From positions 1,737,501 to 1,801,500 of the forward strand of contig NZ_CP037920.1 in NCBI RefSeq assembly GCF_007748195.1: DNA of 64,000 bases, written 5' to 3'. The position numbers and the translations under genes were made by a program. A model generated the notes under the pieces. It was not told the DNA's origin. It saw only the letters and a list, made by a program, of their open reading frames with translations, and searched no databases. Origin of the DNA: Gimesia aquarii (GTDB lineage Bacteria; Planctomycetota; Planctomycetia; Planctomycetales; Planctomycetaceae). This document shows, piece by piece, positions 1 to 64,000 of the stretch (the first letter of the stretch is position 1; every line of letters begins with the position of its first letter).

Positions 1-264
1 GCAGAATTCGATAAAAAAATGTATTTTCGAACTTATCAATTAGCAGGAGGATTTCTGCCTAAAGGAAATTGGGAGTGTGCCATGTTAGAGTATGCTAAGT
101 ATGCAGGTGAATGGAATGAATACTATAAGGACTATAAATGGCAAAAACTTGAAGGCGGTGATCATACCGCAGTCGGTGATTGCATAGCGACTCTAGATCT
201 AATTAAGTCGATGGCTAATTCAATAAAACTGAAAAGGTGGTATGAGTTTTGGATTAGAAAATAA
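1..264 (+). CDS. DnaQ-like 3'-5' exonuclease, C-terminal part (5' end outside window)
   Basis: The frame is open from base 1, reading A-E-F-D-K-K-M, so the methionine at 19 is internal and the gene starts outside the window. The AEFD segment fits the second exonuclease motif (YNAEFD) of the DEDDh family. GGDHTAVGDC followed by a helix fits the third motif, whose His and Asp help bind the catalytic metals. Such proteins remove nucleotides 3' to 5' from DNA or RNA. The first motif lies outside the window, so the exact subfamily (DNA polymerase III epsilon-like, RNase T-like or stand-alone) cannot be told. The stop is TAA at 262-264. The identification rests on two short motifs and their correct spacing. 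Confidence 0.7.
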   Translation, partial: AEFDKKMYFRTYQLAGGFLPKGNWECAMLEYAKYAGEWNEYYKDYKWQKLEGGDHTAVGDCIATLDLIKSMANSIKLKRWYEFWIRK

Positions 265-308
265 CAAGTAACTTTGTTTGGTCTGATTTTGCTGATCAAA
301 TAGGAGAC

Positions 309-1433
309 TCATCGCTTCACCGCAACCTCATATCGTTTCATCGTACGTTTGGAATTAAGGGCTTTTAGACGGGGCAGGGCCAATTGATACAGCGCTTCGG
401 CTTTTTCTGTTTCTCCCAGTTCGGCTAAGGCGATGGCGGTGTAGGCGCGGGCGACGTCTGTGTAGAGGCGGGAGAAGGGTTGATTCTTTACCAATGGTTT
501 CAGGCGGTTTTCTGCTTCGGTCAGTTGCTGAACGGCGCGCTGATAATTGCGTCGATTCAATTCAAGCAACCCTTTGGCTAATGGGAAAACAGTTTCCAGT
601 ATGTCACTGAGTTGCTGTTGTTCGATTTCTTCAATCAATTCCTGGGCACGCTCTGTATCTTGATCCAGCTTTAACAGTGTATTTGCATAACCCAGTTGAA
701 GCGCACTATTTCCCGGGTCTCCTTCATACGCCTGCACGCGGCATTCGAGCGAACGTTCGAGCTGATTCGCAGATTCATACATTTCCGCGAGCCGCGTCAG
801 GTACAACCAGTGTGGTATTTTTGATGCGTCAGAAAAGGGTTCCATCACTTCCAGGGCTTCATCTAGTTTTCCCAGCCCCGCCAGGGCTGCTGCCTGTCGA
901 CTTGCGAATTCCATTGGCGGTAATTTCTTGCGGATTTGGGGCAGACGCTTGAGGGCTTCATTCCAGCGGCCCCAGCACAAATCTTCCAGAATGCGATTGT
1001 ATTTACTGGCTGGCGTAAATAATGTGGTCAGTAATGCAATCAAGGGGGGAAATAAAATTAATGGCACTGTGAGAACCACAAGAGAACTCACCAGACGGTC
1101 TGATTCGCGATCGACTAAAAATATGAAAAAACTACCAAACAAAAAAATCCAGAAAAATCGTTGGTAGAGTTTCTTCAACGTAAGTAGAAATACCCCGCCG
1201 CTACTCATGTTCCGTAGTGCGATAAAATCAGCAGGAGAAATTGGTCCCTTGGTAGATACTTTTCGTGGCATCAATTCTAAGGTCGCTGCCGCAATATCGT
1301 CGGTATGCAACACAATGTCATGATACTCATCTGTCTTCAGCTGGTGCAGTGCTTCCTGCGCAGAGGCAGCCTGAATACATTCTGTCTCACGTTTACCGGA
1401 CTGGTCCGTTGCCGTATAAAAATATTCGGGCAT
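309..1433 (-). CDS. TPR-repeat membrane protein with N-terminal small domain
   Basis: This 374-residue protein has three parts. Residues 1-45 form a small domain (MPEYFYTATDQSGKRE...) resembling the N-terminal segment seen before membrane regions in type II secretion F-like proteins. Two hydrophobic stretches at about 92-107 and 115-139 look like a membrane hairpin. From about 145 to 365 there are degenerate tetratricopeptide repeats, such as GKLDEALEVMEPFSD and GETEKAEALYQLALPRL. TPR arrays are protein-interaction scaffolds, so a membrane-anchored assembly role is plausible, but no enzymatic residues are visible. It is transcribed away from the Gfo/Idh/MocA gene, with which it shares an upstream region of about 200 bp. 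The specific function is unknown. Confidence 0.7.
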   Translation of the reverse strand: MPEYFYTATDQSGKRETECIQAASAQEALHQLKTDEYHDIVLHTDDIAAATLELMPRKVSTKGPISPADFIALRNMSSGGVFLLTLKKLYQRFFWIFLFGSFFIFLVDRESDRLVSSLVVLTVPLILFPPLIALLTTLFTPASKYNRILEDLCWGRWNEALKRLPQIRKKLPPMEFASRQAAALAGLGKLDEALEVMEPFSDASKIPHWLYLTRLAEMYESANQLERSLECRVQAYEGDPGNSALQLGYANTLLKLDQDTERAQELIEEIEQQQLSDILETVFPLAKGLLELNRRNYQRAVQQLTEAENRLKPLVKNQPFSRLYTDVARAYTAIALAELGETEKAEALYQLALPRLKALNSKRTMKRYEVAVKR

Positions 1434-1632
1434 GTGCTAGATCGCTTAGGTGTGAAGTAATGTGTTGAGTCTTAATAACAAGTAGACAGATGATAACAGG
1501 AAACGAAAGCGTACTTCAACCTGCGTACTGTATCATTGGAGAAGGTGTCTGTTCTGGACATACCGTCTTTTCTCTGTCATGCTGGACACTGGCCAAATTC
1601 TGTTGCAATTATGAATCCGGGAGAGGATGGAA

Positions 1633-2958
1633 ATGAGCGATCACACAGAGAAGCATTCCCCTGACGAAGTCCATTCTGTGCCAAGAAGAACGTTTTTGCG
1701 TGAGTTGGGTACGGTGACTGCGGCGGGACTGGCTGCGGCGCCTGCGGTCTGGGCCGGTGGTGGAAACAAGGCTGATACGTTGCGCGTTGGCTTGATTGGT
1801 TGCGGGTCTCGTGGTTCCGGTGCCGCCATCAATGCCATGCAGGCCGATCCCAATACACAACTCGTAGCGATGGCAGACATCTTTGAAGACAAACTGAAAG
1901 CAAGTGCCGAACGGATTAAGAAATTGATCGGCAAACAATATGCCGTCGATCCCACTCAGCAATTCGTGGGTTTCGATGCTTTTGAAATATTAATCAGTAG
2001 TGACGTCGATGTCGTGCTGCTGACCACGCCCCCGCACTTTCGTCCCGCTCATCTGAAACGTGCGATTGAAGCCGGCAAACATGTCTTTGCCGAAAAGCCG
2101 GTGGCCGTAGACGCACCCGGTGTGCGTTCGGTGATGGAGACGTGCCGACTGGCGAGGCAGAAACAGCTTTCAATCCAGTCGGGTTTAATGCTGCGCTACA
2201 GTAGGGCCATGCAGGAAACACTCACTCGCATCCATGATGGTCAACTCGGAAAGATCGTGACACTGCAGACCAACTACAACATTAATGGTCTCTGGTCACA
2301 TCCCCGCAAGCCTGAATGGAGTGACATGGAATGGCAGCTGCGCAACTGGTATTACTTCACCTGGCTCTCGGGCGGGCAGTTGGTGGAGCAGCATGTACAT
2401 GGACTCGACCTGATGTCCTGGGTCATGCAGGAGGAATATCCCACTAAATGTTTCGGGCTAGGCGGCAGGCAATCGCGCACCGATCCGTTATACGGCCACA
2501 TCTTTGATCATCATGCCATCTGTTATGAATACAGCGGCGGTCAACGCTGTTTTGCTTTTTGTCGCCAGCAGGATGGCACCGACATCAACACGTCTCAACT
2601 GGTGTTCGGCGAAAAGGGAACCGCCGATTTGAATCGGAACACGCTCAGCGGCTCGAAAACCTGGCGATACAGCCGGGCGCGTGGCCGCGCCAGAAATGGC
2701 GTGAAGGATCTGCCGTATCTGCAGGAACACGAGGCCCTGTTCAAAAGCATTCGGAACAGTTCGCCGATCTGCAATGGTGAGTACGCGGCCAAAAGTTCGC
2801 TGATGGCCATCATGGGCCGCATGGCCTCGTACACGGGAAAAAGCGTGAGTTGGGACGAAGCCTGGAATTCCAAAGAGGACCTGACACCATCTGAATACAC
2901 GTTTGGACCGTTGAAAGTCGCCCCCGTCGCCTTGCCTGGCAAGACCAATATCTACTAA
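1633..2958 (+). CDS. Gfo/Idh/MocA family oxidoreductase, Tat-exported
   Basis: The N-terminus carries a twin-arginine signal (PRRTFLREL followed by an Ala-rich hydrophobic stretch ending AVWAGG). A Rossmann nucleotide-binding fold follows, with the motif VGLIGCGSRGSG, then the family's EKPVAVD segment with its conserved lysine. The family performs NAD(P)-dependent oxidation or reduction of sugars and sugar derivatives; planctomycetes have many exported paralogues of unknown substrate. I chose the ATG at 1633 rather than 1627 because GAGAGG at 1621-1626 then sits 6 bases upstream, while it would touch the earlier ATG. The length of 441 residues is normal. Export before or after cofactor loading would be Tat-typical. 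Substrate unknown. Confidence 0.88.
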   Translation: MSDHTEKHSPDEVHSVPRRTFLRELGTVTAAGLAAAPAVWAGGGNKADTLRVGLIGCGSRGSGAAINAMQADPNTQLVAMADIFEDKLKASAERIKKLIGKQYAVDPTQQFVGFDAFEILISSDVDVVLLTTPPHFRPAHLKRAIEAGKHVFAEKPVAVDAPGVRSVMETCRLARQKQLSIQSGLMLRYSRAMQETLTRIHDGQLGKIVTLQTNYNINGLWSHPRKPEWSDMEWQLRNWYYFTWLSGGQLVEQHVHGLDLMSWVMQEEYPTKCFGLGGRQSRTDPLYGHIFDHHAICYEYSGGQRCFAFCRQQDGTDINTSQLVFGEKGTADLNRNTLSGSKTWRYSRARGRARNGVKDLPYLQEHEALFKSIRNSSPICNGEYAAKSSLMAIMGRMASYTGKSVSWDEAWNSKEDLTPSEYTFGPLKVAPVALPGKTNIY

Positions 2959-3133
2959 ACCCAGAGAGCAGGGGGGAAATCCGTTGTCATGAAATCATTT
3001 TGTTTATCACTAGCCGACAAAGCAATCGCCGCGTAGGCGCGACCTATATCCGATTTGTATTCTCCTTAAAAAAATTGTATTGAAAACATCGAACGAAGGA
3101 CTTTGGTCTACTTACATTTGGAGATTTGACTCA

Positions 3134-4795
3134 ATGAATGATGAAAGACCACTATTTTCTTTACCATACATTAAGTTGTTTATGCAGCAAGCCTTAAATC
3201 GTTTTCTCTGCGTGGCTTTACTTTTTATTTCTTATCCTGCGGACATCTTGAGTGCGGAAGGTAAAACGCCGTTACAGATTTCTGTGAAGGATATTGATGA
3301 ACGACCACTGCCGTGTCGTATTCACTTAAAGAACGAACGAGGTGAACCTCAGAAAGCATTGGGGCAGCCTTTCTGGCACGACCATTTTGTCTGTTCTGGA
3401 ACGGTCCGCATGAATGTGTCACCCGGTAAATACACCTGGGAAATCGAACGCGGGCCGGAGTATGAGCGAAAGTCAGGTGACATCAAGGTGGTTGCTGATA
3501 AAGTTGCTGCAGTCGATGTCACTCTCAAACGAATTGCTTCGCTACGCGATGAAGGATGGTACTCTGCCGATTTGCACGTTCATCGTCCTGTCGATGAGAT
3601 TGAGCGGTTGATACTCGCGGAAGATCTCGATTTTGCACCGGTCATTACCTGGTGGAACAATAAAAATTTCTGGCGGAAGAACAAAGTTCCGCAAAAAATA
3701 ACGACTCAGCTCGATGGCCATCGTTTTTATAACATCATGGCTGGTGAAGATGAACGGGAAGGGGGCGCACTGCTTTACTTTGGCTTGAAGCAACCGCTGG
3801 ATCTCTCAGTTAAGTCTCGCGAGGTACCTTCCTCGATGTTCTTTGCAGAGCAGGCTCAAAAGAAGAACAAAGATGTCTGGATTGATATCGAAAAACCGTT
3901 CTGGTGGGATGTGCCGGTGTGGCTTGCCAGCGGACAAATGGATTCAATCGGCCTGGCGAATAATCACATGTGTCGAAGTGAAATGTTGGATATGGAAGCC
4001 TGGGGCAAGCCGCGCGATCGACGGCGACTTGGCGATGTTCGAGGGAATGGATTTTGGACACAGGAACTCTATTATCACATTTTGAACTCCGGAATGAGAA
4101 TTCCCCCTTCCGCGGGGAGTGCATCGGGAGTTTTGCGAAATCCTGTTGGATATAACCGGGTCTATGCTTATCTTGGTCGAGAGAACTCTGAAAAAGAAAG
4201 CGTGGGACAGGAGACCAACGAGCACGCTGAGGTATTTACGCGGGAAACATGGTTTGGCTCATTATCACGCGGTAGATGTTTCGTAACGAATGGTCCCTTG
4301 TTACGAGTGACGGCAAACGAACAGTTACCGGGAGCAACTCTGAAACTGTCCGGAGATCAAGGAACTCCCATCAAGCTTTCCGTTAAACTCACTTCAAATG
4401 ATCGAGTCCCTGCGCTCGAAGTGATCCATAACGGGCGGGTCATAAAAACGATCGAATATTCTAACGAGAGAGAGCAGCAGAAAACAATTGCTTTTACAGT
4501 AACTGAATCTGGTTGGTTTCTGGTCCGAGCGATAACTGATGTAAAAAACACATTCCGATTTGCATCCACGGCTCCTTGGTACATTGAATCAGAGACTGAA
4601 CCATTTCGGGGCAGTCGCCAGTCAGCCCAGTTCTTTCTGGATTGGGTCAATGAACGGATTCAACGTATTAAATCAAACGTGAAGGATGAACGTGAACTTC
4701 GTAAAGTGCTCGTCTGGCAGGAAAAAGCGCGTGAATTCTGGAAACAGAAGGTCGCCTCTAGCAAAACGTTGACTTCTGAAAATCATCCTGAATGA
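3134..4795 (+). CDS. CehA/McbA-type PHP-domain metallohydrolase, secreted
   Basis: After an N-terminal hydrophobic segment (RFLCVALLFISYPADILSAEG) comes a beta-rich domain resembling carboxypeptidase-regulatory-like folds, then a PHP-type metallohydrolase domain starting at SADLHVH (residues about 144-150). The HxH pair is a metal ligand set in this superfamily. CehA/McbA proteins hydrolyse esters or carbamates, but planctomycete members are uncharacterised. The reading frame is open from a TTG at 3080. I prefer the ATG at 3134 because GGAGA at 3120-3124 is well placed; ATG 3182 would be an alternative that starts closer to the hydrophobic core. The gene follows the Gfo/Idh/MocA gene on the same strand after 175 bp, so it probably has its own promoter. 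Confidence 0.75.
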   Translation: MNDERPLFSLPYIKLFMQQALNRFLCVALLFISYPADILSAEGKTPLQISVKDIDERPLPCRIHLKNERGEPQKALGQPFWHDHFVCSGTVRMNVSPGKYTWEIERGPEYERKSGDIKVVADKVAAVDVTLKRIASLRDEGWYSADLHVHRPVDEIERLILAEDLDFAPVITWWNNKNFWRKNKVPQKITTQLDGHRFYNIMAGEDEREGGALLYFGLKQPLDLSVKSREVPSSMFFAEQAQKKNKDVWIDIEKPFWWDVPVWLASGQMDSIGLANNHMCRSEMLDMEAWGKPRDRRRLGDVRGNGFWTQELYYHILNSGMRIPPSAGSASGVLRNPVGYNRVYAYLGRENSEKESVGQETNEHAEVFTRETWFGSLSRGRCFVTNGPLLRVTANEQLPGATLKLSGDQGTPIKLSVKLTSNDRVPALEVIHNGRVIKTIEYSNEREQQKTIAFTVTESGWFLVRAITDVKNTFRFASTAPWYIESETEPFRGSRQSAQFFLDWVNERIQRIKSNVKDERELRKVLVWQEKAREFWKQKVASSKTLTSENHPE

Positions 4796-5000
4796 GTCAA
4801 TGAACTAAATGGATCAGGTCTCTTAAATTGCAAAGACTGCATCATAACAGCGCTGATTTACTACGGTTGAATACTACAGAAATAAAATAGGCGAGGGCAT
4901 TCAGAATTTGCTGTTACTCCGCATTCACACAGAAAACACTGCAACCCACAATAAACCCATCAGTTAGAGGCAATGAAAACTGATTACGAGAATCAAGTCT

Positions 5001-5396
5001 CTATCTGAGCCTGTATCCGTATTGCAGATTAAGTAATCGAAAGTCTTCCATTGTTTTAAAATTACTCTCATTCCTCATCATGATATATGCTGGATCCGTG
5101 TAGTAAGCAAGGTTTTCAAAAAAGACCTCTCGCACAACAGGCGTAAATGGAATAATTTCATCTTGAAAAAGTAGTTTGGCCTGCTTGATTTCACAGACCG
5201 TTTCCAACTCAGGATGACGCAATATTTTTTCTTGCGAGTGTGTTATATCGAAGGATTGAGTTAATGAGGCAACTAGCTCGGTCGAGACACGTTGATCAAA
5301 CGGTTCCAATTGGTAAGTGCTTATGATTTTATCATTTGCGCTCACAGATAAAATTGCACAATTGAAACAGACCAATGCGACGAACAAATCCTTCAT
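5001..5396 (-). CDS. Small secreted hypothetical protein
   Basis: This 131-residue protein begins with a classical signal peptide (MKDLFVALVCFNCAILSVSA). The rest is mixed charged and aromatic sequence without a family motif that I recognise. A strong ribosome binding site (GGGAGG) lies 5 bases before the ATG on the minus strand, which supports it as a real gene. It stands alone between the PHP hydrolase, which converges on it, and the VOC remnant upstream. Function unknown. Confidence 0.6.
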   Translation of the reverse strand: MKDLFVALVCFNCAILSVSANDKIISTYQLEPFDQRVSTELVASLTQSFDITHSQEKILRHPELETVCEIKQAKLLFQDEIIPFTPVVREVFFENLAYYTDPAYIMMRNESNFKTMEDFRLLNLQYGYRLR

Positions 5397-5517
5397 AATT
5401 GCCTCCCTGAAATCATCGGGCTCGAACTGAAAAAACGCGATTCGAGGGCTTCAAATAACAGAAAAACAAAATACTGTCGATACCATTCCTCGCCCCACTC
5501 AAACTGATTCTATGGTC

Positions 5518-5640
5518 TTAAAAAATCGGCCAGATACCGGGGGTTGCCAGTTCGACCACATGATTATCGGGATTACGGAAGTAGATGCTTTCACCGCCGC
5601 GGGGCCAGTTGACGCGGCTTTCGATTCCGATGACAGTGTC
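5518..5640 (-). pseudogene. Truncated VOC (glyoxalase-like) gene, C-terminal remnant
   Basis: The last 37 codons encode IESRVNWPRGGESIYFR, a short linker, then VVELATPGIWPIF. They match the C-terminus of the intact VOC gene at 10311-10721 with a single Asp to Asn change, and the DNA is similar up to the stop codon. Upstream of this block the sequence no longer matches the VOC fold and no full-length frame exists. This is therefore the tail of a second copy whose N-terminal two thirds were lost or scrambled. An open frame continues upstream to 5739, but it is shadow sequence. Confidence 0.75.
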
Positions 5641-5754
5641 AAAACGACGATGATTTTTGGGACAAAATGTCTGAAATGGAATGCTGCTGGAAGGTCCACG
5701 CAGCCTGAATGACCAGTCTTTGTTGAGGCCGTAATTCAACGCAAAGAACCTTGG

Positions 5755-6177
5755 TTATTTCCTGCTGGAATTGAGCTCGAAGTTGATTTCGTTAATGCCA
5801 GGTTCGACACTGGCTGTGAGATTCGTACGCGTATTGTATTCTTCGGGAATCCGTTCGGGAACTTCGTGTCGTTCGTCTGATTCGACGATTTCTTCCACTT
5901 TGTATGTGCTGATGCTAACTTTGTGGTTGCCGAGAACGGCTCCTTTTTTGTCGGCGATATATTTCAGTTCAAAGTTTCCATCGTAGTCCGTGTGACCCAC
6001 TGAGGGACGCCCTTTCTCTGGTTGGAATATTACGCTTGCTGATTTTACCGGTTCGCCATCCAGTTTGACCCAGCCTTTGACAATGGCGATTTCCGGCATG
6101 TCGCCGGATTGGGATCCACAACCAGAACTCAGTATTAAGACGACAGATAGAAATGGAACAAGAAGTTTTGATTTCAT
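5755..6177 (-). CDS. Small lipoprotein with carboxypeptidase-regulatory-like fold, partner of DUF1559 protein
   Basis: The protein begins MKSKLLVPFLSVVLILSSGCG, a lipoprotein signal with lipobox LSSGC. The mature part of about 120 residues has the pattern of a transthyretin/CarbopepD-regulatory-like beta sandwich: GWVKLDGEPVKSASVIFQPE, then GHTDYDGNFEL and GNHKVSIST. I chose ATG 6177 over 6192 because it puts the signal peptide at the N-terminus. It lies downstream of the DUF1559 gene on the same strand, as do the lipoproteins at 18012 and 54992. The family is found with DUF1559 proteins in planctomycetes; its role is unknown, possibly surface attachment. Confidence 0.75.
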   Translation of the reverse strand: MKSKLLVPFLSVVLILSSGCGSQSGDMPEIAIVKGWVKLDGEPVKSASVIFQPEKGRPSVGHTDYDGNFELKYIADKKGAVLGNHKVSISTYKVEEIVESDERHEVPERIPEEYNTRTNLTASVEPGINEINFELNSSRK

Positions 6178-6262
6178 GATAGAGTAACACATTTGAAAAT
6201 GGGGAATATCTTTTTCTGATTCGTTAAGCCGACCGTCAGCCTGTTCCTAATCAGAGGGCCTC

Positions 6263-6307
6263 ATGAGAGAAAAGGTTGCTGTTCTGATGTTGCAACCTCT
6301 CTCTCAT
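6263..6307 (-). promoter_or_regulatory. Intercistronic hairpin between DUF1559 and lipoprotein genes
   Basis: Bases 6263-6279 and 6292-6307 form a near-perfect stem of about 16 pairs with one bulge and a 12-base loop. On the minus strand it lies between the DUF1559 stop and the lipoprotein start. It is not followed by a T-run on that strand, so it is more likely an mRNA processing or stability element, or a partial terminator, than a full intrinsic terminator. Confidence 0.5.
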
Positions 6308-6320
6308 TGCCACATCAGAA

Positions 6321-7238
6321 TTAAAATTCGCCAATGACACGTCCATCGTCGATGGTGGAAAGATCGTTATACGTTGTTGTGTCAATGTTCTCACTAATGA
6401 ACCGAATCGCGCCATCTCCAAGTAGAAAATGAGCGCCTCCCTGGTGCATACTGCTAAACCAGCCTCGGTAGCGCCAGTGAACGGACTCGGCTGAATTGAT
6501 GGGAAATGACGTTACGCCAGTCACTTCGAAGGCACCGCGCCAACCACTTCCGTTTTGATTTGATTCACGAACGCCTGCCCAATGGGTATAACTGTCATTC
6601 GTGTTTCCAATAATTTTACTGGCCCGTTCTCCGACTGCGATTGTATTGCTCGAGCCATCAGTAATGTCTCTGATTTTGACGCTGTTGTTTCGTGCCCCGA
6701 AAATACCTCGTCCATCATTTAAGCGGACCTCAGTTCTTTCTCCATTCACGCCGGGGTAGTTTGAACGGCTTGTCTGTTCTCCGGAAATGGTGAGGCCGGA
6801 AAGATTTTTTCCTGTGTCAGAAGGACAACGAAAAACAGGAATCGTATTCTGAAGAACCACCAGTTTTGCAGGATCACCAATGGCCTGACTGAGTTTGGTC
6901 GGGCCTGGTTCCATTGAGTTATAAGCGGGGGCCTGATCAACGAAGGGAAGAATCATGGCACTCCAGGCCCAGGAAGGGTCATTACAGGGAGAGCCAGCGC
7001 AATTGTTGGTGTCTGTTTCGTAAATAAATGCCGGGGGAAAAGTTCGATGCGTTTCATGATAATTGTGTAGAGCCAGACCGATTTGTTTCAGATTATTTTT
7101 ACATTGGCTTCTGCGTGCTGCTTCTCTGGCCTGTTGTACTGCGGGGAGGAGTAGTGCGATCAGAATTGCGATAATGGCAATGACCACCAGTAGCTCAATG
7201 AGAGTAAATCCTTTTTTACCGTTCGTTAACTTGTTCAT
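6321..7238 (-). CDS. DUF1559 domain protein with prepilin-type N-terminus (1 of 3)
   Basis: A type IV pilin-like N-terminus ([19 protein letters not shown]) is followed by the hallmark [23 protein letters not shown] and the LHNYHETHRTFPP motif of DUF1559. Near the C-terminus is the HQGGAHFLLGDGAIRFI segment typical of the family. The prepilin signal predicts cleavage by a PilD-like peptidase before the Phe and insertion in a pseudopilin-like or outer-surface assembly. Planctomycetes carry dozens of these proteins, with unknown function. The ATG has AAAGGAAG just upstream. The gene lies downstream of the ECF sigma/FecR pair and upstream of a small lipoprotein. Confidence 0.92.
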   Translation of the reverse strand: MNKLTNGKKGFTLIELLVVIAIIAILIALLLPAVQQAREAARRSQCKNNLKQIGLALHNYHETHRTFPPAFIYETDTNNCAGSPCNDPSWAWSAMILPFVDQAPAYNSMEPGPTKLSQAIGDPAKLVVLQNTIPVFRCPSDTGKNLSGLTISGEQTSRSNYPGVNGERTEVRLNDGRGIFGARNNSVKIRDITDGSSNTIAVGERASKIIGNTNDSYTHWAGVRESNQNGSGWRGAFEVTGVTSFPINSAESVHWRYRGWFSSMHQGGAHFLLGDGAIRFISENIDTTTYNDLSTIDDGRVIGEF

Positions 7239-7585
7239 CGGCGCTTCCTTTTAAGAAAAAATATAATGTAAAAAGCCACCGCAGCTTCATAGTGAGAATT
7301 AGTCGAGTCTCACCGGTCGTGCTTTGGTTGTTCTTCTCGCTTAAAGCGGAATCAGGCTTCCCGTAATCAACAGATCAAAATCTGCCTGAATCAGGTTCCC
7401 GATGGATTTGTTCCGAAAATGGATGTGGTTACTGCTTTTTTTTGAAAAAATCCCAATAATCCTGGATTTATTGGGAACTGTAATTTCAAAGTGGTGTTGC
7501 GGAGCATGAGAGGTATGAAGAAAGCGCGCAAGCTTATCTCAGATCTGGAAAGAAAAGCGCAGCAAGTTTCTATTTTTGAGAAGGA
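7239..7585 (-). terminator. Intergenic region with intrinsic terminator (stem 7451-7476)
   Basis: The 347-bp gap between the FecR-like gene and the DUF1559 gene holds a 9-bp stem (7451-7459 with 7468-7476, 8-base loop). On the minus strand it is followed by a run of six Ts. It would end the sigma/FecR transcript about 110 bases after the stop. The rest should contain the promoter of the DUF1559 gene, but I see no confident -35/-10 pair. Confidence 0.55.
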
Positions 7586-9283
7586 TTAATCTCTCGTATT
7601 TTTTGCTGCCTTCTTAAGGGGTGGCTGAGGGTGCTCAAAATTCGTTACCGAATTCCAAGTGTGGCCAATGCGGAGTTCGTCGAAGAGATATTCCCCCTTG
7701 CCTCCGACATAGACCAGGACTTGATCAAAGACACTATTATCGAAGGTTGGTTTCGAAACACAGGTCCAAACCAATGGTTCCTGTTTATAATCAGAGTCTT
7801 CCTTCGAGTAGACGCGTAAAAACATCTGATCTGGTGTGTTTTTACTGGCGACAATCTTCCCGACATAAAAATAATTCTTATGGATTCTCAAACTGGGTGA
7901 GACATGATAGCTCTCACTATTATGTATCAGTGATGGATACTTTGAAGAAGTCATGCCAAACAATAACTTACGACCATCTTCAGGCCAGTTCAGAGTTCGA
8001 AATGAAATACTCCCATATTGTGTCTCTGAGGCGTCAAGTTGTTTCGACTTATTGATGTAAAAGCTGAGATAATAGATGGCGTCCGTATCCAGCCGAATTG
8101 GTTTCTGTAGAGAACGCCAGGCCGATCGGTTCAGCCCGATTTTTAATGCGCCATTCCTGGCATCATTTTTGAATCTAGGAAACTCCAAAGACTTCTTAGG
8201 CAGGACTGAGCCTTGTGCGGGGAAATTTCGATCCACGCCAACTCTCCAGTTACCATTCCAGCCCATGCCACCATTGCGCCATTCTGGTTTCTTGTTACTT
8301 CCCAGACCCCCGGTTGCATTAAAACTCTCATAAGCAATCAGTTCATCTTTGACAAACCCTTTCTTCCGAGCTTGATCGTGTGTCTCTCGTTTGAAGCTAT
8401 CAGGTCTGACAGGAATGTCTGTATTGGATGCCTGCCCAATTTGTTTGGCAGCACCGGCTTCGATAATGAATCGATCATTCGCTGGTGATTCACCCTCTTT
8501 TTGTTGAATCCGTACAGCTCCCTGGAAGACGTGGACTTCTACATCGCCATTTTTATTCACGCTGGCCCCATATTCTGTACCGATATCGTAGAGATTGGCG
8601 CGTGGGGTACTCAACTCAAATTCTTCAGCCAGTTCGTGGCCATGTAGTACGACCCGACCTAATTTGAGTGTGGCTGAATTGGAAGAATCAATACTGAGTT
8701 TTGTCGGGCCTTCGATGATCAATCGCACGCCACTATCAAATCGGAATTCGGCAACACCCTGTTCAAGGGATAGTTCACGTGTGAGCAATCGTTGGCCTTC
8801 AAATTTGGGTTGCAGTTCACCAGCCCACTGGCAGTCTCGGGCGCGAACCAGTGTTGCCACCAGGGCGGGAGGTTGCTGTGGCACCACGACAACCTGCTTT
8901 GAAATGGGAGGATTCCAGGGGGTTCGACCAAGGGCCCACCACTCAATTCCTAACGCTAAAATTCCAGAGGCTGCAATGATGGTAACGTATTTGAGAATCG
9001 CGTGTGATGTTTTCTTTGAGGGAGTTTCTGGCGGAGTAGAGATAGAATTTATTGGTTCATCAATTTTGCCAACGACTTCACCAAACGAAATGATATCCTG
9101 TTCTTCCTGGGAAAGATCGCCCAACCCCTGGAGGATATCAAGGTAATCGTAATAGGCTTCCCGGGCCTGTGGGTCGTTTTTAAGTTGATGCTGCAGTTGC
9201 CGATGCTTTTCGGCCGAAATCTCTTTTGAATAGAGGGCATCAAAGAGTTCATAGATTTCATTCGGGGATTTTGATGGTTCCAT
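7586..9283 (-). CDS. FecR-domain anti-sigma-like membrane protein with LamG-like C-terminus
   Basis: The N-terminal cytoplasmic part (1-70) is the helical segment typical of planctomycete FecR proteins (IYELFDALYSKEISAEKHRQL). A membrane helix follows at 96-116. A FecR domain spans about 165-260 (LSLEQGVAEFRFDSGVRLIIEGP, then LSTPRANLYDIGTEYGA), and a jelly-roll, LamG-like C-terminus spans about 325-550. FecR proteins sense a periplasmic signal and control a partner ECF sigma factor; the LamG-like part may bind a sugar or surface ligand. The start codon directly follows the sigma factor's stop (TAA then ATG), so the two are translationally coupled and almost certainly a functional pair. Confidence 0.85.
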   Translation of the reverse strand: MEPSKSPNEIYELFDALYSKEISAEKHRQLQHQLKNDPQAREAYYDYLDILQGLGDLSQEEQDIISFGEVVGKIDEPINSISTPPETPSKKTSHAILKYVTIIAASGILALGIEWWALGRTPWNPPISKQVVVVPQQPPALVATLVRARDCQWAGELQPKFEGQRLLTRELSLEQGVAEFRFDSGVRLIIEGPTKLSIDSSNSATLKLGRVVLHGHELAEEFELSTPRANLYDIGTEYGASVNKNGDVEVHVFQGAVRIQQKEGESPANDRFIIEAGAAKQIGQASNTDIPVRPDSFKRETHDQARKKGFVKDELIAYESFNATGGLGSNKKPEWRNGGMGWNGNWRVGVDRNFPAQGSVLPKKSLEFPRFKNDARNGALKIGLNRSAWRSLQKPIRLDTDAIYYLSFYINKSKQLDASETQYGSISFRTLNWPEDGRKLLFGMTSSKYPSLIHNSESYHVSPSLRIHKNYFYVGKIVASKNTPDQMFLRVYSKEDSDYKQEPLVWTCVSKPTFDNSVFDQVLVYVGGKGEYLFDELRIGHTWNSVTNFEHPQPPLKKAAKNTRD

Positions 9284-9829
9284 TTACTTCAACCCTTCGA
9301 CCGTTAATTTTTGTTTCACGCATCGAGCCAGGCTTCGACGAAGCCCTCCGAGTCGGTTGTAAAGTGTTTGTGCGGCGTTTCCGACCTGGACTGCGAATTC
9401 ATTAATAGTTGCTTCTTCAGAAGAAGCGCGGAGCACCAGTTCCTGATCATCGGGAGAGAGTTTCTTGATACATTCCTGAAGAAATTCGAAGCGACGACTC
9501 TGTGTCTTCAAGTGTGCTGTTCGCTCGCGTGCCATCATCTCAACCAGATCCTGGCTGAATTGCAGACGATCACGGTTTTCTTTTCGCCGAAAATTACATA
9601 CTGTAAAATAAGCAATGCCGCACGACCACGAAAAAAAATCGCGGTCCCGATCAAATTCATCAAATTTATTCCACAACGTAATGCTGACACGTTGGAGAAT
9701 ATCTTCCGCATCAGGTCGATGGGGAACAAGCGTAAGTATATACCCCAGAATTCGAGAGCGATCCTGTGTAAATAACGACTCGAATAATTCACTCGCGTCT
9801 TGACTCACTGTTTGCGGAACACTTGCCAT
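9284..9829 (-). CDS. ECF-type RNA polymerase sigma factor (Rhodopirellula/Verrucomicrobium family)
   Basis: This 181-residue protein has sigma region 2 at about 15-85 (RPDAEDILQRVSITLWNKFDEFDRDRDFFSWSCGIAYF) and sigma region 4 at about 115-175 (KLSPDDQELVLRASSEEATINEFA, then a helix-turn-helix with TLYNRLGGLRRSLARCV). This arrangement, with the FSWSCGIAYF segment, fits the sigma subfamily that is abundant in planctomycetes. It should direct core polymerase to promoters controlled by the FecR-like partner, whose gene begins on the next base. AAGGAT lies about 9 bases before the ATG. Targets may include the downstream DUF1559-lipoprotein unit, but that is inference. Confidence 0.9.
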   Translation of the reverse strand: MASVPQTVSQDASELFESLFTQDRSRILGYILTLVPHRPDAEDILQRVSITLWNKFDEFDRDRDFFSWSCGIAYFTVCNFRRKENRDRLQFSQDLVEMMARERTAHLKTQSRRFEFLQECIKKLSPDDQELVLRASSEEATINEFAVQVGNAAQTLYNRLGGLRRSLARCVKQKLTVEGLK

Positions 9830-10222
9830 GGATCTAGATCCTTATCGTGTTCAATACTGTTTTAAACTCAGGAAGAACACTGATTTGAAACGTTTTTATA
9901 CACTCTTTCTGACAAGGATCAGTTAAGTCAGTCAGAGTTAAAATGGGTTTCGATATAAATATATATTTCAATTCATGTTGAACTTGAATCTTCAGGTGGG
10001 GATTTTTGGCTCTGGCTCACGGGCTATTTTTGTATCATCCGTGAAAGATCATCGGGAATGTCTCAGGTGGTTTCACACGATTCCCCTTTGAGTATTGTCA
10101 CTCAAATTACCGCATATACTGCTTTTTTTTCATATTTTGTTGAAATGTTTCCGAATTGAGGAATCTGTGTATAACTCATTTAAAAACAGCAGTTTACGAC
10201 ATTGATATTTTGGTCGCATGTG
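9830..10222. other. Intergenic region upstream of the sigma factor
   Basis: This stretch between the start of the sigma gene and the hairpin behind the VOC gene has no coding frame I would support. It is AT-rich around 9950-9975 and 10110-10180, as expected for the promoter of the minus-strand sigma/FecR operon. I cannot define promoter boxes with confidence. Confidence 0.4.
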
Positions 10223-10255
10223 CAGTTTGAATGTGCGAGTTGGACATTCAAACTG
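10223..10255 (-). terminator. Perfect 12-bp hairpin downstream of the VOC gene
   Basis: Bases 10223-10234 and 10244-10255 form a perfect 12-bp stem with a 9-base loop. It lies about 55 bases beyond the stop of the minus-strand VOC gene and ends the DUF2975-XRE-VOC operon. There is no T-run on either side, so it may be a 3' processing or Rho-assisted structure rather than a classical intrinsic terminator. Confidence 0.45.
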
Positions 10256-10310
10256 TTGAGATCAGGCTTCACTTGTCCTGTTCCGTGGAATTTGCCCCGG
10301 AGCTTACTGG

Positions 10311-10721
10311 CTAGAAGATGGGCCAGATGCCGGGGGTGGCGAGTTCGACCACGTGATTATCGGGATCGCGGAAGTAGATGCTTTCCCCGCCGCGGGGCCA
10401 GTTGACTCGGCTTTCAATTTCGACGCCGGCGTCAATGAGACGTTGTTCCCAGTTTGGTAAATCATCTTTATCAATGGCGAAGGCAAAATGCACGGGACCA
10501 GCGCCATCGTGAGGGGGAATGATTCCCCCTTCCAGATGGGCTGCGGTATGACTGGCACCGCGTTTAAAGATCAGAAATACACTGCGGTCACCCGCATTCA
10601 AGGCACAAAACCGGCGATCTTCTGCCATCACTTCAAAATCGAATAACCGTTGATAAAAGTCGGCAGCGACTTGTAGATCATCGACATAAATTGCTGTTTC
10701 CAGAACGCCGTGTACTTTCAA
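10311..10721 (-). CDS. VOC family (glyoxalase/bleomycin-resistance-like) protein
   Basis: This 136-residue protein has the paired beta-alpha-beta-beta-beta VOC fold: VLETAIYVDDLQVAADFYQRLF at the start, GPVHFAFAI at the middle strand, and GESIYFRDPDNHVVELATPG at the end, where the Glu is a usual metal ligand. Members are metal-dependent lyases, isomerases, dioxygenases or binding proteins, so the substrate cannot be told. Translation starts at TTG 10721, supported by AGGAGC 7 bases upstream. It is the last gene of an operon with the XRE regulator (14-bp gap). A truncated copy of its 3' end lies at 5518-5640. Confidence 0.82.
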   Translation of the reverse strand: MKVHGVLETAIYVDDLQVAADFYQRLFDFEVMAEDRRFCALNAGDRSVFLIFKRGASHTAAHLEGGIIPPHDGAGPVHFAFAIDKDDLPNWEQRLIDAGVEIESRVNWPRGGESIYFRDPDNHVVELATPGIWPIF

Positions 10722-10735
10722 GCGATTGCTCCTGC

Positions 10736-10960
10736 TCAGGCCACCTTTCTTTGTTCACTCGTTTCGAATTGTAGTATATCACCTGGCTGGCAATTCAGGA
10801 ACTCACAAATTTTTTCCAGAGTACCAAAACGAATTCCCTTCACCTTTCCTGATTTCAGCAGAGAAAGATTTTGCTCGGTAATTCCCACATAACGTGCCAG
10901 ATCACGCGAAGTGACTTTGCGTTTGGCCAGCATGACATCCAAAGTAATGCAAATTTTCAT
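10736..10960 (-). CDS. XRE/Cro-type transcriptional regulator, YozG-like
   Basis: This 74-residue protein is essentially one helix-turn-helix domain: ITLDVMLAKRKVTSRDLARYVGITEQNLSLLKSGKVKGIRFGTLEKICEFLNCQPGDIL. This form of short Cro/C1 regulator is commonly encoded next to DUF2975 membrane proteins, as it is here. I chose ATG 10960, not the upstream frame start at 11005, because AAGGGC precedes it and the extra residues are not family-like. It probably represses its own operon. The DUF2975 gene precedes it by 79 bp and the VOC gene follows after 14 bp. Confidence 0.85.
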   Translation of the reverse strand: MKICITLDVMLAKRKVTSRDLARYVGITEQNLSLLKSGKVKGIRFGTLEKICEFLNCQPGDILQFETSEQRKVA

Positions 10961-11039
10961 GATGCCCTTAATGCTTGAGAAAAAAAGTGTTGTTGAGGAG
11001 ATCATACAATTGATCGCCTATGACTATCAATTGGCATCA

Positions 11040-11573
11040 CTAAACAATTTGCGCGTTTTCATCGGCGATCAGACTGGCCCGCTTGAGTAAATTGGCGAGG
11101 ATGAATAATAAGCCGCCAATGGCAACTAAAATGATCTGATTCGAACTGATATTAATGGCTAACATTTTCTGGCCGGCGGGTCTGTGTAATGTCAGAATCA
11201 CGCTTAATACGGCTCCGGTAATGGGTGAGATCAAGGCGGTTCCCATCAAGCCAAACGCAAATCGTTTGAGATCACGGCTGTTTTGCAGCGTTAGATAGTC
11301 TTCTGTACTACAGGCTGCTAAAAAGCGACGCAACGAGAAGAGGCCCCAGTAAGCGGGGGAAATCATAATCGCTGTTAACAGGACCAGAAACGTTTTTGTG
11401 GTCACGGGTAACGGATGCTGAATCACCGAGTCGGGAATCATTCCATTTCCGGCTACGAGTTGATCGGCATAAAACCAGACTCCCAGCAGCATTAAGGGAA
11501 CTACGTAGAGTGACAAAACGCTGAAATAGTAGAGCACCTGACAAATGGTACTGGTTCGATCTTTTGAAGTCAT
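11040..11573 (-). CDS. DUF2975 membrane protein
   Basis: This 177-residue protein has four predicted membrane segments: LYYFSVLSLYVVPLMLLGVWFY, TKTFLVLLTAIMISPAYWGLF, FGLMGTALISPITGAVLSVIL and ILVAIGGLLFILANLL. This layout, with the conserved ending (IADENAQIV), fits DUF2975. The family is usually co-transcribed with a YozG-like XRE regulator; its function is unknown. ATG 11573 is chosen because the AAAGGA on the minus strand is 8 bases upstream, whereas the TTG at 11591 has no site. It is the first gene of a three-gene operon. Confidence 0.82.
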   Translation of the reverse strand: MTSKDRTSTICQVLYYFSVLSLYVVPLMLLGVWFYADQLVAGNGMIPDSVIQHPLPVTTKTFLVLLTAIMISPAYWGLFSLRRFLAACSTEDYLTLQNSRDLKRFAFGLMGTALISPITGAVLSVILTLHRPAGQKMLAINISSNQIILVAIGGLLFILANLLKRASLIADENAQIV

Positions 11574-11694
11574 AATAGGATTCCTTTCCAAGGGGGTTTG
11601 TTGTAAGACGGCGAGTTTTTATCGTTTTACGATAAACTCTACAACCCCAATTCCAAGAAAATTTTTTGTGGGGACGGATCTGCTTCGCTGCAGA

Positions 11695-13140
11695 TTAAGT
11701 TCCTTTTGAGAGCCAGCCTCCCGGTTGTGGAGTTGCAGTCGACTGTGTGTCCTGGTACCAGTCTTTCAATTGTTTCAGCATTGCGGCTGCCTGTTCTGGT
11801 TCTTGCTTAACCCGATTTTTTTGTTCGCCTGGATCCAGGTCGAGCCGATAGAGTTCGATCTTTTCGTTTTCAAACGTCCCCGGTTTTGCTTTGGGATGCT
11901 GGACTACCAGTTTCCACGGACCATGACGCATCGCCTCGGATCGTCTCCCATTATTGGAAAGCGAAGCCCAGAACAGGGGGCGTTTGGCAACAGCCTGTTG
12001 TTTTAATAAGACCGGTGAGAGATCAACACCGTCCAAAGGACGCTCCTCTGGCATTTTCACTTTTGCCAATGAGAGCAGGGTGGGCATCACATCAATACTG
12101 ATGGCGGGTGTATTGGAAGACGTTCCCGCTTTGATTTTCCCCGGCCACCAGGCAATGGCTGGCACACGGTGTCCGCCTTCGTAGACCGATCCTTTACCCC
12201 CTCGCCATTGGGGGCTACCGCTGGGAAAGTCTCGTGCAGGACCGTTGTCAGAGAAGAATAAAACGAACGTGTTTTGGTCGAGTCTCAAGTCCACAAGCGT
12301 TTGGCGAATCTGCCCGACACCAACATCGATGGGAAGTGTCATGCCTTTGTACTTTTCAATTCGTTCTGCTTTGTTGGCTGGTTTCCAACGTTTCCATCCC
12401 TCTGCTTCGCTACGTCGGACAGGGTCGCCGGGGACTTGAACCGGATTGTGAATGGCTTCATGTGCGACATACAAACAGAAGGGTTGTTCTCGATTGTCCT
12501 TGATGAATTGAAGGGCATACCGATTAATCAAATGAGTCGAGTAACCAGTTTCGTGCGTTTCAGTTCGTCCGTGCCACCAGTCATGCTTGACATGATCGCC
12601 GACATGGCTGATGAAATCGATGTTCCCGCTATGGTAGCCGATGAAGGTATCAAAGCCATGATGATCCGGATGAAACTCGGACGTGTTATGAGGATACCCC
12701 TGGTGCCACTTGCCAATTAAACCTGTTCGGTAGCCGGCTTGTTTTAATTGTTCCGCAAATGTGTTCTCGATTTTGCGCAAGCCTTTGCGATGTTCAGGAT
12801 GATTGCTGACCGGATGAATGACGGCTTCAATTCCCGCCCGCTGTTGATAGCGACCCGTCAATAATCCCGCGCGTGTGGGTGAGCAAACGGTACCCGAAGA
12901 ATGGAAGTCGGTCAGCTTTAGTCCTTCGTTTGCCAGTCGATCAATTTCCGGGGTCTTGAAATAGGGATTTCCAAAACAACTCACGCCGGCATAGCCCATG
13001 TCATCCACCATGATCACGATTAAATTCGGGCGATCTCCGGGCTGTCGCTCTGCTGCTTCCAGCGATGACGACATGCCATGGTTTAAAACGATCGAAAACA
13101 GTACCAGAATCGTTGCAGGATTAAATATACGATCACACAT
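11695..13140 (-). CDS. Secreted sulfatase 1 (arylsulfatase type)
   Basis: After a signal peptide of about 29 residues, the alkaline-phosphatase-fold sulfatase domain begins at PNLIVIMVDDMGYAG, where the Asp pair binds calcium. The active-site signature CSPTRAGLLTGRYQQ has Cys86, which a formylglycine-generating enzyme converts to formylglycine. HGFDTFIGYHSG and FFSDNGPARDF are further family motifs. It hydrolyses sulfate esters, probably on algal or host polysaccharides; the exact substrate is unknown. The ATG has AGGA about 9 bases upstream. It is divergent from the zinc-ribbon gene. No maturase gene is present in the window. Confidence 0.93.
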   Translation of the reverse strand: MCDRIFNPATILVLFSIVLNHGMSSSLEAAERQPGDRPNLIVIMVDDMGYAGVSCFGNPYFKTPEIDRLANEGLKLTDFHSSGTVCSPTRAGLLTGRYQQRAGIEAVIHPVSNHPEHRKGLRKIENTFAEQLKQAGYRTGLIGKWHQGYPHNTSEFHPDHHGFDTFIGYHSGNIDFISHVGDHVKHDWWHGRTETHETGYSTHLINRYALQFIKDNREQPFCLYVAHEAIHNPVQVPGDPVRRSEAEGWKRWKPANKAERIEKYKGMTLPIDVGVGQIRQTLVDLRLDQNTFVLFFSDNGPARDFPSGSPQWRGGKGSVYEGGHRVPAIAWWPGKIKAGTSSNTPAISIDVMPTLLSLAKVKMPEERPLDGVDLSPVLLKQQAVAKRPLFWASLSNNGRRSEAMRHGPWKLVVQHPKAKPGTFENEKIELYRLDLDPGEQKNRVKQEPEQAAAMLKQLKDWYQDTQSTATPQPGGWLSKGT

Positions 13141-13177
13141 TGATGTTTTCCTGATTTGTTCATTAAAAAAGAAATCA

Positions 13178-13195
13178 CGATTCCCTCAGGAATCG
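13178..13195 (-). promoter_or_regulatory. Small hairpin in the leader of sulfatase 1, terminator-like
   Basis: A 7-bp perfect stem (13178-13184 with 13189-13195, 4-base loop) lies about 40 bases before the sulfatase start. On the plus strand it is followed by seven Ts. On the minus strand it is followed by a T-rich stretch with six Ts just before the ribosome binding site. It could attenuate sulfatase transcription or be a terminator of antisense transcripts. Confidence 0.3.
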
Positions 13196-13323
13196 TTTTT
13201 TTATGTTCTCTTAGGAAATTGAATTTTCTGCTTGCGATTATAGCTTAAGTACTGCATGATTTCGAATGAGTTCTGATATCTACGAAATCAAATCGATCAT
13301 AAAAAATGCTTAAGGCTTTGACG

Positions 13324-15537
13324 ATGATTAAATTCGAATGTGAAACATGTTTCCAGGAATATAAAGTACGCGATGACCGAGCCGGACAGGTACTGAAATG
13401 TAAGTCGTGCGGTTCCAAAATGCGTGTGCCTGCGGGAGATGACGATTTCGAAGACGATCTGTATGAAGACTTCGAAGAACCAGTTCGTCCTACACGTAAA
13501 AAGAAACCGACCGGCGCATCAAAAAAGAAAAGCTCGGGGAATTCGAATAATCCGATCACGATCATAGCAGGCGTGTGTGCGTTTGGGATTGCGTTCTTTG
13601 TTGCTTATACATTCGTAGGTGGCCTGTTTGGTGATAAAAATAATGAGGCTGCTCAGCATGAATTAGTCAACATAAGTCAAGAATTGAAACAATTAAGAGC
13701 AAAAATGAAGGAGTATTCAGAAGCGGTCAAGAAGGCAACTTCGAAAGAGGAAAGGCAGCCGATTCTGGACAAAATGAAAACAACTCTCGCACGAATTAAG
13801 GAGTTGAAAGCGAAACAGAAAGCGTCAATTGCTGCGATCGGCGAAACGCAGTCTCCTGACAAGGTCGCAAACAAAAGCAGTAGGCCTACCAGTCAAGAAT
13901 GGGTCTCACTGATTGATCCTCCTCGCACTGTTCCAAAATGGCCAGAGGTGTCACAGATATCAATCGATTTGGATCACAGTACTAATGATCGAATTCATCC
14001 GCACTCAGTCAGTCCTTATATGGGACAGTGGTACGATGTCAATCGTGCAACACATCTTGACGTCTGGAATCTGGTAACAGAAAAAAAAGTAAACGAGTTG
14101 TCAATTGATATTAAACGAAGTTCGATTTCTTACAAAGGAAAAGCCAAGTTAAGTGAAGATGGAAAATATCTCTTACTGGCATTTCAGAATTACAAAGAAC
14201 TTATCCCAAGACTGGAATGTTGGGATGTGATGAATGACAAGTTAAAAGCTGAGTGGGATGCTGGCCCTAAAGGTTCCACAATCGAAGAATATAACATTTG
14301 TAGTCCCACACGCGCTATTTCAAAAACGAATGAAAAGGTCGATGGAAAATATCACGCGTTTCTAAAACTTTGGGATCTTACTACAGGAAAATTGATAAAA
14401 GAAAGAGAGATTGAATCACTTCATCTCATTAATTCAAGTTATAAAATTAGTCCGGGTGGCAAATACCTGATTGCACACTCATACTCAGATTTATATGTAT
14501 ATGATTTGGGTTCACTCGACTTAATTTATGAGACTAAATTAAAGGATTTTCTGAACTCTGATGAAGACTATTACAATATTGCTGATCTCGATTTTTCTGC
14601 AGATGGTAAAGAACTAGGCTTGCTTGTGTCCGGTTCAAATTCGACGACAATCTGGATTGTCGAATTGAGTTCTGGAAAATCAAACAAAGGATTTCAAATT
14701 TCAGGAAGTTTGAGTCAAGCTTTGCGCGAACCTGGGTATGTGGGATCTGATTTTGTCTGGAATCCCGATGGTGCTGGATGGCTACTTTATGGGGCTTGGT
14801 ATGTGGATCGTCAACGAAGGCAATTAATCTGGACTCTTAAGCCCGTTCCTAATGTAACCATACGAGATGAAGTATTTCTGACACCACATTATTTGATCGC
14901 GTCGACTGCAACTGCACTTAAAGACGAAAATGGTCGCTACATTAAAAATCGAGAGCCGAGGCTCGTCGCCGTTCCGATTCCTGAGCAGAAAATTTCAGAC
15001 AGCCTCTCCGCTTATGAAAGTAAAAGTGATGCTATCTTGGGAGCGGGGCAGGAAATCAGCATTAATGTCAACATTGGTGAGTTAAAATTTGGTAATGCTG
15101 ATGAAGTAAAATCGATATTAACTGATGTGATACAAAAACGATTAGAAGCAGATGGTTTCAAAATTATGCCAGATCAGCCCCTAGTCTTCAAACTCGAATA
15201 TCAGGAACAAGAAGGGAACAAATTACAGCTTTCCAAACGAGGTGCGCCCACAGCCAAGAATCCTCTGGGGCGAATTGCTACCGGGAAATCGATTCAGTCA
15301 ACAGCAGCGGTTTTTAAGCTTTCCTGGATTGATCAGCCAGCAAAAAAAACTCTCTGGTCGAAACAAGCTCTGGTCAATCCCCGCTTTCTCATCTTAAGAG
15401 ATGCAACGGCGGAAGAAGCCCGTAAACAAATGTTTGAAGGCTTGCAAAACAGGTTGATGGCCGAAGCCATTCCCTATTTCATTCCTGAGAACAAAAAGCT
15501 TTCCATGCTCCCCGTTGAAATTAAATTGCCAGAGTGA
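13324..15537 (+). CDS. MJ0042-type zinc-ribbon membrane protein with coiled coil and propeller-like domain
   Basis: The protein begins with a zinc ribbon: IKFECETCFQEYKVRD, then LKCKSCGSKMRVP, giving two CxxC pairs. An acidic and then Lys-rich linker follows, a membrane helix at about 76-100 (TIIAGVCAFGIAFFVAYTFV), a coiled coil at about 108-170 and a large C-terminal region. WD40-like blades such as LDVWNLVTEKKVNEL, LKLWDLTTGKL and LYVYDLGSLDLIYE are visible there. Such proteins are frequent in planctomycetes; the role is unknown. The start is placed at ATG 13324, with AAGG 8 bases upstream, rather than at 13306. Confidence 0.75.
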   Translation: MIKFECETCFQEYKVRDDRAGQVLKCKSCGSKMRVPAGDDDFEDDLYEDFEEPVRPTRKKKPTGASKKKSSGNSNNPITIIAGVCAFGIAFFVAYTFVGGLFGDKNNEAAQHELVNISQELKQLRAKMKEYSEAVKKATSKEERQPILDKMKTTLARIKELKAKQKASIAAIGETQSPDKVANKSSRPTSQEWVSLIDPPRTVPKWPEVSQISIDLDHSTNDRIHPHSVSPYMGQWYDVNRATHLDVWNLVTEKKVNELSIDIKRSSISYKGKAKLSEDGKYLLLAFQNYKELIPRLECWDVMNDKLKAEWDAGPKGSTIEEYNICSPTRAISKTNEKVDGKYHAFLKLWDLTTGKLIKEREIESLHLINSSYKISPGGKYLIAHSYSDLYVYDLGSLDLIYETKLKDFLNSDEDYYNIADLDFSADGKELGLLVSGSNSTTIWIVELSSGKSNKGFQISGSLSQALREPGYVGSDFVWNPDGAGWLLYGAWYVDRQRRQLIWTLKPVPNVTIRDEVFLTPHYLIASTATALKDENGRYIKNREPRLVAVPIPEQKISDSLSAYESKSDAILGAGQEISINVNIGELKFGNADEVKSILTDVIQKRLEADGFKIMPDQPLVFKLEYQEQEGNKLQLSKRGAPTAKNPLGRIATGKSIQSTAAVFKLSWIDQPAKKTLWSKQALVNPRFLILRDATAEEARKQMFEGLQNRLMAEAIPYFIPENKKLSMLPVEIKLPE

Positions 15538-15689
15538 GACATCTGAGCGGGGAAAATTCAGCTCACACAGCATGGGGGATTCCCTGATTGACCCATGGTG
15601 TCGTTCCCTTACAATGATTGCGAATGATAACCTTGTTAGAATCTGAGACTTGGATTCTGCTGTCACCCGCCATTGTTAAGGACAATCTG

Positions 15690-16148
15690 ATGCGAAAGCT
15701 TTTATACCTGTTTCTTTGTGGTTCTCTTCTTCTCGGTTTAGGAGCCGATCCGCGCGATTCTCAACTTTTACATGCTGTAGATGATTCGAAGGATAAAAAT
15801 AAACTGCAATCGAAAGATGAAGAAGCCGAAGAACGACTCAACAAATTCATGCGTGAGAAACTGACTAGTTCTCAAGAGGTCTTGGAAGGACTGATGATCG
15901 AAGATTATGATCTGATGCAGAAGGGGGCAAAAAAGATGATCAAAATGAGTAACGCCACCGATTGGCAGGTGATCGAAGGCCCTATCTTTGCACAACAAAG
16001 TGATGAATTCCGCTCAGCGGCGCGCCAGGTGATCAAGTTTGCGAAGGAGAAAAACCTGGATGGAGCATCGCTTAGTTACCTGCATTTGACGATGACCTGT
16101 ATTTCATGTCATAAGAAAGTGAACAAAGTACTGATTTCCGAAAGATGA
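15690..16148 (+). CDS. Secreted cytochrome c'-like heme protein
   Basis: This 152-residue protein has a signal peptide (MRKLLYLFLCGSLLLGLGA), a helical, charged middle and a C-terminal heme motif CISCH at about 137-141. Placement of one CxxCH close to the C-terminus of a small helical protein is the cytochrome c' arrangement. The fifth heme ligand would be its His; the sixth site is not evident. It may bind small ligands or carry electrons in the periplasm. ATG 15690 is chosen over 15618 because AAGGA is 8 bases upstream and the signal then starts correctly. A strong terminator follows at 16210. Confidence 0.7.
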   Translation: MRKLLYLFLCGSLLLGLGADPRDSQLLHAVDDSKDKNKLQSKDEEAEERLNKFMREKLTSSQEVLEGLMIEDYDLMQKGAKKMIKMSNATDWQVIEGPIFAQQSDEFRSAARQVIKFAKEKNLDGASLSYLHLTMTCISCHKKVNKVLISER

Positions 16149-16209
16149 CCATTTCGAGTTGTTGAATCGTTTTCAGTCGAATGGCATTCACAAAATTGAA
16201 AAGAAAACA

Positions 16210-16250
16210 GGGGTAACGTGAACTGAGATCACGTTACCCCTTTTGTTTTG
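16210..16250. terminator. Bidirectional intrinsic terminator
   Basis: A perfect 12-bp stem (16210-16221 with 16229-16240, 7-base loop) is followed by TTTTGTTTTG on the plus strand and by a T-rich stretch on the minus strand. It separates the convergent cytochrome c'-like and phosphoesterase genes and can serve both. Confidence 0.85.
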
Positions 16251-16266
16251 CCGTCATTTTTCTGAA

Positions 16267-17886
16267 TTATTTTTCCGTCGAGGCAGTCTTCTGTGCCTGT
16301 TTGGCGGGAATCACGCGAATCACCCGGCCGCTTTGATGTTTATCTCCGTCCATTTCGACGGTACGAACTCGTAGCAGATGGGTTCCCGGTTTCACTCCTT
16401 CAGGTAACTTGGCATGCCAGAGGTGTGTTGATTTTTTGGGCTTAGGTAGATCACGCCATTTTTTGTCTTTGATGGCATTTTCTGTCTCAGACAATTTTTT
16501 GAAGCTGGGATCGATTTCCGCTTTGTGGTGCATTGGAATCCAGGTGCCACTATTTCCAATCAGCATTTCCACTTTTGATTTTTCAGATCCATTGAAGACA
16601 TTTACATAGATATCAGTATTAGCCAACTGATCTGTAGCAACCTCTTCGGGAGCCAAGATATTCATCTGATAGTCAGTTGGCCGACCTGCGGCGCGGAAAT
16701 CAACGTTATAATCTTTGCCGTCGAAACTGATAATGGAATAACCATTGGGAGCACCGTCGGCCATCATAGTGTGGGGAATTCCTCGCTCGTCAGGTGCACC
16801 AGACCACCAGCTACCACTGACGGTGACATTGATGACGTGATGATGTGGCTTGGGACCCCGCCAGCCATCCGCTTTGGTAATAAAGCGGTGCTCATGATGA
16901 TGCGTGTGCCCGGAAATGGACATGCAGAAGGGACGTTTTTCAATTAAACGATAAAGTTCCTGGCGATCTTTTACGTCCACCAGGGGAATGTGCATCATTA
17001 ACACAACGAGTTGATCTTCGGGAATCTGTTTCAAATCATTCTTGATAAACTCCATTTGTTCTTTACCAAAGCCGCCTTGATATTTTCCTTTCTTTCCTTT
17101 TTCAGAAACAATCCATTCAATATCATCGAGTACCAGAAAATGCACTTGTCCATAGTCGAACGAGTAGTAAGCGGGGCCAAAGGCGCGTTCAAATGTTTCA
17201 TCGCTCAATTTATCATTGGGCGCATCGTAGTTGATATCATGGTTGCCGATAACGTTGTACCAGGGAATTCCCAACAGAGCGATACCTCGTGCCTGGGATT
17301 CAAACAGGGAAAGGTCATCAAATAAAATATCACCCAGAGTCACACCAAATGACGCGTCGGTTCCTACCAACTCTTCCAACACGTCATGCGCGATATAATC
17401 AATTTCCTTCTGGTTCCGTGGCTGTGGATCTCCAAAGAACAGCGCCCGAAACTGAGCAGGTTCTTTTTGAGGGTAAAGCGGGAAGTCTACCGAAGCGGGA
17501 AGTGGGCCAGTAGGCTTCACACCCGCGTATTTCGATTTGGGTGATCCTTTTGGTTTATGAATATAATAAAACTCGGGTGTCAGGTTCTTACTGAGTGGAG
17601 TCCGCCAGCCTTGTGGCTTGATTACGAACAGAATCGTATCATCAGTGACAGGGAGTTGATATTGGCCATTTTCGTCAGTACACACGATATCGCGACCATT
17701 GGAAACGCGAACACAAGGTAAGACCTGTTCTCCCGCATCTCGTTTCCGATTGTGGTTAGCATCATAAAATACATAACCGGTTGCAGTCTGTTGTCCGTCC
17801 TTTTTTGTATCTGCCTGCCCACTCTCATGATGAGAAACGATAAAAAGTAAGCTCAAAAGCAATTTCAGCAATGGTCGTAGACGCAT
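16267..17886 (-). CDS. Secreted calcineurin-like metallophosphoesterase
   Basis: A signal peptide (1-25) is followed by an SdrB-like or metallophosphoesterase N-terminal domain at about 35-140, seen as TGYVFYDANHNRKRDAGE. The catalytic domain follows with metal-binding motifs FFGDPQPR (Asp153), LGDILFDD (185-191), NVIGNHD (212-217), MMHIPLVD and ISGHTHHHEH. A C-terminal beta domain completes the 539 residues, as in family proteins of Bacteroidetes and planctomycetes. It should hydrolyse phosphomonoesters or diesters at the cell surface with two metal ions. GGGAAG lies 5 bases before the ATG. It is transcribed toward the cytochrome c'-like gene and shares its terminator. Confidence 0.9.
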   Translation of the reverse strand: MRLRPLLKLLLSLLFIVSHHESGQADTKKDGQQTATGYVFYDANHNRKRDAGEQVLPCVRVSNGRDIVCTDENGQYQLPVTDDTILFVIKPQGWRTPLSKNLTPEFYYIHKPKGSPKSKYAGVKPTGPLPASVDFPLYPQKEPAQFRALFFGDPQPRNQKEIDYIAHDVLEELVGTDASFGVTLGDILFDDLSLFESQARGIALLGIPWYNVIGNHDINYDAPNDKLSDETFERAFGPAYYSFDYGQVHFLVLDDIEWIVSEKGKKGKYQGGFGKEQMEFIKNDLKQIPEDQLVVLMMHIPLVDVKDRQELYRLIEKRPFCMSISGHTHHHEHRFITKADGWRGPKPHHHVINVTVSGSWWSGAPDERGIPHTMMADGAPNGYSIISFDGKDYNVDFRAAGRPTDYQMNILAPEEVATDQLANTDIYVNVFNGSEKSKVEMLIGNSGTWIPMHHKAEIDPSFKKLSETENAIKDKKWRDLPKPKKSTHLWHAKLPEGVKPGTHLLRVRTVEMDGDKHQSGRVIRVIPAKQAQKTASTEK

Positions 17887-18011
17887 TTATCTTCCCTTGT
17901 TTGCAAGTTAGTAAACCAAATTAATCAACTTGAGTATTGTATGATCATGACGGCATCTGCAAAACCCAAACGCCTGTATTTGGTGTTGTGCGCTCTAGTA
18001 TACCTATGATT

Positions 18012-18140
18012 TCAGGGGTCTGTGTATTCTGGTGTGGGGGTGGTGTCACCGGTGACACCCTCTTCCTGCTCACTTGAGCAACCTGCCATTGAGATTGTCA
18101 TACAGAGAAGACAAGCCATTAATCGCAATACATTTTTCAT
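18012..18140 (-). CDS. Very small lipoprotein, partner of DUF1559 protein
   Basis: This 42-residue protein begins MKNVLRLMACLLCMTISMAG followed by the lipidated Cys (lipobox SMAGC). The mature part is only about 22 acidic and Thr/Pro-rich residues. GGAG 9 bases before the ATG supports the start at 18140 rather than 18197. It lies directly behind the DUF1559 gene, in the place where the other two DUF1559 genes have a larger lipoprotein. It could be a natural short lipoprotein or a shortened version; no remnant of the regulatory-like domain is seen downstream. Confidence 0.6.
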   Translation of the reverse strand: MKNVLRLMACLLCMTISMAGCSSEQEEGVTGDTTPTPEYTDP

Positions 18141-18181
18141 CAAAAGGATCTCCAGAAAGCTGGTAATATCAGAAATACCGA

Positions 18182-18204
18182 GGAATGAATTTTGCATTCA
18201 TTCC
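18182..18204 (-). promoter_or_regulatory. Intercistronic hairpin of the second DUF1559-lipoprotein pair
   Basis: A perfect 9-bp stem (18182-18190 with 18196-18204) with a 5-base loop lies between the DUF1559 stop and the lipoprotein start. It occupies the same position as the hairpin at 6263-6307, but the sequence is unrelated. Confidence 0.45.
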
Positions 18205-18256
18205 CCGGTTTCAAATGAAAGAAAAGAATCAGGTGGTTGCTAAGCTGAATTGGAAT

Positions 18257-19246
18257 TTACCAATCGCCAATCACTTCACGACCGGCACGTGTTCCCAGTG
18301 CCTCCAAAATCGTCTGGCTGATATTTTCCGAAATGAATCGACAGGAACCATCGACGAGACAGACCTGCGCACCACCGGTATGCAGACTTCGCATGGCTGC
18401 GATCTGAGTTCCGTCATTCGCTTCAGTACAAGGCATTTCTGTAGTATTGGTACATCTCGATAGAATATCGGCATCCACACTATTGGGGTTTCGAGCTGTA
18501 CTGAAAGCAGAGCCCCCCATGCCGGAATAAACCCAGGCGCCTCGCGCATCAGCAGTGACGTCATTGATGTAGTTCACTTCGCCTACCAGCAAAGTGTTCG
18601 TCGTCCCATCTGTGATATCTCTGATACTCGTGGAAGAATTAATGGTAAATACGCCCGCTGTTGCCTGGACATAAGAAGCTGTTAGATCTCCAGAACCATA
18701 GTTTGCAGCGTAGTTTCCACGAGACATATGTTCGATGGAACGGAAAGCAACATTACTACGACGATCCCAGGGGTGGCTGGGACAACGATACGCGACGGGA
18801 GAGAAATGACCAAAAATGTTGTTCATATAATCTAATGGATCTCTTGCACTTAAAATGGGAGCTGCTTTATCCCAAAGCGCGCCTTGTTCCATTTGTGGCA
18901 AAATGAAGAGCAACCAATTTCCCCCGAGGCTTTGCCCACCACTGCACTCTTGCAGTCCAGTGAGATTCGTTGGAGGATTTCCTCCACAGGGGCCAATGAT
19001 TCCACCTGGAGGAAATACGCGATGTGTGTCATGGTAATTTTGGAGTGCCAAACCAAGCTGTTTCATATTATTTTTGCAGCTACTGCGGCGGGCGGCTTCA
19101 CGTGCCTGTTGGACAGCGGGAAGTAATAAAGCAATGAGAATTGCGATAATCGCAATGACGACCAGTAATTCAATTAGCGTAAAACCGCGACGATGTAACG
19201 ATTTGTTGATACGCGCACCGGCGATACGCGAAAAGTGAAGAAGCAT
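18257..19246 (-). CDS. DUF1559 domain protein with prepilin-type N-terminus (2 of 3)
   Basis: About 25 residues precede the prepilin segment ([19 protein letters not shown]). The hallmark [23 protein letters not shown] and LQNYHDTHRVFPPGG follow. SLHTGGAQVCLVDGSCRFI near the C-terminus is the family's closing motif. I chose ATG 19246 because GAGGAGAAAG sits just upstream; the frame start at 19261 is a TTG inside that site. The role is unknown; the signal suggests processing and assembly like pseudopilins. A short lipoprotein gene follows, as for the other two DUF1559 genes. Confidence 0.92.
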   Translation of the reverse strand: MLLHFSRIAGARINKSLHRRGFTLIELLVVIAIIAILIALLLPAVQQAREAARRSSCKNNMKQLGLALQNYHDTHRVFPPGGIIGPCGGNPPTNLTGLQECSGGQSLGGNWLLFILPQMEQGALWDKAAPILSARDPLDYMNNIFGHFSPVAYRCPSHPWDRRSNVAFRSIEHMSRGNYAANYGSGDLTASYVQATAGVFTINSSTSIRDITDGTTNTLLVGEVNYINDVTADARGAWVYSGMGGSAFSTARNPNSVDADILSRCTNTTEMPCTEANDGTQIAAMRSLHTGGAQVCLVDGSCRFISENISQTILEALGTRAGREVIGDW

Positions 19247-19701
19247 CAACTTTCTCCTCAAAAGTGAAAAATAAAGATAAATTGTTTCAGCATTTCAAGG
19301 CACTTTGATGCCGGGGTGGGTCTTGTCTGACCAAATATCGAGAGGAAGTTCTGATTCGCTCCTCGATGTTGGCGGAATCTTACACACGGATTATTAAGAT
19401 TCCATGACCGTAAAGTGAAAAGTGACCGAACCGCTGGATTGATAAAATCTTGATATGGTTCGTTCAGATAACCGGCTCGTTCACTAGTCTTGCCCGGGAG
19501 TTTTTTACTTAAAGGATTTTGGAACGTAATTGCTAAGTGAAACAGTAAGCAAACAGAAGATTTTAGTTAATCTCTTGCCAGGTATTGACGTTGTGCATTT
19601 GTTCTTTCATAGTAAAGAATGGAGCTTAGCACTCTGATTTCTTTTCCATATGAAAACCGTATCCCCAATATGATGATTCATTCCTCCAGGAGCCTGCCAT
19701 T
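19247..19701. other. Divergent intergenic region
   Basis: This 455-bp stretch lies between the divergent DUF1559 and EEP-hydrolase genes and should hold both promoters. I see no coding frame, repeat or clear promoter boxes in it. Confidence 0.4.
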
Positions 19702-20541
19702 ATGCCGAAACATCGCCTGATCAATCCCAACATTATTTTTCATACTGTAATATGTTCCGTGTTTTCAATTCTCTGCATCTCGTCTCTAGACGTTTATGGT
19801 GCAGAGAAGACTGATACATTGCGGATTTTGTGTTACAACATTCACTATGGTCAGGGAAATGATGGGAAGTACGATGTAGAGCGATTGGCGAAAGCGATCA
19901 AACGTACCAAGCCGGATTTAGTCGCTTTACAGGAAGTTGATGTGGGGGTCAAGCGGTCTGGTCGCGTTCACGAAGCGCAACGGTTGGCTGAACTGACAGG
20001 CATGGCGGTACGCTTTGGACCCACACAACATTATGAAGGGGGGCTGTTCGGGAACGCCGTTCTGACTCGATTGCCAATTCTCAATGTGATGATTCAACCA
20101 TTGCCTTATACCGAAAGTACCAAAGAACGGGTGACTTACCCACGAGGAGCCATTGCCGTTACCGTGCGCGGCCCCAATGGAGAGCCATTACGGTTTATCA
20201 GCACACACTTTCAACACAATGTGCCTGAAGATCGAGTTGCGGAAGCAAAAGCGATCAACAAACATTTTGCTGTCAATAATGAGATCCCTACGATACTGGC
20301 TGGCGATATGAATGCCACCCCTGACTCGGAACCGATCAAAATCTTGCTGAAGCAGTGGACCAATGCCATTGACAAAGCTGCCGCACCGAGCGCTCCCGCA
20401 ACCAAACCCAGATCTCGTATTGATTATATCTTCTACCGGCCAGCATCCCGATTCCAAATGATCAAATCGGAAGTCATTGCCGAGCCAATGGCATCAGATC
20501 ATTTACCCGTTTTTGCCATTTTGAAATTACAGCAAGATTGA
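19702..20541 (+). CDS. Secreted endonuclease/exonuclease/phosphatase (EEP) family hydrolase
   Basis: After a signal anchor (1-33) comes the EEP fold: LRILCYNIHYGQG with the Asn metal ligand, VALQEVDVG with the catalytic Glu, GDMNATPDSEP with the Asp-Asn pair at about 201-203, and ASDHLPVFA with the general-base His near 269. Members cleave phosphodiester or phosphomonoester bonds in DNA, sphingomyelin or inositol phosphates; the extracellular location argues for a lipid, nucleic-acid or phosphate-scavenging role. CAGGAG lies 9 bases before the ATG. It is followed after 91 bp by the heme-binding propeller gene on the same strand. Confidence 0.88.
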   Translation: MPKHRLINPNIIFHTVICSVFSILCISSLDVYGAEKTDTLRILCYNIHYGQGNDGKYDVERLAKAIKRTKPDLVALQEVDVGVKRSGRVHEAQRLAELTGMAVRFGPTQHYEGGLFGNAVLTRLPILNVMIQPLPYTESTKERVTYPRGAIAVTVRGPNGEPLRFISTHFQHNVPEDRVAEAKAINKHFAVNNEIPTILAGDMNATPDSEPIKILLKQWTNAIDKAAAPSAPATKPRSRIDYIFYRPASRFQMIKSEVIAEPMASDHLPVFAILKLQQD

Positions 20542-20632
20542 CAGCATGTATTTCTTTAATGTGTGGTTAAAATCTAACCCCTTTCATGCGTCTCCTTGAT
20601 GGTATTCTACAAAGCAACTTGGGAACACAATT

Positions 20633-23110
20633 ATGAGAATCATGACCTGGATCGCTCTGATTTGTCTGTTACTCCTTTCCGGGTTCTCCAATTTAGCTAT
20701 CTCTGCGGAGCCGGCTGCGACCCTCGTGAGTTCGATTCGTGTTCAGCCAGGATTTCAGGTGGAACTGTTGCGTTCTGCCGGTAAAGACGAAAGCTCCTGG
20801 ATTAGTATGACCTTCGATGACCGGGGACGGCTGATCCTGGGACTCGACGATGTTGGAGTGGGGCGACTCACACTCAATCACGATCCGTCCAAAGTAAAAT
20901 TCGAAAAGATTGAAAACACGTTCAAACACTGTCGTGGAGTACTGTATGCGCACAACAGCCTGTATGTCAGCGTTACCAATGGAAAAGGATTTTATCGTTT
21001 ACAGGACACGACAGGCGATGATCAATTTGATCAAAAAACTCTGTTAAAAAAGCTGGACTATCGCAGTCGCTTCGGTCATGGCTGTAACCAGATTGTGCTC
21101 GGCCCCGATAATATGATCTATATCGTTGTCGGTAACGATGTCTCTTTCCCGGAGGGAACGTCGCCAAATTCACCTTATCGCGATCCGCGCAATGACCACT
21201 TGCTGCCCAACCCCCATGATGCCGGTCAGGATAATCGTGTCGGCTATATTTTACGAACCGATGCCGATGGGAAACAATGGGATGTTCTTGCAGGTGGATT
21301 TCGCAATCAGGTTGATCTGGCTTTCAACAAGGAAGGGGAGATGTTTACCTACGATGCCGACATGGAATGGGATGTCGGTCAGCCCTGGTATCGACCGACT
21401 CGTGTCAATCATGTTGTGTCAGGTGGTGAATATGGTTGGCGTTGGGGAACCGGGAAATGGCCAGACTATTTTGCCGACAGTCTCCCCACGACGCTGGATA
21501 CTGCCTTGGGCTCACCAACGGGAATGATTTTTGGAACGAAAAGCAATTTTCCCGCTCGATTTAAAAATGCCCTGTTTATTGCTGACTGGCAAAATGGTCG
21601 TATCCTGCTGGTCGATCTGATTCCCTCGGGAGCAAGTTATACCTGCAAATATGAAGTTTTTCTGGAAGGGGGGCCACTCAATGTGTGTGACATGCAATTT
21701 GGTCCCGATGGTGCGTTGTACTTCATTACCGGAGGACGTGGTTCCCAATCGGGCTTATATCGCGTCACTCCCAAGATGAATCAAAAAAGTCAATCAGGGA
21801 CACCTCCAATTAGCGATCAGGTCAAAGCACAATCACGGACTGCGCGAAAGTTAAGACGGGAGCTGGAAGTGTTTCATGTTCAACAGAATGCGAACATTGA
21901 TGATCTCTGGAAGCATCTCAATAGTGAAGATCGCTGGCTTCGTTTTGCTGCCCGGCGTGCGATTGAAAACCAGGATGTTTCCCAGTGGCGCAAACGGGCT
22001 CTGGCAGAGTCACAGCCTACTGCTGCCATTGACGGTCTGATCGCTTTGTGTCGGCAAGGTGATTCAACCGACCGTGATGGTGTTCTGGGAGCGCTCAATC
22101 GAATCGATTTGAAAAAGTTGAAACAATCGCAATTGCTTGGTTTGCTGCGTGTCTACCAACTCTGTTTTATCAGACTGGGACGACCTGATACCACACAAGC
22201 GACCGCCGTTAATCGCCGACTGAGTTCCCTTTATCCTCATCCCACAAGTAGTGTGAACCACCTGCTTGGGGAATTACTTGTTTATTTACAAGATACGGAT
22301 ATTGTTACTAAATCGATCAGCTTATTATCAGATACTTCGACGCAGGAAGAACAGATACGCGCAGCGCGAACACTGACCTTTGCGAAACAGGGCTGGAATG
22401 AAGATCGACAACGTCATTTTCTTAAGTGGTTGGGACATGCGCGTACCTTCAGCGGGGGTAAACAGATCACCGAACGAATTCGCGATATTCGAACTGACTT
22501 TATCGCAATCTTAAGTGAGCAGGAACGTCAGAAATTCAGTAAAGAAATCGCTGCGCTTGATAAACCGTTGGTTGAACTCGAAACAGTACCGGCGCGGCCG
22601 GTGGTCCAGGAGTGGACCTTAAGCGATCTCGAACCTCATCTCACTTCTGTCGCATCGAACCGATCCTATAAAAGTGCACGACAGGCATTATTAGCGGCCA
22701 ATTGTCTCAAGTGCCATCGTATCGGTTCCACGGGCGCACAGATTGGCCCTGATCTGACCAACGTCGGTAAGCGTTTTGATGCGCGTGCGATTCTGGAATC
22801 AATCATTGCTCCTTCCAAAGTCATGGACTCCAAATACCTTTATACCGTTTATGTGCTGACCAATGGTAAAGTGGTGACCGGGAGGCCTGTCGGAGTCAGC
22901 CGCACCACAATTACAGTGGAAACTGATCCCTTAAAACAAACAACAGTTCCCGTGCTTCGCAAAGACATTGAAGAGGCGGTGCTCTCGAAAACATCACCGA
23001 TGCCTGCCAATCTGATCAATGTGCTTACACAAGAAGAAATTCTTGATCTGCTGGCTTATCTCAAATCCGGCGGCAACCCGGAAGCGACTGCCTTTCAGAG
23101 TCAGAAATGA
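20633..23110 (+). CDS. PVC-type heme-binding CxxCH protein with PQQ-dehydrogenase-like propeller
   Basis: A signal peptide is followed by a beta-propeller of the membrane-bound-dehydrogenase type at about 35-390 (DDRGRLILGLDDVG, then LDYRSRFGHGCNQIVLGPDN and GPDGALYFITGGRG). A helical, HEAT-like region follows at about 400-650, and a C-terminal cytochrome c domain with NCLKCHRIG near 691. The last part (TVYVLTNGKVVTGRPVG ... EEILDLLAYLKSGG) is the standard ending in PVC bacteria. It is thought to oxidise a sugar-like substrate or to act in periplasmic electron transfer. ATG 20642 would be an alternative start. Confidence 0.9.
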   Translation: MRIMTWIALICLLLLSGFSNLAISAEPAATLVSSIRVQPGFQVELLRSAGKDESSWISMTFDDRGRLILGLDDVGVGRLTLNHDPSKVKFEKIENTFKHCRGVLYAHNSLYVSVTNGKGFYRLQDTTGDDQFDQKTLLKKLDYRSRFGHGCNQIVLGPDNMIYIVVGNDVSFPEGTSPNSPYRDPRNDHLLPNPHDAGQDNRVGYILRTDADGKQWDVLAGGFRNQVDLAFNKEGEMFTYDADMEWDVGQPWYRPTRVNHVVSGGEYGWRWGTGKWPDYFADSLPTTLDTALGSPTGMIFGTKSNFPARFKNALFIADWQNGRILLVDLIPSGASYTCKYEVFLEGGPLNVCDMQFGPDGALYFITGGRGSQSGLYRVTPKMNQKSQSGTPPISDQVKAQSRTARKLRRELEVFHVQQNANIDDLWKHLNSEDRWLRFAARRAIENQDVSQWRKRALAESQPTAAIDGLIALCRQGDSTDRDGVLGALNRIDLKKLKQSQLLGLLRVYQLCFIRLGRPDTTQATAVNRRLSSLYPHPTSSVNHLLGELLVYLQDTDIVTKSISLLSDTSTQEEQIRAARTLTFAKQGWNEDRQRHFLKWLGHARTFSGGKQITERIRDIRTDFIAILSEQERQKFSKEIAALDKPLVELETVPARPVVQEWTLSDLEPHLTSVASNRSYKSARQALLAANCLKCHRIGSTGAQIGPDLTNVGKRFDARAILESIIAPSKVMDSKYLYTVYVLTNGKVVTGRPVGVSRTTITVETDPLKQTTVPVLRKDIEEAVLSKTSPMPANLINVLTQEEILDLLAYLKSGGNPEATAFQSQK

Positions 23111-23302
23111 AATTGGTGACCAGCAAGACGAAAACTGAAATCAGCGAGAAACTTTGCGAAAAGAATTAAGATTGTTATTATTTGCCGTGATATTTTTGAC
23201 GGGAATACGCCTTCTGGTTAGTGGGATCATTCTTGAGCCGGTTCAATCTGGTACTCAGATAGCCTCAAACACAGAAATTTCGTCTTTATAGGGAGCTCTC
23301 GC

Positions 23303-24544
23303 ATGCGTCGCAACACTATGTTTACTGCCTTTTTCAGTACTTTACTGCTTTCTGCGCAGTGGGTATCTGCTGAGCCACTAGCGGAACGGTACCTGACTTC
23401 GGGACAACTTGCGGAGGGGGAAAAAGCCCTGAAGGAACAAATTACGAAGTCCCCTGAAGACGATGAAGCCCGCTTCGGTTTAGGAGTGGTTCAGTTTTTT
23501 CAGTCTTTTGAACATCTGGGAGGCAGTCTCTATAAGTACGGCTTACGAACAGAGGGTACTTTTCGGGGTATGCCTCCCGAAGTTCGTGCACTATTGCCGC
23601 AGAATCGAAATCCAGAAGAAATTTCCTATGCTGATGTCCGACAAATTTTGCAAACCTGGGTAAACGATTTAAAACAGGCTGAAAAAACTCTGTCTGCTGT
23701 TAAAGAACCTGACGTAAAATTGCCCTTACATGTGGGATTGATCAAGGTCGATCTGATCGGCTCGGGGAAACCCGTTGATGCGGCATTCTTGATGGGCAGA
23801 ATCGGGACACCGCAGCAAAAACAGGCTGCCGAGAACTTTGTGATTGGCTTTGATCGGGGAGATGCCGACTGGCTGGCCGGTTATTGTAATTTTTTGTGTG
23901 CCTGGGGTGAAGTAATGCTGGCTGTGGATGGGCAGGAGATCTTCAATTGCACGGCGCACCTGTTTTTTGAAAAGGTGGATACGCCTTATAAGTTTCTCTT
24001 GGAAGGACCCCGCAATTTTGATGCGCTTCGCAGCTTTAACCGACCGTTAATCTCGGACATTCTCGCTTTTATCCATCTCTGGCGTTTTGAAATGAAAGAG
24101 GCAGAAAGAATGAAGGCGGCGCTTGCTCATCTGGAAGATATGCAGCTCCATGCGAAATCGATGTGGAAATACTATCAGGTGGAGACCGACGATGATCATG
24201 AGTGGATTCCCAATCCGAAACAAACGGGAGTATTGCAGATTAAAGTCACCCAGGAAATGCTCGACACTTGGCTGGCTGTATTGGACGAAACCGGTTTGGT
24301 TCTGCAAGGCAAAAAGTTAATCCCCTTCTGGCGCGGAAAACCAGGTACGCAGGGAGTGAATTTAAGACGAGTTTTTACTGAGCCACGAATCATCGATCCG
24401 TTCCTCTGGGTACAGGGTACTGCGGCCGCCCCGTATCTGGAAGAAGGACCGATTACAGAATTCGCCTCCCCTCAAATGCTGGGCCGCATCAATAGTACGT
24501 TTGGTGGTGCCAACTTCTTCACAATGGCGTTCTGGTTTAATTAA
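23303..24544 (+). CDS. Secreted hypothetical protein with TPR-like N-terminus
   Basis: The 413-residue protein has a signal peptide (1-23) and a TPR-like start (AERYLTSGQLAEGEKALKEQI and DDEARFGLGVVQFFQ). The rest is a helical, aromatic-rich domain that I do not recognise. It ends in a distinctive FGGANFFTMAFWFN. That ending occurs again at 26247-26307 after the next gene, which suggests a decayed or partly duplicated paralogue. GGGAG 7 bases before the ATG supports the start. The stop TAA is one base from the next ATG at 24546, so the two genes are arranged as an operon, although the second may be an insertion. Confidence 0.7.
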   Translation: MRRNTMFTAFFSTLLLSAQWVSAEPLAERYLTSGQLAEGEKALKEQITKSPEDDEARFGLGVVQFFQSFEHLGGSLYKYGLRTEGTFRGMPPEVRALLPQNRNPEEISYADVRQILQTWVNDLKQAEKTLSAVKEPDVKLPLHVGLIKVDLIGSGKPVDAAFLMGRIGTPQQKQAAENFVIGFDRGDADWLAGYCNFLCAWGEVMLAVDGQEIFNCTAHLFFEKVDTPYKFLLEGPRNFDALRSFNRPLISDILAFIHLWRFEMKEAERMKAALAHLEDMQLHAKSMWKYYQVETDDDHEWIPNPKQTGVLQIKVTQEMLDTWLAVLDETGLVLQGKKLIPFWRGKPGTQGVNLRRVFTEPRIIDPFLWVQGTAAAPYLEEGPITEFASPQMLGRINSTFGGANFFTMAFWFN

Positions 24545-24546
24545 GA
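24486..24546 (+). repeat. 61-bp direct repeat, left copy
   Basis: This segment covers the last 19 codons and stop of the 413-residue gene. It matches 26247-26307 at 56 of 61 positions, with the last 35 bases identical. The two copies bracket the helical-repeat gene at 24546-26201. Confidence 0.85.
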
Positions 24547-26201
24547 TGGCGAGATTTATACTCATCCTATACGCGCTGCTTGTATCGATTGTTTCCAATT
24601 TCGCCGCTGACCCAGATATTCCCCTTGCTCGGAAGTTGATACGCGAGGCCCGTGATTTATGCGGTGCAAGCTGTGAAATCGTCGCAGAATTTGGAGCGGC
24701 ACAAGCGAAAGCCGGTGACTTGAAAGCGTCAAAAAAGTCGTTTGCTGAAGCATGGGATGCTGCAATGAAGCTGAAAGACGGCGTTGAACGGCGAATGGTC
24801 CTGAACGAGATTGCCACACTTCAAGCTCAGGCGGGACAAATCAAGGAGGCAATAAAGGCCGTGCAACGCTTTCCGTCTAGTTATGAGCAAGCAATGGCCT
24901 TGAGCACGATTGCCTTTGCTCAAGCCGAAAAAGGTGAGGCGAAAGCCGCTCAGCAGACAGTGGATCTGATACCAACAGAAGAGATCTGGCAACGGAATTT
25001 CACACCGCAAATGATTGTGATAAGTCTGTCTAACCGTCGTGATTTTGCAGGCGCGATCCGTGTCCTGAACCTCATTCCCGGAGACATTGAACTGGCGAAA
25101 AAGATCCTTGCCAGAAATGTCCCGATGGAACAACTTAACCCGCAGGAACAAACTATAGTTGAACAGTCAATGATGAAGTTCGCGGGATTGATCACGATCG
25201 CTCAAGATCAAGCAAAGGCCGGGTACCTAAAAACCGCTCTGCAAACAGCCCGCAGGATTGGCCTCGACAGTCACCGTGATATTGGGCTGATGCGAGTGGC
25301 GCGCGTTGCCGCAGACTCAGGTGATCTTAAGGTTGCCCAGGCAGCGTTCAAGGAAATTCGCGGTCAGGAGCAAAAAGAGTATGCTTTGGTGCGGCTCGTC
25401 AGCGCGATGGCCAAGCAGGGGAGGTTCAAGGAGGCGCGGGACATTGCAGAGACGATCAAAGATCCGAACAATAAGGCCGTGGCGTTTTTTGAAATGGCGG
25501 CTGCACGGGCTGCCCATGGAGATGCCAAGACAACCCGTTTGCTCTACCAAAACGCGTCATTGCTCAACCCATCCGACAACGAGGCACATAATGCCGCTGC
25601 CATACAGATCGTGGTCGCATTCTTACAATCATCACACCTAGAACTTGCTGAGGCTTTTACACGTGAAATCAATGATCCGGGAACGCTCTCGGAAGCCTTT
25701 GAGAAGGTCGCGGCCACAAAGTGGCGGATTCAGAAAATCAGCGATGCTAGACGGTTGTTTGACAAGAGTCGACAGGCCGCTCAAGATATCGCGGAATCTT
25801 ATCAGAAATGTGTCCGCCTTCGCGAGTTGGCAATAGTCCAATTCGAAGCCGGAGACAGAAGAGAGGCTAAGACGACAATCGCGCTTGCAGTCATTGCCGC
25901 GAGAAAGATCGAAATCGGTGGCGGATCAGATGTCATCGCCCTCACGGAGACCGCGACGACGCAGAGTGTAATCGGCGATCGAGACAGTGCGATAGCCAGC
26001 TTCGAAATCGCGAGAGTAACTGCTTCACGTTATCCCGATAAAGCGTATGTTGCCCAATTGCTGCAAGATGTAACCTTCGCTCAGGTCCGTGTCGGCGATG
26101 TCGAGACAGCGATTCAGTCTGCACGGCGGCAGGAATCAGCACTGAGCCGTTCGCGCATGCTTCTCGGTGTCGCCAACGCGATTCTCTCTCAGCCAAAATA
26201 A
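24546..26201 (+). CDS. Secreted degenerate TPR/PPR-like repeat protein
   Basis: From ATG 24546 the protein starts with a signal peptide (MARFILILYALLVSIVSNFA) and then consists of about eleven helical repeats of roughly 35-45 residues. Each has a turn such as AQAKAGDLKAS, AQAGQIKEAI, AKQGRFKEAR or RVGDVETAIQSA. The pattern is TPR-like, so protein binding is expected and enzymatic activity is not. It begins one base after the upstream stop, without a Shine-Dalgarno of its own beyond the duplicated tail sequence. The gene is bracketed by 61-bp direct repeats, suggesting it arrived or was moved as a unit. Confidence 0.72.
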   Translation: MARFILILYALLVSIVSNFAADPDIPLARKLIREARDLCGASCEIVAEFGAAQAKAGDLKASKKSFAEAWDAAMKLKDGVERRMVLNEIATLQAQAGQIKEAIKAVQRFPSSYEQAMALSTIAFAQAEKGEAKAAQQTVDLIPTEEIWQRNFTPQMIVISLSNRRDFAGAIRVLNLIPGDIELAKKILARNVPMEQLNPQEQTIVEQSMMKFAGLITIAQDQAKAGYLKTALQTARRIGLDSHRDIGLMRVARVAADSGDLKVAQAAFKEIRGQEQKEYALVRLVSAMAKQGRFKEARDIAETIKDPNNKAVAFFEMAAARAAHGDAKTTRLLYQNASLLNPSDNEAHNAAAIQIVVAFLQSSHLELAEAFTREINDPGTLSEAFEKVAATKWRIQKISDARRLFDKSRQAAQDIAESYQKCVRLRELAIVQFEAGDRREAKTTIALAVIAARKIEIGGGSDVIALTETATTQSVIGDRDSAIASFEIARVTASRYPDKAYVAQLLQDVTFAQVRVGDVETAIQSARRQESALSRSRMLLGVANAILSQPK

Positions 26202-26246
26202 AACTTCCAAGAATTTTTTGTGATGCGTTCCCCGAAACTCTGGACT

Positions 26247-26307
26247 GCATCAATAGTAAGTTCGTCGGTGCTAACTTCTTCACAATGGCGTTCTGGTTTA
26301 ATTAAGA
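26247..26307 (+). repeat. 61-bp direct repeat, right copy: 3' end of a lost paralogue
   Basis: In frame this copy reads INSKFVGANFFTMAFWFN and a TAA, the same ending as the 413-residue gene. No longer coding frame is attached upstream. It looks like the surviving tail of a paralogue, or the displaced original end of the gene after insertion. The surrounding 26202-26503 holds nothing else recognisable apart from the VOC leader. Confidence 0.8.
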
Positions 26308-26503
26308 ATCGGTGATGATTCGAAAATGAAAGTACTTCCAGGTTAAGGTTTGCACTTTTTATTGTCTCTGGGGCTGGTTTCACAGACTTTTGTGACTATA
26401 TTACTGAGAGAAGCTGTTGAGCCTATTTCGTGTCTGGGATAGTGAGAACAAATATCTTCAGTAAGTGCTTTTGTTAATTTCTTCTCCTCCAGAGGATAAA
26501 GAA

Positions 26504-26887
26504 GTGCAGCCACAACCTATGATTGCCGTCAATGATGTTCCTGCCAGTAGCAATTGGTATCAACGGCTCCTCAATTGTCAGAGTGGTCATGGTGGTGATG
26601 AATACGAAAGGCTGATCGCTGATTCTGGTGAATTGGTTCTGCAACTGCATCACTGGGATGCTCACGAGCATCCCTACATGGGTGATCCCGAACTGCCGCG
26701 TGGAAACGGAGTGCTACTCTGGTTTCGAGTGGAAGGCTTTGAAGATGCTGTGGCTCGAGCCAATGCGATGTCAGCACAGGTGCTGGATGGTCCCATGGTT
26801 AATCCGAACGCCAACCATCGCGAAATCTGGATTAAAGATCCTGATGGGTATGTAGTTGTGCTTGCCGGTCCTACTGGTGATTTGTAA
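26504..26887 (+). CDS. VOC family (glyoxalase-like) protein
   Basis: The protein opens with QPQPMIAVNDVPASSNWYQRLL, a characteristic VOC beginning, and ends with NHREIWIKDPDGYVVVLAGP, where the third strand places metal or substrate residues. The GTG at 26504 is chosen because AGAGGA lies 7 bases upstream and the family usually has a few residues before QPQP; ATG 26519 would remove them. VOC proteins bind metals and small ligands in varied reactions, so the function cannot be fixed. It precedes the DUF3050 gene by 42 bp and is probably co-transcribed with it. Confidence 0.8.
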   Translation: MQPQPMIAVNDVPASSNWYQRLLNCQSGHGGDEYERLIADSGELVLQLHHWDAHEHPYMGDPELPRGNGVLLWFRVEGFEDAVARANAMSAQVLDGPMVNPNANHREIWIKDPDGYVVVLAGPTGDL

Positions 26888-26929
26888 TCTGCTGAACCCG
26901 ACATAAAACAAACAAAGGAATGCAAAGTG

Positions 26930-27697
26930 ATGTCGCAACAAATTACTTCAGACGTGATTCACTCTTTTAAAACTCAACTGGAATCGCATCCCATTTATGA
27001 TTCGATTGCCACGCTTGACGATTTGCAGCGGTTTATGCAGCATCATGTGTATTCGGTCTGGGATTTCATGTCGCTGATCAAGTATCTGCAGTCGATCATC
27101 GCTCCCACCGAATCTCCCTGGGTTCCTCGGGGGGATGCCAGTGTTCGGCGTTTTATCAATGAGATTATTCTTGAGGAAGAGTCGGATGAATCTACCAGCA
27201 AAGGTGAATATTCCAGTCACTTCGAATTGTATATGACCGCCATGGCAGAAGTCGGCGCATGCACTGCGTCACTGACGGAATTCATTGAAACTGTCAAACA
27301 ACAGGGAGTCAATGCCGCTCTGAAACTGCCGGGAGTCCCTGAACCTTCACGGCAATTTACGTCTCAGACCTTTGCTTTGATTGAGGAAGGGCAACCTCAC
27401 AAAGTAGCCGCCGCGTTTGCGTTGGGGAGGGAGCACATCATTCCGGATATGTTTCGCTCAATATTAAAGCGAACTGGTGTCTCAGAAGCAGAGGCACCTG
27501 TATTTCATTTTTATCTGAATCGGCATATTGATTTGGATGGAGATTTTCATGCACCCTTATCATTGCGTTTGCTGAACGGCTTATGCGATGGAAATGAAAC
27601 GAAAATAGAGGAAGCGATTGCCGCGGCTCAATCAGCTGTGCAGGCACGTTTGCTATTATGGGATGGTGTTTTAGCCAGCATTCAAACGCCTGTTTGA
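26930..27697 (+). CDS. DUF3050 protein (heme-oxygenase-like fold)
   Basis: The family hallmarks are at the start: LESHPIYDSIATLDDLQRFMQHHVYSVWDFMSLIKYLQ, and near the middle SSHFELYMTAMAEVGA. Later HFYLNRHIDLDGDFHAP is also conserved. DUF3050 belongs to the heme-oxygenase-like helical superfamily, where His and Glu residues often bind a metal in di-iron oxidases. The His and Glu residues seen here would suit that, but the reaction is not established. An AAAGGA precedes both GTG 26927 and ATG 26930; I use the ATG. The VOC gene lies just upstream. Confidence 0.82.
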   Translation: MSQQITSDVIHSFKTQLESHPIYDSIATLDDLQRFMQHHVYSVWDFMSLIKYLQSIIAPTESPWVPRGDASVRRFINEIILEEESDESTSKGEYSSHFELYMTAMAEVGACTASLTEFIETVKQQGVNAALKLPGVPEPSRQFTSQTFALIEEGQPHKVAAAFALGREHIIPDMFRSILKRTGVSEAEAPVFHFYLNRHIDLDGDFHAPLSLRLLNGLCDGNETKIEEAIAAAQSAVQARLLLWDGVLASIQTPV

Positions 27698-27907
27698 GGA
27701 CCGCATATCAGGTAATCTTTCGCGAAATGTATTGTTTCTTAAAACACAGATCTGGATTCGTGAGTTCGTTTTGTAAGCATCGCGCTATATTCGATTGAAA
27801 ACAATTCGGATTGTCTTTTTACTTGGCGATGATTGATTTTCAAAACGACTACCTGTTATCCTCAAGTCTTTGCATGACTAATTTTTCCTTTCGTTTGGTA
27901 ATCCCTC

Positions 27908-28927
27908 ATGACTGATCCCCAATTTAAAGCCGCCATTGCCCATGTCGCCCCCGTTTTTCTTGACAAAGATGCGACCGTGGATAAGGCATGTTCCTTGATC
28001 CGAGAAGCGGCACAAAATGGGGCGCAGGTTATCGTCTTTCCTGAGACTTACATTCCGGCTTTTCCCGTCTGGTGTGCGTTACAGGCACCAATTCATAATC
28101 ATGATTTGTTCTGCAGACTTGCCGCTAACTCAATCAAAGTTGATGGTCCCGAGTTAGCTCTAATTGCGGAAACAGCCCGCGAATGCGGAATGTTTGTTTC
28201 CATGGGCTTTAATGAAGGGACAACTGTCAGTGGAGGCTGCATCTGGAATTCCAATGCGTTGATTGACGATGAGGGCAAAGTTCTGTGTCACCATCGAAAA
28301 ATCGTACCGACGTTCTATGAGAAACTGGTTTGGACGCCCGGTGATGGTGCTGGCTTGCAAGTGAGCGAGACGCGTCTGGGAAGACTGGGAATGCTGATCT
28401 GTGGAGAAAACACGAATCCCCTTGCGAGATTCACATTGCTCGCGCAGGGGGAGCAAGTCCACATGTCGACCTACCCACCGGCCTGGCCTTCGCATGACCC
28501 CGCAACACACGAAAACTACGATCTCAAAAACGCGATTCTGATTCGCGCGGGCGCGCACTCTTTTGAAGGTAAGCTGTTCAATCTTGTAGCCGCCGGCTAT
28601 TTGGATCGATCAACTCGCGACTTATTGGCGAACCGAGATAAAGAGGCGGGACGAATTCTTGATGCAAGTCCCCGCGGTATTTCGGTTGTCATCGGTCCCA
28701 ACGGCACGCCTGTCAGTGAGATCATGCAGGAAGAGGAAGGCATACTTTACACTGCCATCGATTTGTCACTGTGTGTTGAGCCCAAACAGCTTCACGATAT
28801 CGTGGGTGGATATAATCGGTTTGATATTTTCAAACTGACGGTCAATCGCGAAGCTCAGCGACCCATCAGTTTTTTGCCAAATAGTGCCACATCAGGCAAT
28901 CTAGCCGGTGATGAGCCGACTGTTTAG
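27908..28927 (+). CDS. Carbon-nitrogen hydrolase, nitrilase branch
   Basis: All three catalytic residues of the superfamily are present: Glu46 in VFPETYIPAFP, Lys131 in CHHRKIVPTF and Cys165 in MLICGENTNP. The length of 339 residues and the WxP segments fit true nitrilases, which hydrolyse R-CN to the acid and ammonia, rather than amidases such as NIT2. It would act in the cytoplasm on organic nitriles. The start ATG follows a long gap without strong ribosome binding site. Substrate is unknown; aliphatic and aryl branches cannot be separated by eye. Confidence 0.88.
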   Translation: MTDPQFKAAIAHVAPVFLDKDATVDKACSLIREAAQNGAQVIVFPETYIPAFPVWCALQAPIHNHDLFCRLAANSIKVDGPELALIAETARECGMFVSMGFNEGTTVSGGCIWNSNALIDDEGKVLCHHRKIVPTFYEKLVWTPGDGAGLQVSETRLGRLGMLICGENTNPLARFTLLAQGEQVHMSTYPPAWPSHDPATHENYDLKNAILIRAGAHSFEGKLFNLVAAGYLDRSTRDLLANRDKEAGRILDASPRGISVVIGPNGTPVSEIMQEEEGILYTAIDLSLCVEPKQLHDIVGGYNRFDIFKLTVNREAQRPISFLPNSATSGNLAGDEPTV

Positions 28928-29044
28928 AAAACGGGATTACGAGAGATTTCTGCAAATAAAATTTGCTACGATCGAGTTTGGCCTGTTACGATACACGCAT
29001 CTGTTTTGTCGTTCACTACGGCCTTTCTTTAAAAGAGGTGTCCC

Positions 29045-29479
29045 ATGTCACGTCGCATTTGTATGTTTCTGTTAGCGTTTCTTTGTATTGCATGGTCTGT
29101 CACGACATATTCCGGGGCGGCGCAAACTGAAGACGCGAACGTCGGCAACAAAATTTCAGAATTGATGAAGGAACGTCTTGATGTGTTCCGTCAGCTTTTA
29201 GCCGCGGCTAAGAGTTCCTATGAGCATGGAGAAAAACCGATTGAGCAGGTTATCTCTGCTCAAGATGATTTGTTCAAAGCCGAACTCGAACTCGCTTCTA
29301 CAAAGTCAGAACGTATTGAGCTTTGCAAAAAGCGGCTCGACAATTTACGTAAGCTTGAGAGTGTCACGGCTCAAAGGTTTTCATCGGGTACTGGCAAAAT
29401 ACAAGCCAAGCTTTCGGCGAAAGCGGCACGACTTCAAGCAGAGATCGATTGCCTCCGCGAACAATCTGCGACTAAATAA
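29045..29479 (+). CDS. Secreted coiled-coil protein, TolC-like helical segment
   Basis: A signal peptide (about 1-27) is followed by roughly 115 residues that are almost entirely charged helix, with KSSYEHGEKPIEQVISAQDDLFKAELELAS. That pattern resembles one alpha-hairpin of TolC-family outer-membrane efflux proteins, without barrel strands. Similar short proteins are common in planctomycetes. It could be a periplasmic coiled coil or a stand-alone domain. AGAGGTG precedes the ATG. No partner gene is adjacent. Confidence 0.65.
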   Translation: MSRRICMFLLAFLCIAWSVTTYSGAAQTEDANVGNKISELMKERLDVFRQLLAAAKSSYEHGEKPIEQVISAQDDLFKAELELASTKSERIELCKKRLDNLRKLESVTAQRFSSGTGKIQAKLSAKAARLQAEIDCLREQSATK

Positions 29480-29560
29480 TGTCTGTCATAATGACAACAT
29501 TCCCCAGCCAATGCATATGGTGACGATGGTGTGTTTACTGAGATTGTTGACATGGGATTG

Positions 29561-30091
29561 ATGCGTAATATCATCATCGCAGAGTACACCACTGCATGGC
29601 AGGAGATGTTTGTAACAGAGTCATTATGCTTGAACAATGCGCTCGAATCAGTTCTAATTTCGATCCATCATATCGGCAGCACATCTATCCCCGGTCTTGC
29701 CGCTAAGCCAACGATTGATATGCTGGCAGTGGTCCAAAGTTTAAATGAGCTCGACACGTTAAATCATGTGATGTCGGATCTTGGTTATGTAGCGAAGGGA
29801 GAACTTGGTATCGTCGGGCGGCGATTTTTCGCGAAAGGGAGTGATGATCACCGCACACATCATGTTCACGCATATGAAGAGGGACATCCTGAAATTGAAT
29901 CACATCTGGACTTTCGAGACTATTTGCGATCTCACCCCGACCAGGTAAGCTGTTATGCAGAGCTCAAATCAAAATTATCTGAACAACACAGAAATGATGT
30001 TGAGGCTTATATTGAAGGCAAGTCTTCTTTTATTGAAGAGACTATCTGGAATGCACGTCAATGGCGTCAATTACTTGATAACGATACATAA
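29561..30091 (+). CDS. GrpB family protein (nucleotidyltransferase-like fold)
   Basis: The protein begins MRNIIIAEYTTAWQEMF and contains ISIHHIGSTSIPGLAAKPTIDMLAVV, the GrpB signature, with GST and a DxD-like Asp as in nucleotidyltransferase folds, and later HHVHAYEEGHPEIESHLDFRDYLR. The exact biochemical role of GrpB proteins is not established; the fold suggests nucleotidyl transfer. The frame is open from 29531. I use ATG 29561 because typical members begin with a short MR- or MK- stretch, but 29552 is possible. It precedes the DinB-like gene by 27 bp on the same strand. Confidence 0.82.
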   Translation: MRNIIIAEYTTAWQEMFVTESLCLNNALESVLISIHHIGSTSIPGLAAKPTIDMLAVVQSLNELDTLNHVMSDLGYVAKGELGIVGRRFFAKGSDDHRTHHVHAYEEGHPEIESHLDFRDYLRSHPDQVSCYAELKSKLSEQHRNDVEAYIEGKSSFIEETIWNARQWRQLLDNDT

Positions 30092-30118
30092 TCATTCATA
30101 ATCCGCAAAGGAAGTACT

Positions 30119-30559
30119 ATGCCTCTCACCACGGTAATTAATGAGAGTTTCGATCGGTCATTTACTCTGTATCGTGATTTGATTGAATCGATTGAAGAGA
30201 GTACTCTCAGTTCCAAACTGGCACGACTGCCTTCCAATACATTGGGGCTCCAATTGTGGTGCGTCATTGGTGCTCGTGAGAGTTTCAGCAAAGCGATCCA
30301 GGCCAATCAGTGGTCCGGCTTTTCCTGTTCGCTGGAAAACACTGATAACAAGGTGAGCGTTGCCGAAGCGTTGCATCGTTCTGAATCTGCCGTCTCTGAA
30401 GCTCTGGAAACGATCGCGGAATTCAGCGATGTTCAGAATCGACTCATCATCGATCTACTCGAACACGAAGCCGCCCACCACGGTCAACTGATCAGATATT
30501 TGTACGGTTTGAAGCTCACGATTCCCGCTAGTTGGAAATCAAAGTATGCGTTAGATTAG
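30119..30559 (+). CDS. DinB-like four-helix protein
   Basis: The protein is wholly helical and ends with HEAAHHGQLIRYLYGLKLTIPASWK, the DinB-superfamily metal-binding HxxxH pattern. A first His expected in the N-terminal helix is not obvious (LGLQLWCVIGARESF), so metal binding may be incomplete. Members are thiol- or damage-related metalloproteins of mostly unknown function. AAAGGAAG lies directly before the ATG. It follows the GrpB gene and probably forms a two-gene operon. The IS3-type remnant follows. Confidence 0.72.
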   Translation: MPLTTVINESFDRSFTLYRDLIESIEESTLSSKLARLPSNTLGLQLWCVIGARESFSKAIQANQWSGFSCSLENTDNKVSVAEALHRSESAVSEALETIAEFSDVQNRLIIDLLEHEAAHHGQLIRYLYGLKLTIPASWKSKYALD

Positions 30560-30734
30560 ACTCGCAACTAGCCCGTCAACTATGTTCATAAACATCATAT
30601 AGTCGCGGAATGAGACTGGGACATCCATTTTACTTTACCGGTGCACCTTGAATTCTCTTATTTTACGCTGATTTCTGTCACAAAGACTCAATAAAAGAGC
30701 TACGATCAGTAAAGCTTTATACTTAGCGGTGAGT

Positions 30735-30867
30735 AGAGTAACGTGCCCCCCTTAACCACATCCAGAACTTGATATACTGATCAGGATTCTGGACCAATTG
30801 AGGAGGAGCAAACATGCTCACCAAACGTCATTCATCCGAATAGATTATTTTCAAACTCCGGGAATGC
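30735..30867 (+). mobile_element. Remnant of an IS3-family insertion sequence (left end and start of orfA)
   Basis: The sequence from about 30735 includes a run of Cs and a spaced, AT-containing leader, then a perfect AGGAGGAGC ribosome site at 30801 and ATG 30814. The frame reads MLTKRHSSE, a TAG stop, then IIFKLREC. KRHSxEEIIxKLREA is the N-terminus of IS3-type transposase OrfA, so a Glu codon has become TAG and the homology ends soon after. No OrfB, right end or target duplication is visible within 30868-31099. Confidence 0.6.
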
Positions 30868-31099
30868 ATACTCACAGTGAAGATGAATTCACTGTTCAAT
30901 AGGGGCATTTATCTCTTAAGAAAGATAAGAAATACATTCTGAATCACCACACTTCGTAACGGTACTCTGTAATCCGTTCGGGTGACGGTAATTTCCAGCC
31001 CTCGATTGACAATGATTCTCGCATCGTTGAAGATAAATGAACTGAAGATTTCTCTTTCGTTCGCTTATTTATTTTACTCCTGGTGCAGAGTCTCATCTC
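30868..31099. other. Intergenic region before sulfatase 2
   Basis: This stretch follows the insertion-sequence remnant and precedes the sulfatase start. I see no coding frame. The sulfatase promoter should be here; the ribosome binding site before ATG 31100 is weak. Confidence 0.35.
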
Positions 31100-32629
31100 A
31101 TGAATCGATTTTTGTTTGCGTTGTCAGTTTTTTCATTGGTACTGGTAAATCAGGGAATGCCTCTGGAAGCTGCGGAGCAGCAGCCCAATATTCTTTGGAT
31201 TATTGCGGAAGACATGGGACCCGAATTAAGTTGTTATGGGACTCCCGAAGTCAAAACCCCCACTCTGGATCGTTTGGCTGAAAAAGGGATGCTTTTCAAA
31301 AATGCCTTTACCGTGACCCCCGTTTGTTCTACTAGTCGTTCCTCTTTCATGACCGGCATGTATGCGATGTCGATCGACGCGCATAATCATCGTTCGCATC
31401 GTGAAGGAACTAACCCGCTACCTGATGGGGTGAGAGTGATTACCGACTGGCTGCGTCCCGTCGGTTATACGACGGCTAATATTAGAAAACTGACGAAAGA
31501 TCGCAAGCTGTCCAAGTTCTATAAAGGGACGGGAAAAACAGACTGGAACTTTACGTATCCCAAGGGGAAAAAGCCCTTCGATGTCAGTGACTTTGATGAA
31601 CTCAAAAACAAACAACCTTTTTATGCTCAGATCAACTTTTCAGAAACCCATCGTGGTGGTGCCTGGAATACATCACATCAACATATCGATCATCAGGCTG
31701 ATCCAGCCAAGGTGAAGATACCCGATTACTATCCCGAACATCCCGTCACGCGGGCGGTGTGGGCCCAATATCTGAACGCTGTGATGGCCGTCGATAAGAA
31801 AGTCGCTTTCATACTGGATCTGTTGAAACGGGACCAGCTTGATAAAAATACGATTGTCATCTTCCTTGGCGATCACGGTCGCGCGATGCCTCGGGGAAAG
31901 CAATGGCCTTACGACAGCGGACTGCATATTCCCCTCATTGTTTACTGGCCTGAAAATAATTCCACACTTCCTGTCCCTGTGAACTATAAACGGGGGGAGC
32001 AAAGCGAGCAGTTGATCTCTGCCATTGATTTGAGCGCGACGACGCTGGCATTAGCGGGAGTGACCAAACCGGAAAAAATGCAGGGCCAGGTTTTTCTGGG
32101 ATCTCAATCAGAGCCTCCCCGTACTTATTTATTTAGTGGTCGCGATCGCGGTGATGAAACCGTCTTTCACATTCGCACCGTACGCGACAAACGTTATCGT
32201 TACCTCCGCAGTAAATATCCGGAACGTCCCTTCCTGCAAATCAATCGTTACAAGGAAGCCTCATATCCGATTATCGGTTTGCTGCGTCATCTGCACTCAG
32301 AAGGAAAATTAACAGGTCCTCCATTGAAGCTCATGGCACAGAGCCGACCTAAAGAAGAGTTGTATGACCTAGAGAATGATCCCTGGGAAACAAAGAACCT
32401 GGCGAATTCCGCAGAGCATCAAGCGGCCAGGAAAAAACTGGCGTTGGCTCTTGATGAATGGATGGAAAAAATCGATGACAAAGGTCGCATTCCCGAAGAT
32501 CCTGCGATTCCCAAATTCTGGGACGAGCGATCCATTCGTGTTTATACGAAGCGACTGGAAAACCGACCTGACAACTGGTTTGAAATCGATTCGGCATTAG
32601 GACCTTATAAGATCCAGGAGAAAAAATAA
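31100..32629 (+). CDS. Secreted sulfatase 2 (N-sulfoglucosamine-sulfohydrolase-like)
   Basis: A signal peptide (1-25) is followed by PNILWIIAEDMGPELSCYG, with the Asp pair of the calcium site, and by the active-site motif CSTSRSSFMTGMY, with Cys76 as the residue converted to formylglycine. The central residue is Thr rather than the usual Pro or Ala, a variant seen in planctomycete sulfatases of the heparan-N-sulfatase-like type. IVIFLGDHGRAMPRGK is the second metal motif. It hydrolyses sulfate esters or N-sulfates on glycans. A bidirectional terminator follows. Confidence 0.9.
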   Translation: MNRFLFALSVFSLVLVNQGMPLEAAEQQPNILWIIAEDMGPELSCYGTPEVKTPTLDRLAEKGMLFKNAFTVTPVCSTSRSSFMTGMYAMSIDAHNHRSHREGTNPLPDGVRVITDWLRPVGYTTANIRKLTKDRKLSKFYKGTGKTDWNFTYPKGKKPFDVSDFDELKNKQPFYAQINFSETHRGGAWNTSHQHIDHQADPAKVKIPDYYPEHPVTRAVWAQYLNAVMAVDKKVAFILDLLKRDQLDKNTIVIFLGDHGRAMPRGKQWPYDSGLHIPLIVYWPENNSTLPVPVNYKRGEQSEQLISAIDLSATTLALAGVTKPEKMQGQVFLGSQSEPPRTYLFSGRDRGDETVFHIRTVRDKRYRYLRSKYPERPFLQINRYKEASYPIIGLLRHLHSEGKLTGPPLKLMAQSRPKEELYDLENDPWETKNLANSAEHQAARKKLALALDEWMEKIDDKGRIPEDPAIPKFWDERSIRVYTKRLENRPDNWFEIDSALGPYKIQEKK

Positions 32630-32666
32630 GTTTCGTTCTTACACTCAATATTGACATGACAACAAA

Positions 32667-32706
32667 AAACCTCAGGCAACAGTGTGCTGCCTGAGGTTTA
32701 GTTTTT
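32667..32706. terminator. Bidirectional intrinsic terminator between sulfatase 2 and cysC
   Basis: A 12-bp perfect stem (32667-32678 with 32688-32699, 9-base loop) is preceded by a run of As and followed by AGTTTTTTG. It serves the plus-strand sulfatase and the convergent minus-strand cysC. Confidence 0.85.
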
Positions 32707-32736
32707 TGAAACAGTACTTCAACTGGCACGGTTGAC

Positions 32737-33348
32737 TTAGATCGAAAGATAACCGTTTGATTCGAGATAGGCCACGACTTCGTCAGCCAAATCATCAATG
32801 CCTTTGCCGTCGGAATCCAGAATCAGTTCTGCCTTTTCTGGTTCTTCGTAAGGAGCATCAATTCCAGTGAAACCTTTGATTTCACCAGCACGGGCTTTTT
32901 TGTAGAGCCCTTTGGGATCACGTTCTTCACAGGTTTCCAGAGAGGCTTTGACGAAGACTTCAATGAATTCGCCATCTCCCAGAATTTCTCGAACCTGATC
33001 ACGGTCTTCACGATAAGGCGAAATGAAAGCCGTCATCACCAGAATTCCGGCATCAGTGTATAATTTGGAAACTTCACCAATCCGACGAATGTTTTCAGTA
33101 CGATCTTCGGGAGAGAAGCCCAGGTTTTTGTTCAGGCCCATTCGAATGTTATCGCCATCTAAAACAAACGTGTGTTTGCCTTGTTCGAACAGCTTATGGT
33201 CAACGGTATTCGCAATGGTGCTTTTTCCGGACCCACTTAAGCCTGTGAACCAAAGCACGGCTCCTTTGTGTCCGTTTTGTTGACAGCGTTCTTCTTTGGA
33301 AACACGGTGGTCATGCCAAGTGACATTGGTGGCTTTTTGCTCGGCCAT
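32737..33348 (-). CDS. cysC: Adenylyl-sulfate kinase (APS kinase)
   Basis: The protein has the P-loop GLSGSGKS at 36-43, the DGDNIR motif at 64-69 and the segment [17 protein letters not shown] that binds adenylyl sulfate, as in APS kinases. It phosphorylates APS to PAPS, the sulfate donor for sulfotransferases and a step in assimilatory sulfate reduction. At 203 residues it is the stand-alone form, without fused ATP sulfurylase. AAGGAGAAA lies upstream of the ATG. It is monocistronic here; no cysDN or cysH is adjacent. PAPS supply is relevant if this organism makes sulfated glycans. Confidence 0.95.
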
Positions 33349-33707
33349 CGAGGAATTTCTCCTTACTTTCTAATAAATTTCTGTACAAACAATTTCTATC
33401 TGATTGATCCCTGTAGTGAAAATTCACCCGGAATCGTTTATCCTGAGCAGGTGCTTTCAAGATCCTAGAGAAACTCCACGCTTGATGGAAGTCCATAGAT
33501 TGGGATTTTCTCGTAACATTCTCGTTCCGAACTACTGGAACTACGGTTTTTTAGCTGTTAGAGTACGCGCACGGGTTTTCTTAAGAGAAGGAGCCATTCG
33601 CTGGCAATCACTCCAGTGGTTCCGATTTCTAACTGAAAAAAGAAATCTAAACTGTTAATATTACATAGATTACGCACTAAACCATCGAATTCAGAAAAAC
33701 AAGTATC
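33349..33707. other. Divergent intergenic region, cysC / hisG
   Basis: This 359-bp region between divergent cysC and hisG has an open frame at 33404-33658 that I do not support: it has no ribosome site or family motif. I see no clear promoter boxes. Confidence 0.4.
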
Positions 33708-34586
33708 ATGTCTGAGAAGGTCTTAAAACTCGGTATTCCCGCGGGAAGTTTGCAAGAATCCACGGCGGAATTATTCAAGCGTGCCGGTTATGTGATTAAA
33801 TTTTCCTCTCGCTCCTATTACCCTACGATTGACGACGATGAGATCGAATGTTTACTGATTCGTGCTCAGGAAATGGCCCGTTATGTGGATCAAGGTATTT
33901 TGGATGCCGGGATTACGGGGTATGACTGGATTCTGGAAACGAATGCCGATGTCCATGAAATTTGCGAGCTGCTATTTTCAAAAGTCAGCCGCCGCCCTGT
34001 GCGTTGGGTATTGTGTGTTCCTGAAGATTCTCCAATCCAGACCGTCAAGGATCTGGAAGGCAAACGCATTGCCACAGAAGTCGTGGGAATGACAGAGCGT
34101 TATCTCGAAAAGCATGGCGTAAAAGCAACAGTGGAATTTTCCTGGGGCGCCACCGAAGTCAAGCCTCCCAAGCTCGCTGATGCAATTGTCGAAGTGACCG
34201 AGACCGGATCGTCTTTGCGGGCCAATAATCTGCGAATCGTGGAAGAGCTGATGCAGAGCACGACACGATTCATCGCCAATAAAGATTCGTTCGAAGATCC
34301 CTGGAAACGTGAGAAACTGGAAAATATCGCGATGATGTTGGAGTCCTGTCTGGCGGCAGAAGGCAAAGTCTGTTTGATGATGAATGTCGTTCGAACAGAT
34401 CTCGAAAATGTACTGAATCTTTTGCCTGCTTTGCAAAAGCCCACGGTATCTTCTCTGTCAGATCCAGACTGGGTCGCTATCAGCACCATCATGGAGGAAT
34501 CTGTAGTGCGAACCATTGTCCCGAAATTGAAAGCAGCGGGCGCCTGCGGTCTTGTGGAATATCAGATTTCGAAAATCATTGACTAA
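33708..34586 (+). CDS. hisG: ATP phosphoribosyltransferase, long form
   Basis: The protein begins [23 protein letters not shown] and carries [11 protein letters not shown] and the [16 protein letters not shown] segment, the PRPP-binding part. The C-terminal domain ([24 protein letters not shown], then [32 protein letters not shown]) is the regulatory domain where histidine binds in the long form. It makes phosphoribosyl-ATP, the first and regulated step of histidine synthesis. At 292 residues it does not need HisZ. The MfnE-like kinase follows after 29 bp, probably in one transcript. Other his genes are not in the window. Confidence 0.95.
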
Positions 34587-34615
34587 ACTCCGTTTGAATC
34601 TTCGGCGCACCAGAC

Positions 34616-35260
34616 ATGAAGACTGCGGTTATCAAAATTGGTGGGAGTCTGTTTGATCTTCCCGATCTCGCGGGGCGGATTGCGAAGTTATTAGACAGTT
34701 TAGAAAACACAAAGCCGCTCATCGTCTGTGGAGGTGGCAAAACCGTTGACGTTGTTCGAAGCTGGGATCAAACGCATCAACTGGGTGATCGTGCCGCGCA
34801 TTGGCTTGCCATTCAATCGTTGATGTTGAATGACCAGTTACTCTGCCAATTGCTGCCTGACGCGCGTATTATTACTTCCCCTTCCGAAGCCAAAGTTGTC
34901 TGGCAGGAACGCGGTGTTCCTATTCTTAGTGCTTACGCTTATTTGCAACAAACCTTAGTACCACAAGTAACACAACTGCCAGAATCATGGGATGTGACCA
35001 GTGATTCGATTGCTGCCTGGGTCTCTCTCACCTGGCCTGCTGACGAACTTATTTTATTGAAGTCTATTGAGCTTCCCAAAGATCGATCACCTTCCAAGCT
35101 CGCTTTAGCGGGACTCGTCGACTCTTACTTGCCAACGATAGCAGAGTCCCTACCTCAACTCAGTTGGTGTAACTTGCGGTCAGATTCTGATCCACTTCAA
35201 CTCGACACAGTGATCAGCGGTAACAGTTTCCACATCAGAAATGCGACAGGGCCCGCGTAA
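34616..35260 (+). CDS. Amino-acid-kinase-superfamily protein resembling MfnE
   Basis: The fold is clear: AVIKIGGSLFDLP with the ATP-binding Lys and GGS, IVCGGGK at about 37-42, and SWDVTSDSIAAWVSL at 124-138, followed by DELILLKSIE. The SWxxTSDS and the spacing match the archaeal kinase group related to aspartate and uridylate kinases that includes MfnE, which phosphorylates aminomethylfuran phosphate in methanofuran synthesis. Planctomycetes carry a tetrahydromethanopterin C1 pathway, so an MfnE-like role is plausible but unproven. It overlaps the 3' end of convergent cdsA by 64 bases. Confidence 0.68.
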   Translation: MKTAVIKIGGSLFDLPDLAGRIAKLLDSLENTKPLIVCGGGKTVDVVRSWDQTHQLGDRAAHWLAIQSLMLNDQLLCQLLPDARIITSPSEAKVVWQERGVPILSAYAYLQQTLVPQVTQLPESWDVTSDSIAAWVSLTWPADELILLKSIELPKDRSPSKLALAGLVDSYLPTIAESLPQLSWCNLRSDSDPLQLDTVISGNSFHIRNATGPA

Positions 35261-36099
35261 AGTGGACTGTCTAATAAATCGAGCAGACCTCCAAACCCGG
35301 GCAATAATTCGGCGGAGTCTTTTTTTCCGACGTCCCGTTTAATGAGCGACTCGCATAAATCACCCACCAGCCCCACTAATCCAATGACTGCGCCGAATAA
35401 AATGGACCAGTACCACGCGGGAGCAGACCAGTTCGAGTGAAACAGCGCGGGGGTGAACTGAAACCAGAGGAAGCTTCCCAAGGCGGCACCAAAGAGAGCA
35501 CCGTATCCTCCGGCCCAGGTCTTACCGGGGCTCAGTCGCGGCACCAGTTTCTGTTTGCCCCACAACCGACCAAAGGTATAACCGCCGATATCTCCCATCT
35601 TTGCACTGATAATCAAAGAGCCCAAGGCGATGTATCCGGTTTCAGGACCAATGACCCAACGTAATTCTGCGAGCATGGCCAATAAGAACCCAAGATAGGA
35701 AACAGAAAGGATCTCAGCACCGATGGTTTCCATACTTTGCCCCGGTTCCTGAAATTGAATCGCGCCTTTGAGGAAGATCATTAAGATGGAAACGGCAAAT
35801 GCCACCGCCATCAATGCCAGTGAGAGGGTTTGTGAGTGTATCTGCCCGTCAAGCGAAGTAAGAAACGGTATCCAGGCCATGATGCAGATGAGTAATGACA
35901 GAATACACACCATCGGATAACTGGGAGCAAGCTTACGGACTTTTAAAAGATGTGTTAATTCCCAGCTGCCTCTTAACACCAAAAGGCAGCACAAACCCAG
36001 TAGATAAGGTGCACCAACTCCCGCACGTTGATCCAGATAAAAAAGACCGAACAAAAGAGGAATTAGAATTGCCGATACGAGTAACCGCCAACCGAGCAT
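35197..36099 (-). CDS. cdsA: Phosphatidate cytidylyltransferase
   Basis: The protein has about eight membrane helices and the CDP-alcohol-forming signature SLIKRDVGKKDSAELLPGFGGLLDLLDS near the C-terminus (variant with PGFGG and LLDS). It makes CDP-diacylglycerol from phosphatidate and CTP, the branch point for phospholipid synthesis. At 300 residues it is a usual length. It lies 6 bases downstream of uppS, and the pair forms the standard uppS-cdsA operon of envelope biosynthesis. The stop is inside the convergent kinase gene. Confidence 0.93.
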   Translation of the reverse strand: MLGWRLLVSAILIPLLFGLFYLDQRAGVGAPYLLGLCCLLVLRGSWELTHLLKVRKLAPSYPMVCILSLLICIMAWIPFLTSLDGQIHSQTLSLALMAVAFAVSILMIFLKGAIQFQEPGQSMETIGAEILSVSYLGFLLAMLAELRWVIGPETGYIALGSLIISAKMGDIGGYTFGRLWGKQKLVPRLSPGKTWAGGYGALFGAALGSFLWFQFTPALFHSNWSAPAWYWSILFGAVIGLVGLVGDLCESLIKRDVGKKDSAELLPGFGGLLDLLDSPLYAGPVAFLMWKLLPLITVSS

Positions 36100-36105
36100 G
36101 TCGGG

Positions 36106-36858
36106 TTATCCTTTCAAACCGCCAAAGCGACGGTCACGGGCGGCAAAGTCACGTAACGCCTGCCAGAAATCGGAAACAGCAAAGTCCGGCCAATAGGTCT
36201 CAGTGACCCAAAGTTCGGCATAGCTGATCTGCCATAACAGGAAGTTGCTCACCCGCATTTCTCCTGCTGTGCGAATCACAAGATCCGGGTCAACCATGCC
36301 TGCTGTGTAAAGATGTGAGGAAATAACATCTTCAGTAATTTCTTCTTTTTTTAAATTTCCCTGTTCGACCGCAGCCACAATGGATTGCACCGCGTCGACA
36401 ATTTCTGATCGACTGCCATAATTTAGTGCCAGACAAAGTTGCATCCCGGAATTTTCCTGGCTCTCACTAATGGTTTTGTCCACTTCGATGAGTACATCCT
36501 GCGGGAGATCTGTCCGACGGCCGATAGTTGTGAACCGGATATTCTGACGCATAATCTCTTCACGCTCGCCGATGACAAACTTTTTCAGAAGTTGCATCAG
36601 AAGATTCAATTCTAATGCGGGCCGTTTCCAGTTTTCACTGCTGAGGCAATAAAGCGTCAGTTGTTCAATTCCCAGGCGTGTTGATTCTTCTACAACTGTG
36701 CGCACACTATTGACACCCTGGCGGTGTCCTTCGATGCGCGGAAATCCACGTCGGGATGCCCAGCGTCCATTTCCATCCATGATGATGGCAATGTGACGTG
36801 GCAGCTGCCGGGACTCCAAGCCGAGTGATTCTCCATCCTGTTCCGATATGGCAGGCAC
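36106..36858 (-). CDS. uppS: Undecaprenyl diphosphate synthase (cis-prenyltransferase)
   Basis: RHIAIIMDGNGRWASRRGFPRIEGHRQG has the catalytic Asp and the phosphate-binding GNGRWA. LTLYCLSSENWKRP carries the isoprenyl pocket, and DLVIRTAGEMRVSNFLLWQISYAEL the second diphosphate site. It condenses isopentenyl diphosphate with farnesyl diphosphate to give the lipid carrier for cell-wall and surface glycan synthesis. The frame is open to a GTG at 36924 without a ribosome site. I start at GTG 36858, which has GAGG 8 bases upstream and gives the usual 250 residues. It is followed by cdsA. Confidence 0.92.
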   Translation of the reverse strand: MPAISEQDGESLGLESRQLPRHIAIIMDGNGRWASRRGFPRIEGHRQGVNSVRTVVEESTRLGIEQLTLYCLSSENWKRPALELNLLMQLLKKFVIGEREEIMRQNIRFTTIGRRTDLPQDVLIEVDKTISESQENSGMQLCLALNYGSRSEIVDAVQSIVAAVEQGNLKKEEITEDVISSHLYTAGMVDPDLVIRTAGEMRVSNFLLWQISYAELWVTETYWPDFAVSDFWQALRDFAARDRRFGGLKG

Positions 36859-37101
36859 AACTTGCCTCACAATGACTGATGATAGTTTGAAAAGACGCCT
36901 CTGCCTGGTTAATGCAGGCTTCACAGCAGGAGTTGACAGATAAACCTCCCCCTGTAGCTCTATTGTGAGAAATTATCTCGAAAACGCCAAGGCTGTATGG
37001 CTAGAAAGCCCAGCTTCTTTAGAGAAAGCATGGAAACGGGAACACTCAGGAGGCAGTTTTACCTACACTGATTTTTACTCTGAAGGTTTGTTCTGAAGGA
37101 A

Positions 37102-37302
37102 TCAACTAGTGGCTTCGACTGGTTGTAATTCCTCCAATTCAACAGATTGATCCAGATAGACATCTTTTTCCCAGTAAGCAGGTTCTGCTCCGGGAGTCTC
37201 TACTGAAATTCTTACGTGGTCCTCAAATACTTCAAGCACTTTAACAACTGTATGTTCCCCAATGAGGATACTCTCATTCATGCCACGAGAGATAATATGC
37301 AT
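37102..37302 (-). CDS. csrA: CsrA-family RNA-binding regulator, divergent
   Basis: MHIISRGMNESILIGEHTVVKVLEVFEDHVRISVETP follows the CsrA beta-strand pattern (LSRKxGExIxIG ... VxVLEVxxxxVRxGIxAP). The usual RKxGE is RGMNE here, and the usual RNA-contacting HREEVY becomes YWEKDVYL, so the key Arg is replaced by Lys. It should be a small dimeric post-transcriptional regulator, but altered RNA specificity is likely. GAGG lies 8 bases before the ATG. It stands alone between tadA and uppS. Confidence 0.85.
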   Translation of the reverse strand: MHIISRGMNESILIGEHTVVKVLEVFEDHVRISVETPGAEPAYWEKDVYLDQSVELEELQPVEATS

Positions 37303-37631
37303 TCGCTCGCCTCAAAGATATTTCAGATTTGAATCTGTGAATTGTGAATAGTTATTGTGAAGCACATTCTGACGAACTGCCATCAGAAGGACAAGCGGAA
37401 ATTAAATAAAATTTAAAACGATTTTAATGATGTTTCTTTTCGTCGAAAATCACTTGACAAATTCTGATTAATCATTTCTGTGATAATTCCTTGATATGTA
37501 GATTAGTTTTCTAAACTTGAGATGAATCTGTTTTTTTATCACCGCGCTCACACAATGAATGAAATTTAAAAATAAAAAAACAGACATTTGGTTTTGCACT
37601 TGCAAACATCAAATTAAGTAGAGATTCAGAA
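37303..37631. other. Intergenic region upstream of csrA
   Basis: The 329-bp AT-rich stretch between tadA's stop and csrA's start has no coding frame. It should hold the csrA promoter. A TTGACA at 37454-37459 points away from csrA and has no well-spaced -10, so I do not call a promoter. Confidence 0.35.
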
Positions 37632-38147
37632 TTACTTTTTACCTTCTGCACGTTTTTGACGAAAAAACTCTTGCAGGATTGTGCGGCATTCCTCTTGCAT
37701 CACACCACTAATGACAGTGCTTTGATGGTTTAATCGGGAATCATTGGTAATTTGAAATAATGAATCACAGGCGCCCGCTTTTTCATCACGCGTGCCATAG
37801 ATGACGAAGGGGATTCTCGATTGAATAATCGCACCCGCACACATGGGACAGGGCTCCAGCGTGACGTACAACAGACAGTCAGACAAACGCCAGGAACCAA
37901 GTGATTCTGCTGCTTGCGTGATGGCAATCATTTCGGCATGTGCCGTCGGATCGTTCAACGTCTCTCTTTGATTATGAGCGGCTGCGATGATGCGATCCTG
38001 ATAGACGATGACGGCGCCTACAGGAACTTCATCCTCTTCAAAAGCCGCACGTGCTTCATCATAAGCAAAGCGCATCCAGCGCGTATGTAACTGCAATAAT
38101 TCCCGATCGCCGGGAATGAATTCAGGTTCTTCTTGTCGATCAATCAT
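37632..38147 (-). CDS. tadA: tRNA adenosine(34) deaminase
   Basis: The zinc-binding and catalytic motif HAE at 70-72 ([11 protein letters not shown]) and the PCPMCAGA motif at 99-106 (Cys100 and Cys103) identify the deaminase. The length of 171 residues and the position of a C-terminal Lys-rich tail ([11 protein letters not shown]) fit TadA rather than a cytidine or guanine deaminase. It converts A34 to inosine in tRNA-Arg(ACG) and is normally essential. It is monocistronic. The start ATG has only a weak purine stretch upstream. Confidence 0.9.
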
Positions 38148-38410
38148 CTCATTTACGATTCATTAAGAAAGAAATAGAACGATTCCACCACAACATAATC
38201 CAGATTCACTCGGAAAGAAAGGCGTCTTTTTGTTTTATTTCGTATGAACATTTTACTTCTCCAAAAGTCAGGCATGTCAGTACATAAAGCACATCAAGTA
38301 ATTTCATAGGAATCGATTCCGATGATAGCATTCGGCGAGTTATTCTGATTACAATATTGTCTGATAGGACTGACTCGGAAATTCAACAAAATCAACTCAA
38401 GGTTAATCTC

Positions 38411-39838
38411 ATGCGCGGACTCGTCATTTCTTTCTCTACTCTCATAGTCATTGGTTTTCTTGTGATTTCATCACAAAAGAGTGTCTCACAAAATGACTCG
38501 ACGGTGAGCCAGGCACCCGCGATTCCGACTGTGAAGTCGTTTGGAGCCACCGGCGATGGAAAAACCGACGACTCTGCTGCCATCCAAAAAGCCGTCGGTA
38601 CCAAAATGGGGCAGATTCAGTTTCCCAAAGGCGTCTATCGTATTACGAAAACGATCACTGTCGATCTGGACAAACTGGGACCGACTTCTCTCAGTTCAGA
38701 TGGTACTGCGACGATCATTATGGCAGGAGCAGGGCCCGCATTCCGCTTTATTGGTACACATGCCGGTACTGCCAGCCCGAAAACCGTTAAGGAGAATGTC
38801 TGGCAGAATCAACGTTCTCCGCTGGTGGACGGGTTGGAAATTGTGGGCGATCACCCCGAAGCCTGCGGCATCGAAGCCACGGGAACCATGCAGATGACCT
38901 TCACGCGGCTGACCATTCGCCGCGCACTGCATGGCATCCATTTTGTGAAACGGAATCGAAATCTGATTATTTCCAACTGTCATATTTATGAGAACCGGGG
39001 CGCGGGAGTCTTTTATGACCATGTCAACATTCATCAATCGAATATTGTCGGCTGTCATATTTCCTACAATGCCGGCGGGGGTGTGGTTGTGCGTAAAGGA
39101 GACATTCGCAACATCCATATCGGCACGTGTGACATTGAAGGCAACATGGGCGATGAAAACTCTGAGCCAACCGCCAATGTATTGATCGACTCGGAAGGGG
39201 CTATGGTGGGTGAGATTGCCATCGTTGGTTGCACGATTCAACACGACCATTATGCTCCAGGTTCCGCCAATATTCGCATTAACGAACATGCACGCATCAG
39301 ACCACACTCCACTGAATATCGCGATGGCAATATTACCATCGCCGACAATGTGCTTTCTGATGTGCAGACCAACATTGAGATCACCAGTGCCCGTGGCGTG
39401 ACGGTAACCGGCAATACGATGTGGAAAGGCTATACCCACAATATCCGAATTCATGACTGTCATAACATTGTGGTTTCGAATAATGTGCTGGATCGCAATC
39501 CGCGCTATCACTATCGTGATGGGGCGACTGCCAAAGTGGGGATGCTCTTGACCAATTGCGATGGCTGTACCATCAGCGGAAATCACATCAATGGAACCGG
39601 CGATGAAACCGCGGCTTTAGAAATTCGTGATTCGCGGCGGATGAATGTGACGGGCTGTACGATTCTCGATTATGCCAAAGTAGGCCTGTTACTGAAGAAC
39701 GTTTCTCAGAGTCGTATCTCAGACTGTCTGATTCAAAACGATTTGCCGGGCAACGAGAAAACCTACTCGATTCAAGTCATCGGTGGCCAGGAGAATCAGA
39801 TTGTTGACAACCTGTTTGGCAATCAGAAACAACTCTAG
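38411..39838 (+). CDS. Secreted right-handed parallel beta-helix protein (pectate-lyase-3 type)
   Basis: A signal anchor (about 1-25) is followed by VKSFGATGDGKTDDSAAIQKAV, the opening of pectate-lyase-3/beta-helix proteins. The rest is about a dozen beta-helix coils with repeated hydrophobic-Asn steps such as VSNNVLDRN, ISGNHINGTG and VTGNTMWKG. Such proteins bind or cleave polysaccharides at the cell surface. The catalytic residues cannot be identified by eye. I start at ATG 38411, with AAGG upstream; the open frame reaches a TTG at 38357. Confidence 0.85.
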   Translation: MRGLVISFSTLIVIGFLVISSQKSVSQNDSTVSQAPAIPTVKSFGATGDGKTDDSAAIQKAVGTKMGQIQFPKGVYRITKTITVDLDKLGPTSLSSDGTATIIMAGAGPAFRFIGTHAGTASPKTVKENVWQNQRSPLVDGLEIVGDHPEACGIEATGTMQMTFTRLTIRRALHGIHFVKRNRNLIISNCHIYENRGAGVFYDHVNIHQSNIVGCHISYNAGGGVVVRKGDIRNIHIGTCDIEGNMGDENSEPTANVLIDSEGAMVGEIAIVGCTIQHDHYAPGSANIRINEHARIRPHSTEYRDGNITIADNVLSDVQTNIEITSARGVTVTGNTMWKGYTHNIRIHDCHNIVVSNNVLDRNPRYHYRDGATAKVGMLLTNCDGCTISGNHINGTGDETAALEIRDSRRMNVTGCTILDYAKVGLLLKNVSQSRISDCLIQNDLPGNEKTYSIQVIGGQENQIVDNLFGNQKQL

Positions 39839-40010
39839 TAAATAGAGATTATCGTTCCGGCACCAGTGATAAGAAATTCTCCTCTCAGACAAATTTCTGA
39901 CGAACAATCATTTCTTAACATTCTTCAGTAGTCGCCGATTTTTAATTTTGCTTAAATAAAACGATGTCAGTTCCTCACGTTTCCTACCCCAAATATGCCG
40001 AGTCTTACCC

Positions 40011-41537
40011 ATGAACATGCTCTCCTCTTGCTTGAAAACAATTTCACGATCTTTTCTGTTTCTGATTCCAGCGCTTTGTTTTGCTGCTGAGGCACCGCAA
40101 ATCAAAGTCGGCTTTGCAGAACGCGATATTACTCCCGAAATTGGGATGGAGCAGCCCGGCGGTTATGGGAAATCATTTCATCGCTCATTCCATGATCCGT
40201 GCAAAGTACGAGCAACCGTGTTTGACAATGGAAAACATGTTGTGGCTGTAGTGAGTCTGGATGCGTTATTTATTCGTCGCGTCACAGTCAATGAAATTAG
40301 GAAACGCGTTCAAGCCAAATGTAAGATTCCCGCGGATTCGATTCTGCTCCACGCCACGCACTCGCACTCTTCAGGTCCCATGGGCATGATTTTGCCCGGT
40401 GAGTACGACCATGCTTCTGACTTCGTGCAAGAACTGGCATATGAAAAATCATCAACGGCAGACTCTGCTTATCTTGAAACGGTGGTTGATCAGTCTGTTG
40501 AAGCCATCTGTAAAGCGTATAAAAAGCGAAACGCTTCAAAGTGCGGCGCTGGTGTGGGCATTGAAGAACAAGTTGCCTTCAACCGCCGTTTCTTTATGCG
40601 TAACGGTTTGTCCTTTACACATCCGCGTCCCGGTAACCCGGATATTGTAAAACCCGCCGGTCCCGTTGATCCTGAAGTAGGCGTCATCGGCGTATGGGAT
40701 GAGCAGGGTGAGCTGAAAGGTTGCATTGTGAATTTCGTCTGTCATGCGACCACCAATCCGGGTGGTATTTCGGCGAACTATATCTATTATGTCGAACAAG
40801 TCATTCGAGGAGTTTTCGGTAAAGATGCCATTGTCGTGTTTTTAGCGGGGGCATCGGGCGATGTCACACAGGTTGATAATCTTTCAAAATTCCAACGACG
40901 TCCGAGCGAAGAATCAGCGCGTTTTGTCGGCGGTCGCGTAGGGGCCGAAACTGTCAAGGTCCTGCTTTCAATGCCGCGCGGCAACTTTGAAACAGTGGCC
41001 AGCAAAACCAGAATACTTAAGATCCCTCGTCGCAAACCAAATCCGGAACGTGTGAAGAAAGCGATCGAAATGGTGAAAGCCGGACCGGCAAAATCAGGAG
41101 CCGTCGACTGGGTGTTTGCGAAAGAGACTGTACTGCTCGATGCCCGTCTGCAAAAAGAACCGGTGGCAGAAGTCGAAATTCAAGCAGTTCAGTTGGGGCC
41201 CGTAGTATTACTGACAGACCCTGCGGAATTTTTCTGTCAACTCGGTCTCGACATCAAAGCGGGCAGCCCGTTTCCGATCACATTTCCTGTTTCACTGGCC
41301 AATGGGTGTGTCGGGTATGTTCCCACCAAAGAGGCGTTTGATAAAAACGGTGGTGGTTATGAAACCCGCCTGACAGGATACAGCAATCTCATCATCACGG
41401 CGGGACCCCAAATGGTGGATGCAGCGGTTGAGCTTTCGAAGCAGCTAACCCCCGACAAAGTGCCGCAGCGTCCAGCAGCCCCCGCGTTCAATAACAATCC
41501 CTGGGGTTACGGAAGCGTGCCACCGGAGTTGGAATAG
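40011..41537 (+). CDS. Neutral/alkaline non-lysosomal ceramidase-like protein
   Basis: The protein has a signal peptide and begins with IKVGFAERDITPEIGMEQPGGYGKSFH, the N-terminal signature of the neutral ceramidase domain. LLHATHSHSSGPMG is the conserved zinc-binding His segment, and later FVCHATTNPGGISANY and FLAGASGDVTQ occur in the family. Ceramidases hydrolyse the amide of ceramide, but the environmental homologues probably act on other amides or lipids. The protein is 508 residues, as is common for planctomycete homologues without the C-terminal domain. It is monocistronic. Confidence 0.87.
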   Translation: MNMLSSCLKTISRSFLFLIPALCFAAEAPQIKVGFAERDITPEIGMEQPGGYGKSFHRSFHDPCKVRATVFDNGKHVVAVVSLDALFIRRVTVNEIRKRVQAKCKIPADSILLHATHSHSSGPMGMILPGEYDHASDFVQELAYEKSSTADSAYLETVVDQSVEAICKAYKKRNASKCGAGVGIEEQVAFNRRFFMRNGLSFTHPRPGNPDIVKPAGPVDPEVGVIGVWDEQGELKGCIVNFVCHATTNPGGISANYIYYVEQVIRGVFGKDAIVVFLAGASGDVTQVDNLSKFQRRPSEESARFVGGRVGAETVKVLLSMPRGNFETVASKTRILKIPRRKPNPERVKKAIEMVKAGPAKSGAVDWVFAKETVLLDARLQKEPVAEVEIQAVQLGPVVLLTDPAEFFCQLGLDIKAGSPFPITFPVSLANGCVGYVPTKEAFDKNGGGYETRLTGYSNLIITAGPQMVDAAVELSKQLTPDKVPQRPAAPAFNNNPWGYGSVPPELE

Positions 41538-41561
41538 TTAAAAGGATGATTTTCGCTTTTG

Positions 41562-41580
41562 ACTACCACGAAAACTCGAA
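41562..41580 (+). repeat. ACTACCACGAAA intergenic repeat, copy 1 (short)
   Basis: A partial copy of the CACGAA-type repeat that starts with ACTACCACGAAAA. It lies about 25 bases behind the ceramidase-like gene. The fuller copies are at 43265-43293 and 61400-61429. Confidence 0.5.
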
Positions 41581-41779
41581 AGGAAAACAGGCGACTGTAG
41601 TAACTCTGTTAAGAATCGAGATGCGTTTATCTGTTGCATTTAATCTTGACCATTCAGTTGACAGATGACTCTCGTTCGATGTAATCATATATGGTGTTCC
41701 AAATATCGACTGCATGCTATCAGCCAGGCAGCGATATTTTTTAGAATCATAATTTGATAATCAGAGTAAAGAGAATCTC

Positions 41780-42271
41780 ATGGAAAATAAAACACCGGAA
41801 GTCCAGCAGTTACCAGAACGTTTGGTGGCCTGCGTCTCACATCAGGGTAACTACATCGGCGATACCGAATTATTTAAACGCCTCTTTACCAAAGTTGGTA
41901 ACTGGGCAGGCGCCAAAGGCTTGTTTTCGGCGGAGACCGTTTTCTTGTCGTCGTATGTTAATGATCCCTGTGATACGCCACTCGATGAACTCAAGTTAGA
42001 TGTCTGCATCAGCATCCCCGAGGGAACCGACGTTGATGATGCGGAGATACAAGAGAAGCGATTGCCCGGTGGTTCTTATGTTGTGATGCACGCCGAATTA
42101 ACCGGTCCCCCAGAATATGAAACTGCGTGGAACCTGATCGTGGATTGGGTCGAGCAAAGTGACTATGAACGCGATGCGACTCGACCCTGTTATGAACTGT
42201 ATCTCAACAACCCGGAAGAGCATCCCGAGAAACATCACATCGTGGAAATCTGTGTGAGTGTGAAGCAATAG
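41780..42271 (+). CDS. GyrI-like small-molecule-binding domain protein
   Basis: The protein reads QQLPERLVACVSHQGNYIGDTELFKRLFTKVGNWAGAKGL, then CISIPEGTDVDD, RLPGGSYVVMHAELTGPPEYETAWNLIVDWV and YELYLNNPEEHPEKHHIVEICVSV. This is the SOUL/GyrI-like effector-binding fold, as in the C-terminal domain of Rob and BmrR. Stand-alone forms bind hydrophobic ligands or DNA gyrase. There is no helix-turn-helix. A weak purine stretch lies before the ATG. It is convergent with the Imm26-like gene. Confidence 0.83.
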   Translation: MENKTPEVQQLPERLVACVSHQGNYIGDTELFKRLFTKVGNWAGAKGLFSAETVFLSSYVNDPCDTPLDELKLDVCISIPEGTDVDDAEIQEKRLPGGSYVVMHAELTGPPEYETAWNLIVDWVEQSDYERDATRPCYELYLNNPEEHPEKHHIVEICVSVKQ

Positions 42272-42312
42272 ACCCAAAAGGTGCAGCGAATATTTTTCTC
42301 TGTTTCTGTTGG

Positions 42313-43116
42313 TTACCAGTCACGCCATTCATCGGCCAGATTTTCATGTGCGCCTAAGCCGCACGCATGCACGATGGCCTCGAATTCGTGGCAGATATCT
42401 TCACGCTCGACGGTTTCAATGAATTCCAGTTTTTCGTCGAGTGCATTGAAGGCTTCGACGCAGCTCTGCAGCACATTGAGCCGATCGGGTTCGCTTGCTG
42501 ACTTACCAAGTTCGATCAACGCCTGAACTGTGTCGACCATGATTTTGCGTGAAGCTGTGATCGCTTTTTTCGGAGGATACGTCCAGTCTGCGAAAAACTT
42601 GTGTTTTGCGAGGTCTTTCAACTTTGCCTGTTTCAATTGTTCTTGGCGTTCCCGTTTTTTCTGTGCTGCTTGATCAGCTTGCGCCTGTTCCCTGGCAGCA
42701 TCCTCTGCTATGACAGCCTCACGATCATGATCCCACTGCCACTGCATCAAGGGCTGTTGTATCTTTGAGAACCAGTCACTGTATGAAGGACAATTCAGGG
42801 ACGCTTCTTCTTCCGTGGGAGTAATGGTTCCAATCGGAATAAATGTGTCGGGGACGGGGTCACTGATCCAGGCAATTTTTTCCTCATCCCATGCATGATG
42901 TGTAAGTTTAAGAATTGGTCTTAATTCCGGATTATCCACGGAGGGTACTTCAGACCCGATCCAGGCAGAGGATGCGACTAAGACTGCATCGATACTTAAT
43001 CTTGGTCGAGTGATTCGATCAGCCAGCACGCGGCACACAGAATACCGACCATCTTCAAGCGGAACTGCAAATGCGTCTCCGGCGCTGGGAAGGATGACTT
43101 TCTTCTTACGTCCCAT
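42313..43116 (-). CDS. Imm26-like domain protein with coiled-coil C-terminal part
   Basis: The N-terminus (VILPSAGDAFAVPLEDGRYSVCRVL) resembles the start of the immunity protein 26 fold (GDxFAIPLxDGRYxxGxVL). The middle has a low-complexity coiled coil rich in Ala, Gln and Lys (AREQAQADQAAQKKRERQEQLKQ). The C-terminal helical part (SVEAFNALDEKLEFIETVEREDICHEFEAIVHACG) is of unknown type. Imm26 proteins protect against polymorphic toxins, but no toxin gene is adjacent. AGGAG lies 9 bases before the ATG. Confidence 0.6.
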   Translation of the reverse strand: MGRKKKVILPSAGDAFAVPLEDGRYSVCRVLADRITRPRLSIDAVLVASSAWIGSEVPSVDNPELRPILKLTHHAWDEEKIAWISDPVPDTFIPIGTITPTEEEASLNCPSYSDWFSKIQQPLMQWQWDHDREAVIAEDAAREQAQADQAAQKKRERQEQLKQAKLKDLAKHKFFADWTYPPKKAITASRKIMVDTVQALIELGKSASEPDRLNVLQSCVEAFNALDEKLEFIETVEREDICHEFEAIVHACGLGAHENLADEWRDW

Positions 43117-43676
43117 TGGTTTGTTCTCCTCATTTTGAACGCTTTATGTGGAGGAAAAATCTCAGAAAGCTTTGAACCTACTGAGCGACAGGGTGATAGA
43201 CCTCGCTATTCTACAAAAATAATTTCCGTTACGAAGTGGACCTACTAACTTGCGCCTACATTTAACTACCACGAAAAGCACGAAAGCCACGAACTTTAAT
43301 CAGGGTGGTTCGAATCATTCTGCTCGATTGATTTTCGTATATAAAGATGGCAATTACAAAGGTACTGCCTACTTTTTTAAATCTCTTCGGATATGAGAGA
43401 GTAATTAGCAGTCTGAATATGATTCTACTAACACTATTGGACGAGCTATTTAGACCAGACAGTAGTACCTTGTTAAAATAGAAACAATTGCTTCTTCAGC
43501 ACAAACATTACATCATATTTATCATTAATTGACAGAGAGCTTCATTATGATACGATTATTTTGTGGTTTGCATGTAACTGATTCATAATCTTATGTAGAT
43601 GCACTCTGTATCATGAGATTCGAATAAAGTATCAAACGAAAAGGCTCCGGACACCTTTTTCTCTTTTTAAACCACA
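43117..43676. other. Intergenic region with repeat and hairpin
   Basis: The 560-bp gap holds a CACGAA-type repeat at 43265-43293 and a short hairpin at 43639-43659 (AAAAGG with CCTTTT, central TCCGGA) that is followed by a T-rich stretch. The hairpin lies behind the minus-strand DUF5060 gene. There is no coding frame. A GGTTCGAATC at 43309 looks like a tRNA T-loop, but no acceptor or anticodon arm can be formed. Confidence 0.45.
43265..43293 (+). repeat. ACTACCACGAAA-type intergenic repeat, copy 2
   Basis: The unit reads ACTACCACGAAA, AGCACGAAA and GCCACGAA in succession, a short CACGAA-based repeat. Closely related copies lie at 41562 and 61400. It lies in intergenic DNA behind the Imm26-like gene. 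Confidence 0.55.
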
Positions 43677-46346
43677 TCATTTACTGTTTTTACGAACTAC
43701 GATTAGCCAGTCCTCTTTTGGATCCACAGAAGGTGATCCCAGGTTGACTTTCCCTCCACCAGTAATTGACTTCACTGAACCTGTTGTTAAGTCGCCGCCA
43801 GCACGAGGATTAAACCACTTGACGTTAAAATCGCCCTTCGCGTCAGACAGATCCAGTTTCGTGGTTCCGCCTTGTGGAAGGTAAACCAGGTAGAGGTTTC
43901 CCTGCGAGGCGAAGCAGAATCGCGATACGCTATGATTTGGATTTCCAACCAGTTCATCGGCGTTTGTCATCGTCCAGAATGGGATGTGATGCTCGTGAAA
44001 GAAGTTGATTGCGATGCGGCAGTAGTCCCAGCTTTGATCGCGACTGCGCCAGTCTTCACACTTGAGATCGTTCTGGTCAAATTTATAGCCGAAGTAGTAT
44101 TCGTTGCCTGCTCCCCCCGCCATCAGTACGGCCCACAAGGTTTGTTTGCGGACTTTGTGCTGCGTATAAATCATCTTGCCTTCGCGGTCGCGTCCATCAA
44201 ATCCGTTGTAGCCGAGGTCGGGGCATTGAGCGTGAGCGGCACTCCCCGATTCATCAAAGGCGACGACCCACGGCTTGCCGGCTTTGGCGGACTCGCGAAC
44301 CCATTTCACTGTTTGAGCGTGTGTGGTTTCCAATTCACTGTTTTGTAGTGACACACCCGTCAGCTTCGACTTTTTTCCAATGAGTGACCGATAGACCTGA
44401 TCTTGTTGCCCTGGAAAAGTGTGAACGACAATATTGTGATTGTAAGCGTCCAGGTCGGCGATGTAATCAATCATCGCCTGCTGTTGTGCTGTCGTTTGAG
44501 TGTTTTCCTCGCCAAGGTTCCAATTCAACGCCAGGTTGTGACCAAAACGGGCGATCAACTCGCGACAATAAAGTTTTCGCTGCACGCCGAGATTGCCACC
44601 GTCCAGACTTTCGGGTACTCGCTTGTTCCCTTTCGTTTGATGGTCATCGTTTTCGGTTTCCTGCATCTTGAAATGGAGATACATGCCCAGGTTGGTTCCG
44701 TGGTCAAATACCATGCCCCATTGGTCAAGTTTCGAACAGTCGTAATGCAGCTTGTCGTCGCGATGGATAAAGGGCCAGACATTGTCGCCATCGCCGCCTG
44801 CGTTGTACGTCAGAAACGAAAATGCATTGCAACCCTTACCAGACAAGTAATTGATCGCACCAATCAGCCCCTTGCCCTTGTCATTTTTCCAGGTCGGATC
44901 GCCATCCTTCCAATCCCTCACATGCGGCCCCCACGTTTTCAACGGGACTCCTTTTGGTTTACCGGCGATGGTGTTGTCGAAGTCTTTGTAAGCGAGCAAT
45001 GTTTCGGGGGCATCTGCGCCAACTTTCAAAAAGTACTGTTTCGAGCCGGCGTGTTGCAGGTAGTGCTTGCCAACATACTGCAGCCGTCCATGCGCTCGAA
45101 AGTCTTTCCCCTCCTTGTCGCTGGCCGCCACTTCAAATTGCCCGGACACACCGTCATAGGGTGTGAGATTTTTCGTAGCGACCTTCGCGTCCAGCGCTGC
45201 GTTCTTGCCAGACGAGAATGAAATCTGATATTTCCACAAACCTGTTTGATCCGGAGCGAAATGGGCTCTCCAAACCGTTCCTGCTTCTGCGGAACTCTCG
45301 CCTGCGTTGCCATCTGCAGCGAAATAACCGGGAATTGTGTAGCTGGTTCCGCTGGAGTGTGTCAACAAAACAGTCATTCGATAATCGGTAAATGGATTCG
45401 GCGCGTTGTCTTTTTCGTGAGCATAAGGCCCAGCCAAAGATAGTGTGACCTTGTGCCACTGCCTGAGTTCGCCACTGATCGTAGCGTTGCCATCGCCGTT
45501 CGGCTGACGCGGCATTTGAAGCGGTTGGGAACTGGTGGATTTTGTGGGACTGGTGCCAGGTTCCTTGTTAATAGTGACACGCTGACTTCGCTTTGCCTTC
45601 ACATACGGAAACGGTTTGGGCAACTTTCCTTGATGGACAACCGAAGAAGGCCCTTTTCCCTGCGGACGTTTCAAGTTTCGGTCGGTTGTCATTAACCACT
45701 TATCAAACTCGAAGCCGTCTTCTCGCATCGAAAATTGGATCAGATGCGTACCCGCCTTTTGAATGTCCAGGAATACCTTGTAGGGTTCGCCGCAGTGTTC
45801 TTTTTTCGTACGCTGCCTGCTTTCCCACCACCACGATTGTTTTCCCTGACACCACTGCAATCTTTGCCCGCTGGCGGGCCACGTTCCGTCGATACCAACG
45901 TGCAGGCCGTTATCTTCCGTGCCTGTAGAATAAGCACGCGCCCAGACATAATACCGCCCTGGCGTTTTGAAATGCACTTTGTAATGAAGCACAGCCATTT
46001 TACCGGGTTCAGGTGAAAAGTTTTTTTGTTTGATCAATTTGTCGCTATGAGTTCGGCGCGTATCCGGCAAGATTTCCAGATAGGCTCCGCCACTTGCCCC
46101 GGCAACGTGCGGCGAATCACCATCTGGAGTGAGGTCGGGTGTCTGCCTGGAGTGTGTCAAATAAAATGCACGAACGTCGTGTTGCGTCTGTTTGAAATAG
46201 TGCTCCGCTTCGACGGAGACAATCCCCTCTTTTTCGCTGAAGACAAGGGAGTCGCGAGCAAGTGGTTCCCTGGAAGAAACAGACGAGGGTGCAAAGAGGC
46301 AAACGGTAATTACAGCTACTAGAAACTGAGAAATGAAATGTTGCAT
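43677..46346 (-). CDS. Secreted DUF5060 / glycoside-hydrolase-like protein
   Basis: This 889-residue protein has a signal peptide and then a carbohydrate-binding-like N-terminal domain at about 40-240 ([33 protein letters not shown]). A DUF5060 domain follows at about 295-410 ([33 protein letters not shown]). A TIM-barrel-like region at about 425-790 contains [14 protein letters not shown] and WVVAFDESG, with Glu residues that could be catalytic. A C-terminal putative collagen-binding-like domain ([18 protein letters not shown]) ends the protein. The family is associated with polysaccharide degradation. AGGA precedes the ATG. Confidence 0.82.
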
Positions 46347-46636
46347 GATGTCCTGATTTTTTATTAATTGAATTCAGGGATTTCCATACCCTATATGGTC
46401 ATTTTTTTTAAAATGTTCGAGCTACGGGACATGATAAATCAGATTGGTCCTTAATTAATTCCGTCTTCTTTTATAACCGGCGCAACACTCCCGCCGCAAT
46501 ATTGTCGGGGAGATAAACGGCGTGAGAACAGAACAAAGATTTTACATTCATAGTTCTGTGCCTCTGTCAGATTCCAACTCGCTTTGTTTGGTCCGAATTG
46601 TATTCGGCTTACCCGTTATTTAAGCTGTTTTCCAGC

Positions 46637-48490
46637 TTACTTGGCGAGGGGCATGAGCACGTTAGGCTCTGGTTTTTCTTCGGGGGTTTCTTCGGCCAGG
46701 ACGGTTTCGCAGAAGAATTTCAATAATTGTTTGAAGTCTTCGTTGTCAACGCTTTCTGCCAGTTCTTCGGCGCGTGCTCGTGATTTGTCGACGAGTGCTT
46801 CCGCTTTTGTGAAGACGTCGCAGTCCTGGTATATTTTGCGTAAGCGACCAATTCGCAGGCCATCGGAAGGATTGCCGAGCAGAATGTCTTTCAAGTCTGC
46901 TTTTTGATGGTCGTCTGCCGTTTGCAGAGCCAGCGCCAGTAGTAGTGTGGGCCGCATTGCGAGTGCGTCCTGGCCAGTGATGAGCTTGTTATTGTCATCG
47001 CCCTGCCAGTCTTTGAGGTCGTTCAGAATCTGAAAGCCAACGCCGATGTGCCTTGAGAACGAAGAGATTAATTCCTCGTACTCTCCCACAGAACCGGTCA
47101 TCCGAATTCCCGCATACAGAGCGGCCTCGAAGGCGGGGGATGTCTTGAGGGCGTAAATCTGTAAGGCGTCGAGCGGCGCCAGTTCAAACGACTGGCTGTC
47201 CTGCCAGGACATTTCTGCGCCTTGACCTTCGCACAGCTTAATATGCGCGGCTGCCATCTTTTCGACTAAGTCTGATGCGGCTTCGGCACCGATGTCGGCA
47301 CGGGCTTCGTTTAGCAGGCGATAGCCGATGCCGATTAAGTAGTCACCAATGTTAATGGCCATGCCAGTGCCATGTTGTCGATGTAATGTTTCCTGGCCGT
47401 AGCGGTATTGGTCGTCATCTTCAATATCATCATGGATGAGAGACGCTTTGTGGAAGACTTCAATGGCCATCGCCGCTTTTTGAACGCCGAGCGGGTAACT
47501 CTGTTCTGGTTGATCCGTGTTTGTTGTGGATGTCTGGTTTTTGTTCAGAGCATTATAGGCTGCCAGGGTAATAAAGGGGCGGAATCGTTTTCCACCATGT
47601 TTCAGCCAGTCGTAGGCGATGGCTTCCGTCTTCCCCAGCGGAGTTTGAGCCGCCTGTTCCGTTTTTGTGCGGCGGGGAGGTAGAATCTGATCGAAGTTTT
47701 CTTCAAAGAGCGCGTTGGAAGCCCGCATCGTCGGCAGATAACTTCTGGTGAGCGGCTCTTCGAGGGGGCGATACTCTTCGAGCACTTCCCAGATCCAGGG
47801 TTCGTCCATTTTTGTATTTTTACAGTCACCGGAATGGAGGGGAATTGCATAGGAGGGCACACCGGCGATCAGAACTTTATCAATTGATTTTTCCAGCACG
47901 TTCAGGCAGGCGACTCCTAAAATGCCATCGACATAACCGCCGACGATGATTTTGAGCACTACGGGGGAGCCCTCAGCAACGAGCACCTTGTAGCCCAGCT
48001 TTTCAGCTTTGACTTTATAATCAGCAATCGAACAGGCACCGCATTTTTCGCAGTCCAGGCCGAACTCGTCGTATTCCGCCGGACAACCTTCGGCATGTTT
48101 CAAACAATGCGGCAGCAGCAAGAGGCGTCGCTCAAACGGGATCGCCAGAAATTGCCGTTTCCAGAAAAAGTTTCCGATCAAGACCATCATGAAGCCCAGA
48201 AACTTTTCAGGCTGTTCCATCCGCTCCAGCAGTTCGCGAGACCAGGCTTCCAGTGTCGCTTTGGTAAAGGGGTTGGAACAGTCGAGATGTTCGACGTACT
48301 TTTCCGCTTCCGCTTTCATCTCTTCGCGCAGGGCGAGTGTTTCCGGAACCGCTTTTAAGTGACTGGTACTTTGACGTTTTCGTTTTCTTTTGACTGGTTT
48401 CTTTTCTTCGGAAGCGTCTTGCGCAGGCTTTGCTGAGCCAGGGACGATATTATCTTCAGAATTTTCCTGGTCTAAAGGCGCGATGGACAC
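46637..48490 (-). CDS. DUF116 and polyprenyl diphosphate synthase fusion
   Basis: The N-terminal half (about 95-235) is a DUF116 domain with a Cys cluster: CLKHAEGC at 129-136, LDCEKCGAC with Cys147, Cys150 and Cys153, and later Cys195 and Cys223. A linker leads to a polyprenyl diphosphate synthase: GGKRFRP at 299-305 and the first Asp-rich motif HDDIEDD at 353-359. The second motif FQILNDLKD (486-494) has Asn in place of the usual first Asp. Synthases of this type condense isopentenyl diphosphate to C15-C30+ prenyl diphosphates. The start is GTG 48490, with GAGGAG 8 bases upstream. It is last in the operon, after the cyclase. Confidence 0.85.
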
Positions 48491-48571
48491 GAAACACTCC
48501 TCTATTGTAAGTAACTCAGCCGAGCGATGATCAAGTTATTGATTAAAGTTTGCTTGGGGATCGGGGGGGAC

Positions 48572-50434
48572 CTATTGTTTCTCGGTACTCATTATAGGGT
48601 AATCCTCTTCCGCAAGCGACAATCTTAAATTGTCATCAGTACATTTTTTTAAAACCATTTCTGCCCGATGCAGGGCGGAAACACTAAAGATAATTGGATA
48701 AAGTTGTTCGAAATACCATAATTTGGCAAAGTAAAAGCCAATCGGTGTGGATTCAGTAAAACCGTTTGTTTCCACCTGTTGCAACAGCCAGTTCAGACCC
48801 GAAGTAATGTTCGGATTGTCAGGATCAAGGCCCATTGCCAGTAAAGTGTCGACTGCTAAGGCGGTTTCTTCCACACTGGAGGGGGCTCCGGCATCACCGC
48901 CCCAACCACCATCAGTATTCTGTACGCTTTTCAAAAATTTGATGGCTTGTTCCGCCTGTGTGGAATCAGACATTTCCTGCGACGCATAAGCGGCTAACAC
49001 GCGCGCGGTGCCGTAAACCGGATTTTCATCATTCTTGATGTGCTGATTTCCAAACCAGAGTGGAAGCCAGGATCCATCGTTGCGTTGAACTGATGCCAGA
49101 TAACGAAACGAACGTTGGATGGCGTGTTCGGCACGTTTTCGCAATGGAATGTCCGCATCATCTGGCTCTGTTTCCAGCCAGGCTTGCAACGCACGAATGA
49201 CGTGTGCCGAAATATCAGCCGCACTCTGATCGAAGGGAAGCGTTCCCCAACCACGACAGAAGGTCGGCCAGCCCCCATTACTATTTTGCAAATCGAGAAG
49301 CCATTGGACGCCGTTACGTAAGGCGAGTCTCAATTCAGATGAGAGTTCATGTTCGGAATCTTCTGGTCTTAAATTCAATAATGCCAGAATGGCCCCGGGA
49401 GTATCATCGGCATCCGGCACGCCCCCCGGTAGATCGGTCCACGCCCAACCTCCCGGTTCCGCAGAAGTGTAAGGATGCAATTCCTGATATTGCTGTTGTA
49501 ATAACCATTGACGAATGGGGGCTTTTTCAAATTCGGAGAGGGTTCCCTGAATGGCATTCACGGAAAGAGTGGTGGTCCAAGTCGCCAGGTTGGTATCGAT
49601 GGGCCAACTGCCATCCGGTCTGGCGGAAGCGAGTAAAAATTCGAGCCCCTTGTTAACAACCGGGTGATCGACGAGACCCATTCCCGCCAGACTCATGGTG
49701 ACAAAACTAGTGAGCGGGGCCGCTTCCAGAAAACCACCGTTCGTGGGCTGAATCGAAATCAGCTTCTTGAGGCTTTTCTGAATCGACAGATTTCTGATGA
49801 TACGTGTGATCGGGTTCCTGGGCTTTTGGAAATGATGCCTTACTTGGCCGATGGCAATGAGCGCCGGCAGTGCATAGCTGACGACGGGCAATCGCACCGT
49901 CTTGTAAAAATTGGCAGGCAGACAGGACAATTCAAAGGGCAGGGCAGGGATGGTTTTCCAATCGACGAGTCCTGCGAGTGCACAATGTGTGAGGATCGGC
50001 ACTGAGAACGTTTTATCTTTGCCATAGCGGGCGATGACTGCCTCGACACCGCCGATGCGATCGATGTATTGTTTCGCATTGACGACAACCGTAGCAAATT
50101 TCTCTGTATTACACGTCGCATGAAATACGGCGTGGCAAAGCATACTCGTGGAAATGTTGCTGAAGCTTTTGACAGTGTCGCCCCAGCCGCCATCCTCATT
50201 TTGATGCGTGGCGATCCATTGAATACCTTGTTTGATATAGGAGTCGAGTGAGTGATCATCGTCCGGGCGGTGACGACGAATCATTTCAAGTGCCATGACT
50301 GCCGTGGCCGTTGAAAGCGCGGAAGTGGAAAGTTCTCCCTCCCAGTGACCGGCGTCGTTACGGGCAGAAAGTAATTCTGCCCGTGCTCGCTGGTATGCGG
50401 CTTGAACTCTCTGGTAGGAGATGCTTTCACTCAT
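48572..50434 (-). CDS. Class II terpene cyclase homologue (squalene-hopene-cyclase-like)
   Basis: The 620-residue protein has the alpha-alpha-barrel repeats of prenyltransferase/squalene oxidase proteins, with QW-type motifs: QNEDGGWGD near 78-86, QNSNGGWP at 383-390, QRNDGSW at 450-456 and QNTDGGWGG at 505-513. The catalytic acid DxDD motif is present as DADDT at 341-345, which protonates the isoprenoid in class II cyclases. The C-terminal FYFAKLWYFEQLYPIIFSVSAL resembles the cyclase ending. The usual hopene-cyclase WDT motif appears as WTT. It probably cyclises a linear isoprenoid made by the adjacent synthase. It follows the ferredoxin gene after 49 bp. Confidence 0.83.
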   Translation of the reverse strand: MSESISYQRVQAAYQRARAELLSARNDAGHWEGELSTSALSTATAVMALEMIRRHRPDDDHSLDSYIKQGIQWIATHQNEDGGWGDTVKSFSNISTSMLCHAVFHATCNTEKFATVVVNAKQYIDRIGGVEAVIARYGKDKTFSVPILTHCALAGLVDWKTIPALPFELSCLPANFYKTVRLPVVSYALPALIAIGQVRHHFQKPRNPITRIIRNLSIQKSLKKLISIQPTNGGFLEAAPLTSFVTMSLAGMGLVDHPVVNKGLEFLLASARPDGSWPIDTNLATWTTTLSVNAIQGTLSEFEKAPIRQWLLQQQYQELHPYTSAEPGGWAWTDLPGGVPDADDTPGAILALLNLRPEDSEHELSSELRLALRNGVQWLLDLQNSNGGWPTFCRGWGTLPFDQSAADISAHVIRALQAWLETEPDDADIPLRKRAEHAIQRSFRYLASVQRNDGSWLPLWFGNQHIKNDENPVYGTARVLAAYASQEMSDSTQAEQAIKFLKSVQNTDGGWGGDAGAPSSVEETALAVDTLLAMGLDPDNPNITSGLNWLLQQVETNGFTESTPIGFYFAKLWYFEQLYPIIFSVSALHRAEMVLKKCTDDNLRLSLAEEDYPIMSTEKQ

Positions 50435-50483
50435 TCCGATGTCTTATTTTTTAATCAGAGTTCTGTTTCAAATCATTGAAAGC

Positions 50484-51527
50484 CTATAAGTCCATGGCAT
50501 CCAGGCTGTCGATCAGCTCGTCTAACTCATCGCTGGTTTCTTGTGAAACCTTTAAACGATTGGGAATGCCTACTGTCATTCCCACAGCATCCCTTCCCTC
50601 GGCGACCAGTTCCACATCACGTTCTCTGGCTGCCATTTCCAATGCATCCGGTGCGCCGAATAATTTGGAGAGATCAATTTTCAAGCCGGCGACTTCACCA
50701 TCGGCACCAGCAATGCCCGGTGTTTTATGGCCGGGGAAGATAATCGCATTTTCCGGGCAGACGCGGCTACAGGCAGGACAGCCTTTTTTACAGCTATCCT
50801 GTTCTTCCACCAGAATTTGTCCCCCCTGATCGACGCCGTAGACACCGAACAGGCAAAAATCGATGCACTCCATGCAATTCGTACACAGGCTATAGTCAAT
50901 CACAGGATACCAGCGACGTTTGGTGGGTTCTAACTGGTTTGCTTCGTTTGCACTGCTATTGTCTTTCTGAGCGCTGATCGCATCCAGCGGTTTCAAATAC
51001 TTTTCCAGCTGTGCCGGTTTGGGGCTTTCCTGAATCACATTCATCAGCTGAAAGGTTTGCACCTGTGCATCCTGAGAGATGCGTTTGATTTCAGAAATGT
51101 AGTCTTCAGGGTTTGAACTGACTCGTAGATCAATCGAATAAATTTTGCGATCAGGGATTGTGTTTTGACGCTCCGGGTTTTCAAAGGGGGCCGATTTTTC
51201 CTCGGCTGCTTCCAGTTCTTCTTCGTCTTCATCAGTCTCTGCTTTTAACAGCACCAGTCCTTCCTGACCGCGTACATTTTGCCGATCGAGGACCCAGTGT
51301 GAAGCGCGCGGATACAGCCATGACAGGACGACCATATCACCGCGGATCGCCTGCAGAAACAGGGTTCCTGTGTGGTCGGCGGAAAGGTCATAGAGGTGAG
51401 GCACCAGAGAGACTTCAAGGTCGGGTTCCATCATGAGTGTTGCTGCCAGCGTTTCTTCCAACTCACGCTTGGCGGGATTTTTCCCCTGAGCCTGAGAGAT
51501 CACTACTGTCAATTTTTTATCAGCCAT
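50484..51527 (-). CDS. 2[4Fe-4S] ferredoxin-domain protein of a terpene-type operon
   Basis: The N-terminal part (1-165) is an uncharacterised alpha/beta region ([12 protein letters not shown], then [16 protein letters not shown]). A ferredoxin domain lies at 205-265 with [11 protein letters not shown] (Cys215, 218, 221, 225) and [13 protein letters not shown] (Cys246, 250, 253, 257), two complete [4Fe-4S] cluster sets. A helical tail follows. It should carry electrons in the cytoplasm to or from an unknown partner. AAAGG precedes the ATG. It lies between the GcvH-like gene (51 bp) and the cyclase gene (49 bp), implying a joint role in one pathway. Confidence 0.82.
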
Positions 51528-51578
51528 TCTGAAAACCTTTTCAACGCGAAACGAAAACGGTAAACCGTTTGTTGTTTT

Positions 51579-52031
51579 TTAGTTGAGCTGTCCTTTAATC
51601 ATCCGCTGGGTCTGCTCCCAGCCGTCATCTAATACTTGCATGTACTCGGATGGGGTCAACCACTGTGCCTTCGACTCCATCTCAAATAACCAACCTTTAT
51701 CGTAATTATCCGCCTGATTGATGGCGGAGGGATCGTTTAACAATTCTTCATTAAATTCCAGGATCTGGCCCATTGAGGGGGCATACAGATCGGATAATGC
51801 TTTTGAACTTTCAATCTCTCCAATCTTCTGTTTTTCCTGAACACGGGTAAATGGGTCAATAGCCCAGTCCAGAAAATAGACATCCTGTAATAATCGAACC
51901 GAATACGCAGTAAAACCCACCCGCCAATGATCTTGCTCAGGCATGAACCACAGGTGTGATTTACTATAAACACGGTCCTGAGGAATTCGGGCTTCGAAAT
52001 TCCCCATCATAAAGACAAGATCGTCAGGCAT
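51579..52031 (-). CDS. Orphan GcvH-like lipoyl carrier protein
   Basis: The 150-residue protein has a GcvH-type lipoyl domain. The modification site is EIESSKALSDLYAP, with Lys77 where glycine-cleavage H proteins carry lipoyl-lysine (ESVKAxSDLYAP), and it continues NDPSAINQADNYDKGWLFEME, also H-protein-like. The first 40 residues are unusual and Trp/Met-rich. It lies apart from any gcvT or gcvP gene, at the head of the terpene-type operon. Lipoyl carriers such as the LbpA proteins serve sulfur pathways rather than glycine cleavage, so another role is possible. Confidence 0.82.
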   Translation of the reverse strand: MPDDLVFMMGNFEARIPQDRVYSKSHLWFMPEQDHWRVGFTAYSVRLLQDVYFLDWAIDPFTRVQEKQKIGEIESSKALSDLYAPSMGQILEFNEELLNDPSAINQADNYDKGWLFEMESKAQWLTPSEYMQVLDDGWEQTQRMIKGQLN

Positions 52032-52536
52032 GATTCATTTTGCAGTGAGTTTCGTTCACACTAAACCCAAGGTGAAAAGGGAGTTAAATCCCATAGTACT
52101 ATTCAGGTAGGATTTTTCGCAATATACGCTACTTTAATAGTAGAAACACTTTTTAAGCTGGATGCAAGCAGGATTCCATCGCGAAAGTTGGGAAGACAGG
52201 ATTTTCCCATTCAACTGCCGGAAGTACTGGAACTTTCAGGCCGATAGACACAATTCCGTGTCAATCTTTGAATACCTCATCATAGACTCTGCAAAGGGAA
52301 ATACCCACTCGAAATTTTGTGATTCGATTTTGAAGAGAATGTAAATACATAATGACACTATGGTTGTGTTGATAATATTCCTACATGTATTTTGCGAATC
52401 ATTGTCGGGCTAGATTCTCGGTGTTGTTCTAAATCCATTTAAAGATTGATGATAAGTTATTATTTATGGTTTGTTTTTTGTTTTTTAATTGACAGAAAAA
52501 AATGTATTAGTACCATAACAAATATCAAGTTGTATC
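52032..52536. other. Divergent intergenic region, terpene-type operon / GntR regulator
   Basis: This AT-rich 505-bp region should carry the promoter of the minus-strand operon and that of the GntR gene. A TTGACA at 52489-52494 on the plus strand is followed 16 bases later by TACCAT, a weak promoter for the GntR gene with a very short leader. A 60-codon open frame at 52162 has no support. No operator palindrome is clear. Confidence 0.4.
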
Positions 52537-53796
52537 ATGTTGTATGTACCTATCGTTGATTTGTTCAAAATCTCAGGCATGATACCAAAACAAAAAGACC
52601 TTTCTAATTGGGATGATCCGACTTTGTTATTCAAAAACGAAACGTTTGATGCTGCCTCGTTTGCTGCAAATGAAAGCACTGATTCCACCCAGGCAAAATA
52701 CGAGCGCATTCAGGAATATCTCAAAACACAGATCAGAGAAGGGCAACTTCCGCCGGGAACAGCGCTTCCCTCTGAACAACAGTTAGCAAATTTGTTTGAA
52801 AGTGCACGCAGTACTGTCAGACAGGCGATGGGAATGTTGGAGCGTGAGGGACTCGTCAGTCGGGTTCAGGGAAAAGGGACTTTCGTGCATGAAAATGCGC
52901 GACAAAGACTGGCATCCGGGCTCGACATTTTGGCATTGGTGATTCCCGAAGTGTTATCCGGATTTTATCCTTCCCTGCAACATAGCTTTGAGGAATCAGC
53001 CAGACACTCTCAAAACCAGATGATGGTTTGCTGCACGCGCAATAATATTGACAAACAAGGTAATGCCATTCTGCAGTTGATCGATAATCAGGTGGGAGGC
53101 GTGGCCATTGTGCCAGCCAGTACGCCTCCGACTCCGGCGTATCAAATTCGTCAGCTACAGAAAGCAGGCATTCCGGTTGTTTTTTGCCATCGTCCCGTTG
53201 AGGGGATCATCGCTCCTTTATTGGGGCTCCCCTATAAAGAGATTGGCAGACTGGCGGGTGAATCACTGGTGAAGCTGGGGCATCGTCGTTTTGCCTTTTT
53301 TGCACCGCATTGCACTCACACCACAGATATGTATTTGGATGGTTTTCAGAAGTCATTAGCCGAAGAGGGCTGCGAACTACCAGAAGACCATTGCTATTTT
53401 GGTGAAGACGGCGTGATCGATATGCAGAAACTCGATGCCGATATTGTGAGCACATTAAAACGTTTGATGGAAAGTAAAGACCGACCGACTGCCATCTTTA
53501 CGACCTTTGATTCGATGGCAGAGCGAATCTATTTGCATTTGAACAAAATGGGAATCCGCATGCCCGAAGAGATTTCGTTGATTGGAGTCGGCGACAAAAT
53601 TCGCCATAGCGTGCTCCAGCAACACATCGCTTCGGTCACAATCGATGAAACTCAACTGGGCCATCGCGCGGCTGAGCTACTTAACAAGATGCGTAGTGGA
53701 GAAATCCCGATCGAATCTTCTGAATCATACATTATTCCTGCAGAAGTTTATCATGGCACCACACTTGGAGCTATGAATGAAGTTGAGATGACATAA
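52537..53796 (+). CDS. GntR-family regulator with LacI-type ligand-binding domain
   Basis: A winged helix-turn-helix of the GntR type lies at about 60-125 (QIREGQLPPGTALPSEQQLANLFESARSTVRQAMGMLEREGLVSRVQGKGTFV). A periplasmic-binding-protein-like domain follows at about 140-405 (ILALVIPEVLSGFYPSLQHSF, VIPASTPPTPAYQIRQLQKAGIPVVFCHRP, LIGVGDKIRHSV), as in LacI/GalR regulators. Such AraR-like proteins sense a sugar and control transport or degradation genes. The start is uncertain: ATG 52537 lacks a ribosome site and ATG 52579 is an alternative that keeps the DNA-binding domain whole. It may regulate the following DUF1559 unit or the divergent operon. Confidence 0.85.
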   Translation: MLYVPIVDLFKISGMIPKQKDLSNWDDPTLLFKNETFDAASFAANESTDSTQAKYERIQEYLKTQIREGQLPPGTALPSEQQLANLFESARSTVRQAMGMLEREGLVSRVQGKGTFVHENARQRLASGLDILALVIPEVLSGFYPSLQHSFEESARHSQNQMMVCCTRNNIDKQGNAILQLIDNQVGGVAIVPASTPPTPAYQIRQLQKAGIPVVFCHRPVEGIIAPLLGLPYKEIGRLAGESLVKLGHRRFAFFAPHCTHTTDMYLDGFQKSLAEEGCELPEDHCYFGEDGVIDMQKLDADIVSTLKRLMESKDRPTAIFTTFDSMAERIYLHLNKMGIRMPEEISLIGVGDKIRHSVLQQHIASVTIDETQLGHRAAELLNKMRSGEIPIESSESYIIPAEVYHGTTLGAMNEVEMT

Positions 53797-53945
53797 GCAA
53801 ATTCCTGCTCAAACAGGAGTTTTAAGCAGATACGTTATTTGATTTATTCATTGTCTATTGCTGCCAGGTTTTAGTACGTCTCACAAAGCGCCATTTTCAG
53901 GGCGGGCCTGTGTCGCACTTTCATTTAGCTTGAAAGGGAAGAAAG

Positions 53946-54899
53946 ATGAAAAGTGACATCTCAAAAAATCGTGGATTCACACTCATTGAACTGCTGGTGG
54001 TCATTGCCATTATCGCGATCCTGATTGCCTTGTTACTGCCTGCGGTACAACAGGCGAGAGAGTCAGCGCGACGCAGTCAATGTAAAAACAACCTCAAGCA
54101 GATGGGGTTGGGCATGCATAATTACCACGATGCCCACAACGTATTCGCCATCAGCCATGGTGATACCGGGAATTCGTTTGGATGGCGGGCGATGATTCTT
54201 CCCTATGTCGATCAGGCACCGCTATATAATCAAATCAACTTCAGCGGCAATATTATCGATCCCGGGAATCTGGATGTTGCGCAAACGCCGATGTCCCTTT
54301 ATCGCTGTCCCAGCGATCCGACACTACCTCGTGTGAGTGGCGGTAACCAGGTCTGGTCGAACTGGTGTTTCCCGGCCTCTTGCACTAGTGCTTCGCGGAA
54401 TAATATCGCGGTCACAACTTATAAGGGCGTTGATGGCAGAGGCTACGATCAGACGTTAGCCGCTTCTCCGATGCCTCACGGTATGTTTGACCGACGTATG
54501 GGACTCGTTGCCAGTGGAGGCGGAGGAAGTCTAGTCACGCCTAATCGTACGATCCGAATGCGCGATGTCGTGGATGGGACTTCGAATGTGCTGTTTGTGG
54601 GTGAAAATTCTCCGGGTTTTCATGCCTGGTCTTCCTGGGCCGCCTGGCATTCTCCCATGACGACGGCGTTTCCCATCAACCATCCCTGGACCGTCTGGAA
54701 TAGTGCTCAAGCTCGGATTAGTTCGGGAGCTCATGGCTGGATCCCTGGTTTTGCCTCTTCCAGCTACCACGAAGGGGGCGCGCACTTCATGATGGTCGAT
54801 GGCAGCGTGCATTTCCTGAGCGAGAATATGGACTTCTTAACGTATCAGCAATTGGGGAATCCTCAAGATGGGTTACCTCTGGGCGGACTTCCCAATTAG
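53946..54899 (+). CDS. DUF1559 domain protein with prepilin-type N-terminus (3 of 3)
   Basis: The prepilin-like start ([19 protein letters not shown]) and [23 protein letters not shown], then [17 protein letters not shown], identify DUF1559. The closing motif is [20 protein letters not shown]. At 317 residues it is a normal length. AAGGGAAG lies just before the ATG. Downstream, after 92 bp, is a lipoprotein of the type seen behind the other two DUF1559 genes. The upstream GntR regulator on the same strand, 149 bp away, is a candidate controller. Confidence 0.92.
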
Positions 54900-54991
54900 T
54901 CAACACGTTGATTCGATTCAGACTGAACCGACCTGGATACCGATTTACGCTTCACTCAATTTGGTATCTGGGATTTTCACAGGAGAGACTC

Positions 54992-55411
54992 ATGAATTGC
55001 CTTCACTGTTTCACAAAATTTGGAATGATCCTGCTCGGTTTCACTTTGTGTGTCGGTTGCAGCGGTCAAAAAGATAAAGATTTGCCGGCCACAATTTCCG
55101 TCAAGGGAGTGGTGACGTATCAGGGGAAGCCGGTACCCGATGCAATGATTATGCTCTACCCGGTGCAGGGACGGAAACCGGCCTCTGGTAAAGCAGATGC
55201 CTCGGGGAATTTTACCATGACCACGTTCGAGAAGGATGACGGTGTCATCCCGGGAGAGCACAAAGTCACTGTGACTGCTTATGAATCGACATCAGAAGGA
55301 GTCTCTATGAAAAGTGCGATTCCTGAGAAATATACGTATCAGAATAGTTCGCCACTGACGGTGACGGTTTCCGAGTCGGAGAACGAGCTCAAATTAGAAC
55401 TGGTCGATTAA
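54992..55411 (+). CDS. Small lipoprotein with carboxypeptidase-regulatory-like fold, partner of DUF1559 protein
   Basis: The protein begins MNCLHCFTKFGMILLGFTLC and then VGC, a lipoprotein signal (lipobox LCVGC). The mature part, ISVKGVVTYQGKPVPDAMIMLYPVQGRKPASGKADASGNFTM, then GVIPGEHKVTVTAYES, follows the same pattern as the lipoprotein at 5755-6177. ATG 54992 is chosen because AGGAGA lies 5 bases upstream; the frame is open to 54908. It ends one base before the convergent DUF817 stop. A weak 6-bp hairpin (54936-54941 with 54963-54968) lies in the gap to the DUF1559 gene. Confidence 0.78.
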   Translation: MNCLHCFTKFGMILLGFTLCVGCSGQKDKDLPATISVKGVVTYQGKPVPDAMIMLYPVQGRKPASGKADASGNFTMTTFEKDDGVIPGEHKVTVTAYESTSEGVSMKSAIPEKYTYQNSSPLTVTVSESENELKLELVD

Positions 55412-55412
55412 G

Positions 55413-56390
55413 TTAGTTGATCTGTTCTGACGACGCGTCGTGTGTCAACTCACTTTTCTCTTTGATGATCGTGGGCCGATTGACGAGGGAGACCAGCACA
55501 AAACTGAGCATCATCAATAGATACCAGGCGGTTAACTTGGAGGGCGAGACCATATGCCACTGAAGTTTCTGTGTGGGATAAATCCAGACATTAGAAAACG
55601 TGGCCAGATTTTCTGCAAACCAGATAAACAGGGCCACCAATAACCAGCCGATGATCAGCGGCATATGACGGTGTATGGTGTCCATTTTAAAGTAGATCAT
55701 GACTTTGCCGAACATCAGCAGGCTGGCCAAAATCAGCAACCAGCGAATATCAACGACATAGTGGTGCGTAAAAAAGTTGGCATAAATTAATGTGACCAGT
55801 ACTATTGTGCTCCAAAGCGGCGGGTAACTGGAATAACGAAAGTCAAAAATGCGCCAGACGCGGGCAATATAACTTCCCACCGCGCTATACATGAATCCGG
55901 CGAAGAGTGGCACATTTCCGATGCCAATCACAAATGGTTCCGGGTATTGCCAGGAGCGAATTCCCTCTGAGGTTTTAAACAGTTCCATCACCGTGGCGAC
56001 GATATGAAAGATAAGAATCACAATGGCTTCCTTTGGTGATTCCAGACGTGTGATTAACAGGAAGATTTGAAACGCAACGGCAGCCAGAAAGAGAAAATCA
56101 TATCGATACAGGAAATCGATGGGATACCAGAAGCGGGTAATGATCATGAGTGCCAGCAGGAAACCACCAAAGATACAGGCCGAAGCCTGCTTTATTCCAA
56201 ACAGCCAGAATTCCCACAAAAATGTTTTCAGGAGAGGAACCTCGTGATCAGTTTTCGTCTGAGTGAGTTGTTTTAGCGAGGTGAAATTGTAATGGAACAG
56301 CCAAACTTTCTCTATGACAAAAAATAGGGAGCAGACACATTGCCTGCTCCCTGTTCGGAACTTGGGATGACTCCAAGCCATCCCTCGCAC
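55413..56390 (-). CDS. DUF817 membrane protein
   Basis: The protein has about eight or nine membrane helices, with the DUF817 segments [61 protein letters not shown] and [13 protein letters not shown], which contains a His pair. Its function is unknown. The open frame reaches ATG 56390, but the first 55 codons overlap the terminator of the next gene upstream and are not family-like. The true start is probably at about 56190-56260, where I see only CTG or TTG codons. It converges on the lipoprotein with 1 bp between stops. Confidence 0.75.
56317..56352 (-). terminator. Intrinsic terminator behind the CARDB-like gene
   Basis: A 9-bp perfect stem (56326-56334 with 56344-56352, 9-base loop) is followed on the minus strand by ATTTTTTG. 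It lies about 46 bases after the stop of the Ser/Arg-rich protein gene. It falls inside the open frame of DUF817, which argues that DUF817 starts further on. Confidence 0.75.
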
Positions 56391-56397
56391 ACTTCCG

Positions 56398-58455
56398 TTA
56401 CTCTACAACGATGGCAGCGACTTGTGGTGCGAACTGCACATCGATGGGGTTTGAAGCAGCACCGTCTCCGCGAACGACAACCAGGGTTGCTTCTGCTGAG
56501 TCCAGCAAAGGCAGTTCGGGCAGCTTGACGCGAACACCCAGGTCGTACCAGCCGTGGATTTCTGCTTCAAAGTTCATTCCATTGATGGATACCAGAACTT
56601 TCCCTGGTTCCGGTCCCAGACCTTCGCCTGCCAGGTTGATCAGCGAGCCACTTAACACAGCTTCCGTGTCTGTTGAAAATAACGCTGGATCAACTGACAA
56701 AACATCAACGCGAGCCATAATGGCTCCGTTGTTTTCTTCGAACGCTTCAGGAATTTCACGATGGGAATCGATCAAGACATGCAATTGTTCGAAGGGAACG
56801 GCATTTCCTTCTGCATCCGTCGACATCGTGCTGGCAGCGAACGGCAGACGAATATCAACAGACTGAATCTGACCGGCGGCGATATTATCGACGCGTGATC
56901 CCGCTTCAGGTAAACCTGTTGTTAATTCACGTGAATTCGCAGCGAACAGCATCACGTTGAAGGGGACGTTGATATCGACATCGCTGTTGTTTCTGAACCA
57001 GACTCGGAAACGTGGTCCCAGTTCTTCTTCAGAATGTCCTGAGTCGACAAATCGTACTGCCAGCATCTGCAGGTCCAGTCCAGAGTTGATGACGACAGGA
57101 TTAACATCAACCCACGTTCCACAAGTGACAACAGGTAGTGGCTGCCAGATAGGACAGGCATACCAGTTCCAGGGAACACAAGGTTCACAGAAAATGGGAC
57201 GACAGATGATGGGGCGTGGATCGCAAATCGGGTGACACCAATCCCACCAGCACCAGTCTACCCAATCACACCAGTGTGGGCTCCAGCAGTAGGTAGGGTA
57301 GCATCCTGGTCCGGCGTACCAGCAACCAAAGTGTGATGTCGTAAAGGTGTTTGCCATCTGACCAAACAGAGTTCGGTTTCTCCATCCACCATGTTTTAAC
57401 AGGTTCTTGTGCAGGTTGAGCTGGCGAGCGACATCTCCTTTTTTATGGAGTTGGAACTGTTTCTTCAGGTTCCATTGCTGCGCTTTCTTACTGTTCATTA
57501 ACGGCTTCAGTTTCCCGATTTTGAGTTGCTTATCTACACTCATATTGATGGGTTTGATGTTTTTGCCTTTGAACAGGTCCTTACTTAGAGGGACTCCATT
57601 TTTACCGAGCCACTTATTGGATTTGGGAAACCTATTGTTCAGATTGCCTTTTCCTTTGGACAAACCTTTGATCTTCGAAAGATCGATCTTTCCTGGGACG
57701 CGGCTATTGTTGCCTGGTCTTTTGCCGGGTTTGCCAATCAGATCGTCTTTGGAAATTCCTTTGACGGGAGGAATACTATTCCCTTTGCCCGGCTTAGGAA
57801 CGAACGTACCTTTTCCAGGTTTGAATACGTCGTTATTTTTACCAGGGCGGGGTCGTACTACTTTATTGCCGGGCTTGGGGACAAACTTCCCATTACCCAC
57901 TTTACGATCTGGTATTTTCAGATTCGGAATTTTTCGATCCGGAACTTTTCGATTGGGAATTTTGAGACTGGGGATCTTCGGTTTGATATCTTTGGTGGTC
58001 CCTTTCGAACCGGGTCGTCTTCCCGTATTCGGAATCTTGAAATTGGGTCGTGTTGTTGGGGGGGCCACTTTAATGTTGGGGACTTTGAAGGTCTTCTGAG
58101 GTCGACTGGGTCTCGTCTTGGAAATCTTGGGAGTCGTTTGCTGTGGGACTCGGTTGAAGTTGGGTCGCGTTGTACGAGAGGGTCGTTTTGAAGTGGTAGA
58201 AGATTGGAATTTTGGTCGGCTGCTACTACTTCGGATAGAACTCGAACGTTGTGGTTGACTTGTCTGAACTCGATTCAATTGGCTTGATGAGCGTTGTGAA
58301 CTGCTGCGAGCGCTACGACTGGAGCTACTACGACTCGATGATTTTTTGGATGACTGTGCCAGTAACGGTGAACCACAGAGGCTTCCCACCAGTACCAGTG
58401 AAAGTAAAACGCGAAACGGCCGCTTGAACAGATAGGCTCTTCTCTGGATCATCAT
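56398..58455 (-). CDS. Secreted Ser/Arg/Pro-rich, Cys/Trp-rich protein with CARDB-like C-terminus
   Basis: A signal peptide (about 1-34) leads to a Ser/Arg-rich region (35-95), then to a Lys/Pro/Ile repeat region at about 100-260 with units such as [15 protein letters not shown] and FVPKPGKG. A segment at 378-446 contains 12 Cys and 11 Trp in 69 residues (for example [17 protein letters not shown]). The C-terminal part has a CARDB-like beta domain at about 450-560 and an IPT/TIG-like domain at about 590-680. It is likely an extracellular matrix or cell-surface protein, possibly disulfide cross-linked. GGGGAAGAG precedes the ATG. Confidence 0.78.
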
Positions 58456-58719
58456 GACTCTTCCCCTTTTGGCTAAATCGTAACTGCCCGCGTTGTGAAG
58501 TGAACGATTTAAGAGAAGAGCGCAAATTATGCCAATTATGCCGATTTAGACTTCAGGCGAAAATTTAGAGTCAATAAGTCTTTTGATTAAATAGGTTTAT
58601 GGAATCTAATAGATCTTGAGCGCAGAGCAGAATCTCATTGTAAGATCAACATCTTTGCAGCGAGCGCCGTCAAATTGATTTCGATGCAAAATCAAAATTG
58701 CCACACAGAGTCAGAGAGA

Positions 58720-60156
58720 TCAGGACGATTTTGCCGATGCCAGAGAGGGATCATTCTGCTGTTTTCGCCAGGCGTTCAATCTCTGCTGTAATTTCGAAAG
58801 GGTTTTTGCGTGCGTTGCGTCTTGAGAGAGGTCATGTAATTCCAGCGGATCCTGTTTCAGGTCAAATAATTGCACGCGTTCCAGATGAGGATAGACGATT
58901 AACTTCCAACGGTCCGTGCGAATCATGCGCTGGTAATTGCGGAAGTAGCCGTAAACTTCATCATAGATGTCTGCTTTCTCACCCGTGATGACCGGTTTCA
59001 AGCTCTTGCCTTCAACACTGGACGGAATGGCGACGCCTGCTAAATCACAGCTCGTGGGATACAAGTCGCGCAGGTAACATTGGGCCGCTTTACGTTGATC
59101 GGCGGGAATGCCCGGTCCGACCATAATCAATGGCACGCCAATTGTGTGTTCATACATACTTTGTTTTCCACGCAAACCGTGACTGCCCATTGCCAGACCA
59201 TGGTCGCTGGAGAAAATGAGAATCGTATTGTCCCACTGACCTGTTTTTTTCAATGCATCCACAACACGGCCTACCTGTGCATCTAAATGTGAAATCACAG
59301 AGTAATACAGCGAGAGGTCATTTTTCACGATCTTCTTCGTACGAGGAAAGGGAAGTAACACTTCATCACGCCCGTATTGATTCCCATGCTCGAACGGATG
59401 TTCGCTGCGAAAATTCGCGGGGACCGGCATTTTGTCCGCATCATAATAATTTTCATATCCGATGGGCATTAAGAGCGGGTCATGCGGGGCGGTGAAGCAG
59501 ACGTGGAGGAAAAAGGGTTTCGTATGCTTGCGTTCGATAAATTCGATGGCCGCATCCGCGAAATGTTCGCTGATGTTGGAGGTCAGTCCCACACCTTTTT
59601 CCGGAAAAAAGTTTCGTTTGTCATCCTGAAAAATCCAGCCTCGATAACCGGTGACTAAGACCCCGTTACCGTCAAAGGAAGGGACCGCCCAACGTCCACC
59701 GCCACCGGTAAACAGCCCTAATGTTTCATCATAGCCACGAATGACTGGTTTACCATCGTTATGCCACTTCCCTACATACCAGGAGTTGTAACCTGCGTTA
59801 TGCATGGTTTGCGACCAGGTGGGTAGCTCTGGCTTAATCGGTTTACCGAAATCCAGCGAGCCGTTGTGAAATCCGCTGACACCCGACAGGATTTCCGCCC
59901 GACTGGGTGTACAGATTGGGTTGGCGCATACGGCCCGTGTAAAACTGGTGCCCTGTTTGACCAGTTGATCGAGATGGGGCGTTTTGATTACGGAGTTTCC
60001 TAATGCGGCAATGGTATCGGGCCGCTGGTCATCACTCAGCAGGAACACAATATTGGGACGGGTTGTTTTCGATTTCGGTTTCTGATCTGCCGAGACGTGT
60101 TGCTGAAGGAAAAACAGGCTGGAAAACAGTAAAAAAGCAGGAATGCTCGCTCTCAT
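58720..60156 (-). CDS. Secreted sulfatase 3
   Basis: A signal peptide (1-23) is followed by RPNIVFLLSDDQRPDTIAALG, with the calcium-binding Asp pair, and by ICTPSRAEILSGVSGFHNGS, with Cys82 as the formylglycine precursor. FSSDHGLAMGSHGLRGK carries the second metal and catalytic His set. IRTDRWKLIVYPHLERVQLFDL is the usual C-terminal segment. It resembles choline-sulfatase or iduronate-sulfatase-like enzymes, but the substrate is unknown. ATG 60156 is chosen because GGGAG lies 7 bases upstream; the frame is open to 60237. It is divergent from the 365-residue protein. Confidence 0.92.
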   Translation of the reverse strand: MRASIPAFLLFSSLFFLQQHVSADQKPKSKTTRPNIVFLLSDDQRPDTIAALGNSVIKTPHLDQLVKQGTSFTRAVCANPICTPSRAEILSGVSGFHNGSLDFGKPIKPELPTWSQTMHNAGYNSWYVGKWHNDGKPVIRGYDETLGLFTGGGGRWAVPSFDGNGVLVTGYRGWIFQDDKRNFFPEKGVGLTSNISEHFADAAIEFIERKHTKPFFLHVCFTAPHDPLLMPIGYENYYDADKMPVPANFRSEHPFEHGNQYGRDEVLLPFPRTKKIVKNDLSLYYSVISHLDAQVGRVVDALKKTGQWDNTILIFSSDHGLAMGSHGLRGKQSMYEHTIGVPLIMVGPGIPADQRKAAQCYLRDLYPTSCDLAGVAIPSSVEGKSLKPVITGEKADIYDEVYGYFRNYQRMIRTDRWKLIVYPHLERVQLFDLKQDPLELHDLSQDATHAKTLSKLQQRLNAWRKQQNDPSLASAKSS

Positions 60157-60294
60157 GATGGCTCCCGGACAGAATGAGGGTCTCTTCTGAATTCGTCTTT
60201 TCCTAAATCCGTAATAGTGATACCTTTTGCACGTCAATCAGGCTCAAATTACACGATTCATTAACTTTATTAATCTATTCTGGACAATGTCGCC

Positions 60295-61392
60295 ATGCAG
60301 GGCAAGCGTTTTATCAGTTGGATGCTGGGAATTGTCATTCTTGCGGGAACGGGCTGGTCGTTCTGGAGCAAGAAGCAGCAGGAAAAAGCGAATCAAACCC
60401 AGAGCAAGCCTGCTGAGTCGACCGTGGCAGCAAAGCCGGTGGCCCCACAGGTGAAAGCACAGCATGCGTCACTGAGTGAAGAAAAAGTTGAGGTCCTGGA
60501 ACTCAATCTTACCGTCAACCAGCGGTTTCCGATGATCAAAACCGTTGAGCAGACGCTTTCACAGGCTTCCAGTTCAGGAATTACTCACAGCAAATCCAAA
60601 CTGGAATTGATTCTGGCACTCACAGTGGAAGAGATTAAGGACGATGGCCGCAAGCGGTTTAAAGTGCTTTACACCGGCGTGAAATATTCGCATGACATTG
60701 CCGGCGAACGCGTGCACTATGATTCAAATCGTCCCAGTGGTCCTGTGCCTCCAGACGTGCAAGCTTACCAGAGGTTGGTAAAAAATGGATTCTCTTTCTG
60801 GATTGGTCCCGATAATAAGATTGTCGAACTGGTGGGCTTCGATGATTTCCTCAAACGTTGTCTACAGAATACGCCTCCCGAACAGCGGGAAACGGTGCTC
60901 GCCAAGATTTCTGAGTCTTCGGGCGATGATGGCATTGCGAATTTCATTGACGACAGTATTGGATTGCTGCCTTATAACATTGATGAACACCACAAAGGGG
61001 GGGCGATTCGTGTGGGAGAAACCTGGACGAAGATTCGCCGGCTCACACAACCCATCCCGATGGTTCTGAAGACCGAATACACGCTCCGCGAGCTCGACGA
61101 GAAGACGGCCATTATCAATGTGGCTGGCGACATTGCCGCCTCAAAAATCAGCAGCCCGCTGAATCAAAACGGCAAAAACGTCCAGCTTTATATCCGAGGT
61201 GGAAAATCGTTTGGCTCCTGTCTGATTGATCGCAAAACAGGACTGCCGCTCAAATCACAAATCGAGCGCTTTCTGGAAACCACCGTCAAACTGGCCAATG
61301 GCCGCGAATTCGAACAACAGAAACAGATCGTGACCACGATTCGCGCGTTCCCACATCAGGAATCACGACCACTGGGACCAGCGGCGAATTGA
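60295..61392 (+). CDS. Exported hypothetical protein, possibly DUF6263-like
   Basis: This 365-residue protein has an N-terminal membrane anchor (ISWMLGIVILAGTGWSFW), a Lys/Gln/Ala/Pro-rich linker to about 55, and then a beta-rich domain. That part includes LTVNQRFPMIKTVEQTL, FKVLYTGVKYSHDIAG, FWIGPDNKIVELVGFDDFL and TEYTLRELDEKTAIINVAGDI. The layout recalls DUF6263 proteins, but I am unsure. Function unknown. It begins 139 bp from the divergent sulfatase. A CACGAA repeat lies directly behind the stop. Confidence 0.6.
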   Translation: MQGKRFISWMLGIVILAGTGWSFWSKKQQEKANQTQSKPAESTVAAKPVAPQVKAQHASLSEEKVEVLELNLTVNQRFPMIKTVEQTLSQASSSGITHSKSKLELILALTVEEIKDDGRKRFKVLYTGVKYSHDIAGERVHYDSNRPSGPVPPDVQAYQRLVKNGFSFWIGPDNKIVELVGFDDFLKRCLQNTPPEQRETVLAKISESSGDDGIANFIDDSIGLLPYNIDEHHKGGAIRVGETWTKIRRLTQPIPMVLKTEYTLRELDEKTAIINVAGDIAASKISSPLNQNGKNVQLYIRGGKSFGSCLIDRKTGLPLKSQIERFLETTVKLANGREFEQQKQIVTTIRAFPHQESRPLGPAAN

Positions 61393-61399
61393 GTTATTT

Positions 61400-61429
61400 A
61401 CTACCACGAAATTCACGAAAGCACACGAA
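61400..61429 (+). repeat. ACTACCACGAAA-type intergenic repeat, copy 3
   Basis: The unit ACTACCACGAAA, TTCACGAAA and GCACACGAA is closely related to the copies at 41562 and 43265. It lies about 8 bases behind the stop codon of the preceding gene, which is the typical place of these repeats. Confidence 0.55.
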
Positions 61430-61662
61430 CACGATCTGACTGATTCGCTCCAAATGGAATTCAGAATAGTTCCATGGTGTGACTAAGCATGGCATAAATG
61501 CTTGGGTTTCTTTTGTCCTTTTCTCTTCTAGCTTTGATAATAGCAAGCAAGATAGAGCAACAGGATAATCTTCGTGCTAATACAAAGTAAGTGTGGTATT
61601 ATATATGGAACTTCAGGAGTCAGTATTATCTAGCGCGTAAGACAATAAAGGTCTCAATTACT

Positions 61663-62256
61663 ATGATGTCGATAGTAAAGAAAGGGAAACATGTTATTGA
61701 CACTTACTTAAGAGCTAGGCTTAGTTCCGTACTACGTTGGGTGTTTAGATTATTAATATTATTTTTTCCAATTGTAATCATAATCTTCATGACTCTGGTC
61801 ACCCTTGCGAAAATCCATCTCTTAGGACAGACGCATGAGGAATTTCAACGTTTTAATCTTTCTAATGAGAGATCCATTGTTATCTATTGTGAGCATGAAT
61901 GGATTTTTGAACCGCCAGGATATGTTTATTATGACGTCGTTGAAAATGGAAAAACTCTTGTATCAAAACGTGTCTTTCAGGGGGTTGGGCCACAACATAC
62001 ACCGTTTGAAAAATTTAAAATGGTGTCAGCAGACGATGGGGATCTTGTTGCTATTATCTTTGTTTCTAATGTTGTGATAATGCACGACTTTCGTACAAAT
62101 CGCAGTTGGCCTGGTAACTACGAGCGGAGAGATAATTCGGAAGACTATTTATTAGCCAAAGATTTAATCATGGAGTTTAAAGCAAAAGGAAAGATACTTC
62201 ATTGTGATGCTATTATAAGATATCCTAAAAAACGCCTTCATTCGACCGATCGATAG
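61663..62256 (+). CDS. Hypothetical membrane-anchored protein
   Basis: From ATG 61663 the protein has a basic N-terminus and one strong membrane helix (VFRLLILFFPIVIIIFMTLVTLA), followed by about 150 residues of beta-rich sequence such as YCEHEWIFEPPGYVYYDVVENGKTLV and WPGNYERRDNSEDYLLAKDLIMEF. I do not recognise a family. The gene ends in TAG 62254 and an open frame continues in the same frame, which raises the question of a nonsense mutation. No good ribosome site is visible. The region is AT-rich, unlike most neighbours. Confidence 0.5.
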   Translation: MMSIVKKGKHVIDTYLRARLSSVLRWVFRLLILFFPIVIIIFMTLVTLAKIHLLGQTHEEFQRFNLSNERSIVIYCEHEWIFEPPGYVYYDVVENGKTLVSKRVFQGVGPQHTPFEKFKMVSADDGDLVAIIFVSNVVIMHDFRTNRSWPGNYERRDNSEDYLLAKDLIMEFKAKGKILHCDAIIRYPKKRLHSTDR

Positions 62257-62553
62257 TGGTTTGTCAGACATGAGTGGGTTGTATATGAAGGTTTAGAGGG
62301 ATATCAGTTGAAAGCCCGAATGTCAGATCAAAAAGGACAGAATTATTCTCTATTTGATCTTTATTTCTCTGTGGAATATTTGGGACAAAGAAACGATAAG
62401 CAATGGAAGGCACTCAATGCTCAGTGGAAAGCCGGTTGGTTAGATGTCGACACATTTGCAGTTTCGAACGATAAGTTCGGAACTCGTGTTTGGCAATATA
62501 GAGAGTATGATTCCTTTGCCGAACTACCACAGCCGATTGATTCCCGCCTTTAA
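62257..62553 (+). pseudogene. In-frame continuation after TAG, possible interrupted or truncated ORF
   Basis: After the TAG at 62254 the same frame reads on as WFVRHEWVVYEGLEGYQLKARMSDQKG, and then YFSVEYLGQRNDKQWKALNAQWKAGW, for about 99 codons. It has only a TTG or GTG-type start possibility (62308) and no ribosome site. Either this is the downstream part of the preceding gene broken by one nonsense change, or the 3' end of another truncated gene. The stop TAA lies inside the 42-bp palindrome at 62531. Confidence 0.4.
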
Positions 62554-62572
62554 AGGCGGGAATCAATCGGCT
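62531..62572. repeat. Perfect 42-bp palindrome
   Basis: Bases 62531-62551 are the exact reverse complement of 62552-62572, with no loop. The stop codon of the preceding frame is inside it. On the plus strand it is followed by TTTGTTTAC, so it may act as a terminator or be part of a palindromic element. Confidence 0.8.
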
Positions 62573-62618
62573 TTGTTTACATATCAAAACAAAGAATTGC
62601 AGACAGTCAACCGTAAGA

Positions 62619-62697
62619 TACAAGGGGCGGACTCGCGTGTCCGACCGCGCGGTTTGGATAGCAACGGGCGAACACATGGGTTCGCCCCTACGTGTTT
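62619..62697. repeat. REP/MITE-like imperfect palindrome
   Basis: The left part (GGGGCGGACTCGCGTGTCCG) and the right part, read on the other strand (GGGGCGAACCCATGTGTTCG), are imperfect inverted copies around a GC-rich centre. This is typical of small non-coding palindromic repeats. It is 46 bp from the perfect palindrome at 62531-62572. Confidence 0.6.
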
Positions 62698-63482
62698 ACA
62701 ATTGTCATTCTGAATCGTCAAATCTGTTTCCGGTGGCACCCGGTGAATTGTCACTCATAGGATTTCGTGCAGTTCGTGGTAGTATTGTTTTTTTGTTTAG
62801 ATGAAAGTGTTTTGATGCTCTTTCTGCACTTCCAGATTTTCAGTTAGGGTCGCACGTCTCTATTATTTATGATTCCTGGTTGATTGTGCTCGGCAGATTC
62901 TTTTGTCAGTTTCTGGTAGGTCGCTTCTTTCGCTTCGTCAGACAGGTTTTAATGACGTTTGCGGTCTCATTCACCTGCAAGTTGCTGCCTTTCCGAATGT
63001 GCTGTTCTTTAATGGTTCTGGTTTGAGAGGTAAGAGTTGTCATGGTTGTATCTTCTTTTAAACGAGAGCTCGCTGTGTTGAGTGAATCTGATCATGCCGA
63101 TCGGCACACAGGGGTCAAGAGAAGCTTATGCGCCTTAATGTCTCGGAAGTGGTATGAAATCGCGGTTTGGTTTCAATTATGGTTTCGGAAAGCGTGCTCA
63201 AAAGGAGTGACTCGATACGAGACATGGGGAACTGGTTCCCGCTCATCAGGTGAAAATCTGGAAAAAACAGCTCGTTTTCAGGTGAAGAAACTGAAGTTAT
63301 ACGTGATGTTTCGTCATCAGAAAAAAACGCCTCGCGCGCGCGAGCCAGACCACGGAGTTTCGGGAAGAGCGGGGCTGTGTCAAGCTTAGAAAGATCACTA
63401 AACAAAGAGAGCCAAAGTGAACTTCAAAAAGTCACGAGTCTGTCAAGTGCGTCTGTTTTTCTGCGGATTGTTGTGGAAAGCG
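62698..63482. other. Intergenic stretch without a supported gene
   Basis: Frames at 63042-63389 plus and 63115-63405 minus are open, but neither has a ribosome site, a hydrophobic core or a family motif. The segment includes an alternating CGCGCGCG near 63331. A possible decayed small ORF on the minus strand is listed separately. Confidence 0.4.
62906..63043 (-). other. Possible small ORF with frameshift
   Basis: The minus strand reads MTTLTSQTRTIKEQHIRKG, then NLQVNETANVIK. In the next frame, after a single-base shift near 62948, it reads LSDEAKEATYQKLTKESAEHN. Both halves look protein-like, and the junction is a run of four Ts on the plus strand. It may be a degenerate gene, or chance. There is no strong ribosome site. 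Confidence 0.2.
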
Positions 63483-64000
63483 TTAAGCGGCAGAACGAGT
63501 TTCTGACAGTATCTTTTTATGAGTGTTCGCGGCATGCTGCTGGCATTTCTGGATCACATCGGCCACAAACTGTCTTGCGGTCAGGTGTTCTTTCAGGTAG
63601 CTGGAGACTTTTGTAAGTCGTGAAGAGAAGTAATAAGGGCGCAGATGATAACGGAGCGGAGTGGCTTCATTGATGACGCGCATAGTTTGATGGTAGTTGG
63701 TGGGATCGATGATCGGTTCTGATTTCTCGCTGCAAGAGAAGAGCATCTGCAGGTTGGGATCTTCTTTACTGCCGAACTGTTGTTCCAGTTTGAAACCACA
63801 ACTCTCTACTAACATTTTGAGGCTGGAAGGAGTGAAGTTATGAATGTGAGCGTAGTGAAACATTTTGCTGCGACGGGCGAAGGGCGCTGCGATGTTCGGA
63901 CACTCGACATAAAATTGCCCCGTGTCGGTGAGCATGCTGCGAATGTATTCCAGAGCCCTTCGGGGTGAATTAAAATGCTCAATGACATGCACCAGAAGTA
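63483..64000 (-). CDS. Class I SAM-dependent methyltransferase, C-terminal part (5' end outside window)
   Basis: The frame is open to the end of the window, reading LLVHVIEHFNSPRRALEYI at its visible start. This is the conserved (V/I)HVIEHF segment after the SAM-binding region of class I methyltransferases. YVECPNIAAPFAR, then HIHNFTPSSLKMLVESCGFKLE follow, as in the Methyltransf_23 group. The remainder is a helical tail. These enzymes often methylate sugars in O-antigen or lipid pathways. The SAM-binding GxG motif is outside the window. The GTG at 63992 is an internal codon, not the start. Confidence 0.85.
   Translation of the reverse strand, partial: LLVHVIEHFNSPRRALEYIRSMLTDTGQFYVECPNIAAPFARRSKMFHYAHIHNFTPSSLKMLVESCGFKLEQQFGSKEDPNLQMLFSCSEKSEPIIDPTNYHQTMRVINEATPLRYHLRPYYFSSRLTKVSSYLKEHLTARQFVADVIQKCQQHAANTHKKILSETRSAA

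Follow-up and report, generated by a model that had tools for sequence, protein, structure and literature searches.

Four genes that share one strand in a 64-kb window of the Gimesia aquarii genome (the whole stretch analysed, 64,000 nucleotides) are, as far as sequence comparison can tell, part of a larger gene set common to distant bacteria, Bacteroidota among them. By the same measure the core of this module is formed by a 2[4Fe-4S] protein, the radical SAM enzyme RS1, a fusion of a DUF116 domain with a polyprenyl diphosphate synthase (DUF116-PPS), the toroid protein TOR and a class II cyclase. The gene set probably builds a ring-shaped isoprenoid lipid, undescribed in the literature searched, that then undergoes radical and iron-sulfur modification. 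In the reading we favor, with a probability of about 0.55, the five core proteins make a prenyl chain, cyclize it and modify it through RS1, which dedicated iron-sulfur proteins would feed. The basis for this route is gene content, conservation, co-occurrence, intact residues and predicted folds, from which we infer each reaction and the order of the reactions.

Table 1. Features of the operon, with positions in the window.
Feature	Position	Strand	Evidence
GcvH-like lipoyl carrier, 150 aa, first gene of the operon	51579..52031	-	GCV_H 2.9e-20 (Pfam)
Predicted lipoyl lysine codon, Lys77 (ESSKA)	51801..51803	-	Conservation
2[4Fe-4S] protein, 347 aa	50484..51527	-	Fer4 models (Pfam), alignments
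Eight cluster cysteines of the 2[4Fe-4S] protein, Cys215-Cys257	50757..50885	-	
Class II (DxDD) cyclase, 620 aa	48572..50434	-	SQHop_cyclase_C 1.2e-41, SQHop_cyclase_N 1.3e-29 (Pfam)
DADD motif of the cyclase, residues 341-344	49403..49414	-	
DUF116-polyprenyl diphosphate synthase fusion, 617 aa, GTG start	46637..48490	-	polyprenyl_synt 1.8e-43, DUF116 5e-37 (Pfam)
DUF116 domain, seven conserved cysteines, ~residues 89-236	47783..48226	-	Pfam, cysteine conservation
Polyprenyl synthase domain, ~residues 291-541, with 15 protein letters (not shown)	46868..47620	-	Pfam, Foldseek

The operon is as an earlier note on this DNA described it: ORFs, Pfam domains and residues all agree on four genes of one strand, with gaps of 51 bp (2[4Fe-4S]/GcvH-like), 49 bp (cyclase/2[4Fe-4S]) and 81 bp (DUF116-PPS/cyclase), and all four frames are open with their catalytic residues intact. 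What that note missed lies outside the window, namely the main redox enzyme (RS1) and TOR; in the genome TOR (G000:C1:1860856-1861767), RS1 (G000:C1:2026278-2027468) and a CobW GTPase each occur once, as intact ORFs away from the operon. The proposal had been made to hang on the genes staying together in relatives, and both the four-gene order and phylum-wide co-occurrence were found. Among the matches listed, the same order recurs in L033 (the genus's other genome), L036, L039/L092 and L075, and L038 has it with one small extra ORF inserted. All five core genes, in the order ferredoxin, radical SAM, DUF116-PPS, TOR and cyclase, are present in 10 of the 13 Bacteroidota loci among these matches. 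The loci are the best 80 of 553 relatives, many of them short contigs, and the phylum spread is thus a lower bound and the proportions no census. Gene calls are simple ORF picks, and the profiles were built from these same loci.

Searches of 149 Planctomycetota genomes, drawn out of a larger group, place DUF116-PPS (at least 130 bits) in 38. TOR occurs in 35, 34 of which also have the fusion, the cyclase in 34 (33 with the fusion), and RS1 above 490 bits in 29, all with the fusion; the Fisher tests on this co-occurrence ignore kinship. Four genomes have the fusion without TOR (G028, G069, G075 and G089), five have it without the cyclase and nine without a strong RS1, RS2 being called in four of the nine, and G010 has TOR and the cyclase without the fusion. 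Some genomes with partial sets are incomplete assemblies. In G069 TOR, RS1, CobW and the cyclase are missing together, and in G087 the whole set lies inside ~21 kb. Two loci (L041 and L042) hold lone DUF116-PPS genes, so the fusion is able to exist without the other parts. Could the operon be an accident of unrelated genes? Module parts are dispersed in the Gimesia aquarii genome and in its own family, as such a reading would have it, but it is refuted by the way the genes cluster in distant phyla and co-occur almost perfectly. We give it almost no credence, and exclude chance as the cause, because the four-gene order recurs in relatives and the parts co-occur across the phylum.

The synthase half of the fusion has the hallmarks of a trans-polyprenyl diphosphate synthase: GGKRxRP and two aspartate-rich motifs, the first DDIED and the second NDLKD in the window and DDLxD in most of 21 aligned relatives. 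The pair before the first motif, Ala349-Ser350, is invariant (42/42), and is Asn-Tyr in Pyrococcus GGPP synthase. An Ala-Ser gate would permit a long prenyl chain, and because this is the gate found here, the product is probably longer than C20. The best Foldseek match of the fusion model (pLDDT 85) is the GGPP synthase 1wy0; its top 50 matches are all prenyl synthases, with no DUF116 relative among them. The DUF116 domain carries seven conserved cysteines between residues 129 and 223. A single sentence in 2015 (PMC5898192, section 3.6) mentions the same fusion as Psta_0175 and suggests an electron-transfer role for DUF116; that section names no cyclase, radical SAM partner, operon or pathway. 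In the 2[4Fe-4S] protein the eight cluster cysteines are invariant in 51 sequences, and alignments match its N-terminal part to a separate small cysteine protein of distant relatives (SFER), the cysteines having been lost. A supposed likeness of SFER to the HdrA N-terminus was discarded, as Pfam and NCBIfam gave no match and the PDB none better than E 0.64.

Class II cyclases serve hopanoid, sterol, C35 and meroterpenoid routes. The window cyclase belongs to this class by its DADD in an SHC-like toroid with both SQHop_cyclase domains, N and C, and the PDxDDT columns are invariant in 20 of 20 sequences. These domains and the DxDD motif, together with two squalene/phytoene synthase (SQS_PSY) genes in the same genome, would also suit an ordinary squalene cyclase, in which case the operon would be a hopanoid or other squalene-derived branch. 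However, the cyclase reaches only 136.8 bits against the squalene-hopene cyclase model TIGR01507 (best stretch 90.3), whose cut-off is 431.1, and a separate gene of the Gimesia aquarii genome (G000:C1:4330834-4332864) exceeds that cut-off with 686.7 bits. A cyclase-family profile built here scores members at 605.8 or more and 30 SHC rows, about five of which (L212, L215, L218, L221 and L223) are probably wrong-frame ORFs, at 147.5 or less. The same five sit on very long branches in the cyclase/SHC tree, and because support for the split is only 54, we rely on the differences in score rather than on the tree. Additionally, 10 of 34 cyclase carriers, including the 99% complete G057, have no SQS_PSY match at E 1e-10. 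Judged by sequence, the window cyclase is a family distinct from squalene-hopene cyclase; it is not a hopanoid cyclase, because a true SHC stands elsewhere in the genome and these 10 carriers have no SQS_PSY match. Family scores, the separate SHC and the SQS_PSY distribution lead us to reject this branch, which we consider very improbable. Hopanoid biosynthesis likewise employs a two-domain class II toroid cyclase with DxDD, and the module differs from it in its distinct cyclase family and in having a prenyl synthase of its own.

The two core proteins encoded outside the window bear on what is modified. TOR is an alpha/alpha toroid protein of ~300 aa whose model (pLDDT 92) resembles the RabGGTase beta subunit (TM 0.71) and the merosterolic acid cyclase MstE (TM ~0.6). 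Beta subunits of protein prenyltransferases bind zinc through D-x-C and H; TOR shares their predicted fold and, with equivalence taken by motif position, has D-x-L and Y at the expected sites, and no alpha subunit partner was noticed for it. RS1 has the radical SAM motif CxxxCxxC, with C58, C62 and C65 in 41 of 41 sequences, and the Gimesia aquarii copy has the motif too. In the PDB it matches the sactipeptide maturase SkfB best (E 3.4e-22), and it passes no NCBIfam equivalog cut-off (best 78.6 of 525; HpnH 39.4 of 225.05). Because the annotated proteins closest to RS1 are peptide maturases and haem or cofactor enzymes, every one scoring far below its cut-off, it may act on a peptide or protein. 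Could the toroid proteins and RS1 then form a prenylation or radical peptide-maturation system? The likeness of TOR to RabGGTase beta and of RS1 to SkfB would favor this, but TOR does not keep the prenyltransferase zinc ligands, the cyclase keeps its DxDD, and no conserved short gene stood out among neighbors of at least 90 aa, so that we find such a system improbable.

The first gene of the operon looks, from its distribution, like an accessory. Lys77 of the GcvH-like protein is conserved in 28 of 28 sequences, as expected of a lipoyl-lysine, and the protein falls below both curated gcvH cut-offs (87.4 of 117 and 76.5 of 115.85). The gcvH over the cut-off lies elsewhere, with gcvPA and gcvPB in L071, and a glycine cleavage role for the GcvH-like protein was rejected because of it. 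Across 37 neighborhoods a GcvH-like gene is found in 18, CobW in 15 and a cysteine desulfurase in 8, which could reflect sulfur insertion, with RS1 putting sulfur into the cyclic prenoid and the desulfurase supplying it through the lipoyl carrier. In favor, too, is LbpA, a homologue of GcvH that acts as a carrier during sHdr sulfur oxidation (PMC10332631). However, most Bacteroidota loci do without these genes (among the 13 listed, CobW is found in one and GcvH-like and desulfurase genes in none), and desulfurases serve Fe-S assembly too, so that sulfur insertion seems quite unlikely. Like the module, the sHdr-LbpA system associates Fe-S proteins with a GcvH homologue that is no part of glycine cleavage; the module has a prenyl synthase and a cyclase in place of Hdr subunits, and no Hdr model passed its cut-off among the cluster proteins scanned, HdrA models matching only the Fer4 region. 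The earlier suggestion that a redox or lipoyl-dependent step modifies a cyclic isoprenoid or supplies its precursor stands in part: the conserved unit and the kept catalytic residues of synthase and cyclase agree with the isoprenoid and a redox step is likely, but the lipoyl carrier is not central because no GcvH-like gene was called in the 13 Bacteroidota loci.

In the favored five-protein route, the PPS domain would make a linear prenyl diphosphate, and the cyclase would protonate and cyclize this chain or a derivative of it. TOR may then bind and position the prenyl group, cyclize it further or transfer it. RS1 would act on an unactivated carbon of the cyclic prenoid and form a bond there; its low-potential electrons would come from the 2[4Fe-4S] protein, perhaps along with the cysteine-rich DUF116 domain. 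Planctomycetota and some Verrucomicrobiota may add helpers, perhaps to supply a thiol or sulfur: a lipoylated paralogue of GcvH, a GTPase of the CobW type and, in some cases, a cysteine desulfurase.

The earlier remark that no described pathway has this gene set agrees with our searches of one open-access library, in which none was found and planctomycete terpenoid clusters are treated in general terms. The C35 terpene route of Bacillus runs through a heptaprenyl synthase, YtpB and SqhC. These names appear in the abbreviation list of PMC7839719. That route likewise passes a long prenyl diphosphate to an SHC-like cyclase, whereas here a radical SAM enzyme, Fe-S proteins, the DUF116 fusion and TOR are added. 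MstE, which TOR also matches, has the class II toroid fold in common, but its substrate is a prenylated benzoate, and we noticed no aromatic prenyltransferase in the neighborhoods studied here. If the proposed route is right, a widespread pathway in which a class II cyclase is coupled to a dedicated prenyl synthase, a radical SAM enzyme and Fe-S proteins of its own would give planctomycetes, Verrucomicrobiota and gut or marine Bacteroidota an additional lipid class. It also provides DUF116, whose function is unknown, and an orphan lipoyl carrier with partners that can be tested, and the compact five-gene operon could be expressed whole.

Could the product be a redox lipid of an electron transport chain, such as a prenyl quinone? 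After the core, several Bacteroidota loci and some planctomycete ones carry PQQ-like propellers, a Tat-type ferredoxin and a membrane polyferredoxin, L124 and L125 have NuoE/NuoF-like genes, and in many Pirellulaceae-type loci PPS is followed by a protein whose chorismate-lyase signal is subthreshold, all of which would fit such a lipid. However, no redox neighbors accompany the compact operons of L118 (Draconibacterium aestuarii, five genes at L118:8012-14208), L130 and L133, and the weak chorismate-lyase signal (E 0.021 at best, 2 of 14 members) belongs to a gene that also occurs in five genomes without DUF116-PPS and in G069. We judge such a product unlikely. It is doubtful, too, that Bacteroidota, Planctomycetota and Verrucomicrobiota share an undescribed class of cyclic isoprenoid in which a radical SAM enzyme acts on a class II-cyclized long chain to give a membrane redox cofactor. 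The chorismate-lyase-like gene is a weak lead, because its signal is subthreshold in Pfam, NCBIfam and PDB searches and it occurs in 24 of the 149 genomes, 19 of them with DUF116-PPS.

ORF calls on the window (G000:C1:1737501-1801500, from the 7.4-Mb single-contig genome of a planctomycete) reproduce the four genes of the operon described in the earlier note, with the same strand, order and gaps. Pfam and NCBIfam profiles show that the operon encodes a DUF116-polyprenyl synthase fusion (DUF116-PPS), an SHC-like cyclase (CYC), a dicluster ferredoxin (FER) and a GCV_H protein. Inspection of the sequences finds the expected functional residues in all four: the cyclase has DADD, the synthase fusion has DDIED and seven DUF116 cysteines, FER has eight cluster cysteines, and the GcvH-like protein has the lipoyl lysine. 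The flanks hold a divergently oriented GntR-type regulator with a periplasmic-binding-protein-like domain and, downstream, an 889-aa protein that combines DUF5060 with collagen-binding-like domains; among the loci clustered, the regulator adjoins the operon elsewhere only in a same-genus genome, and the 889-aa protein clusters solely with a same-genus locus. Elsewhere in a sister genome lies a 70-residue stretch with 94% identity to the synthase's C-terminal region, likely a fragment duplication.

The operon belongs to a larger gene set. Neighbourhoods of DUF116-PPS were gathered by a search of the phylum Planctomycetota and a scan of genome contigs (80 of 553 relatives), and their ORFs were called, grouped and classified with profiles. 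Recurring partners are the GcvH-like protein, a CobW-type GTPase, a small cysteine protein (SFER), FER, a radical SAM enzyme (RS1, whose place is taken in some loci by RS2, another type akin to B12-binding radical SAM proteins), a toroid protein of about 300 aa (TOR) and CYC, with a cysteine desulfurase as an occasional addition. The 37 phylum-search neighbourhoods with DUF116-PPS contain CYC in 22, TOR in 23, FER in 23, GcvH-like in 18, RS1 in 17, CobW in 15, desulfurase in 8 and RS2 in 4; the 67 contig-scan loci among the matches listed contain CYC in 46, TOR and FER in 28 each, RS1 in 27, GcvH-like and CobW in 9 each, RS2 in 5 and desulfurase in 1. Both sets include lone paralogues and many loci running to contig ends. 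In both samples the partners nearly always lie on the same strand.

Co-occurrence across 149 Planctomycetota genomes points the same way. DUF116-PPS is found in 38 (at least 130 bits), TOR in 35 (E 1e-15), the cyclase in 34 (E 1e-60) and RS1 in 29 (at least 490 bits), with ten more genomes matching RS1 only at 250 bits or less. DUF116-PPS shares 34 genomes with TOR, 33 with the cyclase and 29, every RS1 genome, with RS1; Fisher tests on the core pairs, which ignore kinship, give p from 1e-23 to 1e-29. DUF116-PPS occurs without TOR in G028, G069, G075 and G089, and without the cyclase in G028, G041, G065, G069 and G075; one genome (G010) has TOR and cyclase without it. Nine DUF116-PPS genomes have no strong RS1, and four of these (G041, G107, G114, G145) have RS2 called beside the synthase.

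In the window's own genome TOR, RS1 and CobW are encoded away from the operon.

Coordinates of features in the window's genome and a sister genome
Feature	Coordinates	Copies	State
TOR	G000:C1:1860856-1861767	single copy at strict threshold	intact ORF with motifs
RS1	G000:C1:2026278-2027468	single copy at strict threshold	intact ORF with motifs
CobW	G000:C1:6540499-6541605	single copy at strict threshold	intact ORF with motifs
A9 (chorismate-lyase-like family)	G000:C1:2000498-2001016
GntR-type regulator	window 52537-53796
889-aa DUF5060 protein	window 43677-46346
Synthase-like stretch, sister genome	G048:C1:3046868-3047077

Within the same family, genome G087 carries RS1, CobW, GcvH-like, FER, TOR, PPS and cyclase inside about 21 kb, and G069 retains only DUF116-PPS, without neighbour genes, its TOR, RS1, CobW and cyclase all unmatched at the thresholds used. 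Loci L041 (G069) and L042 (G087) each show a DUF116-PPS without cyclase, TOR or RS1 called alongside; since G087 has the complete set elsewhere, its second copy is taken as a paralogue.

The set extends to other phyla. Among the matches listed are at least 13 Bacteroidota loci, including Draconibacterium, Prevotella, Parabacteroides and Tannerella, and 10 of 13 have FER-RS1-PPS-TOR-CYC complete, in order and on one strand; of the exceptions, L121 has no called FER, and contig ends cut L122 and L123. Further loci come from Verrucomicrobium (L134: SFER, FER, RS1, PPS, TOR and cyclase), Lentisphaerae (RS1-PPS-TOR-CYC), Armatimonadota (FER, RS2, cyclase, PPS, TOR) and Kiritimatiellota (cyclase and PPS only). 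In alignments the SFER cysteines sit in the N-terminal part of Bacteroidota FER, and FER of the window's family has a fused N-terminal part that lacks them and retains the PRA motif. Two MAG loci (L115, L139; Planctomycetota and Pirellulales) hold a diverged second type, with a DUF116-PPS of 655-677 aa followed by an A9 protein and, further along, a cyclase that is a weak match (118-128 bits) and a radical SAM protein.

Among the matches listed, CobW is called in one of the 13 Bacteroidota loci. The GcvH-like gene is called in none of them, and its absence there argues that the lipoyl protein is accessory. All 28 sequences compared keep the lysine of this protein; one of them (L134) resembles ordinary GcvH. 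Identity with the glycine cleavage H protein is rejected: the protein scores below the gcvH cut-offs, and the true gcvH lies elsewhere with gcvPA and gcvPB. Among described proteins, its closest analogue is LbpA from the sHdr pathway of sulfur oxidation, in the part of PMC10332631 seen, although, unlike in that system, no Hdr protein is recognised here.

RS1 has CxxxCxxC and three more invariant cysteines, scores far below the cut-off of each named radical SAM family shown, and finds its best PDB match in SkfB. The strict pairing of RS1 with FER would fit a role for the ferredoxin as its dedicated reductant. Several Bacteroidota loci, and planctomycete loci such as L064 and L124, continue after the core with PQQ-like propellers, Tat-type ferredoxins and a membrane polyferredoxin; NuoE/NuoF-like proteins are found in L124 and L125. 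Because such redox neighbours adjoin core genes in some loci (L064, L117, L119, L123, L124, L125), a bold reading would make the product a redox lipid; propellers, ferredoxins and polyferredoxin are not seen around L118, L130 and L133.

What might the cyclase act on? Its PDxDDT aligns with that of squalene-hopene cyclase 1gsz in a profile-PDB alignment, and it scores 136.8 bits on the hopene cyclase model against a cut-off of 431.1, which a different gene of the same genome exceeds. SQS_PSY is unmatched in 10 of 34 cyclase carriers (G010, G025, G031, G036, G057, G079, G098, G114, G126, G145), several of them incomplete, G057 rated 99% complete; host-made squalene is therefore unlikely as a general substrate of the family. 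All 42 synthase sequences compared carry Lys348-Ala349-Ser350 at the point where a Pyrococcus GGPP synthase, the nearest solved structure, reads Asn-Tyr-Ser; work on octaprenyl synthase reportedly indicates that a small residue at that position allows longer chains. The TOR model (mean pLDDT 92) best matches the RabGGTase beta family (TM 0.71), followed by MstE (0.60), and has D-x-L and Y, equivalent by motif position, in place of the zinc-ligand D-x-C and H.

The component enzyme superfamilies are known, and their combination appears to be undescribed. In the parts seen, PMC5898192 gives one sentence to a DUF116-polyprenyl synthetase fusion in Pirellula staleyi and PMC8303584 refers in broad terms to terpenoid clusters of planctomycetes that contain polyprenyl synthetases and terpene cyclases; nothing closer was found in the one open-access library searched.

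The A9 family (about 185 aa) lies just downstream of PPS in L038, L088, L126 and others and is present in 24 of the 149 genomes; its chorismate-lyase signal is subthreshold (best E 0.021).
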